DNA of 60,833 nucleotides from Planctomycetaceae bacterium (GTDB lineage: Bacteria > Planctomycetota > Planctomycetia > Planctomycetales > Planctomycetaceae). The notes under the pieces are model-generated. The model was not told the origin of the DNA and made no database searches. It saw only the letters and a program-made list of their open reading frames with translations. The position numbers and the translations under genes were made by a program. Of the stretch, positions 1 to 60,833 are shown one piece after another; the stretch's first letter is position 1, and each line of letters begins with the position of its first letter. The stretch spans positions 9,587 through 70,419 of the forward strand of contig PBOU01000129.1 in assembly GCA_002724415.1 (NCBI GenBank). The letters are read 5' to 3'.

Positions 1-522
1 GTTGGCAGTGATCGCAGCCTTGCAGCGCTGGAACTGGGCCGGCGGCAGTGTGCGGCACTGGGACGACGCGTGGAATTGGTCGAGGCCGATTTGCTGTCGG
101 GTGACCAGAGAAGAGATTTTGGGTTGATCGTGGCGGTGGACGTATTGCCCGAGGAGATCGAGAGTGGACTCGAGGGGCTCCAGCGATTGGCACACGGTTT
201 GGCCGACGACGGGTACCTTGTTCTCTCGACCGGCCATCCACTGGACGTGGCCTGGCATCCATTGGAGCGGGTGTTCAAGACGCTCGGGGAACTGGGCCTG
301 GGATTTGTCCAAGCGGGTTGCCTGGGAGGCGTGGTCGCACCGGGCCTCGAACCGTGGGGCCAGAACGCCTTTGTACTGAGACGTGGTCAGGCTTCAGCGT
401 TCTGCCGGGAGCACATCGCGGAATCGCGCCGAGACTGGCCGGGGTTTCTCGATTTTGCGGCAGATCCCGAGGTGCCGGTCCGGGAAAAGACCGTGGCCTG
501 GTTCCGGGCTTGCCGCGGCTAG
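1..522 (+). CDS. Class I SAM-dependent methyltransferase-like protein, 5'-truncated by window edge
   Basis: Frame 1 is open from base 1 (VGSDRSLAALELGRRQCAALGRRVELVEADLL...), resembling SAM-MTase motif I/II spacing; stop at 520-522. Confidence 0.6.
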   Translation, partial: VGSDRSLAALELGRRQCAALGRRVELVEADLLSGDQRRDFGLIVAVDVLPEEIESGLEGLQRLAHGLADDGYLVLSTGHPLDVAWHPLERVFKTLGELGLGFVQAGCLGGVVAPGLEPWGQNAFVLRRGQASAFCREHIAESRRDWPGFLDFAADPEVPVREKTVAWFRACRG

Positions 523-1880
523 ATCAACTCGCGGATCGGTGCGGACCCATCGGCGACCAGGTAGTGCGGTCGTCCCTGGAAGTCGTTGACCGTGGCGGTC
601 GAGGTGTCGAGGCCCAGGTGGTGGTACAGGGTGGCGAAGAGTTCCGAGAACTTCACCGGGCGAGCAACCGGTTCACCGGCAAGCCGGTCGGTGGCGCCGA
701 TGACCTGTCCATGGTTGAGTGAACCACCACCGAGCAGGGCGAACGAGACCCGCGGCCAGTGGTCGCGACCGACGCCCTTGTTGATCTTGGGAGTCCGGCC
801 GAATTCACCCCAGACGCCGACCAGCGTGTCCTCGAGCAGTCCACGGTTTTCGAGATCTTCCATCAGGGCGGTCAGGGCCTTGTCGAGCACCGGGTGATCT
901 TCGCGCTGCCTGTTGAAGATCGTTCCGTATGACGCACCGTGCCAGTCCCACTTGCTGTAATTGACCGTCACGACCCGGGCGCCCGCTTCGATCAAACGCC
1001 GTGCGGCCAGGAAGCTCTGGGGCACCCGTGGTGCTCCGTTGCCGTCAATCATCACCTTGGTGTTTCCCTTGCCGTAGCGGGCCCGGGTGGCCTCGCTCTC
1101 CTGGGAGATGTCCAGGGCGTTGGCCAGTCGAGAGGATGTGAGCACGCCGAGGGCCTGCTGGGTGAAGGCGTCATGACCGGCCATCATGCCGCTGGTGTCG
1201 GCCTCGCGACGGAAACGGTCGAGGCTGTTTCGCAACAGGGCCCGATCGCCCAGCCGGTCGTGCGTGATTCCATTGAGGACCAGGTCAGCTCGACCCGGAC
1301 CCAGCGGTCGGAATGGGGAGTGCGGCACGCCCAGGAATCCCGGGCTGGGTTCATTGTATGGACCATGGGTGCAGGTGTAGCAGAGGCTGACATACGGTGG
1401 CACGCTGGGGTGCAGCGGGCCTAGCAACTTGCTGGCGACGGCACCGGGAGTCGGCCAGCCGCCGACGGGCATCGGCAGTCGCTGGTTGCGACCCGTGTAG
1501 CTCTGGAAGGCATTGTGTTCGGGCTGGGCATCGCAGATCGAGCGGATGATGCTGAACTTGTCCATCATGCCCGCCAACTTGGGCAGGTGCTCGCCGATCT
1601 CGATTCCCGGCACGTTGGTCGGGATCGGGTTGAATTCGCCGCGAATGCCCGCGGGGGCTTCGGGCTTCAGGTCGAACATGTCCTGGTGTGGTGGGCCACC
1701 GACCAGGTAGATGAAGATCACCGACTTGGCCGAGGGCCGTTTGCCCTGGGCGGCCTCGGCCGCCAGGAGCCCTGCCAGGCTCAGCCCGGTTCCCAGTCCT
1801 CCAACCTGCAGGAAGTTTCGACGTGACACTCCGTCGCAGAGTGTTCCGCTGTCGCTGGCTGGTCCGAGGATCTTCAACAT
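519..1880 (-). CDS. DUF1501 domain-containing protein (sulfatase-like fold, Tat signal)
   Basis: N-terminal SRRNFLQVGGLG Tat-like motif, 'GGPPHQDMFDLKPEAPAGIRGEF', 'VWGEFGRTPKIN..GRDHWP' typical of planctomycete DUF1501 proteins. Confidence 0.93.
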   Translation of the reverse strand: MLKILGPASDSGTLCDGVSRRNFLQVGGLGTGLSLAGLLAAEAAQGKRPSAKSVIFIYLVGGPPHQDMFDLKPEAPAGIRGEFNPIPTNVPGIEIGEHLPKLAGMMDKFSIIRSICDAQPEHNAFQSYTGRNQRLPMPVGGWPTPGAVASKLLGPLHPSVPPYVSLCYTCTHGPYNEPSPGFLGVPHSPFRPLGPGRADLVLNGITHDRLGDRALLRNSLDRFRREADTSGMMAGHDAFTQQALGVLTSSRLANALDISQESEATRARYGKGNTKVMIDGNGAPRVPQSFLAARRLIEAGARVVTVNYSKWDWHGASYGTIFNRQREDHPVLDKALTALMEDLENRGLLEDTLVGVWGEFGRTPKINKGVGRDHWPRVSFALLGGGSLNHGQVIGATDRLAGEPVARPVKFSELFATLYHHLGLDTSTATVNDFQGRPHYLVADGSAPIRELI

Positions 1881-1991
1881 GGGAAGCTATCCGGCGGTTT
1901 GATGATGTCCCGATTATATCCATCGGCACTTATGTAGCCAACGCGACTCGAGAAATACGTTTATTGTGACCCGATTTCAGTTCAGTCCAGT

Positions 1992-3047
1992 TTGACGAAT
2001 ATGCCTGAAACCAAGCTGATTTCCGCCCCGGATCTCGCATTGTTGTCCGTTGAATTGCTGGTTGCTGCTGGGGCAACGTCCGGGGAGGCGGCAATCGTGG
2101 CCGATCACCTGGTCGAGAGCAGCCTGCTTGGTCACGATTCGCATGGCATCCTGAGGCTTCCCGAATACCTCGGTTTCGTGGCCGAGGGTTCGATCGTACC
2201 GGGAGCCGAGATCACAGTGGACCGGCGATCCCCGACATCGGCTGTTGTCGATTGTGGACTCGGTTTTGGGCCGGTGGGTGGCGTGCGAGCGATGGAGACG
2301 GCGATCGAGTTGGCAGCGGAATCGGGCACCGGTTGCGTGGTGACTCGACGATGCAACCACGTGGCCCGCCTGGGGGCCTATGTGCAGAAGGCGGCCGAGG
2401 ATGGGCTGGTGGCACTGGCGACCTGCAATTCGCCAATCCACGGTCACTTCGTCTTGCCGGTGGGAGGCCGGGAGGGCCGCCTGGCCACCAATCCGATCGC
2501 CTACGCGTTTCCGACACAGGGTGATCCGATCCTGGCTGACTTCTCGACATCGGTGACACCCGAGGGAAAGATCCGGGTCTATCGGAACCGTGGCGAGAAC
2601 CTGCCGGAGGGCTGGGTACAGGACGCCCAGGGGCGACCAACCACCGACCCGGAACAGTTCTATGGCCCGCCCCGTGGAGGCATCCTGCCCCTGGGTGGCG
2701 TGGCGTCTCACAAGGGGTACGCACTGGGGTTGTTCGTCGAGTTGCTGGGTAGCTCGTTGGCAGGGTTGGCGTGTGATGATCCCGGCACGGGAGGAAATGG
2801 TGTCTGTTTCGTGGTGATTGACCCGTCCCGCTTCGTGGACCTCGACACCTACAGGAAGTTGGTGTCCGAGACACGGGAGTACATGAAGAGCGCGGAACCG
2901 GCACCGGGGGTCGAGGAGGTGCTGGTTCCCGGTGAACTGGAATTCCGGGCCAGGCAGCAGCGTGAATCGATCGGGGTGCCGGTGGACCCGGTGGCCTGGC
3001 AACAGATTGTCGAACACGCCGCACGGCTGGGTGTGAGCGTGCCGTAG
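1992..3047 (+). CDS. Ldh family (malate/L-lactate dehydrogenase-like, COG2055) oxidoreductase
   Basis: DSHGILRLPEY, GPVGGVRAMETAIELA, VTRRCNHVARLGAY, ATNPIAYAFPTQGDPILADFSTS, HKGYALGLFVELLG motifs. Confidence 0.9.
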   Translation: MTNMPETKLISAPDLALLSVELLVAAGATSGEAAIVADHLVESSLLGHDSHGILRLPEYLGFVAEGSIVPGAEITVDRRSPTSAVVDCGLGFGPVGGVRAMETAIELAAESGTGCVVTRRCNHVARLGAYVQKAAEDGLVALATCNSPIHGHFVLPVGGREGRLATNPIAYAFPTQGDPILADFSTSVTPEGKIRVYRNRGENLPEGWVQDAQGRPTTDPEQFYGPPRGGILPLGGVASHKGYALGLFVELLGSSLAGLACDDPGTGGNGVCFVVIDPSRFVDLDTYRKLVSETREYMKSAEPAPGVEEVLVPGELEFRARQQRESIGVPVDPVAWQQIVEHAARLGVSVP

Positions 3048-3048
3048 T

Positions 3049-3906
3049 TCAGGCGGTGGCCCGTTGGTCGTCGTCGTGGTGCACCACCGGTTCGAATCTC
3101 GACAATCTCTCGACCATCACCGCGATTGCCTCGGGGTTGTCGTCAATCAGCACGGCGTTGCGGTCGTGTTTGAGTGCGGCTTCCCCGGTCGTCCCACTGC
3201 CGGCAAAGAAGTCGAGAACGGTGTCGCCGGGATCACTGTGAACCCGGACGATTCGCTCGAGAATCCCCAGTGGTTTCTGGGTGGGATAGCCGGTCCGCTC
3301 CTTGCCGGTGGGGCTGACGATGGTGTGCCACCACGAGTCAGTGGGGGTCTTGCCCCGGGCGGCCTTTTCGGGGCCGACCAGGCCGGGGGCCATGTAAGGA
3401 ATGCGATCGATGTCGTCGTAGCGGTAGGTGTACTGACCGGGAGTCCGGGAGTACCACAGGATGTTGTCGTGCTTGGGTGACCACCGTTTTTTCGTGCGTC
3501 CTCCGTAGTCGTAACTCCAGATGATCTCGTTGACGAACGCGTCTCGTCCAAAGATCCCGTCCAACAGGACCTTGGCGTAGTGCACCTCGCGGTAGTCCAG
3601 GTGCAACATGAAGCTGCCGCTGGGTGTCAGCAACCGGTGAGCCTGTCGGAGCCGCGGTTCGAGGAAGGCGAGGTAGTCGTCGAATGCGTCGGCAAACGCC
3701 TGCCGACCAATTTCTTCGGTCCGGTACCTGTGACCGCCGAAACCGGTCCGGTCTCCGGTGTCATCGCGGACAGTTTTTAGTCGTCGTTGGGATTGCTCGC
3801 GTCCGGTGTTGAACGGGGGGTCGATGTAGATCAGTTCGAAAGATCCCTCGTCCCACTGTTCAAGTTGAGGCAGGTTGTCTGCGTGGTGAATGTCGAGGGT
3901 GGGCAT
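3049..3906 (-). CDS. Site-specific DNA-methyltransferase (N4/N6, beta-class motif order), orphan
   Basis: DPPFNTG (motif IV) near the N-terminus and DFFAGSGTTGEAAL (motif I) near the C-terminus; TQKPLGILERIV. Confidence 0.9.
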   Translation of the reverse strand: MPTLDIHHADNLPQLEQWDEGSFELIYIDPPFNTGREQSQRRLKTVRDDTGDRTGFGGHRYRTEEIGRQAFADAFDDYLAFLEPRLRQAHRLLTPSGSFMLHLDYREVHYAKVLLDGIFGRDAFVNEIIWSYDYGGRTKKRWSPKHDNILWYSRTPGQYTYRYDDIDRIPYMAPGLVGPEKAARGKTPTDSWWHTIVSPTGKERTGYPTQKPLGILERIVRVHSDPGDTVLDFFAGSGTTGEAALKHDRNAVLIDDNPEAIAVMVERLSRFEPVVHHDDDQRATA

Positions 3907-3975
3907 CGGATGAGAACCGGTATCTGGCGGACCACGGAAATTCTACCACGATCACGTGCCAAAACAGGGCTGGAC

Positions 3976-4009
3976 AAAAAAACCCGCCGTCGCGGTGCGA
4001 CGGCGGGTT
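3976..4009 (-). terminator. Rho-independent terminator downstream of tRNA-Asp
   Basis: Minus strand reads AACCCGCCGTCGC-ACC-GCGACGGCGGGTT followed by a T run: perfect 13-bp stem, 3-nt loop. Confidence 0.9.
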
Positions 4010-4017
4010 ATCAGGAG

Positions 4018-4091
<74 letters not shown>

Positions 4092-4231
4092 TACCGATCG
4101 ATACGACCAAGGCCGAATCGACTGACACGATTCTATCTTTGGCGAAATGTGGGTCAAGAGATGCGACGGGCGCAAAGGTGCTGTTGTGGAGTTAGACTGG
4201 CCGAGGAATTTCCTTTGACTGGAGACTTGCG

Positions 4232-5674
4232 ATGTTTCGTCACACGATGATTGCACTGGCGCTGCTGGGTGTGATCACGTCATCGGCATTCGGTGTCGAG
4301 CCCTTGACCAGGGTTCGTGCCACCGCGGCATTGCACAAGGCGGTCGGTTTCTTTCGCGAAAAAGTCTCGGCCGACGGTGGTTACCTGTGGCGGTACAGTG
4401 AGGATCTGACGCGTCGGGAGGGCGAGGGAAAGGCCGAACGGGGCACGTCGTGGGTGCAGCCACCCGGGACACCGACGGTGGGCGAGGGATTGCTGGAAGC
4501 CTGGTTGCGTTGTGGCGACCCGGTACTTCGCGATGCTGCCGTCCATGCCGGACACCACCTGGTCCGCGGCCAGTTGCAATCCGGGGGATGGGACTACCGG
4601 ATCGAGACCGATCCGCAGCGGCGGAAGAACTACGCCTATCGAGTTGACGGCAATCCCCGGGGTCGCAATCGCACGACTCTTGATGACAACACCACCCAGT
4701 CGGCACTGCGATTCCTGATGCACCTGGATCGGGCTCTTGGTTACAAGGACGCCCAAGTTCACCAGTGCGTGGAATATGCCCTGGAGGCGCTGATCAAGGC
4801 GCAGTTTCCCAACGGGGCGTGGTCCCAGCGGTACGAGGAGTTTCCCGTCGCGGAAGATTTTCCGGTCCGTCGAGCGAGTTACCAGGAGACCTGGTCACGG
4901 GTTTTTCCCAAGAAACGCTACTACACTTTCTACACCTTCAACGACAACTCGATCGCGGATGTCGTACGGACGATGATCGAGGCGCGGGAGATTTACGGGA
5001 AGGCGAAGTACCAGGCCGCGGCTGAAAAGGCCGGCGACTTCATCCTGCTGGCCCAGATGCCGGCCCCGCAACCGGCCTGGGCCCAGCAATACGATCTCGA
5101 CATGCACCCGGCCTGGGCCCGAAAGTTCGAGCCTCCCTCGGTGACCGGTGGCGAGTCACAGGGGGTGATGCGGACCCTGATCTACCTGTACCAGAAGACC
5201 GGTCGTGAGGACTTTCTGAATGCTGTGCCACCGGCCCTCAAATATCTCAAGGCCTCGGAAATCTCCAGGGGGAGACTGGCTCGATTCTACGAATTGAAAA
5301 CCAACCGGCCGCTGTACTTCACAATGAAGTACGAACTGGTCTACACCGATGACGATCTGCCGACGCACTACGGATTCCAGGTTGGGTCCAGTTTGGACTC
5401 GATCGAGGCGGCCTGGCTCCGCGCGAAGCGGGCCGGACCGTCCAAGCCGGTGGATGCCAGTCGGGGGGTCCGCCCGAAGCCGCGGAAATTGACCACGGCG
5501 GTCCGGCAGCGTGCGGCCACGGCGGTCGATTCGCTGGACGCTCGTGGCGCGTGGGTCGAGATGAGTGAACTGCGTTACCAGGGCAACGGCCGGGAGGCGA
5601 CCCGGGTGATTTCGACCAACACGTTTGTCCGGCACATCACGGCGTTGGCAGACTATCTCGCGGCGAGCCGATAG
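4232..5674 (+). CDS. Secreted pectate lyase-like (PF09492-type) alpha/alpha toroid protein
   Basis: Signal peptide; GGWDYRIETDPQRRKNYAYRVDGN..TTLDDNTTQSALRFLM, NGAWSQRYEEFP, YTFNDNSIADVVRTMIEA. Confidence 0.75.
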   Translation: MFRHTMIALALLGVITSSAFGVEPLTRVRATAALHKAVGFFREKVSADGGYLWRYSEDLTRREGEGKAERGTSWVQPPGTPTVGEGLLEAWLRCGDPVLRDAAVHAGHHLVRGQLQSGGWDYRIETDPQRRKNYAYRVDGNPRGRNRTTLDDNTTQSALRFLMHLDRALGYKDAQVHQCVEYALEALIKAQFPNGAWSQRYEEFPVAEDFPVRRASYQETWSRVFPKKRYYTFYTFNDNSIADVVRTMIEAREIYGKAKYQAAAEKAGDFILLAQMPAPQPAWAQQYDLDMHPAWARKFEPPSVTGGESQGVMRTLIYLYQKTGREDFLNAVPPALKYLKASEISRGRLARFYELKTNRPLYFTMKYELVYTDDDLPTHYGFQVGSSLDSIEAAWLRAKRAGPSKPVDASRGVRPKPRKLTTAVRQRAATAVDSLDARGAWVEMSELRYQGNGREATRVISTNTFVRHITALADYLAASR

Positions 5675-5691
5675 CGAAAACCGGGTCGAGG

Positions 5692-6504
5692 TCAGGCCTC
5701 GACGACGGACCGCATTTTTTCGAGTCCCTCGCGAGCGACCTCCTCGGGGTCCCGTTCCCAGAGATCTTCACGGAAGAGTTCCAGCGAGAGCCACTTGTTG
5801 TAGCCGACCTCACCGAGCAGTTGGCAGTAGCGGGCCAGATCGAAGATCCCGTCGCCGGGCATGACCCGGTCGGGGTCGTGCTGTTCTTCACGGGGCTTGG
5901 TGTCGATGCAGTCGTTGAAGTGTGAGATGGCGATCTGGTCGGCGGTCAGCTTGGTGATCGATTCGACATCGCCACCGCCCCGGTAGATGTGGAATGGATC
6001 CAGGACGGTGGTGGCGTCGGCATCTCCGCTGCCCTCCATCACTCGCAGGGCCGCCTCGATCGAATTCACCTGTTGGCTGAACCCCAGGAATTCCATGATC
6101 GGTTTCACGCCGAATTCGCGGCCGACCTCCAGCAACCGGGCGTATTGACGGGCTCCCAGTTCGAAATCGACCTCGCCCAGTGGCGGTCCGCCAATGGCGT
6201 AGGTGGCTCCCACGGCGATTGACTGTTCGAGTCGTCTCTTGATCTCGTCGATCTCCTGGTCGTACTCCGCGCCGGTTGTGTCCCACCAGCCTTTCAGAAA
6301 GATCGTGGTGGGCACTTCCAGTCCGTTGTCGTCGGCCGCCTTGTGGATGTCGGCCAGCGTGCCGCCGGTCAGCAGGTGGAGGTCGATGTCATCGTGCCAG
6401 AGTTCGATGGCCCCGTAGCCGGTTCGGCCGGCAATCGCGATCTTTTCCAGGATCGGAGTCGGCCGGATGGTGCTCGAGTTGAGGCTGTAGATGAAGTCGG
6501 CCAT
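5692..6504 (-). CDS. Sugar phosphate isomerase/epimerase (AP endonuclease 2-like TIM barrel)
   Basis: GYGAIELWHDDIDLH, LLEVGREFGVKPIMEFLGF, VLDPFHIYRGGGDVE, ISHFNDCID, MPGDGIFDLARYCQLLGEVGYNKWLSLELF. Confidence 0.9.
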   Translation of the reverse strand: MADFIYSLNSSTIRPTPILEKIAIAGRTGYGAIELWHDDIDLHLLTGGTLADIHKAADDNGLEVPTTIFLKGWWDTTGAEYDQEIDEIKRRLEQSIAVGATYAIGGPPLGEVDFELGARQYARLLEVGREFGVKPIMEFLGFSQQVNSIEAALRVMEGSGDADATTVLDPFHIYRGGGDVESITKLTADQIAISHFNDCIDTKPREEQHDPDRVMPGDGIFDLARYCQLLGEVGYNKWLSLELFREDLWERDPEEVAREGLEKMRSVVEA

Positions 6505-6592
6505 GGTGCGTCTTGTCCAGCAGTGGTCTTCCGTCGTTGCAGGACGAATTGTACCCTGCCAAAAGCACCGCTTCCAAACCCGGCGAACTCAA

Positions 6593-7918
6593 ATGCACCG
6601 ACCACGCCGAATCGTTGCCCGCCATTTGCCGGCTGTCGTCATGGTGCTGGGTTGGCATGTCCTGTCATTTCCGTTGCTTGGCGGTGAGATCACCAGGTAC
6701 GAGACCGGTCATCTCGTGTTGCATACCGACGTGAAGCCAAAGACGGCCCGGATGTTGCTCCAGGCATTTGACACGGCGTGGAAGACGTGGGTCGCGGAGT
6801 TCGGTCCGCCACCGGGCAACTCGGCCGCGCGTCGGATCATTGGTTGTGTGATGGTCCGGCCGGAGGACTTCTCGCGAGCCGGCTTGTTGCCCAGGTCGAT
6901 CGAGGAGTTTCTGGAGGGTGATCATCCGGGCAAGCACCAGGGACACCGTTTCTGGATGAAGGACCAGGAGAGCGACTACTACCGTCGGCACCTGATGGTG
7001 CACGAGGCGACCCACTGCTTCATGACCACCCGTGGTGGACCGGTGCTCCCCGCGTGGTACCTGGAAGGCACCGCGGAACTGTATGCCACTCACGTGGTCG
7101 ATCCGCGGACCGGGCGTTTCCATTTTGGCGTGATGCCGACCGATTCCCGGCAACTTCCGGGCTGGGGTCGATTGGGGATGATGCGTCGGGATGTGCGTCG
7201 CGGTCGGGTGCCCCGTTTTGAGTTGATATCGCGGTTGTGGACCACCGAGCACAACAAGATCGAGACCTACGCCTGGTCGTGGGCGTATTGCCGCTTCCTG
7301 GCATCTCACCCGACGTACAGCACCGGTTTCCGGGAGCTGGGTAAGCACCTTGGTGACGGGAAGTTTGACGTGGCACTGGAGCGGGTATTGGGATCGCGGT
7401 CGGATGTGTTGCAGTTCGAGTGGCAACTGGCTGCCCGAGACATGGTGCCCGGGTTTGATTTCCGACGGGCAGCGATCCGTTTCATTCGATCCGCGCCGTT
7501 GTCCCCCGGGGGGACGATGGTGGTTGTGGCCGCTGACCGGGGGTGGCAGTCGACCGGTGTGCGTGTCGAAAAGGGCGTGAACGTGAAGTTGGTGGCCAGC
7601 GGACGTTTCATCCTCGCTCGCGAACCCAGGCCGTGGATCAGCACGGCCGCGGGCATCAGTTTTCGCTACCACGCCGGGTTGCCGCTGGGACGGTTGGTGG
7701 GCGTGGTGCAGCCGGACCGGGTGACATCGGACAAGCCGCCCCGCGTGGTGTCGCTGGGCAGCCAGGGGAAACTGGTGCCGGAGACCTCGGGAATCCTGTT
7801 CCTGCGGTTGAATGATTTTCTGAGCGAACTGTCGGACAACACCGGCTCGGTGACGGTGCGGATCACGACAGGGACGGATCAGCCGGGCAGCGATTCCGAC
7901 AACGCACCCACCAGGTGA
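6593..7918 (+). CDS. Putative secreted DUF1570-type protein with HExxH motif
   Basis: Hydrophobic N-terminus from ATG 6593; 'MVHEATHCFM...PAWYLEGTAELYATHVV' resembles gluzincin HExxH + downstream E. Start chosen inside the longer ORF. Confidence 0.65.
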   Translation: MHRPRRIVARHLPAVVMVLGWHVLSFPLLGGEITRYETGHLVLHTDVKPKTARMLLQAFDTAWKTWVAEFGPPPGNSAARRIIGCVMVRPEDFSRAGLLPRSIEEFLEGDHPGKHQGHRFWMKDQESDYYRRHLMVHEATHCFMTTRGGPVLPAWYLEGTAELYATHVVDPRTGRFHFGVMPTDSRQLPGWGRLGMMRRDVRRGRVPRFELISRLWTTEHNKIETYAWSWAYCRFLASHPTYSTGFRELGKHLGDGKFDVALERVLGSRSDVLQFEWQLAARDMVPGFDFRRAAIRFIRSAPLSPGGTMVVVAADRGWQSTGVRVEKGVNVKLVASGRFILAREPRPWISTAAGISFRYHAGLPLGRLVGVVQPDRVTSDKPPRVVSLGSQGKLVPETSGILFLRLNDFLSELSDNTGSVTVRITTGTDQPGSDSDNAPTR

Positions 7919-9069
7919 TCGATGTCTTTGGCGGTGTTGTAGAGGTGGCAGGAGATGCGGATGTAACGGTGTTCGTGCAACGTCGTCACGGGGGTCTCGA
8001 TCCCGAACTGCTGCTGGAGAGTCCGTTGCAGCGGATCGACGTGACCGTGCCCGGTCGTCGCGTCGGGGTTGGGTGGCAGGGGCACGATGGCCATGGGCCC
8101 GTACCACTGCCTGCTTTCGGGCAGCGGTGATTGCAGCCCGGTCAACTCGAGCAGTTGCCGCCGGGCGGTGTTGACCAGGTCGTGTGTTTGATCGCGGAAG
8201 CTCTCGATCCCATGGTCTTCCAGGAACGAGATGGCCTCGGGGATCGCCAGCCAGCAGGCCGGGTCACGGGTACCGCCCCAGGTGAACTCGTCCTTCCACG
8301 ACGAATCGCGTCCCCCGACACTGCCACCCCAACTCGTGATCGCTGGCCGGATGCGAGGCTGGTGTCGTCGCCGCACCCACAGGAACCCGCTCCCAAAGGG
8401 TGCCGAGAGCCACTTGTGGCAACTGGCGGTGTAGTAGTCGCAACCAAGTTGCTCGATGGCCAACGGGAGCATGGCGACTGCATGTGGACCGTCGACACAG
8501 ACCGGCACACCGCGTTGCGAGGCGGCCTGGCAGATCGCGGCGATTGGCAGCGTGGTGGCCGTGGCCGATGTGACGTGGCTGGCAACCAGCAGGCGGGTGC
8601 GGTCGGTGAACGCTGCGACGAGATGCTCGACCAGTTGTTCGGCCGAGTCGTCCTCGAGCAGCGGCCAGGGCAACCGGCGGACGATCAGTTCGGCTCCGGC
8701 CGCCTGGCAGGTCTTTTGCCACAGTCGACGCACGGCCCCGTATTCGTGATCGGTCAGCAGGACCTGGTCACCCGGTTGCAACTCGACGCTGCGGGCGACG
8801 ATGTTCATTCCAGCGGTGGCGTTGTCGACCAGCACCAGGTCCCGTGCGTCGGCACCGACGAATTGTCCCAACGCCGCACACGCCTCGTCGAGCAATCCCT
8901 CGAGGCGGCGGACGAAGAACTCCATCGGCTGTCGCTGCAACTCGGCCGTCCATCGCGCCTGGGCCTCGCGGACCGGCCTGGGAGCAGGACCAAACGAGCC
9001 GTGGTTCAGGTACGTGACACCCTCGGGGATATCCCAGGCGTCCTCGATGAGTTGGTTTTTGTCGGTCAT
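7879..9069 (-). CDS. Class V aminotransferase (PLP-dependent, isopenicillin-N epimerase-like)
   Basis: MTDKNQ..YLNHGSFGPAPRPV, DNATAGMNIVARS, CVDGPHAVAMLPL, DYYTASCHKWLSAPFGSGFLWVRR (PLP Lys), FTWGGTRDPACWLAIPEA. Confidence 0.93.
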   Translation of the reverse strand: MTDKNQLIEDAWDIPEGVTYLNHGSFGPAPRPVREAQARWTAELQRQPMEFFVRRLEGLLDEACAALGQFVGADARDLVLVDNATAGMNIVARSVELQPGDQVLLTDHEYGAVRRLWQKTCQAAGAELIVRRLPWPLLEDDSAEQLVEHLVAAFTDRTRLLVASHVTSATATTLPIAAICQAASQRGVPVCVDGPHAVAMLPLAIEQLGCDYYTASCHKWLSAPFGSGFLWVRRRHQPRIRPAITSWGGSVGGRDSSWKDEFTWGGTRDPACWLAIPEAISFLEDHGIESFRDQTHDLVNTARRQLLELTGLQSPLPESRQWYGPMAIVPLPPNPDATTGHGHVDPLQRTLQQQFGIETPVTTLHEHRYIRISCHLYNTAKDIDHLVGALSESLPG

Positions 9070-10532
9070 GGCTGGAGAGGCTGCGTGACTTCGGACTGGG
9101 AATCGGGTGAAGAATCGGCTTGGAGCGCGGGCGTGCTGACCAGGAGATCGGGCTCCAGGACGGTCATGGTCTGCCATTTCCCGTGGAGGAATCTCAGCAA
9201 GAATCCGATGGCCAGTGTGACGATGAAACCGGTGCAGGCGATCCAGCCAACGTGCAGTGTGAGCATGTCGTTGCGGGCGGCAAGCCAGGTGGGCAGGACC
9301 ATCACCAGCCATGCGGCGACCAGTGTCAGCCACAAGCCGAACCGCGTGTCACCGGCCCCGCGTATTGCCGAACTGAAGACGATGATGATCGCATCGAAGA
9401 AGGCGTAAACAGCGACGTAACGCAGCAGGACCACCGCCAGGTTTTGAACCCGGGCAAAGTTCTCGGCATCGGCCATTGCCGCATAGGGCAGCAGCAGGAT
9501 CTCGGGCACGCTGAGATACAGTGCCGAAAAGGCGAGCATGTAGACGGCGGCCAGCCCGAAGGCGGTCCAGGTTGTGCGGATGGCCAGTCGCGGTCGGCCC
9601 TCTCCCACCCGTCGCCCCACCAGTGTCATCACCGCGGTGCCCACCCCGAGCATGGGAACGAATGCCATCGAGTTGATATTGAAGGCGAGGTTGGTGGCAG
9701 CCAGTTCATCGGAGCCAATCTGGCCGAGCAACAGCAGGAAGACGGTGAATCCGGCCACGTCCACCAGGGACATCACCCCGTTGGGCACACCGTACTTGAT
9801 GAAGCGGCCGAACAGTTCGCGGTCGAAACGGCGGTTGGCCAGCAGCCCGAATTCCTTCACCGTTTCGGGCCTCAGCAACACGATGGCGTAGAGTCCCACC
9901 GCGGTGAACTGGGCTGACACGGTTGCGATGGCGGCCCCGGTGATGCCCCATCCGGGAACCGGACCGCCCCCGAAGATGAGCAGATAGTCGAGGCCGATGT
10001 TCAGCAGCGACGCGGTGACATTGACCCACATCACCACGGTGGTGTGTCCGCGGCCGGTGAAGAAGCCCGAGAGGGCGCCGCTGAGCAAAAAGGGGAGACT
10101 GCCCAGGCAGAGGACACGGAGGTACCGCACTTCCTGGACCTGGACTTCCGGATCGTGTTTGCCCCATGCGAAAATTGGTCCGGACAACGGGGTGAGCAGT
10201 GCCAGCAGGAACCCGGCCACGACGGCGAGGTAGATGGCCTGCCAGAGCGAGGCGGCGATGCGATCGGGCCGTTGGGCTCCGTCGTATTGCGAGACAAAGG
10301 TGTTGGTGTACATCGCCACGCCGAACGGGACAGACAGCAGGGTCCAATGCACCATCGACGCCGGCATGGCCGCGGCCAACGCTTCGGGACTGTGCCAGGT
10401 CAAAAAGATCCGGTCCACGACATACATCAGCGTGACCGAACCCGAACTGATCACCAGTGGCAGGGCCACCTGGACCAGTTCCCGGAGACTGCCCGGGGCG
10501 GGTTTCGGTTTCGAACTGTGGCCGGTTGTCAC
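9066..10532 (-). CDS. MATE family efflux transporter
   Basis: Multi-TM; VALPLVISSGSVTLMYVVDRIFL, NTFVSQYDGAQRPDRI, GYALITGAAIAT-type motif, GVGTAVMTLVGRRVGEGRP. Overlaps the aminotransferase start by 4 nt. Confidence 0.92.
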   Translation of the reverse strand: MTTGHSSKPKPAPGSLRELVQVALPLVISSGSVTLMYVVDRIFLTWHSPEALAAAMPASMVHWTLLSVPFGVAMYTNTFVSQYDGAQRPDRIAASLWQAIYLAVVAGFLLALLTPLSGPIFAWGKHDPEVQVQEVRYLRVLCLGSLPFLLSGALSGFFTGRGHTTVVMWVNVTASLLNIGLDYLLIFGGGPVPGWGITGAAIATVSAQFTAVGLYAIVLLRPETVKEFGLLANRRFDRELFGRFIKYGVPNGVMSLVDVAGFTVFLLLLGQIGSDELAATNLAFNINSMAFVPMLGVGTAVMTLVGRRVGEGRPRLAIRTTWTAFGLAAVYMLAFSALYLSVPEILLLPYAAMADAENFARVQNLAVVLLRYVAVYAFFDAIIIVFSSAIRGAGDTRFGLWLTLVAAWLVMVLPTWLAARNDMLTLHVGWIACTGFIVTLAIGFLLRFLHGKWQTMTVLEPDLLVSTPALQADSSPDSQSEVTQPLQP

Positions 10533-10738
10533 GTCCGCGAACCTCCCGCAGTGCCCGTTGGCAACAACCGGTTGTGTCGGTTGTTGTCGAGCACCCGTGC
10601 GAAGTCGCTAGATTAGGCAGGAGGTGGAATCGGGTAAAGGAGGAGACGGTGACCGGGACCGGTGACGGCACGTTGCGATCGCCCGGACTAGCCGCTAGTT
10701 TGCCCCTTGCGCGTCTCGATTCCTTCCGGAGCCACACC

Positions 10739-12220
10739 ATGATCTCCTTCGACTTGCACACAAGGCAACGCCTGGCACGGGCCTGGATACTGGTGCTGGT
10801 GGCGGTGCTGGTGGCGGTGTTGGTTCCGGGCACCATTTACGGGGATGTGAGGCTGGCGGGAATCTTCACCGACCACATGGTCTTGCAGCGGGATCGCCGG
10901 GTGCCGGTGTGGGGCACCGCGGCGGCCGGTGAGAAGGTTCGAGTTGTTCTTGGCAAGCAGGTTCACAACACGGAGGCCGACCAGGCTGGTCGATGGAAGG
11001 TGACGCTGGCGGAATTGCCCGCCGGTGGCCCCCATTCCCTGGTCGTCCAGGCGCAAAACACGTTGACTATTGAAGACGTTTTGATCGGCGAGGTGTGGTT
11101 GGCCAGTGGCCAGAGCAACATGGCGATGCCGGTCCGTCGCTGCAAAGATGCCCAGGCCGAACAGGCGGCGGCCAACTTCCCGAAGCTCCGGATGTTCACC
11201 GTCAAGAAATCCGCTCAACTGGCTCCTGTTGACGATTGCCAGGGCGCCTGGCAGGTCTGCAGTCCCCGGACCGTGGCGGGGTTCTCGGGCACCGCGTACT
11301 ACTTTGGTCGTCGCCTGCACAAGGAACTGGGGGTTCCCGTCGGGTTGATCAACTCGTCCTGGGGTGGAACCGCGATCGAGGCCTGGACCAGCCTGGATGT
11401 GCAGAAAAAGGACAGTCGCCTCGCCCCGGTGTTTGCTCCCTGGAAGAACAAGCCCGGACCGGATCGCAACAGGCCGGCCAATCTGTTCAACGGGATGATC
11501 CAGCCGCTGGTCGGTTACGGAATCCGGGGCGGGATCTGGTATCAGGGCGAACGCAACGCCAAGTCACTGGCCTCGGCCCGGCTTTATCGACACCAGTTGC
11601 CGTTGCTGATCAGCGACTGGCGGAAGAGATGGGCACAGGGCGGGGCTGAGGACTTCCCGTTCTTCTGGGTGCAGTTGCCGAATTTCAAGGCCCGGGTTGG
11701 CGACCCGAACCCGGTCACGTCGTGGGCGGTGATGCGAGAGAGTATGCAGTTGGGTTTGAAGACTGCGGCGACGGGGATGGCCGTGACTATCGATGTCGGA
11801 GAAGCCAGGGACATTCACCCGAAAAACAAACAGACCGTCGGGCATCGGCTGGCCCAGGCGGCGCTCGCGATGGCTTACAAGAAAGACATCGTTCCCATGG
11901 GGCCGCTGATGCGGTCGGTGACGATCGAGGATTCGCGGGTGCGGGTGCAATTTGACCACGTGGGCGACAAACTCGTCGTCCGCGGCAAGCAGGGAGCCGG
12001 CGTGATGGGGTTTGCCGTGGCTGGCCCGGACAAGGTATTTTATCCGGCAACAGCGCGAATTGACGGCAAGTCGGTGGTGGTCCATTCCGGTGAGGTGCCC
12101 GACCCGATTGCGGTGCGGTATGCCTTCGGCGACAATCCGGCTGTCAACCTGTTCAACTCGGCTGGAATTCCCGTGGCACCGTTTCGAACCGATGATTGGA
12201 AGCCCGCTGCGGCTCCCTGA
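10739..12220 (+). CDS. Sialate O-acetylesterase family (SGNH) secreted esterase
   Basis: LAGIFTDHMVLQRDRRVPVWGTA, VWLASGQSNMAMPV, GLINSSWGGTAIEAWT, GIRGGIWYQGERNA, DVGEARDIHPKNKQTVGHRLA. Confidence 0.93.
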   Translation: MISFDLHTRQRLARAWILVLVAVLVAVLVPGTIYGDVRLAGIFTDHMVLQRDRRVPVWGTAAAGEKVRVVLGKQVHNTEADQAGRWKVTLAELPAGGPHSLVVQAQNTLTIEDVLIGEVWLASGQSNMAMPVRRCKDAQAEQAAANFPKLRMFTVKKSAQLAPVDDCQGAWQVCSPRTVAGFSGTAYYFGRRLHKELGVPVGLINSSWGGTAIEAWTSLDVQKKDSRLAPVFAPWKNKPGPDRNRPANLFNGMIQPLVGYGIRGGIWYQGERNAKSLASARLYRHQLPLLISDWRKRWAQGGAEDFPFFWVQLPNFKARVGDPNPVTSWAVMRESMQLGLKTAATGMAVTIDVGEARDIHPKNKQTVGHRLAQAALAMAYKKDIVPMGPLMRSVTIEDSRVRVQFDHVGDKLVVRGKQGAGVMGFAVAGPDKVFYPATARIDGKSVVVHSGEVPDPIAVRYAFGDNPAVNLFNSAGIPVAPFRTDDWKPAAAP

Positions 12221-12224
12221 TGGC

Positions 12225-13184
12225 GTGACGAATAACGAACCGTATCTGTTGCGGTTGAGCAATCGGCTGGCGCAGGGCCTGTCGGAACTGGATTCCGATC
12301 GCCGCGAGCGTCACCGCCAGTTTCTGCTGTCCCAGCAGTTGCCCGATGGAGGATTCCGTGGTCGCGAGGGTGACTCGGATCTTTACTACACCAGCTTTGC
12401 TGTCCGGGGACTGTCCATGTTGGGCGGGCTGGGTCCCGAGGAGTGTGAACGGATTGGGCAATACGTTTTGGCCTGCCGGTCCCAGACGCTGTCGGTGATT
12501 GACCTGGTCAGTTGGCTCTACACCGGCCTGGTGGTGCAGTTGGCCGGTGGTCCCGATCCGTTGGCAGGGGCCGACGGGGGTTTTGTCGAGGCGGTGGCCG
12601 GGTCACTGGAGAGCACCCGGACGGCTGACGGTGGCTACGCCCGCACGACCCAGGGAGCACTGGGAAGCACGTACCATTCTTTCATGGTCGCCCTGGCCCA
12701 CGAGTTGTTGGGCATGAGTGTTCCTGATCCGGATCGGATGATCCAGTTTGTCTACGACCGCCAGCGTGATGACGGCGGTTTTGTAGAGATTGCGCCGATG
12801 AAACGCAGTGGCACCAACCCGACGGCCGCCGCCGTGGCGTTGCTGGTGATGCTCGGAGGAATGGACGAGGAGTTGCGCGAGGACGTGGGCGAATTCTTGA
12901 AGGTGGTGCGTGGTGACGAGGGCGGTTTCCTGGCCAACACCCGCATCCCATTCAGTGATGGGCTGTCGACCTTCACCGGGTTGTTGACCGTGCAGGATCT
13001 GGAGTTGGACGGCGTGGTGAAAATCGATCGGGCCGAGGCGTTTGTCGTCCAGGAGTTGGAGTTTCCCACCGGTGGATTTCGGGGGGCGGCGTGGGACACC
13101 GATGCGGACGTCGAGTACACCTTTTACGGCCTGGGGACGTTGGCCCTGGTGGCGGGGTCACGAGAACGGTCGCAACTGGCCTGA
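12225..13184 (+). CDS. Prenyltransferase/squalene-cyclase repeat protein (Rab geranylgeranyltransferase beta-like)
   Basis: Repeated QLPDGGFRGREGDSDLYYTSFAVRGL, TADGGYARTTQGALGSTYHSFMVAL, RDDGGFVEIAPMKRSGTNPTAAAVALL; GTG start proposed at 12225. Confidence 0.8.
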   Translation: MTNNEPYLLRLSNRLAQGLSELDSDRRERHRQFLLSQQLPDGGFRGREGDSDLYYTSFAVRGLSMLGGLGPEECERIGQYVLACRSQTLSVIDLVSWLYTGLVVQLAGGPDPLAGADGGFVEAVAGSLESTRTADGGYARTTQGALGSTYHSFMVALAHELLGMSVPDPDRMIQFVYDRQRDDGGFVEIAPMKRSGTNPTAAAVALLVMLGGMDEELREDVGEFLKVVRGDEGGFLANTRIPFSDGLSTFTGLLTVQDLELDGVVKIDRAEAFVVQELEFPTGGFRGAAWDTDADVEYTFYGLGTLALVAGSRERSQLA

Positions 13185-13562
13185 GATGGGGTGCGGTCAG
13201 TTGGGGGGGGGGAGTGAGTCCGGTGTGGGTGCCATGCGGTGGACCCGAGTCGAGATGGTTCCAGGTGAGTGCCTCGTGGGCAGGCAGCGAGGGCGGATCA
13301 CCTGCAATTGGTGATGGGAGTTGGTCAAAGGCGAGTCCTGGGATGGGGGGTTGACTCGTGCAGAGAAATCCGGGTAGAGTTCTCCGCTGAAGCGGTTCGT
13401 TGGAGACGGGCCGCGCGACACATGAAAACCGGGAGAAAACGGAGTTTCCCACACTGCTTGAACACTCACGACAAACTCTGGTCGGAGAGCCAACCCGGTG
13501 TTGAGCCGCGTGGCTGGTCGACCGATTCGGGTGACGCGTGGCCTCGGGGAGCATGAAGCACG

Positions 13563-14453
13563 ATGCTGATCCGCCAGGATGGTACAGCTCTGTGGGTTCA
13601 CGCTCCGGCCAAGTTGAACCTGTTCCTGGAAGTCCTGGGCAAGCGAGCTGACGGATTCCATGAGTTGGAAACGCTCATGGTTGCCATCTCGCTGCATGAC
13701 ACCCTGAGTTTCACGGAGGAACCCACACCAGCGATTCGGCTGCATTGTCATAGCCGGCTTGGCAGCGCTGAAGCGGTGCCAACAGGTGATGGCAATCTCG
13801 TCGTCCGTGCGGCGAAGCTTCTACAACAGTACTCGGGGACCTCGCGGGGTGTTTCGATTCACCTGTGGAAGCGGATTCCGATGGCGGCGGGTTTGGCGGG
13901 TGGATCGACCGATGCGGCGGCCGCCCTGGTGGCGCTCGACCGGCTGTGGGAGCTGGGCCTGGCGCCCGAGGAGCTGTTGTCGCTGGCCGCCCAATTGGGC
14001 AGCGATGTGGCTTTTTTTGTCCGTCGTGTCCCGGCTGCGATCTGCAGGGGCCGCGGGGAGAAAATCCAGGAGGTCGACCGTCCGTTGGAGTTGTCGTTTG
14101 TCGTGGCACGACCGGCGAGTGGCCTGTCGACAGCCGAGGGATTCCGGCATTGCCGGGTCAGCTCTCGGCCTCGTTCGGTCCGACCGCTGGTCGAATTGCT
14201 CATCGATGGCCGACTCAAAGCCGCTTCGAGGTGTCTCCACAATTCACTGCAAGAAACCGCGACACAATTGAACCCGGAGGTTACCGACCTGATCACTCGG
14301 CTGGATGGCCAACCCGTGGTGGCGTCAGCGATGACCGGAAGTGGCACGGCCTGTTTTGGGCTGTGTGGCACGCCCCGGCTGGCTGGCCGCATCGCCCGTG
14401 GGCTTCGCGGAAGCGGGGTGCCATGGGTCACGGCGGTGCAGACACGAGCGTGA
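13563..14453 (+). CDS. ispE: 4-diphosphocytidyl-2-C-methyl-D-erythritol kinase
   Basis: APAKLNLFLEVLGKRADGFHELETLMVAISLHD, KRIPMAAGLAGGSTDAAAALVAL, LAAQLGSDVAFFV, VVASAMTGSGTACFGL. Confidence 0.95.
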   Translation: MLIRQDGTALWVHAPAKLNLFLEVLGKRADGFHELETLMVAISLHDTLSFTEEPTPAIRLHCHSRLGSAEAVPTGDGNLVVRAAKLLQQYSGTSRGVSIHLWKRIPMAAGLAGGSTDAAAALVALDRLWELGLAPEELLSLAAQLGSDVAFFVRRVPAAICRGRGEKIQEVDRPLELSFVVARPASGLSTAEGFRHCRVSSRPRSVRPLVELLIDGRLKAASRCLHNSLQETATQLNPEVTDLITRLDGQPVVASAMTGSGTACFGLCGTPRLAGRIARGLRGSGVPWVTAVQTRA

Positions 14454-14519
14454 AGGAGATTGGACAGACCGAACACTGGTCAGCGGGGAGGCTGAGGATC
14501 CGCGACAAGGAGGACAACA

Positions 14520-15089
14520 GTGGAGATCACGGAAGTTCGCATCAAGCTGATGGCTGATCCGCATGAGCGCCTGCTGGCGTTTTGTTCGGTCACTTTCGAT
14601 CAGTGCTTTGTTATCCGGGACCTGAAGATCATTCAGGGGACCAAGGGGGCCTTCGTGGCCATGCCCTCGCGGAAGCTCACCGATCGGTGCCCGCAGTGCA
14701 ACATGAAGAACCACCTCCGCAGCACCTTCTGCAACCAGTGCGGTGCCAAGCTCTCCGACGATCGTGCGATCAAGAGCGACGATGGTCGGGCCAAGCTCTA
14801 CGCCGACATCGCGCACCCGATCAACACGGCGTGTCGCGAGATGATCCAGGTCCGGGTGATCGAGGCCTACGGGGAAGAGCAGGTCAAGGCGAAGGAGCCG
14901 GGTTACATTTGCGCCTACGACGACTACGACGAGGACCGCTACGCGGCGTTGGCCGATGGATCCCCGGCGATCGCGGGACGAATCGAACCAGCCGCCGATA
15001 CACCCGCTCCACCTCACGCACCCCGGGATGCGGGCGTGGCCGAGTCAATCGAGCACGAGCCTCCCGATTTCGGAGCGGGCGTGTTGTAG
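14520..15089 (+). CDS. spoVG: SpoVG family protein with internal zinc-ribbon-like insertion
   Basis: [48 protein letters not shown] + [16 protein letters not shown] matches Spo[21 protein letters not shown] lies between the two halves. Confidence 0.88.
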
Positions 15090-15099
15090 ACGGGGCGTC

Positions 15100-15954
15100 C
15101 TACTCGAAGTACTCGACGGCGTTGCGGAACACCGCCAGTCCCGCGCCCTCGCCGGTGAGTCCCAGCCGGGTCCAGCGAGGGTGCTGGGTGGCGTGCAGGA
15201 AGCGTTCCGGGTGGGGCATCAGTCCGAGCACGCGGCCGCTGGGGTCGCCCAGGCCAGCGATGTTGGCAATCGATCCATTCGGATTGTGGGGTTCGGGCAA
15301 CAGGGGATCGCTGGCCGAGGGAGCAGAAGCCGGGTCGGCCTGGGGCTGCCCGTCATCCGGTCGGTGTCGATAGCAGAGCCCGACCTGGTCATTGGCGAAC
15401 CAGTCGGACAACACGCGGTTGTCACGTGGAACCAGTCGTCCCTCGGCGTGAGCGATGGGCAGATCGATGTGATCGAGGCCTTTCAGGAAGACATTGGCTT
15501 TCGAGACGATCTGCAGGCGGACCCAGCGGGCCGTGTACTTGCCGTTGTTGTTCCAGGTCAGGGTGGCGTCGGGCGCATGATTCTCCGGGTCGCTGTCCCA
15601 GGCCGGTGGCCATTCGGCACCGCCACCGGGAAGGATCCCCGCCTTCAACAGCACCTGGAATCCGTTGCAGATGCCCAACGCCAGCTTGTCACCGGCCAGG
15701 AAACGGCCGATCGTCTCGGAGAGTTGCCCACGCAACTGGCTCGAAAAAATCACCCCGGCCCCGATGTCGTCCCCGTAACTGAAACCGCCGGGAATGCACA
15801 GCACCTGGTAATCATCCAGCAACCGCGGATTCTCGAGCACACGGAACAGGTGCACTCGATCGGCCACCGCTCCGCACGAGGAGAAGGCAAAAGCGGTTTC
15901 CACATCGCAATTGGTGCCCGGAGCACGCAGAACGCAAACACGGGGATTCGTCAT
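15100..15954 (-). CDS. purQ: Phosphoribosylformylglycinamidine synthase subunit I (glutaminase)
   Basis: VCVLRAPGTNCDVETAFAF, CIPGGFSYGDDIGAGVIFSSQLRGQL, LALGICNGFQVLLKAGILPG (nucleophile Cys), GLMPHPERFLH. ATG at 15954. Confidence 0.93.
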   Translation of the reverse strand: MTNPRVCVLRAPGTNCDVETAFAFSSCGAVADRVHLFRVLENPRLLDDYQVLCIPGGFSYGDDIGAGVIFSSQLRGQLSETIGRFLAGDKLALGICNGFQVLLKAGILPGGGAEWPPAWDSDPENHAPDATLTWNNNGKYTARWVRLQIVSKANVFLKGLDHIDLPIAHAEGRLVPRDNRVLSDWFANDQVGLCYRHRPDDGQPQADPASAPSASDPLLPEPHNPNGSIANIAGLGDPSGRVLGLMPHPERFLHATQHPRWTRLGLTGEGAGLAVFRNAVEYFE

Positions 15955-16087
15955 GGGAGCCAGCCCGTTTGATGCCGCGGAAGGCAATTGGGCAGCGATG
16001 CTACCGGTGACGGTGAGGAAAAGGAAGTCATCACCCCGCGGGTTTCCCTCGTTGGCTCTTCCAGTTTAGGATCAGGCCGAGCGAAAC

Positions 16088-17341
16088 GTGACCAATCAAC
16101 ACGGGTGGGTCTTGATGTTGCGAACACAACGCGTGAGTCGGTCGGGTGTGTCGGTGCTGGTCCTGTTGGCCTGGTGGTTGATCGGCCCGTCGGTTTCGAT
16201 GTCGAAGGCTGACGGAATCGACGAGGACCTGGCGGCAGTGGCTCGAACCGGTCCGGGTGGTCGTGGATCGGTGGCGGCCGCAACCGCGACCCGGCGGCTG
16301 TCTCGCAACGGCCTGGAACTCTTGCCGCGGCTGCTGCAGGCCATGGACACCGACAACATCGTGGCGGCCAACTGGTACCGGACCGTTTTCGAGACGATCA
16401 CTCGACGGGAATTGTCCCGGGACCCGGCACCAGAATTCCCGGTGTCGCTTCTCAAGTCCTACGTTACCAATCCCAAGCGACAGGGCCGTGTCAGGCGACT
16501 GGTGCTTGATTTGGTAGAGCGACTGGAACCGGGCGCGACAGCCGCCCTGATTCCCGGCATGCTCGACGATCCCGAGTTCCGAGACGATGCGGTTTCCGCG
16601 GCGTTGGCACGTGGAGACCGGGCCAAGCAGGCGGGGCAAACCGGTGCCGCGATCGCGGAATTTCGCAAGGCATTTCAATCGGCTCGCAGTCCCGGCCAGG
16701 TGGGAACGGCGGCTGACCGGTTGAAAGGAGTCGGCCAGAAAGTCAGCGTGGTGGCCCACATGGGTTTTGTCACACACTGGTACCTGCTGGGTCCCTTTGA
16801 CGCTCCCGGGATGAGCGGTTTTGAACTGGTGCTGCCTCCCGAGAAGCAGGTGGCTTCAGGAGTTGATCTGGCGGCGACGTATGCCGGCAAGGGAGGCGGC
16901 AAGATCAAGTGGGTCCGCCACCATTCGAGCGATCGGCTCGGGCAGTCGAACCTGATCCGGGCGATTGCCCCGGTCAAGGAGGCGGTCGGTTACGCCTACA
17001 CCGAGGTGCTCTCCCCACGTTCCCAGACGGTCCAGATCCGTTGTGGGGCGGACGACAACCTGACCATCTGGCTCAACGGCAAACAGGTTCTCAAACGCCT
17101 GCAGTGGCTCAATGGCACACGGCTCGATCGATTTCGTACGACCGTGAGCCTCAAGCGTGGTCGCAACAAGATGCTGGTCAAGGTGTGCCAGGGGCCCCAG
17201 CACAAGAATCCCGCGGTGCCCAACAACTGGTCGATGCAGTTGCGGATCTGTGATGCCCAGGGCGGTGGCGTGGGGGTGACCAATGGGTTGCCGGCAGTGG
17301 CCGAGAAGAACGCGGCGAATTCCAGGGGGTTGAATCGATGA
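16088..17341 (+). CDS. Hypothetical secreted protein with HEAT-like N-terminal part and beta-rich C-terminal domain
   Basis: Signal-like N-terminus; C-terminal WYLLGPFDAPGMSGF...VQIRCGADDNLTIWLNGKQVL..RGRNKMLVKVCQG (carbohydrate-binding/PA14-like appearance). Confidence 0.6.
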   Translation: MTNQHGWVLMLRTQRVSRSGVSVLVLLAWWLIGPSVSMSKADGIDEDLAAVARTGPGGRGSVAAATATRRLSRNGLELLPRLLQAMDTDNIVAANWYRTVFETITRRELSRDPAPEFPVSLLKSYVTNPKRQGRVRRLVLDLVERLEPGATAALIPGMLDDPEFRDDAVSAALARGDRAKQAGQTGAAIAEFRKAFQSARSPGQVGTAADRLKGVGQKVSVVAHMGFVTHWYLLGPFDAPGMSGFELVLPPEKQVASGVDLAATYAGKGGGKIKWVRHHSSDRLGQSNLIRAIAPVKEAVGYAYTEVLSPRSQTVQIRCGADDNLTIWLNGKQVLKRLQWLNGTRLDRFRTTVSLKRGRNKMLVKVCQGPQHKNPAVPNNWSMQLRICDAQGGGVGVTNGLPAVAEKNAANSRGLNR

Positions 17342-18609
17342 GAAGTGCCTTCGGCGATGTCCGTAATTGGCTGACGGTGTTGGTCATGATTTCAGCGATC
17401 ACCGGCGTGGTCCGTGCCGAGAACTGGGCCGGCTGGCGGGGGCCGTCGCGCAACGGTGTCAGTACCGAGACCGGGGTGCCTGTCAAGTGGTCGGCCGAGT
17501 CAAATATTGCCTGGAAAACTCCCCTTCCCGGATCGGGAATCTCCAACCCGATCATCTTTGGGGATCGTGTCTTTGTGACCGCCTCGGATGGCAAGAGCCT
17601 GTCGAACCTGCACGTGATCTGTCTGGATCGCGACACCGGCGAACTCCATTGGCAGCAGCGGTTGTGGGGAACCGCACCGACCCGTTACCACGGCAGCAAG
17701 AGCAGCATGGCCAGCCCGTCTCCGGTGACCGATGGGCGTCATGTCTGGGCTTTCTTTGGCACCGGTGATGTGTTTTGCCTGGAAGCGGCGACAGGTCACC
17801 TGGCCTGGCACCGATCGCTTTCAGGAGAGTACGGCGTCATTGAAAACCGGTTCGCCGCGTCGAGTTCCCCGGTTCTGTATCGTGACACGCTGTTGCTGCA
17901 GGTGGACCACTATGGTGACAGTTACCTGGTGGCCCTGGATCGCAAGACGGGGGCGAATCGCTGGAAGGTGGACCGGCCGGGCCGCTGGTTGTCCTGGAGT
18001 TCTCCCCAGTTGATCCGCCTGTCAGACGGCCGTCACGAGTTGATCGTCTGTGGATCTCAACGGGTGGAGTCTTTCGATCCGGGGAGTGGCCAGGCGTTGT
18101 GGTCGGCCGGTGAGATGCGTCGGGAGTGCATCCCGACGCCCCTGTTCATTGATGGGCGTTTGTATGTGGTCAGTGGCCCAAGTGGTCCGTCGATGCGGAT
18201 TCGTCCAGGTGGCCGGGGCGACGTGACCGGCACTCATGTCGAATGGAAAAATTCCCGCGGGTCGCCCTTTGTGCCCTCGGCGATCGTCGTCGGCAAGAGA
18301 TATTACCTGGTGACCGACGCGGGCATTGCGACGTGTCTGGACACAACGACGGGCAAATCGGTGTGGCAGAAGCGATTCGGTGGCGGTTTCACCGCCTCAC
18401 CGGTTGCTGCCGGGAACCGGATCTACTGGGTCAACGAGTCCGGTGTCACGCTGGTGATCCGCGGCGGCGGCGATCGGTACGAGGAATTGTCGAGGAATCC
18501 GATCGGCGAGAGTGTTTTTGCGTCGCCGGCGATTTCTCAGAATCGGTTCTTCCTGCGAACCACCAGGCACCTGGTCTGTGTGAAGCAGCCTGACGAGAAG
18601 ACCCCGTGA
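17338..18609 (+). CDS. PQQ-binding-like beta-propeller repeat protein
   Basis: NWAGWRGPSRNGVSTETGVPVKWSAESNIAWKTPLPGSGISNPIIFGDRVFVTA; repeated GDVFCLEAATGHLAWHR, LVALDRKTGANRWKV, CLDTTTGKSVWQKR. Confidence 0.92.
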   Translation: MRSAFGDVRNWLTVLVMISAITGVVRAENWAGWRGPSRNGVSTETGVPVKWSAESNIAWKTPLPGSGISNPIIFGDRVFVTASDGKSLSNLHVICLDRDTGELHWQQRLWGTAPTRYHGSKSSMASPSPVTDGRHVWAFFGTGDVFCLEAATGHLAWHRSLSGEYGVIENRFAASSSPVLYRDTLLLQVDHYGDSYLVALDRKTGANRWKVDRPGRWLSWSSPQLIRLSDGRHELIVCGSQRVESFDPGSGQALWSAGEMRRECIPTPLFIDGRLYVVSGPSGPSMRIRPGGRGDVTGTHVEWKNSRGSPFVPSAIVVGKRYYLVTDAGIATCLDTTTGKSVWQKRFGGGFTASPVAAGNRIYWVNESGVTLVIRGGGDRYEELSRNPIGESVFASPAISQNRFFLRTTRHLVCVKQPDEKTP

Positions 18610-18699
18610 TTCGCTCAAGTCGTCTAGGCCCTGGCTGGCCACACGACTACAATCCCGCGCGAACGGCCGGAGGCGATGGAGCTGGTGCCGGAGGGTGGG

Positions 18700-19056
18700 A
18701 TGCGACGACGCGTGACCGATTTGGCGAGCCGCCTGTTGATGTTGCTGCCGGTGTTGCTGTCCGGCTGCCTGATCAACCAGAACACCCGCATGCCTCAGCC
18801 GAGGCCACGACACCCGAAGGTGGAGCGGCACAGCTACGAGTTTCACGATCCATTTCCCAACGCCGAACTGGGTCCGATGGGTGGTCCCCGTCCGCCGGGA
18901 ATGGCGGTTCCACGGACCGAGGCCCGTCGGGCGATGGAACAGCGGGCCGCGCACGGCGGCACCCGGCCGCGTTCCTTCTGGCTGCCGCCACTGCCCGGAG
19001 CGGCTCCAAAATCCAGTCCCTCGGCACCGCTGGTGCCCCGGATTGTGCCCGACTGA
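18700..19056 (+). CDS. Small putative lipoprotein
   Basis: MRRRVTDLASRLLMLLPVLLSGC lipobox (LLSGC); proline/arginine-rich remainder. Confidence 0.55.
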   Translation: MRRRVTDLASRLLMLLPVLLSGCLINQNTRMPQPRPRHPKVERHSYEFHDPFPNAELGPMGGPRPPGMAVPRTEARRAMEQRAAHGGTRPRSFWLPPLPGAAPKSSPSAPLVPRIVPD

Positions 19057-19067
19057 GCTGGCGTCTG

Positions 19068-20105
19068 GTGCTGTTGTGCCTGTTGCTGCCGGTCTCACTG
19101 TCGACGGCGTCTGCCCAATCGAAACCCCGTCCGCCGGCGGTCACGCGTGGCGTGGTCACTCCCGAGGCTGACCGCGCGATCCGTATGGGACTGGCCTTCC
19201 TGGCCTCCCGGCAACATCCAGACGGGTCGTTTGGGACCGGCAAGCAGTTCTCGCACAACGTGGCCGTCACGTCACTCTCGGGGCTGGCTTTCCTGGCCGG
19301 TGGTCACACACCGGGCCGGGGGCGATACGGCAGCCAGGTCAGTCGAACCGTTGACATGCTGATCGAGTCGGCTCGACCCAGCGGCTACATCATCAACGAA
19401 CCCCACGTGTCGCACGGTCCGATGTATGGACACGGCTTTGCCACGCTGTTCCTGTCCGAGGTCCACGGGATGGAGACCCGGACACGGGTCAGGGCGAAGC
19501 TGAGGAATGTGCTGTCTCGATCGGTGGCCTTGATCGTGCGGTCTCAAAATGACGAGGGAGGTTGGCGGTACGAACCGCGAGGTGTGGAGTACGCGGATCT
19601 CTCGGTGACCGTGTGCCAGGTGATGGCGTTGCGTGCCGCGCGAAATGCCGGGATTGGCGTCCGCCGGGAAACCATCGAGAAGTGCACGGGGTTTGTCCGT
19701 CGCTGCCAAAATCCTGATGGCGGCTTCCGCTACATGCCGGCGCGTCGTGAGAGCCTGTTTCCAGTGACGGCGGCGGGACTGGTGGCGCTCTCCAGCGCTG
19801 GCATCTACGACGGGCCCGAGGTCGAACGGGGGTTGGCCTTCTTGTCGCGATTCGCAGCAACACCGGAGGTGGCTTCCCGGTCCCCGGACCACTTTCTCTA
19901 TGGACACTACTACGCCGTCCAGGCCGCCTTCCAGGCCGGTGGTGAGACCTGGGCGCGGTGGTACCCTCTGATCCGTGATCACCTTGTCCGAACCCAGCAA
20001 CCCGGGGGTGGCTGGCGTGATCGAACATGCGACCATTACGGCACGGCAATGGCGTTGTTAATTCTGCAGGCCCCCAACAACTACCTGCCGATCTTCCAGC
20101 GGTGA
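19068..20105 (+). CDS. Secreted prenyltransferase/squalene oxidase repeat (alpha/alpha toroid) protein
   Basis: GTG start with signal peptide MLLCLLLPVSLSTASAQ; repeats FLASRQHPDGSFG, RSQNDEGGWRYEPRGVEYADLSVTVCQVMALRAARNAG, CQNPDGGFRYMPARRESLFPVTAAGLVAL. Confidence 0.8.
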   Translation: MLLCLLLPVSLSTASAQSKPRPPAVTRGVVTPEADRAIRMGLAFLASRQHPDGSFGTGKQFSHNVAVTSLSGLAFLAGGHTPGRGRYGSQVSRTVDMLIESARPSGYIINEPHVSHGPMYGHGFATLFLSEVHGMETRTRVRAKLRNVLSRSVALIVRSQNDEGGWRYEPRGVEYADLSVTVCQVMALRAARNAGIGVRRETIEKCTGFVRRCQNPDGGFRYMPARRESLFPVTAAGLVALSSAGIYDGPEVERGLAFLSRFAATPEVASRSPDHFLYGHYYAVQAAFQAGGETWARWYPLIRDHLVRTQQPGGGWRDRTCDHYGTAMALLILQAPNNYLPIFQR

Positions 20106-20126
20106 CGTGAGAGGCGGGGTGAGAGG

Positions 20127-21371
20127 ATGCACGCATCGGCCAGGATGATCTCGATGGGGATGCTGGCTATCCCGTTGACCCTGGTTGCAGACGCTCAGAT
20201 GGACTCCCGTGACCAGGTCGAGTTGATCGATGGTGAGTCGATCGTGGGCCGTGTCGTGGAGTTCCGTCGCGACGTTGTGCTGGTGGATCGCCGGACCGTT
20301 CCGGTTGAACGGATCGTGAGATGGGACCGGTTCGCGACCGCGCGAAAGGAGGGTGCAGGGCGGGGACACGGAGCCGACGAAGTGTTGTTGGTCGGTGGCG
20401 ATCGCCTGAGGTGTCGGGTGCAGACGATCGACCTGGAGTGCGTGGTGGCTCGCTGGGACCTTCTCGCCTCGCCCACCGTGTTCCGAGTTCCGCTCGAGCA
20501 TGTCCGGGCCGTGATGTTCTCGCCACGAAAGGTCGCTCGGATCGGTCGCAGGCCGAATGTCGATCGTGTTGGGCTGTCGGCCGACGAGTTGTTGTTGCGG
20601 GGAGGTGACCGCCTGGTGGGTGAATTGAAGAGTGTCGGTGCTGACATGGTCGAGCTGACAACTGCCGTGGGGCCGCGGCGGGTGGCGAGAAAGTCGGTGG
20701 CGACATTGCTGGTGAATTCTGATCTGCAGGTGATGGTCCAGCGGCCGAAGCCGCATGTTCGAATCGCGTTTTCTGATGGGTCGCGGTTGACGGCGACCCG
20801 GCCGATCTCCGATGAGAACCGGTTGATCGGACTGGAGTTCCTCGGGATCGAGACGGTCGGAGCGGCCGTCTCCGGCAAGGCGCGTGTGGATGTTCCGCTT
20901 CCGGTGATTCGCAGCGTGCAGTTTTTCGGCGAACGGATCTTGCGGTTGGCCACGAGGACACCCGAACGGGTGGTGCACACGCCGTTCCTGGGCACGGTTC
21001 GGCCACCGGTGATCGATGGTTCGATTGGCGGCGGTCCGCTGGAGGTGGGCGGTCGTTGGTCGGCCAGTGGGCTGGGAATGACCAGTCGGACGCAGATGAC
21101 CTGGCTGCTTGATGGACGTCACCGCTGGTTTTGCTCTCGGGTGGCAATCGACGACACGGCCGGTGCCAGCGGTGACGTGGTGTTCCGGGTGTTGGTGGAT
21201 GGACGAAGGGTGTGGAGCAGTGGCCCAGTTCGAGGTGGTCGGGCACCTCGAAAACTTGGACCCGTCGACCTGTCCGGGGCCAGAAAACTGACGCTGGTGG
21301 TGGACTTTGGTCGTCGGGCCGACGTGGGCGATCACGCGGCGTGGTTGGATCCCAGGCTGGTGGTCGAGTGA
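20127..21371 (+). CDS. Hypothetical secreted protein with NPCBM/NEW2-like C-terminal domain
   Basis: C-terminal DVVFRVLVDGRRVWSSGPVRGG..RKLGPVDLSGARKLTLVVDFGRRADVGDHAAWLDPRLV; N-terminal repeats of 'LxGGDRLxGxxxxx' type. Confidence 0.7.
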   Translation: MHASARMISMGMLAIPLTLVADAQMDSRDQVELIDGESIVGRVVEFRRDVVLVDRRTVPVERIVRWDRFATARKEGAGRGHGADEVLLVGGDRLRCRVQTIDLECVVARWDLLASPTVFRVPLEHVRAVMFSPRKVARIGRRPNVDRVGLSADELLLRGGDRLVGELKSVGADMVELTTAVGPRRVARKSVATLLVNSDLQVMVQRPKPHVRIAFSDGSRLTATRPISDENRLIGLEFLGIETVGAAVSGKARVDVPLPVIRSVQFFGERILRLATRTPERVVHTPFLGTVRPPVIDGSIGGGPLEVGGRWSASGLGMTSRTQMTWLLDGRHRWFCSRVAIDDTAGASGDVVFRVLVDGRRVWSSGPVRGGRAPRKLGPVDLSGARKLTLVVDFGRRADVGDHAAWLDPRLVVE

Positions 21372-21387
21372 GCCGATCGCGAAAGGA

Positions 21388-23823
21388 TCAGCGGTTGCGG
21401 GCGAACAACCGCCGTCGCAATGCGGTGATCTGGCCGAGGTCCTGGAATCGCTGGCGGTGGACGGCGTCCTGGATCATGGCGTAGAGGATCACGTTGACTC
21501 CGATCCGGACCGCGTCACGTGTCACGTAGCCGGGGCAGGCGACCGAGGATTGTCGCTGGAGTGCACAGCTCAGGTCATGCCGGCTGTAGATCACGACATA
21601 GCGTCCGTCGACTCGCAGGCCCTCGAGCATCGGTTCTCCCTCGTGGATTTCCGTGGCCAGTGCCTTGTTTCCGGCTCCGCCGGCGGGAACCACTCGCCGT
21701 TTGACCCTGCGGATGTCGTAGCCCAGTTCAAGGCGGAACATCTCGTGGTCGGCTGGGATCCGTTCGAGTTTTGCGTCGGGATAGAGCTGGCCGATCATCC
21801 GTCGGAAGCTCTTGTCGAACGGCCTGGCACCGCAGATCGCGTCGGCGAACAGCAGGCCACCGTTGTTGAGATAGGTCCTCAACTGCTTGGTTTCGCCAGC
21901 GGAAAAATCGAAGCGGTTGCGGCCGTGCATGAAGACGACCGGGTAACGGAACAGGGCGGGGTCGGTGGCCGGCAGTTCGAGCGTGCGGGTGGAGGCGGTG
22001 CGTGGGAAGCTGCGATTGACGGCCAGAAGCAGGTTCCGGATTGCCAGTGGTGCGTCGTTGTATCCTCCCGCGTGACGCAACTTGGGCACTTTCAAAAGCC
22101 CGCGTGCAACACGGTCCTCGGCACCGCCCTGCTCGGCCAGTTTCTGCTGATCGAGCTTGTTGGGGGGTTCCCGTCCCGTGGCGTAGGCAATCACGTTCAC
22201 GCCGATCTTCATGGCCCGGATGATCATGGTTTTCAGCCCGACCGGCCGGTCCGGCGGATCCTGCTTCATCCACTTGTTCCAGAGGCAGGAGAGATCTTCG
22301 GGAGTGAAGATGATCACGGTGCGGCAGCCGAAATCGACTCCGTAGAGCTTGACGCTCTCGGGATCGGTGAACAGGTACTCGCTGCGATAGACGGGGTGAT
22401 TGGGTGACAGTGGTTTCAAGCGGGCCTCGCCGCCGGGATAGAGTTTCTTGACGAGTTCAAACATCCCGTCGTGGAAGCCGGCCCCCTGGCAACAGTTGAC
22501 GGCGAACAGGAAACCGCCCTGGTCGAGATACTTTCGGAGAATGCCGATCTGCTGGCCGTCGAGTTGTGGGACGTCCCGACCGGACATCATCTGCACCGAA
22601 CCCTGCAACAGGCTGCGGACTCCCTCGGGGCCCTGTAGCCGGTTGATGTCGACCACCTGCCAGGTCATCAACTTGGGCCACTTGGGGAGCCCGGTGATGT
22701 GTTCAACGAGGTTTCGGGCGTCGTCACGGTGCTGGTTCCAGTCCGCGTTTTTCCCGAATTGCAGCTTGTTGACCAGGACGGGTGCCAGTCCCTTGGAGAG
22801 GAACAGCAGCCCGAAGCTGGTGGCGATCACCTCGTCACTCTCGATCCCGGCCGAACTCCAGCTGCCGTTTCGCTGGTTCTGACCGTTGATCAGGTAGTGT
22901 GCTCCTTCGCGGTACCAGTCGTGGTTGCCGAAAAATCGCCGTCCGGAGAGGCGTCCGGCTCGTTCCATGCCATAGAGGTAATAGAACAGCCAGCTGCGGC
23001 CACCGGGGTTGGAGCCGACTGAGAAGTGCCGTCCCATCCAGGCCAGGGCCCGATCCAACTGCTGGTCCTCGGTGACCGGTTCACAGCAACGAGGTTGTCC
23101 GTTGGCGAGAAGGTCTTTTTCGTCACGGAGCATGCCACTGGTGATCTGCAATGTGGCGATGCCAGCCACGGTCATGCTGCCACTGCTGCCCAGGGCACCT
23201 CGTTCGCGATTGTAGGACCAGCCCCCGTCTCCGTTCTGGGCCCCGAGCCAGTGAGCGCGTGTTCTTTGCCAGACTCGACGGTCAACCAGTGCGCCGGCGT
23301 GAGCGGCATCGCGAAGACCGAGAATGGCGAACTGTCCGTTGCTTCGATCGCCACCACCACCGGGACCCTGGAAGGAATATCCCCACAGTCCGGAATTGGG
23401 GCCCACCGAGATCTGTCCCTTCTGGAGTTGGTCGGCGAGAGTCTGGATGCGACCCCGGTCTCGGCGACCATCCTTGGCGGTGGCCAGGGCGCTGATTTTC
23501 AGGGAAATCTCGTAGGTCTCGGTTGGCTCGGCGTCCGGTCCTCTCAGGTACTCCAACGCCCGCTTGATGGGTTCGTCCTCGATGGTCATCCCCGAGTTCA
23601 GCAGTGCCAGCAGCACGAGGCTGGTGACCCCGACATCGTTCTGGCGGCGGACTCGAGAGGACCATTTGCCGTCGGCTGCCTGGAGTCCCAGCAGGAATTT
23701 CTGGGACCTCCCGATGGACTGCAGTACCGATTCGGCCGTCAGATCCGCCGCGGTGGCCGGTGACGGGTGCCAGGCGAGCGAAATGATCAGCAGGATAACT
23801 GGGATCGACGGCAGTCTCGGCAT
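21388..23823 (-). CDS. DUF4159 domain-containing protein with N-terminal terpenoid-cyclase-like repeat domain
   Basis: N-terminus MPRLPSIPVILLIISLAWHPSPATAADLTAESVLQSIGRSQKFLLGLQAADGKWSS; C-terminus FRYPVVFMHGRNRFDFSAGETKQLRTYLNNGGLLFADAICGARPFDKSFRRMIGQLYPDAKLERIPADHEMF (DUF4159). Confidence 0.88.
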   Translation of the reverse strand: MPRLPSIPVILLIISLAWHPSPATAADLTAESVLQSIGRSQKFLLGLQAADGKWSSRVRRQNDVGVTSLVLLALLNSGMTIEDEPIKRALEYLRGPDAEPTETYEISLKISALATAKDGRRDRGRIQTLADQLQKGQISVGPNSGLWGYSFQGPGGGGDRSNGQFAILGLRDAAHAGALVDRRVWQRTRAHWLGAQNGDGGWSYNRERGALGSSGSMTVAGIATLQITSGMLRDEKDLLANGQPRCCEPVTEDQQLDRALAWMGRHFSVGSNPGGRSWLFYYLYGMERAGRLSGRRFFGNHDWYREGAHYLINGQNQRNGSWSSAGIESDEVIATSFGLLFLSKGLAPVLVNKLQFGKNADWNQHRDDARNLVEHITGLPKWPKLMTWQVVDINRLQGPEGVRSLLQGSVQMMSGRDVPQLDGQQIGILRKYLDQGGFLFAVNCCQGAGFHDGMFELVKKLYPGGEARLKPLSPNHPVYRSEYLFTDPESVKLYGVDFGCRTVIIFTPEDLSCLWNKWMKQDPPDRPVGLKTMIIRAMKIGVNVIAYATGREPPNKLDQQKLAEQGGAEDRVARGLLKVPKLRHAGGYNDAPLAIRNLLLAVNRSFPRTASTRTLELPATDPALFRYPVVFMHGRNRFDFSAGETKQLRTYLNNGGLLFADAICGARPFDKSFRRMIGQLYPDAKLERIPADHEMFRLELGYDIRRVKRRVVPAGGAGNKALATEIHEGEPMLEGLRVDGRYVVIYSRHDLSCALQRQSSVACPGYVTRDAVRIGVNVILYAMIQDAVHRQRFQDLGQITALRRRLFARNR

Positions 23824-23974
23824 GTCCTCGATTGACTCTCCGCGGGGATGGTGTCCATGATGTCCCGGCATGGGCGTCCCCATCTTCTGGTGCCCTCGCT
23901 TTGCGGTCAACACGGGTCGCCCCCGTCAACGGTTCTCTCCTGGATTCGACTCTTTTCAACCAGCCACTTGTTCC

Positions 23975-24988
<1,014 letters not shown>

Positions 24989-25020
24989 TTCCTCTTTCCT
25001 GGCTCTTTCCCCAACTGCTC

Positions 25021-25917
25021 ATGCCCGCGATCGAAGAGTATCTCAAGCCAGAAGTCGTTCGCACCGTGGCGCGGTTGGATCTCCGGGCGCGGTTTATCGT
25101 CGAGGGATTTCTGAGCGGGTTGCACACCAGCCCATTCCAGGGGTTTTCCGTTGAGTTCAGTGAACACCGGAGGTACGCCCAGGGCGACGATCCCAAGCTG
25201 ATTGACTGGCTGGTTTACGCCAAGACGGATCGTTTCTACGTCAAGGAGTACCAGGCCGAGACCAACATCACCGGTTACCTCGTCATGGATCTCTCCGAGA
25301 GCATGGGCTACACCCACAGGCAGGAGTTGACCAAGTTCGACTACTGCATTTGCCTGGCCGCCGCGCTGGGATACCTGATGATTCATCAACAGGATCCGGT
25401 GGGGCTGATCACCTTTGACGAGGGCATCCGGGCCAGCCTGCCAGCCCGCAGCAAACGGACGCAGTTGGCCAACGTGCTGGCGATGCTGGCGGGGGCGAAA
25501 CCGCAGGGATTGACTGAAATCGGGGAGAACCTGGCGCGGATTGCGGCGATGATCCGCCAACGGAGCCTGTTGATGATCTTCAGCGACCTGTTGACGGATC
25601 CCGACTCGGTGATCCGCGGCCTGCAACAACTTCGGCACGCCGGTCACGACGTGATCGTGTTCCACGTGCTTGACGAGGCCGAGGCGACGTTTCCGTTTCG
25701 GGGAATGGTTGACCTGAAGGACCCCGAGAGTGGCGAATCGCTGGTGCTCGACGCGGAGGGCATCCGGGGAGATTACCTGGAGACGCTTGAGGCGATGTGT
25801 GACCGTTACGAGAAGGAATGCCACTCGATAGGAGCCGACTACGTGCGGTTGGACACGAGCATGCGGTTCGATCGCGCATTGGTCGGGTACCTGTCGCAAC
25901 GCAGAGCGAGGTTCTAG
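25021..25917 (+). CDS. DUF58 domain-containing protein
   Basis: LDLRARFIVEGFLSGLHTSPFQGFSVEFSEHRRYAQGDDPKLIDWLVYAKTDRFYVKEYQAETN. Confidence 0.95.
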   Translation: MPAIEEYLKPEVVRTVARLDLRARFIVEGFLSGLHTSPFQGFSVEFSEHRRYAQGDDPKLIDWLVYAKTDRFYVKEYQAETNITGYLVMDLSESMGYTHRQELTKFDYCICLAAALGYLMIHQQDPVGLITFDEGIRASLPARSKRTQLANVLAMLAGAKPQGLTEIGENLARIAAMIRQRSLLMIFSDLLTDPDSVIRGLQQLRHAGHDVIVFHVLDEAEATFPFRGMVDLKDPESGESLVLDAEGIRGDYLETLEAMCDRYEKECHSIGADYVRLDTSMRFDRALVGYLSQRRARF

Positions 25918-26195
25918 GGGCATTTTTCGTGACCCGGGAGCTTCAGCAATCGCCATGATCGTCACGACCGTTGCGACACCCTCGTCGAGGTGACAGCAGA
26001 TCGTCAGCGGCTTCTTGCACGCCCCCCGAGTGGCTCGTAGAGTTCAGAGCGGTCCCGCCGCGTTGGTGCGCCGCAGTGAGAATCTCTCCAACAGTTGTGC
26101 CGTTCGCTGCGTAGTCGCAGTCGAGGACCGGTGCCTCTGGCGTGGTGGGTTTCCTCGATCCACGAATCACTTCCCTCCCACCGCGGACACCTGCG

Positions 26196-27185
26196 ATGGA
26201 TACCAACGAAGCAGCCAACCAAGACATGCAACCCGAGCCCGCGGCCGAGCCTGCGGCCGAGCCTGCGGCCTCGAAAGAACCCGTCATCAAGATACGCAAC
26301 CTGTCGAAGATCTATCGAGACTTCTGGGGGCGTCCCAAGGTCCAGGCCCTCAAGTCGCTCTCGCTCGATGTTCAACCGGGTGAGATTTTCGGTTTGCTGG
26401 GTCCGAATGGGTCTGGCAAGACGACGACAATGAAGCTGCTGTTGGGGCTGTTGTTCCCCTCGGCTGGTGAGATCACGATCCTGGGCGAGACGGCGACCAA
26501 CGTCGAAAAGAACGAGCGGATCGGGTACCTGCCCGAAGAATCCTACCTCTACCGTTTTCTCAATGCCGTAGAGACGCTGGACTTCTACGGTCGGCTGTTC
26601 AACATCAGCAAGGCCGAGCGTCGCGAACGGGTGGCTCACTACATTGACCTGGTGGGACTCTCACACGCCAAGCACCGCCAGTTGAAAGAGTACTCCAAGG
26701 GAATGACCCGGCGGATCGGGTTGGCCCAGGCTCTGATCAACGATCCGGATCTGGTGCTTCTGGACGAGCCGACCACCGGCCTGGATCCCCTGGGGACCCG
26801 TGACATGAAGGACCTGATCCTGAAGTTGCGTGACGAAGGGAAGACGGTCGTGATGTGCAGTCACCTGCTGGCCGACGTGCAGGACGTGTGCGATCGGATC
26901 GCGATTCTCTACGAGGGTGAACTCAAGCAACTGGGTCGGGTCGAGGATCTGCTGACCGAGCAGGGACGGACCCAGTTGATGACCTCGAAACTTGACGACA
27001 CGGCGATTGCTGAAATCCAGGAGGTGATCCAGCGTCATGGGGCCAGCATCGAGTCGTTGGATCATCCCACCAGCACGCTTGAGGAATTGTTCCTGAGGAC
27101 AGTGGAGGAGAGTCGCGAGCGTCCCGGGCGGCGGTTTGTTGCCGAGGATGCCGTCGCGTCAGACGCGGGTACGGAGTCCGAGTGA
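26196..27185 (+). CDS. ABC transporter ATP-binding protein
   Basis: [21 protein letters not shown] Walker [35 protein letters not shown] signature/Walker B. N-terminal AEPAAEPAA repeat. Confidence 0.95.
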
Positions 27186-27236
27186 TCCCAGGTGGTGCCG
27201 CGGTTCAGATGACCGTGAATTGTCAGTGAGTTCCTG

Positions 27237-29246
27237 ATGTCGATTGAAACTCAACCGTTTGAATTCTTGGATGCCATCCAGCACTGGGGGAAGGCGGTCA
27301 CCGCTTTCCTGGTGCTGGTGATCATCGCCGCATGCGGCCTGAGCCTGCTGACGCATGGCAAAAAGGGGCCGGTGATGGTCCTCCGCTGGATTCCGAGGTT
27401 CTTTGCCGATCTGCTCCAACTCTCGCCACGGCGAGTGTACGCGATCGCCCAGTTGACCTTCCGCGAAGCGATCCGCCGCAAGGCTCTCGTGGTTTTCGGA
27501 ATGTTCGCCCTGCTGTTCATGTTTGGCAGTTGGTTCATGGACAATCCGAACGAGCGAATGGACCTGCAGGTGAAGAACTACATCAGCTTCGTGCTGACGG
27601 CGATCACCTGGTTGTTGTTGCCGGTGGTGTTGCTGATCTCGTGCTGGGGTTTGCCAGAGGACATTCGCAACCGGTCATTGCACACGGTGGTGACCAAGCC
27701 GGCCCGCAAGACGGAGATCGTGATCGGGCGGATGCTGGGGTTCTCGTCGTTGATGACAATCCTGGTGGTGGTCATGGGTGCGACCGGTTACATCTGGATC
27801 GACCGCGAGGTGGCTCACAACCTGACGGTCTATTCCCAGTCCTTTGAAAGGGATGGCCAGGAGACGCTGGTCGAATACGTGGAGGGGAACGAGGGTGTCA
27901 CGGTGCGGGTGACCGCCGGGGAGAACCCGACCACGGTGACGACAGCCCCGACTCGACAGGCGCTGAGACAGGACAATCCCGACCTGTTCAACTTGACCGA
28001 GTTGGCTCGGGTCGCCGCGCTCAAGAGGCACCTGGTCGCCAAGCGACCGGTGTTGGGCACGCTCAGTTTCAAGGGGGCTGACGGCAGTCCGACCGAGTTG
28101 GGAGTGAACACCGGAGACATCTGGGAATACCGGACGTACATCGCCGGCGGCACCCAGTGGCGAGCGATCTGGGACTTCGAGAACATCACCGAGGAGGTCA
28201 TCAGTCGGGCCAAGGGGCTGAGACTGGAGAGCAGTTTCGAAGCGTTTCGGACCCACAAGGGTGACAATATCCAGGCGAGCCTCTTGCTGCAGTACACCCT
28301 GGTCAAGATAGATCGCAGTGTGTTCCGTGATTCGAACGACCGGCCCGTGTCGGCCGCGGTTGTGCGAAAGACAGGCGAGAACAGTTTTGAGGCCACGGTT
28401 GATGGGCAGGTCATGCCGGTGACCCCGGTGCCGGTGTCGGCCCATGAACTCATGGTCAAGGGCAACACCTACGTGCTGGTCGATGATCCGGACGTGGTGG
28501 TGCGGGTGATCTCGAAGGCCAGCGTGCCGTTGCCGAGTTTCAATATCAGCGAGTTTGGCGAGAACGTCACGTTGATCCCGTCACAGATCGATTACTACGA
28601 CCAGAACAGCGGGGAGCGGCGTCAACTGGACCTGATCAAAGATCTCGTCAATGACCGGCAGGAACTGCGTGTCGAGGTCGCTTGCCTGGATTCCGGCCAG
28701 TATCTCGGCATGGCTCAACGTGACCTGTTCGTGCAGCTTCCCAGCAACAGTTTCGCGATCGGATACGCCAAGGCCATCTGTGGGATCTGGTTGATGCTGG
28801 GCCTGATCGTTGTGATTGGAGTGACCTCCAGTTGCTTCCTCAAGGGCCCCGTTTCCTCCCTGTTGACCCTGGTGATGTTGCTGGTCGGGCAGGGGTTCAA
28901 GGCGTTTCTGGAGAAAATCGTCGAGGGGGATGTTGAGGGTGGGGGACCGATCGAATCGGTGATCCGGATCATTCGTCAGATCAACCTCACCGACGATTTG
29001 CCGGAAACCACGTTCTACAGCACCGTCAAGTCGATCGACAGTTTCCTCAACGAGGGCCTTTTCATCGTTGAGAACATTGTGCCCGATTTCCGCAGTTTCC
29101 AGATGGACAGCTATATTGCTAATGGTTTTGATGTTCCCTGGTCCCAGGCGTTGGCTCCCTCGATCGGTGTCGCCCTGGCGTACCTGGTCCCGTGTCTGAT
29201 CATCGCCTACTACAGCCTTTCGCTGAGGGAGCTCGAACACAAATGA
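27237..29246 (+). CDS. ABC-2 type transporter permease with large extracytoplasmic insert
   Basis: Downstream of ATPase; AQLTFREAIRRKALVVFGMFALLFMFGSWFM, LLLPVVLLISCWGLPEDIRNRSLHTVVTKPARKTEIVIGRMLGF; C-terminal TM segments. Confidence 0.85.
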   Translation: MSIETQPFEFLDAIQHWGKAVTAFLVLVIIAACGLSLLTHGKKGPVMVLRWIPRFFADLLQLSPRRVYAIAQLTFREAIRRKALVVFGMFALLFMFGSWFMDNPNERMDLQVKNYISFVLTAITWLLLPVVLLISCWGLPEDIRNRSLHTVVTKPARKTEIVIGRMLGFSSLMTILVVVMGATGYIWIDREVAHNLTVYSQSFERDGQETLVEYVEGNEGVTVRVTAGENPTTVTTAPTRQALRQDNPDLFNLTELARVAALKRHLVAKRPVLGTLSFKGADGSPTELGVNTGDIWEYRTYIAGGTQWRAIWDFENITEEVISRAKGLRLESSFEAFRTHKGDNIQASLLLQYTLVKIDRSVFRDSNDRPVSAAVVRKTGENSFEATVDGQVMPVTPVPVSAHELMVKGNTYVLVDDPDVVVRVISKASVPLPSFNISEFGENVTLIPSQIDYYDQNSGERRQLDLIKDLVNDRQELRVEVACLDSGQYLGMAQRDLFVQLPSNSFAIGYAKAICGIWLMLGLIVVIGVTSSCFLKGPVSSLLTLVMLLVGQGFKAFLEKIVEGDVEGGGPIESVIRIIRQINLTDDLPETTFYSTVKSIDSFLNEGLFIVENIVPDFRSFQMDSYIANGFDVPWSQALAPSIGVALAYLVPCLIIAYYSLSLRELEHK

Positions 29247-30628
29247 GCCGACTCTCATCGCGGCAACGCAAGCTTGTTTACTTTGTCGCCATCCTGCTGC
29301 TTTTGATCCCGATCTTCATTCTCGGTCGACCGTCCAGTCGTGACAGCCGGGGTGGGGTCCTGGCGGAATTGCGTCGACCGCAGGGCCAGGAACTGGGTCT
29401 CTCGGAACACAACCTCGGTCGTGTCGATCCCACCAGCGCGGCGATGAACCTGGTGCTGCTGGGGATGCGGGGCGTCGCTGTCAACCTGCTGTGGATGGAT
29501 TACATCGAACAGCAGAAGACGAAGAACTGGGCCCAGGTGCGATCGACGACCGAGTCGATCACCATGCTGCAGCCTCACTATTTGCAGATCTGGAGGTACC
29601 ACGGCTGGAACCTGGCCTACAACGTCGCGGCCGAATGGGATGATGTGCGCGATCGCTATTACTGGATCAAGGAGGGCGCGAAGTTCATCAACAACGGGAC
29701 CGAGTACAACCAGTTTTCACCCGAACTGAACTTCGAGATCGGACGGATTCTTGGACAGAAGATCGGCGTTGCTGACGAGTGGCGTGTTTACCGCAAGTAC
29801 TTCAATCCCGAGGGTCGACAGTTCGAGAACGTGCCGGAAGACGAAAAAGGTGATCCCGATCCACGCTACCGCGGCGGGTTTGACCCGGTGTTGAACCCCG
29901 ATCGGGTCGACAACTTTCTCGCCGCTCGCAAGTTCTACCAGATCGCCAACGAACTCGAGGCACGTGGATTCCAGCAGCACCTGATGATGCGTCACATCTT
30001 TCGGCAGTATCCCTATCGCTGCCGCCTGGACAACAACGGTGTGCTCAACCGAGAAGGTTATTTCGGTGACTACGTGATCAACCAGTGGGGCCAGGCCCAG
30101 AAGGACTGGACGGACGGTTACGGCCAGGAACTGTTCGACACCGGAGAAGGGTTCAGCGTCAATCTCGAGTTGCCCAGCGAAGTTCACTACTCGCGGTTGG
30201 CCCGTTCGCAGGGAGTCGAGGTGGGCCAGATCCGGCGAATGGTTCGCAGTTTTCAGAATGTGGTCAACTATCGCTACTGGCGGACCCGGACGCTCTCGGA
30301 ATCCGAACCCAAGACGGCCGAGGCACACCAGAAGCTCTTCGAGGGCGAGGAGTTGTTCAAGACGAACGAACTGACACAGGCCCGAAAATTACTGGTCGAA
30401 GGGCTTGATCGACTCGACGAGGTGCTGAGCCGGTACGAGGATTTGATCACCGAGGACCTCACCGTCGAGGAGGCTTTGTGGGGGCTGCTGCTGGTCAAGA
30501 AGATCGACGAACTGCTGGAACGACCTCCTGCCGACGACTTGCCGTTATCGGGACTGTGGAATCGTCACCTCAATGACAAGGTGCCGACGATGCAATTCAA
30601 TTTCAACAGGCGATTCGGTGGCTTGTAG
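29243..30628 (+). CDS. Hypothetical single-TM protein translationally coupled to the ABC permease
   Basis: ATGA overlap with upstream stop; N-terminal TM KLVYFVAILLLLIPIFIL; no family recognised. Confidence 0.7.
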   Translation: MSRLSSRQRKLVYFVAILLLLIPIFILGRPSSRDSRGGVLAELRRPQGQELGLSEHNLGRVDPTSAAMNLVLLGMRGVAVNLLWMDYIEQQKTKNWAQVRSTTESITMLQPHYLQIWRYHGWNLAYNVAAEWDDVRDRYYWIKEGAKFINNGTEYNQFSPELNFEIGRILGQKIGVADEWRVYRKYFNPEGRQFENVPEDEKGDPDPRYRGGFDPVLNPDRVDNFLAARKFYQIANELEARGFQQHLMMRHIFRQYPYRCRLDNNGVLNREGYFGDYVINQWGQAQKDWTDGYGQELFDTGEGFSVNLELPSEVHYSRLARSQGVEVGQIRRMVRSFQNVVNYRYWRTRTLSESEPKTAEAHQKLFEGEELFKTNELTQARKLLVEGLDRLDEVLSRYEDLITEDLTVEEALWGLLLVKKIDELLERPPADDLPLSGLWNRHLNDKVPTMQFNFNRRFGGL

Positions 30629-30706
30629 GCACGTTGACACGCTGGCCGGACGGCGCTAAACTCGCCGCTTTCGAGAACCGATCCGAAGCGGTAATGGGTT
30701 AGCGCG

Positions 30707-33406
<2,700 letters not shown>

Positions 33407-33414
33407 GAACGGCC

Positions 33415-33903
33415 GTGGCGGACGACGTGACCAGTACCAACACGGGAGGCACGGACGCCACGACCCGAGCGGACCGGGTGCCCGGGCTCGAACGAGCTTG
33501 CCGGGCGGCCCGGATTGCCGATGAGTTCCGCAGCCGTGACGTTGTCGTGCTCGACCTGACGGCCATCACTCCCATCGTGGATTACTTCGTCGTGGCCACC
33601 GGGACCAGCGGCCGCCAGATGCGGGCGGTGGCCGATGAGATCAGCCGCGTGTTCAAGGCGGACGGGGACAAGCGGCTGGGGATCGAGGGGCACGACAACG
33701 ATTCGAACTGGACATTGATCGATTTCGGAGACATCGTGATCCATCTCCAGGACGCCGAGGCCCGTTCTCTCTACGACCTCGACAATCTCTGGGCTGATGC
33801 CGTGCGGATCGACTGGCAGTCGGTGGCAGCAGACGCCACGGATTCTCCCGATTCGCTCTCCACCGATTCCTCCACGGACAATCTGGACCCCGATCCGGCA
33901 TGA
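33415..33903 (+). CDS. rsfS: Ribosomal silencing factor RsfS
   Basis: SRDVVVLDLTAITPIVDYFVVATGTSGRQMRAVADEIS...NWTLIDFGDIVIHLQDAEARSLYDLDNLWADA. Confidence 0.94.
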   Translation: MADDVTSTNTGGTDATTRADRVPGLERACRAARIADEFRSRDVVVLDLTAITPIVDYFVVATGTSGRQMRAVADEISRVFKADGDKRLGIEGHDNDSNWTLIDFGDIVIHLQDAEARSLYDLDNLWADAVRIDWQSVAADATDSPDSLSTDSSTDNLDPDPA

Positions 33904-35861
33904 ACCTGCTTGCCGAACTTCGATGTCGTTTTCACCGGGCTCTCGAAGGGCTCTGCGAGGATCCTTCCGAGTACACCGCGATGGTGCGCCCCGCCCAGGA
34001 TGGCAAGTTCGGGGACTACCAGGCGAATTGCGCGATGCCGTTGGGCAAGGCCACCGGGCAGAATCCGCGTGATGTGGCTGCGGCGTTGGTTGAGGCTCTT
34101 GAGGTGGACGAGTTGTGCGAACCGCCCGAGGTGGCTGGACCGGGGTTCATCAATCTGAGGATCCGGGACGATTGGCTGGCGTCCGAGACGTCCCGGATGC
34201 TGTCCGATCCGCGACTGGGGCATCACGCCGTCGAATCGTCTCGCCACGTTGTCATCGACTATTCGAGCCCCAACGTCGCGAAGCCGATGCACGTGGGGCA
34301 CCTCCGCAGCACCGTGATCGGCGACGCCCTGGCCCGCGTGTTTCGGTTCCAGGGACACCGGGTGACCGCCGACAATCACGTGGGAGACTGGGGCACCCAG
34401 TTCGGCATGATCATCCAGGGTTACCGCAATTTTCTGGATCCGGAGGCGTACGCCGCCGATCCGGTCATGGAACTCTCGCGACTGTATCGCCTGGTCAATC
34501 GCATCGCCGGCTACCACGATCGTCGGGCCGCGTTGCCCGGCCAGAGGGACAAGCTGGCGGAACGGCGCGAGGAACTGGCGATTCTCGAGACGGCCATCGC
34601 CGAGGGGGACAAGTCGAAGAAATCCGAGGCGAAGAAGGTGCGGGCCGAGGTGGCTGGACTCTCCGAAACGGTTGCCGGTTCCGAAACCGAGGTGGCGGCT
34701 GTGGAAGCGGATGGCAGCTTGGCCGGCATTGCAGCCCAGCACCCAGACATCGCGGACGCATCGCGTGCCGAAACGGCCAAGTTGCACTCCGGTGATCCGG
34801 AGAACCGAGCGCTGTGGGAGGAATTCCTGCCGGTGTGCCTGGAGATGATGGAGAGCATCTACCAGAGGCTGGGAATCCAGTTTGATCTCACCCTCGGAGA
34901 AAGCCACTACCAGCCGATGCTTGCTGACGTTGTCGAGAGCCTCAGTCAACAGGGACTCGCCTCCAACAGCGAAGGCGCGATGTGTGTTTTTATCCAGGGC
35001 AACGACGCGCCATTCATCGTCCAGAAATCCGATGGTGCCTTCACCTACGCCACGACCGACCTGGCAACGATCCGGTACCGGGCTGCCGACCTCGAGGCCG
35101 ATACGATGTTGTACGTCGTGGACGCCCGGCAAGGCGAACACTTTCGCCTGCTGTTCGAGACGGCCAGGCTGTGGGGTTACGCGGACACCGAGTTTGCTCA
35201 TGTCAGTTTCGGCACGGTACTTGGCGAGGACCGTCGCCCCTTCCAGACGCGTTCGGGAGACACAGTCGGCCTGGAAAGCTTGTTGGACGAGGCGGTGGAC
35301 CGGGCCCGTCGGATCGTCGACGAGAACGATGACGGCAAGCCGGAGGGGCCGGAGTTGGACGAGGAGACTCGTGCGGCGGTGGCCGAAACGGTCGGCCTGG
35401 GAGGGATCAAGTACGCCGACCTGCACCACAACCGCGAGAGTGACTACCAGTTCAGCTGGGACAAGATGCTGGCCACCACCGGTGATACGGCCACCTACAT
35501 GCAGTACGCGTGTGCTCGCATCCTGGGAATTTTTCGGCGCGGTGGAGTGGACCGCGAGGGCTTGAGGAGCGAGAGCTCGACGATAATTCTTGACGATCCT
35601 GCCGAGCGGGATCTGGCGATGGCGCTGAACCGTTTCGCCGATGCGGTCGACATGACCGCCGCCGAACGTCGCCCAAACGTGTTGACCGGCTACCTGTTCG
35701 AAACGGCCAACGTCTTCTCGACGTTCTACAACTGTTGCTCGGTGCTGAAGGAAGAGGACGCGTCCCGGCGTGCCAGCCGGTTGGCCCTGTGCGACCTGTC
35801 GGCCCGGATTTTTGAACAGGGCCTGGGTTTGCTGGGAATCGAAACCTGCGAGCAGATGTGA
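33900..35861 (+). CDS. argS: Arginyl-tRNA synthetase
   Basis: VVIDYSSPNVAKPMHVGHLRSTVIGDALARVFRFQGH, VGDWGTQFGMII, YATTDLATIRYR, QYACARILGIFRR; ATGA overlap with rsfS. Confidence 0.96.
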   Translation: MNLLAELRCRFHRALEGLCEDPSEYTAMVRPAQDGKFGDYQANCAMPLGKATGQNPRDVAAALVEALEVDELCEPPEVAGPGFINLRIRDDWLASETSRMLSDPRLGHHAVESSRHVVIDYSSPNVAKPMHVGHLRSTVIGDALARVFRFQGHRVTADNHVGDWGTQFGMIIQGYRNFLDPEAYAADPVMELSRLYRLVNRIAGYHDRRAALPGQRDKLAERREELAILETAIAEGDKSKKSEAKKVRAEVAGLSETVAGSETEVAAVEADGSLAGIAAQHPDIADASRAETAKLHSGDPENRALWEEFLPVCLEMMESIYQRLGIQFDLTLGESHYQPMLADVVESLSQQGLASNSEGAMCVFIQGNDAPFIVQKSDGAFTYATTDLATIRYRAADLEADTMLYVVDARQGEHFRLLFETARLWGYADTEFAHVSFGTVLGEDRRPFQTRSGDTVGLESLLDEAVDRARRIVDENDDGKPEGPELDEETRAAVAETVGLGGIKYADLHHNRESDYQFSWDKMLATTGDTATYMQYACARILGIFRRGGVDREGLRSESSTIILDDPAERDLAMALNRFADAVDMTAAERRPNVLTGYLFETANVFSTFYNCCSVLKEEDASRRASRLALCDLSARIFEQGLGLLGIETCEQM

Positions 35862-35868
35862 GCCGGGC

Positions 35869-36930
35869 CTAGGCGGTGCCGCCCGAATCGGCCTGTCGCC
35901 CGAAGATCATGCGGCCGGCGCTGTTCTGCAACACGCTGGTCACCACAACGTCGATTTCCTTGCCAATCAGCACCGCGGCCTGTTCGCAGACGACCATGGT
36001 GCCATCGTCGAGGAATCCGACTCCCTGCCCCGGCGACTCGCCTTCCTTCGCGATTGTCGTTCGCAGCAAGTCACCCGGTACAAACCGGGGCTTGAGGGCA
36101 TTGGCGACGTCGTTGAGGTTGATCGCGCTGACACCCTGCAGGGAGGCGACCTTGTTGAGATTGAAATCGTTGGTGACGATGCGACCGCCGAGTTCGCTGG
36201 CCAGTTCGATCAGTCGCTGGTCATTGGTCAGGTCCTTCCGCTCGATGCCCGCCGCCCGGTAGACGGTCACCTCGGTGGTGGCACTCTTCTGCAGCTTGTC
36301 GAGGACATCGAGGCCCCGGCGTCCGCGGGTCCGTCGGTTCTTGTCGCCGCTGTCGGCGATGTCCTGGACCTCCTTGAGAATGAAGGAGGGGACGATCAGT
36401 TGCGATTCAATGATCTGGGTCTCGGAGACATCGGCAATCCGACCATCGATCAGCGCACTGCTGTCCAGCACCAGTGGCCGTCCTCCCTTGAGTTCTCGAG
36501 AAAACTCGACGTAGGGGATCACGAATCGAAAGTCGTCCTTGGTTTGCAGCAGAAACGAGATGCTGATGTAACTGAGAATCAGCGGCGAGAGGAGCTGGAT
36601 GATAAACATCACGTCCAGGGCCGAACTTGCCTCGTCTCCGGTGATCTTGATCGCAATCAGCTGCTGTCGGAACGGTTCCAGGGCCTGGAGCATCAGGTAA
36701 TTGAGCAGGGCTCCGACGAGAAGGCCAAAGTAGATTGACGAGATGACCTCGATCCTCTTCTGCCGGATCACCACGTCAATGACCGTGAAGATCTGCGTGA
36801 CGAACAGGAGGAGCACGAACAACAGGATCGCGGTGGAGTAGGGCAGGTCGAGCGTGGGCTGGTTGATGAAGTTGTAGAGCGCCCCCGCGCAGACAAAGAA
36901 ATACAGGACTCGGACTACGAAAATCAGCAT
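35869..36930 (-). CDS. PIN/TRAM domain membrane protein (YacL-like)
   Basis: N-terminal TMs then PLVLDSSALIDGRIADVSETQIIESQLIVPSFILKEVQDIADSGDKNRRTRGRRGLDVL and TNDFNLNKVASLQGV..INLNDVANALKP (TRAM follows). Confidence 0.93.
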   Translation of the reverse strand: MLIFVVRVLYFFVCAGALYNFINQPTLDLPYSTAILLFVLLLFVTQIFTVIDVVIRQKRIEVISSIYFGLLVGALLNYLMLQALEPFRQQLIAIKITGDEASSALDVMFIIQLLSPLILSYISISFLLQTKDDFRFVIPYVEFSRELKGGRPLVLDSSALIDGRIADVSETQIIESQLIVPSFILKEVQDIADSGDKNRRTRGRRGLDVLDKLQKSATTEVTVYRAAGIERKDLTNDQRLIELASELGGRIVTNDFNLNKVASLQGVSAINLNDVANALKPRFVPGDLLRTTIAKEGESPGQGVGFLDDGTMVVCEQAAVLIGKEIDVVVTSVLQNSAGRMIFGRQADSGGTA

Positions 36931-37120
36931 GGTGGGAGTCGCCGTGACGTGTGTGTGTCGGTGGAGGGCTTGAGGTGAAACACGTGGTCGATCCGAGGGG
37001 GAGGGGGATCGTTGTGCCGTGACACTTCGGAGAGCTGGCTGAGGAAGCGGAATGAAAACGGTCGCCAGAGGACCGCCGGTCCATGATAAAGGGCAAACCG
37101 GGCGAATTCCACCAGTTGCA

Positions 37121-37618
37121 TCAATTGGTCGGTGGCTCGTGGGAGAGGAGTTCGTGGAGCGATTCCAGTGATTGGGGAATCACGTTGGCGTTTCCCACGA
37201 CCGGCATGAAATTCGTGTCACCGTTCCAGCGGGGCACGATGTGCCAGTGCAGGTGGCCAGGCAGACCGGCTCCAGCAACTCGTCCGAGATTGAGCCCGAT
37301 GTTGAACCCGTCCGGCGACATTGTCTCACGCAATCGTCGGGTCCACTTCTGGATCTCGGTCACGCATTCGGTCAGCACCGGAACATCAACAGCTTCCAGA
37401 TCGCCGACGTGATCGCTTGGAGCGATCAGCAGATGACCGTTGTTGTATGGGAAACGATTGAGCAGGCTGATGGTGTGCCTGGTCCGCCCGATCACGAGGT
37501 TGGCATCGTCTTCAGATGGATCGGCGTCACGATAGCGACACAAGAAGCAGCCCTCGTCGGTGTCGACGGACTTGATGTAATCGAGCCTCCAGGGGGCCCA
37601 GAGTGCCGGGTCTGTCAT
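37121..37618 (-). CDS. HIT family hydrolase
   Basis: FPYNNGHLLIAPSDHVGDLEAV, GAGLPGHLHWHIVPRWNGDTNFM (HxHxH-type HIT motif). Confidence 0.93.
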   Translation of the reverse strand: MTDPALWAPWRLDYIKSVDTDEGCFLCRYRDADPSEDDANLVIGRTRHTISLLNRFPYNNGHLLIAPSDHVGDLEAVDVPVLTECVTEIQKWTRRLRETMSPDGFNIGLNLGRVAGAGLPGHLHWHIVPRWNGDTNFMPVVGNANVIPQSLESLHELLSHEPPTN

Positions 37619-38802
37619 GGGTCCTTGCCTTCCTTGTCTGTGCCGCGATCATCCTCATCCCCGGTCGTCGCCTCATCCGGGTTCTCCTCGCCACCACCGA
37701 ACCATCCCGCCACAGCGTTGAATCCCTGTCCGATCGCCCGACCGCTGAGCAGGGACTCGGTCCAGGTGTCCCGGTCGGGAGAAAAATTGGACCAAACCGC
37801 GTCGATGTACGGTTCGGCTGTCTCGCGAAGCGTGTTGTAGAAACCCTGTTCGCGGATGGTCGAGAGTGATTCCACGTAATGGCCGATGACCTGCCGGTTG
37901 AGAAGTCCGCCGACGACCTGGATTCCGGTCAGTGCTCCGTGTCCGACGGTGCCGACTTTTTGCAGCGTGAGCATGGTGACGGCTCCGGAAACGCCCAGGA
38001 GTCCGACATCCTCTTCACCGGCCAGTTGTTTCATTTCTTCCCACAGAGTTTCGAGTTCGCTCTCGGGAATCATCGCCGTGATGTCGGCGTCATCGAGTGC
38101 GTCTCGTGTGGCTTCGAGCGTGGCCTTGAGATCGGCAACCGACAGTGGTGGGGTGTCGAAAAGCCCGGCGGCTTCCCCGGTGGCTCCCTGGATTGCTCCC
38201 AGGAGATCATCGACGGAGTTGATGGTCGAGTCCTTGGCGATCAGTCCCTTCTGCTGAAGTTCGCTCGCCAGTTCCCGGGTGTAGCTCCGAGCACCGTAGG
38301 CCACGTCGCTGACCACGGCCATCAGCCAGACCGGCGAGCAGGACAACGTGGCCCAGCCAGCCATGTCGACGAAATTGCCCACCGCCTTACGAGCCAGGTA
38401 GCCCTCGACAGCTGGCTCCTCGTCTTCGGTTGTTGGGGAGGTGACTCCTCCGACGTCGGTGGCAAGAAATCTCAGTGAATTGCGGACAACGATGCCGTAG
38501 GTCCTGGAATCCTGAAAGGCCCGGGGCACAAGCAACTCGGCCGTTTCACGAGCCGCTCCCGCCGCCAGCCCGATCGAGCTGCGGACGGCTCGCTCGGGCA
38601 GCGACAGCCCATAGAACAAGTAGCGGCCCACCGAGGCGACCGAGTCAGCCAGTTTCGTCCCGGTTGTCTCGTCCGCTTGGGAAGGCGTGTCGGTTTCGAC
38701 CCACTCGGCACCACAGCCCTCGCACAACCACCGCGACACTTCGTCGACGGATCCTGCTTTCAATCCGCCGCTGCACAGCGGGCACGTGCGGGGATGGTTC
38801 AT
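37615..38802 (-). CDS. Hypothetical protein with N-terminal zinc-ribbon-like motif
   Basis: CPLCSGGLKAGSVDEVSRWLCEGCGAEW; ATGA overlap with HIT gene; remainder not recognised. Confidence 0.7.
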   Translation of the reverse strand: MNHPRTCPLCSGGLKAGSVDEVSRWLCEGCGAEWVETDTPSQADETTGTKLADSVASVGRYLFYGLSLPERAVRSSIGLAAGAARETAELLVPRAFQDSRTYGIVVRNSLRFLATDVGGVTSPTTEDEEPAVEGYLARKAVGNFVDMAGWATLSCSPVWLMAVVSDVAYGARSYTRELASELQQKGLIAKDSTINSVDDLLGAIQGATGEAAGLFDTPPLSVADLKATLEATRDALDDADITAMIPESELETLWEEMKQLAGEEDVGLLGVSGAVTMLTLQKVGTVGHGALTGIQVVGGLLNRQVIGHYVESLSTIREQGFYNTLRETAEPYIDAVWSNFSPDRDTWTESLLSGRAIGQGFNAVAGWFGGGEENPDEATTGDEDDRGTDKEGKDP

Positions 38803-38816
38803 CGCCGGTGGATTGT

Positions 38817-40247
38817 TCAGACCGTTTCGGGAACCACAAAGGGCTTGCGGTAGTTGCGGGTCAGCATCGTGTTGGCTTCCTTGTCGTCCAGGAAACGTTC
38901 CGCCTTGGGATCCATGTTCAGCGGACGCCCCAGGTAGTAACTGCTCTGGGACAGCTTTTCTCCAACGACCTCGAGGTTGTCACGCACCTTGGCGATCGAC
39001 CGCAACACCTGCGGATTTTCACCCAGGACCTTGTTGCGACTGCTGAAGGGGACTCGGGCACCGAGTCGGTAGGAGATGTTGCAGAGGTGACACAGGGCAC
39101 TGGAGTAGTGTCCTTCGAGTACGTCCGCATTGAGGTCGCTGACCTTGCGGCTGCGGACGGCGTGAATGAAGCTCCCGAAGGGCCCCCCCGGAGTCACCTC
39201 GACGGTTGGTCCCTGGACCTTCACAGGCTTGCCGCCGCCCTTGGGGTAAAACACCGCGTCCCGCATCACACCCTCGGTGGTGTAGAACTCGTTGGACACC
39301 ATCCGTCCCATGCTCTTGTGCTTGCCAACCAGGCCTCGAGTTTCGAACAGCAGCAGTGCCTCGTCGTATTCCATCACGGTGACCTGGGTGTTGGGTGTCT
39401 CGCCCTGGTCTTCGTACCCGAAGCGGCCGCCCATGCTGAGCACCCGCTTGGGCAGCGTCGCCCCGGGGATGGCCCAGCGGGCCACATCCATCTGGTGCAC
39501 GCCCTGGTTGCCGGTGTCGCCGTTCCCGGTGTCCCAGAACCAGTGCCAGTTGTAGTGCACCAGGTTGCCGTGGTACGGCTGGTCGGGTGCGGGTCCGAGC
39601 CAGACGTTGAAATCGAGTTCGGCCGGTGGCTTTTCGTTGGTCTTTTTGCCGATGCTCCATCTCGGCTTGCAGCAGTAGCCCTTGGAAACGGTCAGCTTGC
39701 CGTACTTTCCACTTTGCAGGGCGGCGATTTCTGTGGCCCGGCCGCTACTGGAACGTGCCTGGGTGCCGTGCTGGACCATCCGCTTGTACTTCCGGGCTGC
39801 CTCAACCAGCTTCCGTCCCTCGTGGATATTGTGCGAGAGCGGTTTTTCGACGTAGACATCCTTGCCGGCCTGACAGGCCCAGATGCTCATCAGGGAATGC
39901 CAGTGATTGGGCGTGGCGATGGAGACGACGTTGAGTTCCTTGTCGTCGAGTACCTCGCGGACATCACCGATCGGCTTGGGTGCGGTGCCGGAAATGTTCT
40001 TGATTTCACTGATGGCGCGGGCGAACTGCCGACTGTCCGGGTCGACCACGTAGGCCACCTCGACGTCTTTCATCTTGGCGTAGGCCCCATAGTGCGACCG
40101 ACCGCGGCCGTGCAGACCCGCCACGGCCACTCGCACGCGGTCGTTGGCGCCCAGGATGTTGCCCGAGGACTTTGTTCCGCTGATGGCAAATGTGGCTCCG
40201 GCTGCCAGCGATGCCTGGAGGAAGCGACGACGATTTGGACCACTCAT
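38817..40247 (-). CDS. Gfo/Idh/MocA family oxidoreductase, Tat-exported type
   Basis: NRRRFLQASLAAGATFAISG Tat signal; VRVAVAGLHGRGRSHYGAYAKM, VSIATPNHWHSLMSIWACQAGKDVYVEKPLSHNIHEGRKLVEAARK. Confidence 0.94.
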   Translation of the reverse strand: MSGPNRRRFLQASLAAGATFAISGTKSSGNILGANDRVRVAVAGLHGRGRSHYGAYAKMKDVEVAYVVDPDSRQFARAISEIKNISGTAPKPIGDVREVLDDKELNVVSIATPNHWHSLMSIWACQAGKDVYVEKPLSHNIHEGRKLVEAARKYKRMVQHGTQARSSSGRATEIAALQSGKYGKLTVSKGYCCKPRWSIGKKTNEKPPAELDFNVWLGPAPDQPYHGNLVHYNWHWFWDTGNGDTGNQGVHQMDVARWAIPGATLPKRVLSMGGRFGYEDQGETPNTQVTVMEYDEALLLFETRGLVGKHKSMGRMVSNEFYTTEGVMRDAVFYPKGGGKPVKVQGPTVEVTPGGPFGSFIHAVRSRKVSDLNADVLEGHYSSALCHLCNISYRLGARVPFSSRNKVLGENPQVLRSIAKVRDNLEVVGEKLSQSSYYLGRPLNMDPKAERFLDDKEANTMLTRNYRKPFVVPETV

Positions 40248-40350
40248 GACCATTCCCTTTATCTTGGACCGCGCTGAACAGCTCTTCAACAGGTGCATTT
40301 GTACCCCACCCTGCCGCGGGGTTGCAAGCTGGGGTTGCCGGGGCACAGAC

Positions 40351-41058
40351 CTATTTGGATCCCGTGGTCGAGCCGCGCAACTTCGAACCGGCCAGGTGGA
40401 ACACGCTGTCGAACATTTCCTCGGTCAGTCGTCCGGTGAAGGTGTTTTGTTGACTGGGGTGGTAGCTGCCCAGGAGCCAGCGGTTGTCGGAGAGTGGGAC
40501 CGCGGCTTCGTGAGAGAACTTGGGGATCGGCCCGGAAAACCAGTCGTGGTCTCGAGCCAGGTCGATTACGGCGCGCCAGGCGATGCCACCCAGTGCCAGG
40601 AAAACCTGGACCGGAGCGATGTTGACGGTGTGTTCGAACCACTCCCGGCACGCCAGCAGTTCGTCACGGACCGGCCGATTCCCCGGGGGAGCACAGTGGC
40701 AGGCATTGGTGATCAGGCAGTCCTTCAGGGTCAGCCCGTCATCGCGGTCGGTCGCAGTGGGCTGGTTGGCGAAACCGGCCCGGTGAAGAGCCCGGAACAA
40801 CCAGTCGCCGCTGCGGTCTCCGGTGAACATCCGCCCGGTGCGGTTGGCCCCGTGGGCGCCTGGAGCCAGCCCGACGATCAGCAGGCGGGCACGGGGATCA
40901 CCGAAGTTGGGCACCGGACCACCCCAGTAGTCCCAGTCGAGATAGGCACGGCGGCGGGTCCGAGCGACCTCGGCACAGTGGTCACGCAATCGCGGACAAC
41001 GTTGGCAGGAAACGATCTGGGAGTTGAGCGACTCGAAACGTTTTGTCAGCTGGTTCAT
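40351..41058 (-). CDS. Uracil-DNA glycosylase, type 5 (UdgB-like) Fe-S family
   Basis: [92 protein letters not shown]. Confidence 0.9.
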
Positions 41059-41266
41059 TGCTGTCCAGTCATCGTGGTGAGAGGCTGCCGTCAAATCGGC
41101 AGCGGTCTTCGGCTTGTCACAATCGTCACACTCGTGCCAGCCGGATGTCGGTGGTGGGGCTTTGGCACAACGACAACTTGCCTCCTGATTCTCCGGGGAC
41201 ATACTAGTATTGAGAGAAAGTCGGCTCTCCCGACAGGGTGTTCCGGCCGGGCTTGGAGGTGGCGTC

Positions 41267-41734
41267 GTGAAGAAACTTCCCCTGTTTGCTGTTGCCCTTG
41301 TGGCTGCGATTCCCGCACTGTGGTTCATTTGGATCGTGGTTGGGGGGCCGATGTGGGAAGGCAACTACGGCACATTCCAGGTCGAGGTCTTCAAGAACAA
41401 GGCCGTGCTGGGATTGTTGATCCTGACGTTGGTCGTGTGTGCTCTGCTCGCGTTCATGCCGTTCCTGGCACTGATATTCGGTGGTGAGCCGGCTGTTGCG
41501 GTCGCCGGTGCCGGCGATGCTGGAACCGAAGTGGATGTTGATCCGGCGGATGCCGAGATGATCGAAGCCGGGGACGACGATCCGTTTGTCGACGAGGCCG
41601 ACGAGGATGCCGACCCGTTTGATGACGACCCGTTTGATGACGACGAAGAAGAACTCGTTATCGAGGGACTCGACGAGGAGGATATCTTCGACGAGGACGA
41701 CGGCGACGATGTGTTTGACTTTGATGACGAGTGA
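41267..41734 (+). CDS. Two-TM membrane protein with extremely acidic C-terminal tail
   Basis: GTG start; TM segments [19 protein letters not shown] and [28 protein letters not shown], then ~60 aa rich in D/E. Confidence 0.7.
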
Positions 41735-41747
41735 GTCGCCGGTCGGG

Positions 41748-42596
41748 TCAACTGCTGGCGCTGCGATAGCTCCGCAGTGACCAGGTGAAGATCATTCTTG
41801 AGATGACCAGCCCGATCACGGCGGCGGCCAGTGCGATGCCGGCCAGCCAGGACTGGTTGCCCAGTGTTCCCAGCAGCACGCGTGCCGGCACGGTCACAGC
41901 GACGAGAATTGGCAGCACGAAGGTGAAGGCGAACAGGATCACTCCACCGGCCACCGACGCGGGCTCGGTCTGGTAGATGCTGCGTGGATAGCGGGCGAAG
42001 ACGGTGATGTAGAACCAGAAGTCGTAGAGTCCCTGGTTGCGCCCGAACCAGATAGCGGTGCTGGCCAACGAGATCATCAGGCTGTAGAAGATGGTCACTC
42101 CGGCGAGGATGTACACCAGGTACAACGCCACCCTCGCGGGCGTGACCTGGGTCCCCGAGGGGAGGTGTGACAGGGCATAGATCAGCAGGCCGATGGCCAG
42201 CACGACCTGGTTGAGCATGGCCAGGTCCATTTTTTCGAACGATATCAAGAACTGCGTGTCGATGGGTTTCAGCAGAGCGAAGTCGAGGTTGCCGGTACGG
42301 ATCAGTTCGCTGAAGTTGGCCGCGTTGGGCATGAACAACGTCTCGATCAGGGCGTTGATCAGCATCCCTGTCGCCATGAACGCGAAGTACTGGTACTCGG
42401 TCCAGCCCTCGGTGATGTGTGCCACGTTGCTGAAGATGATCTTGAAGAGCAAAACCTGGCTGCAGAACCACAGGGCCCGGGTCAGGATGGTGATTACAAA
42501 GTTGCCGCGAAAGGTCATCTCGCGAATCAACGCATTGCGGACAAAGGTCAGCCAGACCCGTCGGTAACCGGGCCGTTCGTTCTCCGGACTACTCAT
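41748..42596 (-). CDS. ABC-2 family transporter permease
   Basis: Six-TM-like profile; [84 protein letters not shown]. Confidence 0.88.
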
Positions 42597-43660
42597 GACC
42601 GGTTCATCTCGACGCCGGTTGCCCCCGGCTCGATCTGGCCGATCACCCAGGACCGGGTTCGTGTCTCGTCGAGACGCTTCTGGACGCTTTCGACGTAGTA
42701 GGGGTCCAGCACCAGCACGAAGCCGATTCCCATGTTGAAGACGCGGTACATTTCATCGTCCTGGACCTGTCCGAGTTCGGCGATCCAGTCGAAGACCGGT
42801 GGCACGGGCCAGGAGCCAGACTCGATCACTGCCCGGCATCCATCCGGCAAGATTCTCTCGAGATTCTCCTCGAGCCCACCGCCGGTGATGTGCGCCATCC
42901 CGCGAACGATCGTCTTGACACGGTATCGCTGCATCACTTTTCGCAAGCTGCGGGTGTAGATGCGGGTCGGGGCCAGCAGGACATCGGCCACGGTGGCCTC
43001 CAGCGTTTCAACCCGGTCATCGACGCTCAGTCCGGCGGAATCAAAGACCGCCTTGCGGACCAGGCTGTAGCCGTTGGAGTGAATCCCTCCGGACTCCAGC
43101 CCCAGCAGGACGTCTCCGGGTCGGATCGTGGTGCCGTCAATCAGTTTTTTTCGTTCGACCACACCGACACAGAACCCCGCCATGTCAAAATCGTCGCCGG
43201 AGTACAGGTCGGGCATGATGGCCGTTTCGCCTCCCAGGAGGGCGGCATCGGCCTGCAGGCAGCCGTCGCTGATGCCCGAGACCAGGTCGGCGATCAGTGG
43301 CGGGTTGTCGGCGCCCAGTGCGATGTAGTCGAGGAAGAACAGCGGTTCTGCTCCCAGGCACAGACAATCGTTGACGCACATTGCGACCAGGTCGATGCCG
43401 ACGGTGTTGAACCGTCCGGCCAGGGAGGCCACCTTGACCTTGGTGCCCACGCCGTCAGAGCCAGCGACCAGCACCGGGTCGCGGTAGGCACGACCCAGCA
43501 ACCTGCTGCCCGGGTTGAGCCGGAACAGCCCGGCGAAGCCGCCGGGCAGGTCCATCACGCGTGGTCCATGCGTCCGCCGCAGCAGTGTCGGCAGTCGCTG
43601 CATCGCATCGCGATACAGGTCGAGGTCGACGCCTGCGTCCTTGTAGGTGAGTGGACCCAT
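42593..43660 (-). CDS. purM: Phosphoribosylformylglycinamidine cyclo-ligase
   Basis: [97 protein letters not shown]. Confidence 0.96.
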
Positions 43661-43782
43661 GGGGCGGTGCTGTGAGGAAAAAACGACTCGAAGTGATGCC
43701 CGATCATATCAAGGGACTCCGACCCGGCAAGGCGGGTGCACTCGGGTCGGATTGGAACACGTGTGTGACTATGATGGACCGG

Positions 43783-44214
43783 ATGACCGAGTCCCCACGT
43801 CGCGTGCTGTTTCTTTGTACCGGCAACTCGTGCCGCAGCCAGATGGCCGAGGGATTGTTGCGCGAGTTGTGCGGGCCGGACATCGTGAGCCTGTCGGCTG
43901 GTGCACATCCGTCGGGATATGTGCACCCCCTGGCGGTCGAGGTGATGCAGGAACTGGAAATAGACATCTCGACGCATCGCAGCAAGTCGATCCACGACTT
44001 CCAGCCACCCACTGGAGTGCCGCCGGACGTGGTGATCAGTGTGTGCGACAACGCGGCCGAAGAGTGTCCCGTGTTTCCCGGCCCGGTCGTCCAGCGCCTG
44101 CACTGGCCGTTTTTTGATCCAGCCGATGCGATGGGGACCGAGGACGAGAAACGGGCAGTGTTCCGCCGTGTGCGGGACGAGATTCACTCGGCGATCCAGG
44201 ACTACCTGGGGTGA
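43783..44214 (+). CDS. Low-molecular-weight phosphatase / thioredoxin-type arsenate reductase
   Basis: RRVLFLCTGNSCRSQMAEGLLREL (CX5R-type P-loop), VVISVCDNAAEECPVFPG, HWPFFDPADA. Confidence 0.92.
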   Translation: MTESPRRVLFLCTGNSCRSQMAEGLLRELCGPDIVSLSAGAHPSGYVHPLAVEVMQELEIDISTHRSKSIHDFQPPTGVPPDVVISVCDNAAEECPVFPGPVVQRLHWPFFDPADAMGTEDEKRAVFRRVRDEIHSAIQDYLG

Positions 44215-44233
44215 GACAGGCCGGCCGGCCGAA

Positions 44234-44947
44234 TCATCCGACCAGTGCCTTCATCTCACGCACGGCTCGTTCGAGTCCCACCAGCACGGCGCGGGCGATG
44301 ATCGAGTGCCCGATGTTGAATTCGCAGATCCCCGGAATTGCGGCGATGCGGGAGACGTTGCGGTAGGTCAGGCCGTGCCCCATGTGGAGCACCAGCCCCG
44401 CTTCCCGGGTCGACTCGGCTGCCGCCACCAGGGCCGCAAATTCGCGGTCGGTGTCTTCCTCGGAGACCGCATCGGCATAGGCACCGGTGTGCAACTCGAC
44501 CGCGTCGGCACCGAGGGCAGCCGCAGCGGCGATTTGTTCGGCGACCGGATCGACAAACAGGCTGACCTCCATTCCCGCATCCTGCAGTTTCCGGCACGCC
44601 GTCGCGATCCGGTCTTCCTGTCCCAGGACGTCCAGCCCGCCCTCGGTGGTGATCTCCTGCCGCTTCTCGGGAACAAGCGTGCACTGGTCGGGCAGGGTTT
44701 CCAGTGCGATCCCGATGATCTCCTCCTCGGCTGCCATCTCGAGGTTCAACTTCACCTGGACCGTTTCCTTGAGCAGCCGGACATCACGGTCAATGATGTG
44801 GCGGCGGTCTTCCCGGAGGTGGATCGTGATTCCATCGGCACCGCCCAGTTCGGCCAGGGCAGCGGCCCATACCGGATCGGGTTCGACGGTCTGCCGTGCC
44901 TGGCGGATCGTGGCCACGTGGTCGATGTTGACTCCCAGGCCTGGCAT
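44234..44947 (-). CDS. pdxJ: Pyridoxine 5'-phosphate synthase
   Basis: [101 protein letters not shown]. Confidence 0.96.
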
Positions 44948-45080
44948 CGCGAATCTCTTTCTTGGCAGGAAACCCGTTGTCTCGGTCAATCGTACAGGCC
45001 GCTGCCGGTGTCCAACAACCTGCCCGCCCGCCTTCGATCCGTTCGATTGCCCTGAACCCGGGCCGGAAAGCTGACGGCAC

Positions 45081-45299
45081 ATGAATGAGCAGCAGTTGAT
45101 CGGATTGGTCGTGGCCGTGTTGGGTTGCGTGGGCTGGTACCACCAGCGGTGGTTGCTCGAGCGGACTCCCAAGGGTCGGCGGCTGGTCGGCTGGTTTGGT
45201 CTTGTGGGCGGGGCCCGGGTGCTTCGGTTGTTGCTGGCGGCGGTCGTGGTGTTCGGAGTCCTGCTGGCCGGCGATGTGATCGGTCCGCGGGGTGGGTAG
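45081..45299 (+). CDS. Small putative membrane protein (72 aa)
   Basis: Two hydrophobic segments ([36 protein letters not shown]); only ORF context supports it. Confidence 0.45.
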
Positions 45300-45404
45300 C
45301 TGTCGGCAGCCAATCCGCACGAGGGGGTTTGCAGCGGTGTGGGTGATCGTCGACAATAGGATTGAAGACCGGGAATCGAGAATGGGAAATACGGGAGCGA
45401 TCCG

Positions 45405-46151
45405 ATGAGTCGACACGTGAAGATCGTGATCAGTGGTTGTGTGCTGGTGGCCGTGGCACTGGGGCTTGGAAGCGGGCTCGAGGCCCAGACGGAAAAAAAG
45501 ACCAACAGCAAACGCGTGGTCAAAGGACGCAAGTCACGGGGGAAGACAACCCGGAAATCGGCCAGCACCAAGTCCATTGACGTGAAAGTGCAGCGGTTCC
45601 AGGAGTCGTTTGTTCGTGAGGCGGCCGGGTTGGCCAACCAGTACGAGGAGGCCGGGAACCTGGTCAAGACCCGTCGGATGCTCGAACTGATTTTGAAACT
45701 TTCGCCCGAGGTCAAGGGGGTGCGCGCCAAGATCAAGCAGATCGACGAGGAGATGCTCTCGGCCAACGAGTTGACCGTGGACGTCGACACATCACGAGGC
45801 TGGGGCCAGCCGGTGGCTGCGGTGTACAAGGGCCAGCCCTTTCGGATCCAGGCCGTTGGGGATTACCGGTTCGTGACCAGCCTGCCGGTGGGACCGGCCG
45901 GTTTTTCTGTTGCCGACACGTCTCGCGACATGGCCGAGGGAATCCGTTGTGGGGCCCTGGTCGGTGTGATTGTGCCGGCGCCGGAAGGTGGCAAGAAGCC
46001 CAAGCCGGGCAAGCCGTTCCTGGTCGGGACCGGCGGAACCATCACGCCTCGTGAGAGCGGTCTGTTGTTCCTGAAGATCAATGCTCCGGCTGGCCACAAG
46101 AGCAACGGGCGGTTGAAGGTCCGGATGACCGGCACCGTTCGCAAGCCGTAA
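45405..46151 (+). CDS. Hypothetical secreted protein
   Basis: Signal peptide ([24 protein letters not shown]), basic linker, then '[31 protein letters not shown]' and beta-rich C-terminus. Confidence 0.65.
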
Positions 46152-46180
46152 GCGGTGGTCCTGCTGGTGACGAGGTATTC

Positions 46181-47128
46181 GTGATGAGCGTCTCGACGCG
46201 ACGGCTGAATGTGGGGTTGATCGGTGCGGGACGGTCCGGGCGGTTCCACTTCCAGCGGTTGTGTCTTCGCGGCGACCTGGTGCCGGTGGCGGTGGTGTCC
46301 GGGGGGCCGGAAGAGTTGTCCGTCGCCGATCCGTCCGGGTGTCGCGTCGTGGCGGATGACCACGAGTTGCTGGCCGACGAGAGCATTGACCTGGTGCTGG
46401 CCACCTCGCGCGACCCCGGCCGTATCGAGACGGTGCGGCGGGCCATCGACCTGGGTCGGCCCGTCGCGGTGTCCTCTCCATTGACCGAGCAGGAGTTGGC
46501 CCTGGTTTCCGAAAGCGAGCCCCCGGCACGGTTGCTGGTGCTGTCGGAGTGCCTGGCCGACGCGGATTTCCAGGTGGCGCTGGCGGAAGTCCGCCGGGGT
46601 GGCCTGGGCCAACCCCGGACACTGGCTCACAGCACCTGGGGATTCACCGGTACCGGATCGATGACAACGTCCGGCGAGGAATTGCCGGCCTCGTTGCTCG
46701 AGCGGCTCGAACAGCTGTTGTTGTTGTGCGACGTTGAGCCGTTGTCGGTTTCGGCTCGACTTCTGGTTGGAGCGAAAGAACCGGAGGGGATTGGCATCGT
46801 GGCCCGGTTTTCCGGAGGGATGACGGCCAATCTGGAGTACCACCCGTCGAGCCCGGTGCCGCTGGCGACCGGCTGGGTGATCGCCGGGACCACCGGGGGC
46901 TATCGAGATTGCGAACTGTTCGCGTTGACTGACGACGAGGAGGTCTACGGGACGCCGCTGGAGTCGGGCTCGATCGATCTCGATCGGGTCTACGACGACA
47001 TCGTGTTGCAGTGGGACGATGCCTCGCATCACGGCGAGGTGTTGAACCGGGCCGACCGACTGGTGCGTTTCATTTCCGCGGTCCGTGAATCGCTGTCGCG
47101 GGGGACCGATGTCGAGGTGGCATCCTAG
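46181..47128 (+). CDS. Gfo/Idh/MocA family oxidoreductase
   Basis: LNVGLIGAGRSGRFHFQRLCLRGDLVPVAVV Rossmann motif; RRAIDLGRPVAVSSPLT. Confidence 0.82.
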   Translation: MMSVSTRRLNVGLIGAGRSGRFHFQRLCLRGDLVPVAVVSGGPEELSVADPSGCRVVADDHELLADESIDLVLATSRDPGRIETVRRAIDLGRPVAVSSPLTEQELALVSESEPPARLLVLSECLADADFQVALAEVRRGGLGQPRTLAHSTWGFTGTGSMTTSGEELPASLLERLEQLLLLCDVEPLSVSARLLVGAKEPEGIGIVARFSGGMTANLEYHPSSPVPLATGWVIAGTTGGYRDCELFALTDDEEVYGTPLESGSIDLDRVYDDIVLQWDDASHHGEVLNRADRLVRFISAVRESLSRGTDVEVAS

Positions 47129-48171
47129 AGGAAGTCGATCACCCGTTCCTGGGCCAGTCTCGCGACGGCAAACGCACACGCGGCGGTGGCGACGTCTCCG
47201 GAGAAACAGTCCCCCAGGTCGATCTGCCGGGACGCAGCAAGGTCGCGATGTGCGGCGACAAGGCGACGGGCCAGAAAACTCCCGCTTCCACTGATCAGGA
47301 TGGTTTCCAGGGGGTACGGGTCGTCCTGGGAGATGCCAATCACACGGGTCACCGCCCGGACCAGCCGCTCGAGTTGAATCGAGGCAATCTGTTGGGCAAC
47401 CTCCAGCAGTTGATCGTCACCGATTTCGGTCGTGTCGCAACACAGCATCCGGGCCAGGCGACTGGAGGCGTTGGCGCGCGTGGCCGGACGGCCGTCGGCG
47501 GTGTCACAACATCCGGCGTCTTCCTGCTGGTCGCCGGTCAACAGGTAAACATCCCGGGTCGTCGCGAACAGTTCGGCGGCCAGTCCGATCGGGTGGTCAT
47601 CCAGGGTGACCTGGTTGGCGAGTGAACACACCGGCGTTCGACCCACCCCGGTGTAGACCAGTTCGTGGCTGGCTAGACGTTGGCGGTCGGTGCGGCCCCA
47701 CGGAATGGGAATCCCGTCCTGGATCGGGATGATGTCGGTGGTGGTGGTGCCAATGTCGATCAGCAACGCGTCACCCTTCTCGGCGAGCCGTCCGCTGAAA
47801 GTGGCCAACGCGTGCCAGTTGGCGGCGGCCACAAATTGCGACAGTTCCATTGCATCGGCGACTGTCACGAATTCGCCACCGGTCTGCCAGACAACAACCG
47901 GTCGTCCGGATGCCGCGTGGAGCACCGATTCGAGAATCCGTCGGACCCCGTCCTCCTTGGTCTGGAAGCAGTCGGCCAATTCGGCGGTCATCGTCACCGC
48001 CAGGGCGTCGGCGGTGGGCAGGCTGGCAAGCAGGCTGTTGAGTTGTTCGCCGAGACGCTCGGGTTCGCGCCAGATGGCGAATGCCCGGGAGGCGGCCTGG
48101 CCATCGACGCTGGCCGCTTTCAGGTTGGCTCCGCCGATGTCCAGGCCGATGATGTGCTGGTTGGTCGTCAT
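47125..48171 (-). CDS. H4MPT-linked C1 transfer pathway protein (COG1548, hydantoinase-like; MfnF-like)
   Basis: HIIGLDIGGANLKAASVDGQAASRAFAIWREPERL, ALAVTMTAELADCFQTKEDGV, DALLIDIGTTTTDIIPIQDG, LVYTGVGRTPVCSL. Confidence 0.88.
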   Translation of the reverse strand: MTTNQHIIGLDIGGANLKAASVDGQAASRAFAIWREPERLGEQLNSLLASLPTADALAVTMTAELADCFQTKEDGVRRILESVLHAASGRPVVVWQTGGEFVTVADAMELSQFVAAANWHALATFSGRLAEKGDALLIDIGTTTTDIIPIQDGIPIPWGRTDRQRLASHELVYTGVGRTPVCSLANQVTLDDHPIGLAAELFATTRDVYLLTGDQQEDAGCCDTADGRPATRANASSRLARMLCCDTTEIGDDQLLEVAQQIASIQLERLVRAVTRVIGISQDDPYPLETILISGSGSFLARRLVAAHRDLAASRQIDLGDCFSGDVATAACAFAVARLAQERVIDFL

Positions 48172-48180
48172 CAGGTGCTG

Positions 48181-49185
48181 CTAGTTGAGAGGGATCAGGG
48201 TTCCACTCGAGGTGAATTCGATGGGTTCATCCTGCCAATGGTCCCCCGGACGGTTGATCGGTGGCACCTCGTGAGGGCAGGTGACGTAGTGGCTCAGGGC
48301 GAAATTGGTGGCCAATTGCCGGTATCCCAGGAACGAGGTCGTCAGTCTCGGGTTGATTTCGAGAATCACGGGCTGGTTCTCGTCGTCCACCAGCAGGTCC
48401 ACTCCAACCCATCCACACGGGTTGCCGATACAGCCGCAGGCGTCGAGAGCCAGTTTGCTGACGGCTTGCGAGACCGGTGAATCCAATGGGAAGCATGGGA
48501 CGCGACCGCCGCGGTAGGTGAAGAGGCCGTCGGTACTGAGATGTTGCTGGGCGACGGGCAGGCTGACGGTGTGAGGATCGCCACACAGGACGGCAACCGA
48601 GACGTGTTGTCCCGACAAGAGCGGCTGGACCACATGGTCGGGGTGTGGAGCCGCGTGGGTCGACGGGCTTGTCGAGATTCCCAGTGATCCGGCTCCGTCA
48701 CGTGGTTTCCAGACGACCCATTCCGATTCCGGAGGTGGCTGGTCGGCGGTGCGGGTTTCGATGGCCGAGAGTCCCGCCTCCCGGAGGCGTCGCGATGTGA
48801 CCAGCTTGTCCGAGCAGAGAGCGAGCGTCTCGGGGCTGCAACCGATCCATGTTCCACCGGCGTCGGCCACCTGCTGGCAACGCTGTTGCAACACGCCATC
48901 GATTTCGGGTGCAATCACCAGGGTGCGATCGCTCGCGGCAGCCAGTTGGACGAAGATGTCCTCGGCCTCTCCGGTGCTCCGGACAAGCGTGACCTCGGTG
49001 TCCTTGACGGGGAACTGGCCCAACCGGTGGTCCCAACTGGTGACGACCTGCGTCCGCTTGTCAGCGGCGAGATCTTCGGCCAGTGCCACCAGCATGGCCT
49101 GTCCCTCGGTGGCCAGTGACCCCACCAGAGGCCGATCGGCCCAGGCACCGCTGGTGATGTACTCGGAGATGAAGACCCGTGGCAA
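48181..49185 (-). CDS. ATP-grasp ligase, MfnD-like (tyramine-glutamate ligase family candidate)
   Basis: VFISEYITSGAWADRPLVGSLATEGQAMLVALAEDLA; CSDKLVTSRRLREAGL, VWKPRDGAGSLGIS, VILEINPRLTTSFLGYRQL (ATP-grasp NPR motif); adjacent to COG1548 gene. Confidence 0.85.
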   Translation of the reverse strand: MPRVFISEYITSGAWADRPLVGSLATEGQAMLVALAEDLAADKRTQVVTSWDHRLGQFPVKDTEVTLVRSTGEAEDIFVQLAAASDRTLVIAPEIDGVLQQRCQQVADAGGTWIGCSPETLALCSDKLVTSRRLREAGLSAIETRTADQPPPESEWVVWKPRDGAGSLGISTSPSTHAAPHPDHVVQPLLSGQHVSVAVLCGDPHTVSLPVAQQHLSTDGLFTYRGGRVPCFPLDSPVSQAVSKLALDACGCIGNPCGWVGVDLLVDDENQPVILEINPRLTTSFLGYRQLATNFALSHYVTCPHEVPPINRPGDHWQDEPIEFTSSGTLIPLN

Positions 49186-49229
49186 GAAGCCATTCCTCGA
49201 TGTGGCTGGTTCGGAGCCCGTCCCGTGGA

Positions 49230-50579
49230 TCAGTCGCGCTGCCTGGCAGCGAAAAGCTGCTGCACCTCGTCGGCGCTGTCGGATTGGACCAGGACGATGG
49301 CCGAGTCACCGGCTTTCAGTTGGTCGTCGCCGCCCGGGACCCAGATTGCCGGTGAACGAACTATGGTTGCGATCAGTCCCCGGGTCAGGGGGAGTTCCTT
49401 GAGCGGGGCCCGTGTGATCTCGGCTCCCTCCCCGACCTCCAATTCCACCACCACGGCACCACCATCAGAGATTTCCCGGCGGCTGATCACCGGTCCACTT
49501 TGCAGGATCGCCAGGATTTCCTCGGCCAACACCTCGCGGGGACTGACGGACTGTCCGATCCCGACCTTGGCCAGGACGTCCGAGTAGTCGGGGCGCCGGA
49601 CGACCGACAGGATCCTCGGGCACCCCATCTCGTTTGCCTCAACCCCGCAGACGATGTTGTCCGCGTCATGACCGGTGCAGGCCACAAACACGCTGGCGGT
49701 GCCGACCCGCGCCTCTTCGAGTTGGCTGCGTCGTGTTGCGTCGGCGTTGAGGACGGTGGAGGTGTCGAGTTGTTCGGCGAGCCATTCGCAGCGTTCCTCG
49801 TCGGTCTCGATCAACGTCACGTGGAAATGCCGACGGTGTTCGAGCACCCGGGCGAGCGAGAAGCCGATTTCACCGCCACCGGCGATGACCACGTGCTGTC
49901 GCGGCGGCGGCTTGTGCTCGAAGATCTGGCGGACCGAGTCGAGTTCACCGAGTCGTCCGATCAGGGTGACACGGTCACCAATCGAGACGACATCATCGGC
50001 GGAGGCGATCACGGTTCGTTCGGAGTTGGTGATCAGTCCGACCAACGTTTCACCGGGAAATTCGAGTTCGTGGAGTCGTCGTCCCGTTGCGTTGGCGTCC
50101 TCCTGGACGGCCACTTCCTGCACTTCGACAGCGCCCTGGGCGAGGTTCTCCAGGGCCAGCAGGCCAGGAACCCGGATCTCTCGCGCCAGTGCCAGGGCGG
50201 TCAGGTTCTCGAGACTGATGAGCCGGGCCAGTCCGAAGTGGTCGGCAATATTGAAGGTGGTGGTGTCCAGGTAGGACGGGTGGTGGATCCGTGAAACGCT
50301 TCGCTCAGCACCCATTTCTCGTGCGATGCTTGCCGAGACAATGTTCACCTCATCGGAACTGGTCAGGGCGAGGCAGAGCGTGGCCGAGGCGACTCCGGCC
50401 TGGAACAGCGTGATGGGGTCGCTGGCGTTGCCACGGACCGTGTGCACATCGAGCCGATCCTGGATCTCGGACAAGGCCGATTTGGATTGGTCAACGACAC
50501 AGACGTTGTGGTGTCGCGCACAGAGTGCTCGGGCAATGGACGTGCCGACGGTACCGGCACCCAGAATGACGATGTTCAT
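49230..50579 (-). CDS. trkA: Trk system potassium transporter regulatory protein TrkA
   Basis: MNIVILGAGTVGTSIARALCARHHNVCVVDQ plus second Rossmann HVVIAGGGEIGFSLARVLEHRRHFHVTLIETDEERCEWLAEQL. Confidence 0.94.
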   Translation of the reverse strand: MNIVILGAGTVGTSIARALCARHHNVCVVDQSKSALSEIQDRLDVHTVRGNASDPITLFQAGVASATLCLALTSSDEVNIVSASIAREMGAERSVSRIHHPSYLDTTTFNIADHFGLARLISLENLTALALAREIRVPGLLALENLAQGAVEVQEVAVQEDANATGRRLHELEFPGETLVGLITNSERTVIASADDVVSIGDRVTLIGRLGELDSVRQIFEHKPPPRQHVVIAGGGEIGFSLARVLEHRRHFHVTLIETDEERCEWLAEQLDTSTVLNADATRRSQLEEARVGTASVFVACTGHDADNIVCGVEANEMGCPRILSVVRRPDYSDVLAKVGIGQSVSPREVLAEEILAILQSGPVISRREISDGGAVVVELEVGEGAEITRAPLKELPLTRGLIATIVRSPAIWVPGGDDQLKAGDSAIVLVQSDSADEVQQLFAARQRD

Positions 50580-50962
50580 GTCGGTTCGCTCGCGGCGTCG
50601 CGTGTCTGGTCACCCGTGATGTGTTCGCATTGCCGGTTGTTCAGGCACTCGTCGGCGATCACCAGATCCTCGAGCACCCGCCCACCGACAATGGTCTCCT
50701 CCACGATCCGTGGCACGTCCTCTAGCGTCACGCCCCCGTAGAAAGTTCCCTGAGGATAGATGGCCACCACGGGGCCGTGTTCGCACTGGTCGAGGCATCC
50801 CGCGGAGTTGGCCCGGACGGCCGGTTTCAGACCCCGGCTTGCAATCGCGGCCTTCAGCGCGGACCGGAGTTGCGCCGATCCGTCAGGATCGCAGCAGCCA
50901 CGACTGTGATCGGGGCTGCGCTGATTGCAGCAGACGAAGATATGGTGCGTGAACGCCGCCAT
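50576..50962 (-). CDS. Thioredoxin-like (2Fe-2S) ferredoxin
   Basis: HHIFVCCNQRSPDHSRGCCDPDGSAQLRSALKAAI, VRANSAGCLDQCEHGPVVAIYPQGTFYGGVTLEDVPRIVEE. Confidence 0.9.
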   Translation of the reverse strand: MAAFTHHIFVCCNQRSPDHSRGCCDPDGSAQLRSALKAAIASRGLKPAVRANSAGCLDQCEHGPVVAIYPQGTFYGGVTLEDVPRIVEETIVGGRVLEDLVIADECLNNRQCEHITGDQTRDAASEPT

Positions 50963-51089
50963 GAACTCATTTGTACTCCCTTGATCGGGCAATGGCCAGC
51001 GACGTAATATGGGCCGCCCGGTCGGGAGACAAAGTCGTCCCCGCGGTGGTGAAGGCCGATCCCAGCCACAAACAACGGACGTCTGATCG

Positions 51090-51788
51090 ATGTGGGTCAA
51101 GGTCTGCGGGATCCGCAACCAGTCGACCGCCACGGCCCTGGCCGGTTTGCCCGAGGGTGATCGTCCCGATGCCGTCGGGTTGAATTTCTTTCCCGGCAGC
51201 CGGCGGTGCATCGACATCACCATGGCCCGGTCGATCCTGGCTTCGCTGGACGGGAGGATCGAGCCGGTTGGGCTGTTCGTCAACGCGCCGTTGCGGCAGG
51301 TGGTTTCGTTTCAAGGGGACTTGAACCTGCCGATCCTGCAGTTGCACGGGGACGAGTCGCCAGAATACGTGGCTGAGGTGCAACAGTCGTGTCAGGGCGT
51401 TCGGATCCTGAGGGCGATGCGGGTCGGCGAGGCGGGGCTGGGCGAGCTGGAGGATTACCTGGGGCGTTGCCACGTCCTGGGAGTGGCTCTGGATGGGTGC
51501 CTGGTCGATGCCAGCGTGGACGGCCAGTTCGGTGGAACGGGTGAGTCACCACCCTGGTCGTTGCTGGCGACCGACTACCGGGCTGTCGCCTGGCCACCGC
51601 TGCTGTTGGCTGGAGGATTGCGACCCGATAATGTCGGCCGTGCCATTCGCGAGGTGTCTCCAGCGGGAGTCGACACCGCCAGTGGCGTGGAGAACACCGA
51701 CGGGGACAAGGACATGGAGGCGGTCGTGGAGTTCGTCAGGAACGCGCGTGCGGCGGCCAGTGAGACCGAGGAGAAACTGGATGGCTGA
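51090..51788 (+). CDS. trpF: Phosphoribosylanthranilate isomerase
   Basis: WVKVCGIRNQSTATAL, VGLNFFPGSRRCI, VGLFVNAPLRQV, LQLHGDESPEYV, LLAGGLRPDNVGRAIREVSPAGVDTASGVE. Confidence 0.95.
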   Translation: MWVKVCGIRNQSTATALAGLPEGDRPDAVGLNFFPGSRRCIDITMARSILASLDGRIEPVGLFVNAPLRQVVSFQGDLNLPILQLHGDESPEYVAEVQQSCQGVRILRAMRVGEAGLGELEDYLGRCHVLGVALDGCLVDASVDGQFGGTGESPPWSLLATDYRAVAWPPLLLAGGLRPDNVGRAIREVSPAGVDTASGVENTDGDKDMEAVVEFVRNARAAASETEEKLDG

Positions 51789-53076
51789 TATTGGACCGTT
51801 CCGGGGATGGCGATACGGGCTGGAACAGGTCGGGTCACTCGCCGACGTCGTGGCTCCACCCTACGACGTGATCGACGCCGTGGCCCAGGACCGGCTTTAC
51901 CAGCAGCACCCGTGCAACGTGGTGCGGCTGATTCTCAACCGGGCTGAGCCGGGAGACGTTTCCGAGTCGGCTCGATACGAGCGGGCTGCCGGGTTCTTGG
52001 ATCGTTGGCAAACCGACGGCGTGCTGGTTCGTGATGAGGCTCCCTCGCTGTACGTTTATCACCAGCAGTTCACCTGGGAGGGTGTGTCCTATGACCGCCG
52101 TGGTTTCCTGGGACGGATTCGACTGGAAGAATTTGGCACCGGCAGTGTGTTTCCCCACGAGCAAACGATGCCCGGTCCCAAGGCCGACCGCCTGGCGTTG
52201 TGGGAGCATGGTCGCACCTGTCTCTCGCCGGTCTTTGGCCTGTACCCTGCCGATGCCACAAGCGTGCAGGGGCCACTGGATGCCGCTTGCAGCGGCACGC
52301 CGGCCCACGAGGTCGTTGATGATGATGGCGTGATTCACCGGTTGTGGGCGGTTGACGATGCCGAGGCGATTGCTGCCGCGTGTGGAGCGTTGGCCGACGT
52401 GCCGGTTTTTATCGCCGACGGTCATCATCGCTACGAGACGGCTCTCAACTACCGTCGGGCTCATCCGCAGGTGGACGCTGCCGGCTACACGATGATGATG
52501 ATGGTGGCCATGAACGATCCCGGGCTGGCGATCCTGCCCACACACAGGCTGATCAGCGGGGTCGACGGACTTGATGCCGTGCGATTGAAAGAGTTGCTCA
52601 GCGCGCATTTCGAGGTCAGCGAGATGGGTGAGGGCCGCGAGGCGGCCCGGACGGCGTGGACACAGATCGAGGCGACCGGAGACCAGGGGGCCCTGGCCCT
52701 GGGCACCTCGTCGGACCACCAGTGGTTGCTGGCCCGATTGAAGGATCCCACCGTGATGTCCCAGCTGGCCGTCGATCGCAGTGACGACTGGCGTGGGCTG
52801 GGTGTCAGTCGCCTGCACACGCTTTTGGTTGATGAGATTCTGAGCAAGGCCTATTCCGACGGTGACGTCGAGTGTCGGTACGTGCACCTGCTGGATGAGG
52901 TGGACGAGGCGGTCGAGGGCGGTGCGGTGCCACTGGCGGTGCTGGTTGCTCCGGCGTCGCTGGAGCATGTCCGGACGATCGCCTCGAAACTGGAGACCAT
53001 GCCTCCCAAAAGCACGTTTTTCTATCCCAAGCTTCTCTCCGGCCTGGTCTTTTACCCGCTGGGTGACAATGGCTGA
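51781..53076 (+). CDS. DUF1015 family protein
   Basis: IGPFRGWRYGLEQVGSLADVVAPPYDVI, NVVRLILNRAEPGD, FIADGHHRYETALNYR, VFYPLGDN; start overlaps the trpF stop. Confidence 0.94.
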   Translation: MADIGPFRGWRYGLEQVGSLADVVAPPYDVIDAVAQDRLYQQHPCNVVRLILNRAEPGDVSESARYERAAGFLDRWQTDGVLVRDEAPSLYVYHQQFTWEGVSYDRRGFLGRIRLEEFGTGSVFPHEQTMPGPKADRLALWEHGRTCLSPVFGLYPADATSVQGPLDAACSGTPAHEVVDDDGVIHRLWAVDDAEAIAAACGALADVPVFIADGHHRYETALNYRRAHPQVDAAGYTMMMMVAMNDPGLAILPTHRLISGVDGLDAVRLKELLSAHFEVSEMGEGREAARTAWTQIEATGDQGALALGTSSDHQWLLARLKDPTVMSQLAVDRSDDWRGLGVSRLHTLLVDEILSKAYSDGDVECRYVHLLDEVDEAVEGGAVPLAVLVAPASLEHVRTIASKLETMPPKSTFFYPKLLSGLVFYPLGDNG

Positions 53077-53169
53077 GAACCGTTACGACCGATCGGGAGT
53101 TCGACAGACCCGTGCCAGCGAGAAGTGTCAGCCGTTGAGAATGGCGAGTCGTGTGGCCACAATGGTTGC

Positions 53170-53562
53170 GTGAGCGAGACTGCCAAGACCATCGTATTGA
53201 TCGAAGACGACCGCGAGACGGCCGCGACCTTGGTCGGGGTGCTCGAATCGGCCGGTTACTCGGTCGAGCATGCGATCAACGGGATCGAGGGCCGTAAGCT
53301 GGTCGAGGAGAATGATCCGGGCCTTGTCATCACAGACATGATGATGCCGCGGATGGGCGGCTTTCCGGTGCTCGAGTTCTTGCGGACTCTCGAGCATCCG
53401 CCGCGGGTGATCATGATCACCGCCAACGAGGGCGGTCGACACAAGGCATACGCCGAGATGCTGGGGGTCCACGATTATCTTCGCAAGCCCTTCACCATGG
53501 ACGTGCTGCTCGCCTCTGTCGAGCGAGCTCTTTCCGATGGAACCGGGGATGGACAGGAGTGA
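53170..53562 (+). CDS. Response regulator (receiver domain only)
   Basis: [73 protein letters not shown]. Confidence 0.93.
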
Positions 53563-53574
53563 ACTCGGCCCGGT

Positions 53575-53895
53575 TCATTCGACCCCAAGATGGCTTTCCG
53601 TCTGCCGCGCCTTCTCGGACATGAACCAGCGACGGTACCAGGGATCGGGGTCCTTTTCGGCCACGTGGGCCGCCTTGGCCTCGCGAGTGAACTCCTGCCA
53701 CTTGTCCTCGGACTCATCGGTCGCATCGCGATAATCATGAGGCGAAGGAGTGAATTGTCGGGTGAATTGCCTGGTCGAAGCGCGGGTCGAGTCGATTGCC
53801 GACTGGCAACCGGTGCTCCACACCAACAAAACCACGAGCATCGAACCGAAGCTGATACGGACAAAGACGTTGGCGGTTGTATGCTGGAAAGTCAT
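53575..53895 (-). CDS. Small putative lipoprotein
   Basis: MTFQHTTANVFVRISFGSMLVVLLVWSTGCQS lipobox-like; convergent with response regulator. Confidence 0.6.
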   Translation of the reverse strand: MTFQHTTANVFVRISFGSMLVVLLVWSTGCQSAIDSTRASTRQFTRQFTPSPHDYRDATDESEDKWQEFTREAKAAHVAEKDPDPWYRRWFMSEKARQTESHLGVE

Positions 53896-53996
53896 CTGAT
53901 CCTCGCTCGTCCCCTGTGCGAGGCGGTATTCTGTTGAAAACGGGTTGAGCGTCCAGAGCGATTCTGCGTGGACGGGCTCGTGGCTGATTTGAAGGG

Positions 53997-54737
53997 TTGA
54001 TGATGTCGGATGATTCGAATGTCGCCGGAGCGGTAGACAGCGGTGAGCCCCTGGACCTGCTTGTTGTGGCGGCACATCCCGATGACGCTGAGATCAGCGT
54101 GGGCGGGGTGATCCTGTCTTCGGTCGCCGCCGGGCGTCGTGTCGGCGTGCTCGAGTTGACCAACGGTGAACCCACTCCGAGGGGAACCGTTGAACGCCGT
54201 GCCGCTGAAACCGCTGCAGCAACCGAGGTGCTTGGTGTGACCTGGCGGGGGAACCTGGGACTGCCCAATCGCAGCCTGCAGGCTGACCTGCAGGCACGAC
54301 AACAGTTGGCCGAGGTGTTCCGGTTGACGCGTCCCGCGGTCATCCTGGCACCATACTGGGAGGACGCGCATCCGGATCATGTTGCTGCCAGTCAACTGGT
54401 CGACGACGCGCGTTTCTGGAGCAAGCTGAGCAAGACGGAAATGGTTGGCGAGCGATTCTGGCCTCCGCGTTTGTATTACTACTTCAGCATCCACCTGCGT
54501 ATTCATCCCCGGCCGTCGTTTGTCTTTGATATCAGTGACTGTATCGACGCCAAGATGAAGGCGGTCAGTTGTTACCAGAGCCAGGTGATTGAAGGGCGGA
54601 GCACGGAGTTTCCGACGGTGTTGGACGACATTCGTGATTGTGCACGCTACTGGGGCTGGTCGATTGGCCGACACTACGGGGAACCGTTGCTGAGTCGTGA
54701 GGAAATCGGTGTGTCGGCGCTCGAGGTGATCTGCTGA
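53997..54737 (+). CDS. PIG-L family deacetylase (BshB1-like)
   Basis: [79 protein letters not shown]. Confidence 0.92.
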
Positions 54738-55030
54738 TGCCGGACGGGACACTCGACGGGGTGATCGTGGAGTTCTTCGGGATTGCCCGTCAGCGGGCGG
54801 GGCGGACCCAGATCGTCGTTTGTCGGGGCCAGGAGGTGGTCCGACTGGGTGACGTGTTTCTGGCTGTCGGGTTGGAGTTGCCGGGTCTGGCCGAGGAGTG
54901 CCTGGACGGTCCTCGACCCCGGGAGGGATACCTGGCCAACATCAACGCCTGCCGCTTCACGACCGATCCGGACGTTCCGGTACAGGCCGGTGACCAGGTC
55001 TTGTTGCTGGCTGCCGACGCGGGTGGATGA
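54737..55030 (+). CDS. MoaD/ThiS family ubiquitin-like protein
   Basis: IVEFFGIARQRAGR..., YLANINACRFTTDPDVPVQAGDQVLLLAADAGG: beta-grasp pattern with C-terminal GG; TGATG overlap with upstream gene. Confidence 0.82.
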   Translation: MPDGTLDGVIVEFFGIARQRAGRTQIVVCRGQEVVRLGDVFLAVGLELPGLAEECLDGPRPREGYLANINACRFTTDPDVPVQAGDQVLLLAADAGG

Positions 55031-56889
55031 GCGGCGTTGTTGCAATTCGTCGCCCGGCGGTCTGCAATTGGGCTATGGAATCAGTTCCCGGTTACCACGG
55101 TGGATATCTGCGCGTCGATCTGACCGATCGCACGAGCCGTCGGATCGAGTGGCCAGAGGGCGTGCTGCGACGGTTCATCGGTGGAGCGGGGCTGGGTGCC
55201 TGGGTGCTGGGGCACGAAACCTCCGGCGTGATTGATCCACTGGCGGCTGAATCGCCCCTGGTGTTTGTCTTCAGCCCACTGGTCGGAAGTCCACTGACCA
55301 CCTCGGCCAAGTTCGCCGTTCTCGCCAAAAGTCCTCTGACGGGACGGATCAACGATTCTCTCTCGTCGTCGCACTTTGCCATCGCCGGTAAGAGAAGCGG
55401 TCACGATGCCATAGTGATTGTCGGGAAGGCCCGTCAGCCCACGACGCTGGTGGTCACTCCCGAGGGTGTGCGTTTCGAATCCGCCGAGTCGGAGTGGGGC
55501 CTGGGCAGTCGCGAGGCCAGTCAACGGGTGCGGCGGCGTCTTGGAGACGACGGTTTCCAGGTGGCGGCGATCGGGCCGGCCGGTGAGCGGCTGGTCCATT
55601 ACGCGACGATTTCACACGATGCCCGTCACGCCGGTCGGGGTGGACTGGGAGCGGTCATGGGGGCCAAGCAACTCAAGGCGGTCGCTGTCGCCGGTGACCG
55701 CCGGGTCCAGTACGCCGACGGGGAACGCCTGCTGGAGATCTCCAAGGATCTGTCTCAACGCTCGCTCGGAGCCGCCACGGCCAAGTACCGTGAACTGGGC
55801 ACCGTCGACAACCTGTTGACGTTCAATCGACTCGGGTCGCTGCCGACCCGGAACTTCCAGGCTGGCGTGTTCGACGGGGCTTCCCGGCTGGCTCCCGAGT
55901 CGCTCGAGGCCGACCGCAACCGAACTCGCGCCAGTTGTGCCGCGTGCACGATCGGTTGCGAACACATTTTTCCGCTCGCCGGGACCGAAGACAGTTCGAG
56001 TGGACAGGGCGTGCGGATGGAGTACGAGAATCTTTTCGCGCTCGGCCCGCTGTGCGGGGTTTCCGATCCGCAGGTTGTGCTGGCGGCCTCACACCTCTGC
56101 GACGAGTTGGGAATCGACACGATCAGCACCGGCGCGAGCATCGCGTTTGCCATGGAATGCGCCGAACGGGGGCTGGTTGACATTCCCGGTTTGCGGTTTG
56201 GAGAGGGCGAGGCGTTGTTGGCCATGATCGCCGATATCGGCCACCGTCGTGGTTGGGGTGACATGCTGGCCGATGGGACACGGGCGGCTGCCGAACGGAT
56301 TGGCGGTGGGTCGCACGAGTTCGCACCTCACGTGAAGGGGCTCGAGATTCCCGGTTACGAACCCCGCGCGCTGCAGGCGATGGCACTGGGATTTGCCGTG
56401 GGCACCCGTGGAGCCGACCACAATCGGTCGGGTGCCTACGAGGTGGACTTTTCGCCGGACGTTGAGCGGATCGACGCGGGACCCGAGACGATCGAGCCGG
56501 TCGTGAGGGTCGAGGACGAGGCGGTACTGATGGATTCCTTGATCCTGTGCAAGTTTCTCCGTGGCGTGTTTTCCGACCGGTTGGCCGGGATGGCCGAACT
56601 GCTGAAACCGGTGACCGGTTGGGATATCACGATCGAGGAACTCCTGGAAATTGCCAATCGAATCGTGACGACCAAGAAGGTGTACAACATCAGCCAGGGC
56701 TGGACTCCCAGCGAGGACACCCTGCCACTGCGATTCTTCGAGGAATCTCTGGCTGACGGGGGAAGCGCCGGTGCCCGGATTGACTCGATCCAATTGGCGG
56801 CCCAGGTCGAGGCCTACAACCTGCTGCGCGGTTGGACGGCCGAGGGTTTTGTTTCCGGGACGCGGCGAGCTGCACTGGGATTGGACTGA
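55027..56889 (+). CDS. Aldehyde:ferredoxin oxidoreductase (tungsten-pterin family)
   Basis: YHGGYLRVDLTDRTSRRIEWPEGVLRRFIGGAGLGAWVLGHE, FSPLVGSPLTTSAKFAVLAKSPLTGRIND, CAACTIGCEHIF (CxxCxxxC), distal LILCKF Cys. Confidence 0.95.
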   Translation: MSGVVAIRRPAVCNWAMESVPGYHGGYLRVDLTDRTSRRIEWPEGVLRRFIGGAGLGAWVLGHETSGVIDPLAAESPLVFVFSPLVGSPLTTSAKFAVLAKSPLTGRINDSLSSSHFAIAGKRSGHDAIVIVGKARQPTTLVVTPEGVRFESAESEWGLGSREASQRVRRRLGDDGFQVAAIGPAGERLVHYATISHDARHAGRGGLGAVMGAKQLKAVAVAGDRRVQYADGERLLEISKDLSQRSLGAATAKYRELGTVDNLLTFNRLGSLPTRNFQAGVFDGASRLAPESLEADRNRTRASCAACTIGCEHIFPLAGTEDSSSGQGVRMEYENLFALGPLCGVSDPQVVLAASHLCDELGIDTISTGASIAFAMECAERGLVDIPGLRFGEGEALLAMIADIGHRRGWGDMLADGTRAAAERIGGGSHEFAPHVKGLEIPGYEPRALQAMALGFAVGTRGADHNRSGAYEVDFSPDVERIDAGPETIEPVVRVEDEAVLMDSLILCKFLRGVFSDRLAGMAELLKPVTGWDITIEELLEIANRIVTTKKVYNISQGWTPSEDTLPLRFFEESLADGGSAGARIDSIQLAAQVEAYNLLRGWTAEGFVSGTRRAALGLD

Positions 56890-56974
56890 TCGCCCCGGGC
56901 GGACGTGAATTGACCTCGGTGACTGTGGTTGCGAGAATTGGCCAATCATCCCGCTTCACTCGACACCTGCTTTC

Positions 56975-57322
56975 ATGCCCGAAGCCTTCATCCTGATTCC
57001 CGGTCGCACCAGTCGCCAGGGTACAACCCTCAACGAGGGCAAGTACACCGACGGATACATTGAGGAGATCAGCACGTTGCAGGTCGCTCCCGAGGACATG
57101 CAACGCCTGCAACTGGTCGATGGGGATCTCGTGCGGGTTTACAATGACGTCGGTGAATTCACGGTGCCGTGCAAGTCGGCCCGTGGCGACGAATTGCCGC
57201 CGGGGATGTTGTTTATCAGTTACGGAGACAAATCGAGTCGTTTGATGGGCGGGGACACCCAGGGCTGTGGAATGCCCGACAGCAAGGGGCTGGACGTGTT
57301 CCTGGAAACGACCCCGGGTTAG
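56975..57322 (+). CDS. fwdD: Formylmethanofuran dehydrogenase subunit D-like (molybdopterin dinucleotide-binding)
   Basis: FILIPGRTSRQGTTLNEGKYTDGYIEEISTLQVAPEDMQRLQLVDGDLVRVYNDVGEFTVPCKSARGDELPPGMLFISYGDKSSRLM. Confidence 0.88.
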   Translation: MPEAFILIPGRTSRQGTTLNEGKYTDGYIEEISTLQVAPEDMQRLQLVDGDLVRVYNDVGEFTVPCKSARGDELPPGMLFISYGDKSSRLMGGDTQGCGMPDSKGLDVFLETTPG

Positions 57323-57354
57323 CCAGCGACGACCTCGAAGAAACCGACACGCCA

Positions 57355-58731
57355 ATGAGCACGATCGAATCATCGACTGCCACGCAGGAACCGACGCCCG
57401 AGTTGCGGGTGGTCGAGGATGCGACCTGTACGTTTTGTGGGTGTGTCTGTGACGACATGGAGTTGACCGTCGAGGGCAACCGGATCACGAAGGCGAAAAA
57501 CGCCTGCGTGCTCGGAAAGGCCTGGTTCTTCAATCATCACATTGAGGACCGGCCCGAGGCGTTGATCGATGGCCAGCCGGCCGGTTACGAGCAGGCGATG
57601 GACCGGGCCGCTGATATCCTGCTCTCGGCTCGCTTTCCGTTGACCTATGGTCTCAGTGACACCACGACCGAGGCGCAGCGGGTGGCCGTGGCGATCACCG
57701 ATTGGATCGGCGGGATTGTCGACACCACCACCAGCGTCTGTCACGGCCCCTCGGGAATTGCCTTCCAGGGAGTGGGCGAGGTGACCTGCTCGCTTGGCGA
57801 GGTGAAGAATCGTGCCGATTACCTGATTTTCTGGGGTGGGAATCCGGCCGAGAGCCATCCCCGTCATTTCACCAAGTACAGCCTGATGCCCAAGGGGGAA
57901 TTTGTTCCCAACGGCCGTAAGGATCGCACCGCGGTGCTGATCGACGTGCGCAAGACCAAGAGTGCCAAGGCGGCTGATCATTTCTTGCAGGTCAAGCCTC
58001 GTCGCGATTTTGAACTGGCGTGGGCATTGCGTGCCCTGGCCAACGGCCTGGAACTGGACGCCGCGACAATCGAAGAGACGACCGGGATTTCGCTCGACAC
58101 GCTCGAAGAAGTGATGGAGGGAATGAAACGAGCCAAGTTCGGTGTGATTCTCTTTGGCATGGGCCTGACGATGACCCGTGGCAAGCATTTCAACAGCGAA
58201 GCGGTTCTTGCTCTGGCGCGTGACATGAACAAGCACACCCGTTGGAACGCCAAGCCGATGCGAGGGCATGGCAACGTGACCGGGGCTGACAATGTCGTCA
58301 GTTGGTCGACGGGTTACCCGTTCGGGGTCCACCTGGGAGGTGGCTTCCCCCGGTTCAACCCGGGTGAATTCACCGCGTCGGATGTGCTGGCCCGGGGCGA
58401 GGCCGACGCCGCCCTGATTATTGCCAGCGATCCGATGTCGAATTTTTCTCAGCCCGCCCGCGATCACCTCCAGGGCATTCCCAGCGTGGTTCTCGACCCG
58501 AAGCTGTCCGACACCGCCCGCACCGCCGCGGTCGCCTTCACGACCTCGACCTACGGGATCAATACCTCCGGGACGGTGTACCGAATGGATGACGTGCCCA
58601 TCCCGCTGCGACCCGCATTCGAATCGCCTTACAAGAGCGATCTCGAGATCTTGAGGGGCATCGAGTCCCGCATCCGGCAACGCCAGCTTGCCGGGGCCGT
58701 CGCTGGCCAGTCAACGGGTGGGACAGCATGA
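57355..58731 (+). CDS. fwdB: Formylmethanofuran dehydrogenase subunit B
   Basis: DATCTFCGCVCDDMELTVEGNRITKAKNACVLGKAWF, TTSVCHGPSGIAFQGVGEVTCSLGEVKNRADYLIFWGGNPAESHPRHF. Confidence 0.93.
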   Translation: MSTIESSTATQEPTPELRVVEDATCTFCGCVCDDMELTVEGNRITKAKNACVLGKAWFFNHHIEDRPEALIDGQPAGYEQAMDRAADILLSARFPLTYGLSDTTTEAQRVAVAITDWIGGIVDTTTSVCHGPSGIAFQGVGEVTCSLGEVKNRADYLIFWGGNPAESHPRHFTKYSLMPKGEFVPNGRKDRTAVLIDVRKTKSAKAADHFLQVKPRRDFELAWALRALANGLELDAATIEETTGISLDTLEEVMEGMKRAKFGVILFGMGLTMTRGKHFNSEAVLALARDMNKHTRWNAKPMRGHGNVTGADNVVSWSTGYPFGVHLGGGFPRFNPGEFTASDVLARGEADAALIIASDPMSNFSQPARDHLQGIPSVVLDPKLSDTARTAAVAFTTSTYGINTSGTVYRMDDVPIPLRPAFESPYKSDLEILRGIESRIRQRQLAGAVAGQSTGGTA

Positions 58732-60392
58732 GTTCGCTGCGGATCACGGGTGGGACGATCTACGATCCTGCCAACGGGATCGACGGTCAGGTTGGTGACA
58801 TCTGGATCGTTGATGGCAGGGTGGTGGAAACTCCAGCCGAGCCGGATGCCTCGGCCGATCGGACAATCGATGCGACCGGCCTGGTCGTGATGCCCGGCGG
58901 TATCGACATGCACTGCCATATTGCCGGACCGAAGGTCAACACCGCCCGGAAGATGATCCCCGACGACAAGCGGAAAGCCGATCCGGTCCACCGCACGCGA
59001 TTGACCCGGTCGGGCACCGGCGGCAGCGTTCCCAGCACGTTCGCGACGGGATACCTCTACGCCGGCCTGGGCTACACCACCGCCTTTGACGCCGCCGTTC
59101 CTCCCCTGGGAGCGCGGCATGCTCACGAGGAACTCGCTGACACCCCCGTCATTGACAAGGGGTTTTATGTCCTGATGGGCAACAACCACTACGTGATGAA
59201 GCAACTGGCCGACGGCGAGCCGGGGTTGCTGAAAGCCTACATCGCGTGGTTGCTCAATGCGACAAAGGGCTACACGGCCAAGCTGGTCAATCCCGGTGGA
59301 GTGGAGATCTGGAAGAGCGGCGGCGGGAACGCCACGGGAATCGACGACACGGTGGACCACTTTGCGGTGACACCCCGGCAGATCATCCAGGGTGTGGCCG
59401 GTGCGGTGCACGAACTCGGGTTGCCTCACCCGGTGCACATCCACTGCAACAACCTCGGGTTGCCGGGGAACCATGCCACCACGATGGAGACGATGAAGTC
59501 GCTGGAGGGGCACCGGGGACACCTGACTCATATCCAGTTCCACAGCTACGACGGCGATCCCGACGACCAGTCGACATTTGGTTCGCGGGTGGAGGAATTG
59601 GCCGAGTATGTCAATACGCACGACAACCTGACCGTCGACGTCGGCCAGGTGATGTTTGCCAACACCACCTCGATGACCGGTGATGGACCGCTGGGCTACT
59701 ACCTGCACCAGGTCACCGGTCGCAAGTGGTTCAGCGGCGATACCGAGATGGAGGCCGGCTGCGGGATCGTGCCGATTGTCTACAAGCAAAAGAGCCTCGT
59801 GCACGCCTTGCAATGGGCCATCGGGCTCGAGTGGTACCTGCTGGTCGATGATCCCTGGCGGATTGCCATGAGCACAGATCATCCCAATGGGGGTTCCTTC
59901 CAGGCGTATCCCGAGATCATCTCGCTGTTGATGGACCGTGAGCGGCGGCTGGAGGTGCTGGCTGGGGCACCGCCGGCGGTGGCTGACCGTTGCCTGCTGA
60001 AGGACCTTGATCGCGAATACACCCTGGGGGAGATCGCGATTATCACCCGCGCCGCGCCCGCTCGTATGCTTGGCCTCTCTCACAAGGGCCATCTTGGGCC
60101 GGGAGCAGATGGTGATGTGACACTGTACAGCCCCGATGACGATATCCAGCGGATGTTCGAACTGCCTCGCTATGTGTTCAGCCGGGGTGAACTGATCGTT
60201 GACGATGCACAGATTCTTCAGGACTCGCGGGGCCGCACGTTGCACGTCGCGCCCGAATATGACCCTGACGCCGTGGACGACATCCAGGCGTGGTTCGAAA
60301 AAACCTATTCGATCCAGTTTCGCAACTACCCGGTCGACGACCACTATCTCGAGAATTCACTGGTCATACCGACCCGTTCTGATTCGTCGTGA
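58728..60392 (+). CDS. fwdA: Formylmethanofuran dehydrogenase subunit A (amidohydrolase)
   Basis: LRITGGTIYDPANGIDGQVGDIWIVDGRVV, VVMPGGIDMHCHIAGPKVNTARKM, GTGGSVPSTFATGYLYAGLGYTTAFDAAVPPLGARHAHEE, HIHCNNLGLPGN; ATGA overlap with fwdB. Confidence 0.95.
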   Translation: MSSLRITGGTIYDPANGIDGQVGDIWIVDGRVVETPAEPDASADRTIDATGLVVMPGGIDMHCHIAGPKVNTARKMIPDDKRKADPVHRTRLTRSGTGGSVPSTFATGYLYAGLGYTTAFDAAVPPLGARHAHEELADTPVIDKGFYVLMGNNHYVMKQLADGEPGLLKAYIAWLLNATKGYTAKLVNPGGVEIWKSGGGNATGIDDTVDHFAVTPRQIIQGVAGAVHELGLPHPVHIHCNNLGLPGNHATTMETMKSLEGHRGHLTHIQFHSYDGDPDDQSTFGSRVEELAEYVNTHDNLTVDVGQVMFANTTSMTGDGPLGYYLHQVTGRKWFSGDTEMEAGCGIVPIVYKQKSLVHALQWAIGLEWYLLVDDPWRIAMSTDHPNGGSFQAYPEIISLLMDRERRLEVLAGAPPAVADRCLLKDLDREYTLGEIAIITRAAPARMLGLSHKGHLGPGADGDVTLYSPDDDIQRMFELPRYVFSRGELIVDDAQILQDSRGRTLHVAPEYDPDAVDDIQAWFEKTYSIQFRNYPVDDHYLENSLVIPTRSDSS

Positions 60393-60508
60393 AACGCCCT
60401 CTTGCCAATCACCAACCGCTTGGTGAGAATGCCTGTCCGAGGAATCGTTCACAAATCCTGGGAGTCCGGTTGCTTTCAATCGTGTCTCAATTCAGACGGA
60501 GGGCTTCG

Positions 60509-60833
60509 ATGATGTTCCCAATTCGGATCGGCCTGTGGCTGTTGGTGGGACTGTTGGTAGTGGCAACCGGCCCTGATCAGTTGTTGGCCCAGGATGAGAC
60601 AGGTCGTCGCGACGAGGTCCCGCCTCCTGGTTCACAAATGTTTCCTCCTGATCCTGAACGGGAGGCCTCCGGTCCGATGGACCGCAAAGAGTTCCAGCAG
60701 GGTGATGTGAAAATGGGAGGAGGTGGCGACAACGGGGTGGGGGCCCAGGCGGTGTTGATGTCGCTGCTGCCTTACCTGGCTCTTGTCGTGGTCGTCGGCA
60801 TTTTGATCTTCGTTTACTTCATCAAGTCGACGG
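60509..60833 (+). CDS. Hypothetical secreted/membrane protein, 3'-truncated by window edge
   Basis: ATG 60509: MMFPIRIGLWLLVGLLVVATGPDQLLAQDETGRRDEVPPPGSQMFPPDPE...VLMSLLPYLALVVVVGILIFVYFIKST, no stop to window end. Confidence 0.6.
   Translation, partial: MMFPIRIGLWLLVGLLVVATGPDQLLAQDETGRRDEVPPPGSQMFPPDPEREASGPMDRKEFQQGDVKMGGGGDNGVGAQAVLMSLLPYLALVVVVGILIFVYFIKST

Follow-up and report, generated by a model that had tools for sequence, protein, structure and literature searches.

A fwdD-fwdB-fwdA gene cluster in a member of the Planctomycetaceae raises the question of whether it encodes a redox-active formylmethanofuran dehydrogenase (Fwd) or a hydrolytic complex (Fhc) such as FhcABCD of Methylorubrum extorquens (PDB 6s6y), which has homologous A, B and C subunits and occupies the same position in the pathway. 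Annotation pipelines give redox Fwd and hydrolytic Fhc one and the same name. The cluster is located in a 60,833-nucleotide stretch of DNA (contig PBOU01000129.1, positions 9,587 to 70,419), which as a whole will be referred to as the window. Consistent with a preliminary description of this DNA, the three open reading frames are real and adjacent on the forward strand: fwdD (56975-57322) encodes a stand-alone molybdopterin-dinucleotide-binding subunit of 115 aa, fwdB (57355-58731) the predicted catalytic Mo/W-bis-MGD subunit of 458 aa, and fwdA (58728-60392) an amidohydrolase subunit of 554 aa predicted to convert formyl-methanofuran to formate, with fwdB and fwdA overlapping by ATGA at 58728-58731. 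FwdB scored 495.9 bits against TIGR03129 (cut-off 327.8) and matched PDB chain 5t5i_B at 8.4e-110; the respective values for FwdA were 744.5 bits against TIGR03121 (cut-off 392.75) and 1.7e-153 for chain 8rja_A. FwdD obtained 62 bits with the archaeal FwdD model NF042908, which is under the cut-off of that model. That it might be an unrelated MopB fragment was nevertheless excluded, because it passed PF01568 (44.6 bits, cut-off 26.8) and its top matches among solved structures are all FwdD chains (8rja_D at 3.4e-15, 2ki8_A, 9sfi_S and 5t5i_D). The fwdC gene is missing from the cluster and was found on another contig, C196 (TIGR03122 over cut-off).

To locate the ligand residues, FwdB was aligned with five archaeal PDB chains, four plasmid-borne proteobacterial FhcB sequences and planctomycete relatives. 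Residues C25, C28, C32 and C51 (CTFCGCVC...NAC; codons within 57427-57507, forward strand), C129 and H130 (codons at 57739-57744, forward strand) all match archaeal FwdB positions. Residue 129 is indeed a cysteine, encoded by TGT at 57739-57741, and aligns with the tungsten ligand Cys118 of 5t5i_B; the pair Cys129-His130 matches all five archaeal chains, and the residue printed as X in the same column of 9sfi is consistent with Sec. The arginine of the PMRGH motif (R303, codon at 58261-58263 on the forward strand, in PMRGHGNVTG with the archaeal counterpart PMRGHYNVTG) is kept in ligand-bearing FwdB proteins, whereas the motif is altered in the ligand-poor homologues. Most homologues of the FhcB type show Ser, Gly, Leu or a gap at the ligand position, and the proteobacterial FhcB proteins have Ser, Ala or a similar residue there and have lost the PMRGH motif altogether. 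An FhcB without a metal ligand is a trait of Fhc, but in the planctomycete protein the ligand cysteine is present.

The preliminary description had also relied on the four cysteines of the [4Fe-4S] pattern to tell Fwd from Fhc. This argument does not hold, as the FhcB proteins of Azospirillum, Thiodictyon and Paraburkholderia retain them equally, as do ligandless planctomycete homologues, and none of the four varies across 64 aligned planctomycete proteins of the ligand-bearing and ligand-poor types. Since hydrolase-type FhcB keeps them, they are not diagnostic and were rejected as evidence for redox function. In Methylorubrum, the FhcB chain of 6s6y comprises 361 aa and its match begins past the Fe-S segment. 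Judged from the aligned sequences, Fwd and Fhc are separated by Cys129, His130, the PMRGH arginine and the FwdD subunit.

The predicted structure of FwdB points in the same direction. An AlphaFold2 model calculated with 64 related sequences as input reached a pLDDT of 88.8 (an earlier model from 5 sequences with a pLDDT of 42 was discarded) and superimposed on 5t5i_B with TM scores of 0.88/0.94 and 1.9 Å. Searching the PDB with Foldseek yielded 8rja_B, 5t5i and 7bkb_H at the top ranks (query TM 0.87-0.88, rmsd 1.7-1.9 Å, 37-42% identity), whereas the Methylorubrum FhcB chains (6s6y) ranked lower with TM scores of 0.65-0.66 and 22% identity. The modelled fold is thus far closer to archaeal FwdB than to Methylorubrum FhcB. 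The tungsten Fwd of Methanothermobacter wolfeii (FwdABCDFG; PDB 5t5i, 5t5m, 5t61), whose FwdB is 41% identical over the modelled fold, shares with the planctomycete proteins the subunits FwdA, FwdB and FwdD, the Cys/His/Arg ligand motif, the [4Fe-4S] cysteines and the dinuclear site. It differs from the planctomycete system in that the latter is found in a bacterial host, has an unlinked fwdC and no FwdF or FwdG gene beside fwdB, and lies adjacent to genes for an aldehyde ferredoxin oxidoreductase (AOR) and a MoaD-like protein.

A second line of evidence comes from the distribution of FwdD. A profile search was performed over 20 planctomycete genomes, six with a ligand-bearing FwdB and 14 with ligand-poor homologues only; a further genome, G079, was omitted from the count as its FwdB is cut by the contig end. 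Stand-alone FwdD was detected in all six ligand-bearing genomes (G000, which is the source genome, G130, G117, G148, G087 and G061; E < 1e-49) but in none of the 14 others, in which weak matches to the FwdD profile lay inside large unrelated molybdopterin proteins or were near threshold. Were the genomes independent, such a distribution would arise by chance once in 38,760 cases; in fact they are not independent. In the four proteobacterial fhc loci, which show the gene order B-A-D-C and lack the ligand cysteine, FwdD was likewise not found, whereas fwdD adjoins fwdB in the window. Two genomes deserve separate mention. G152 encodes an FhcB-type protein (L015) in which SLCHAPS keeps Cys and His, with MRLPGDV as Arg motif and no FwdD, and is possibly an intermediate between the Fwd and FhcB types. 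In G087, a ligand-bearing FwdB coexists with a ligandless homologue (L045, L049), and these two proteins may serve different roles. Considering the ligand residues, the model and this co-segregation, we regard it as likely that fwdDBA encodes the catalytic core of a genuine archaeal-type Mo/W formylmethanofuran dehydrogenase rather than a hydrolytic Fhc, and that this enzyme terminates formaldehyde oxidation via H4MPT and methanofuran.

A gene encoding a tungsten-type AOR (55027-56889, forward strand; PF01314 and PF02730; the start of the reading frame at 55027 is possibly too far upstream) ends 85 bases before fwdD on the same strand and is preceded by a gene for a small MoaD/ThiS-like protein with a Gly-Gly end (54737-55030, forward strand). 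The latter protein has no Pfam match itself, and its homologue in L104 shows a weak ThiS match (0.0023) and a C-terminal DAGG. Directly 5′ of the MoaD-like gene and overlapping it lies bshB1 for a bacillithiol deacetylase (53997-54737, forward strand), an adjacency shared by no loci other than the four closest. Among 37 loci with full flanks, fwdD was found in 34, AOR in 15, MobA in 10 and MoeA in 8, with at least one of AOR, MobA and MoeA near fwdB in 18; among the best 80 loci, the MoaD-like gene is linked to AOR and fwd in 18. MobA provides bis-MGD with its guanine nucleotide, and insertion of the metal is carried out by MoeA, so that their linkage fits a metal-carrying FwdB. AOR occurs near fwdB in three arrangements (upstream on either strand, or downstream on the opposite strand), and therefore its link to fwd was not simply inherited as a single gene order. 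The source genome has three AOR genes in 6.26 Mb, so that fewer than 1% of randomly chosen 16-kb stretches would contain one; the two AOR-family genes other than that of the window are located on contigs C221 and C50. AOR upstream of fwdD is likely a functional neighbour.

This linkage might even indicate that fwdDBA makes up half of a broader tungsten module, which together with AOR acts on aldehydes and not specifically in the H4MPT pathway. The directly upstream position of the AOR and MoaD-like genes and their association with fwd in several arrangements would agree with such a role. We nevertheless consider it unlikely, as AOR is also encoded in genomes with only ligandless FhcB-type proteins and absent from two genomes with a Sec-containing FwdB, and the source genome contains a complete H4MPT gene set. 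The idea that AOR strictly accompanies redox Fwd was rejected, as three ligandless genomes possess it and the two Sec-FwdB genomes do not.

A hydrolase-only complex like Fhc, in which FwdA frees formate, FwdB is a mere scaffold and a separate formate dehydrogenase produces CO2, has to be weighed against a dehydrogenase as well. The FwdA residues H62, H64, K185, H237/H239 and D384 align with H57, H59, K178, H229/H231 and D385 of 5t5i_A, demonstrating an intact dinuclear metal site; since FhcA keeps the same residues, they point to hydrolysis and not to redox chemistry. In addition, the genome contains the gene for a complete formate dehydrogenase of 945 residues (TIGR01591, 748 bits) that is equipped with a Cys-His ligand of its own. 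This enzyme offers another way of turning formate into CO2, so that it might act after hydrolysis. Close relatives keep ligandless FhcB-type proteins, and the cluster itself holds no gene for an electron carrier: neither a ferredoxin motif nor a conserved ferredoxin neighbour was found around fwdB, be it in the window or in the 80 related loci. On the other hand, all relatives of the ligand-bearing type preserve the ligand residues as well as FwdD, and in the other type the two are lost or changed jointly; molybdopterin-cofactor genes are linked, and a scaffold would not be expected to retain Cys or Sec at one particular position. A complex restricted to hydrolysis is accordingly judged quite improbable.

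Elsewhere, the source genome encodes fwdC (C196, adjoined by bc1-type complex genes), ftr (C9), mch (C10), RFAP synthase (C178), fae directly next to an mtd-type gene (C24), and MobA together with MoeA (C130), whereas CdhC, the beta subunit of acetyl-CoA synthase, was not found in this 94%-complete genome. The presence of fae, mtd, mch, ftr and fwdC and the lack of CdhC make formaldehyde oxidation, that is formyl-methanofuran to CO2, the likely direction. A mainly reductive role, fixing CO2 to formyl-methanofuran as archaeal homologues do in a reversible reaction, appears very unlikely given the missing CdhC, the position of fae beside the mtd-type gene and the bc1-type genes next to fwdC, which suggest respiration.

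An oxidative dehydrogenase would operate as follows. Fae, Mtd, Mch and Ftr would produce formyl-methanofuran, which FwdA, in a core of FwdD, FwdB and FwdA joined by FwdC from the other contig, would hydrolyse to formate. Oxidation of this formate to CO2 would then fall to FwdB and FwdD, at a bis-MGD centre with W or Mo that is bound by Cys129, and the electrons would leave through the [4Fe-4S] cluster to an acceptor. The bound cofactor, the choice of tungsten over molybdenum, the channelling of formate, the direction and the acceptor are elements of this scheme that we infer. The interpretation given in the preliminary description is upheld in part: redox competence has good support from ligand residues, model, FwdD co-occurrence and cofactor-gene neighbours, and the complex is probably able to oxidise the formyl group fully to CO2, whereas the Fe-S argument, the implied novelty and, in view of the formate dehydrogenase, the exclusion of hydrolysis to formate could not be sustained.

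Regarding novelty, redox-type bacterial FwdB has already been published. The planctomycete P2 (Rhodopirellula) has an fmdD-fmdB-fmdA-fmdC operon with a Sec-containing FmdB and possesses both Sec and Cys forms (PMC4807772, 2016). It resembles the present locus in its planctomycete host, the gene order D-B-A and the redox-type FmdB, and differs in that here only the Cys form is found and fwdC is located elsewhere. Actinobacteria from Hakuba carry fwdDBA-ftr-fwdC with an FwdB containing Cys118 and an Fe-S domain (PMC7325909, 2020); they share a bacterial FwdB, the Cys118 equivalent and the [4Fe-4S] motif, and FwdFG are lacking there while no FwdF or FwdG gene lies beside fwdB here, but their host is an anaerobe with the Wood-Ljungdahl pathway said to lack methanopterin synthesis genes (PMC7325909), whereas the H4MPT pathway is present here. 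A later study put the number of bacterial FwdB at 149 and made a case for their transfer from Archaea (PMC10100899, 2023). The planctomycete fwdDBA is therefore a good example of a bacterial enzyme type already reported; what seems to be new is the co-segregation of FwdD with the ligand and the linkage to cofactor genes.

A contig scan detected 351 relatives, and the best 80 among them were retrieved (68-92% identity, nearly all labelled Planctomycetota); the scan pattern was placed in the Fe-S segment and not at the ligand, and the ranking still favoured likeness to ligand-bearing proteins. In 79 of these 80, [C/U]HGP was seen directly, and in L073 too when read in the true frame. FwdD is encoded in 61 of the best 80 loci. 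Absence of fwdD from Planctomycetes, as stated earlier (PMC5020050, 2016), is contradicted by these loci and by the window, and fwdD is in fact widespread in the phylum. FwdB exceeded the cut-off in 12 of 246 genomes of the phylum, two of which (L013 and L014) have an in-frame TGA, read as Sec, at the ligand position. The same holds for L047; fwdD, fwdA and fwdC lie alongside fwdB in all three loci, plus ftr in L047. Ligand-bearing Fwd is common in Planctomycetota, and the family of the source organism is mixed, several of its complete genomes carrying only ligandless homologues. Planctomycete-type fwdB was also observed in L112, titled Euryarchaeota archaeon SP207, and in L118, titled Candidatus Kuenenia stuttgartiensis TH-11nov19-78 and nearly identical to L099 (Planctomyces sp. 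F1-80); both are probably mis-binned or mislabelled contigs.

In an archaea-rooted tree, which gave long-branch warnings, the ligand-bearing planctomycete FwdB proteins formed a single branch (96/91) and the ligand-poor planctomycete proteins joined proteobacterial FhcB (100/100). After removal of the longest rows, the ligand-poor planctomycete group was still supported by 100/100, but the ligand-bearing proteins were no longer one supported branch. Since this support was lost once the long FhcB rows were removed, the order of events is uncertain; the trees fit, without proving, a single event in which a bacterial Fwd lost its redox function. We tentatively suggest that Planctomycetota may span both ends and the middle of a transition from Fwd to Fhc, leading from a bacterial redox Fwd with FwdD and tungsten-cofactor neighbours to FhcB-type scaffolds as FwdD and the metal ligand were lost, G152 representing an intermediate, and that AOR, MoaD and Fwd might constitute a dedicated tungsten module in aerobic C1 oxidation.

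The strict co-segregation of FwdD and the ligand provides a cheap genomic marker for distinguishing redox Fwd from hydrolytic Fhc. If the enzyme is active, these planctomycetes would terminate formaldehyde oxidation with an archaeal-type metal enzyme instead of Fhc plus formate dehydrogenase, which would change both the metal they require and the electron carrier that is reduced.
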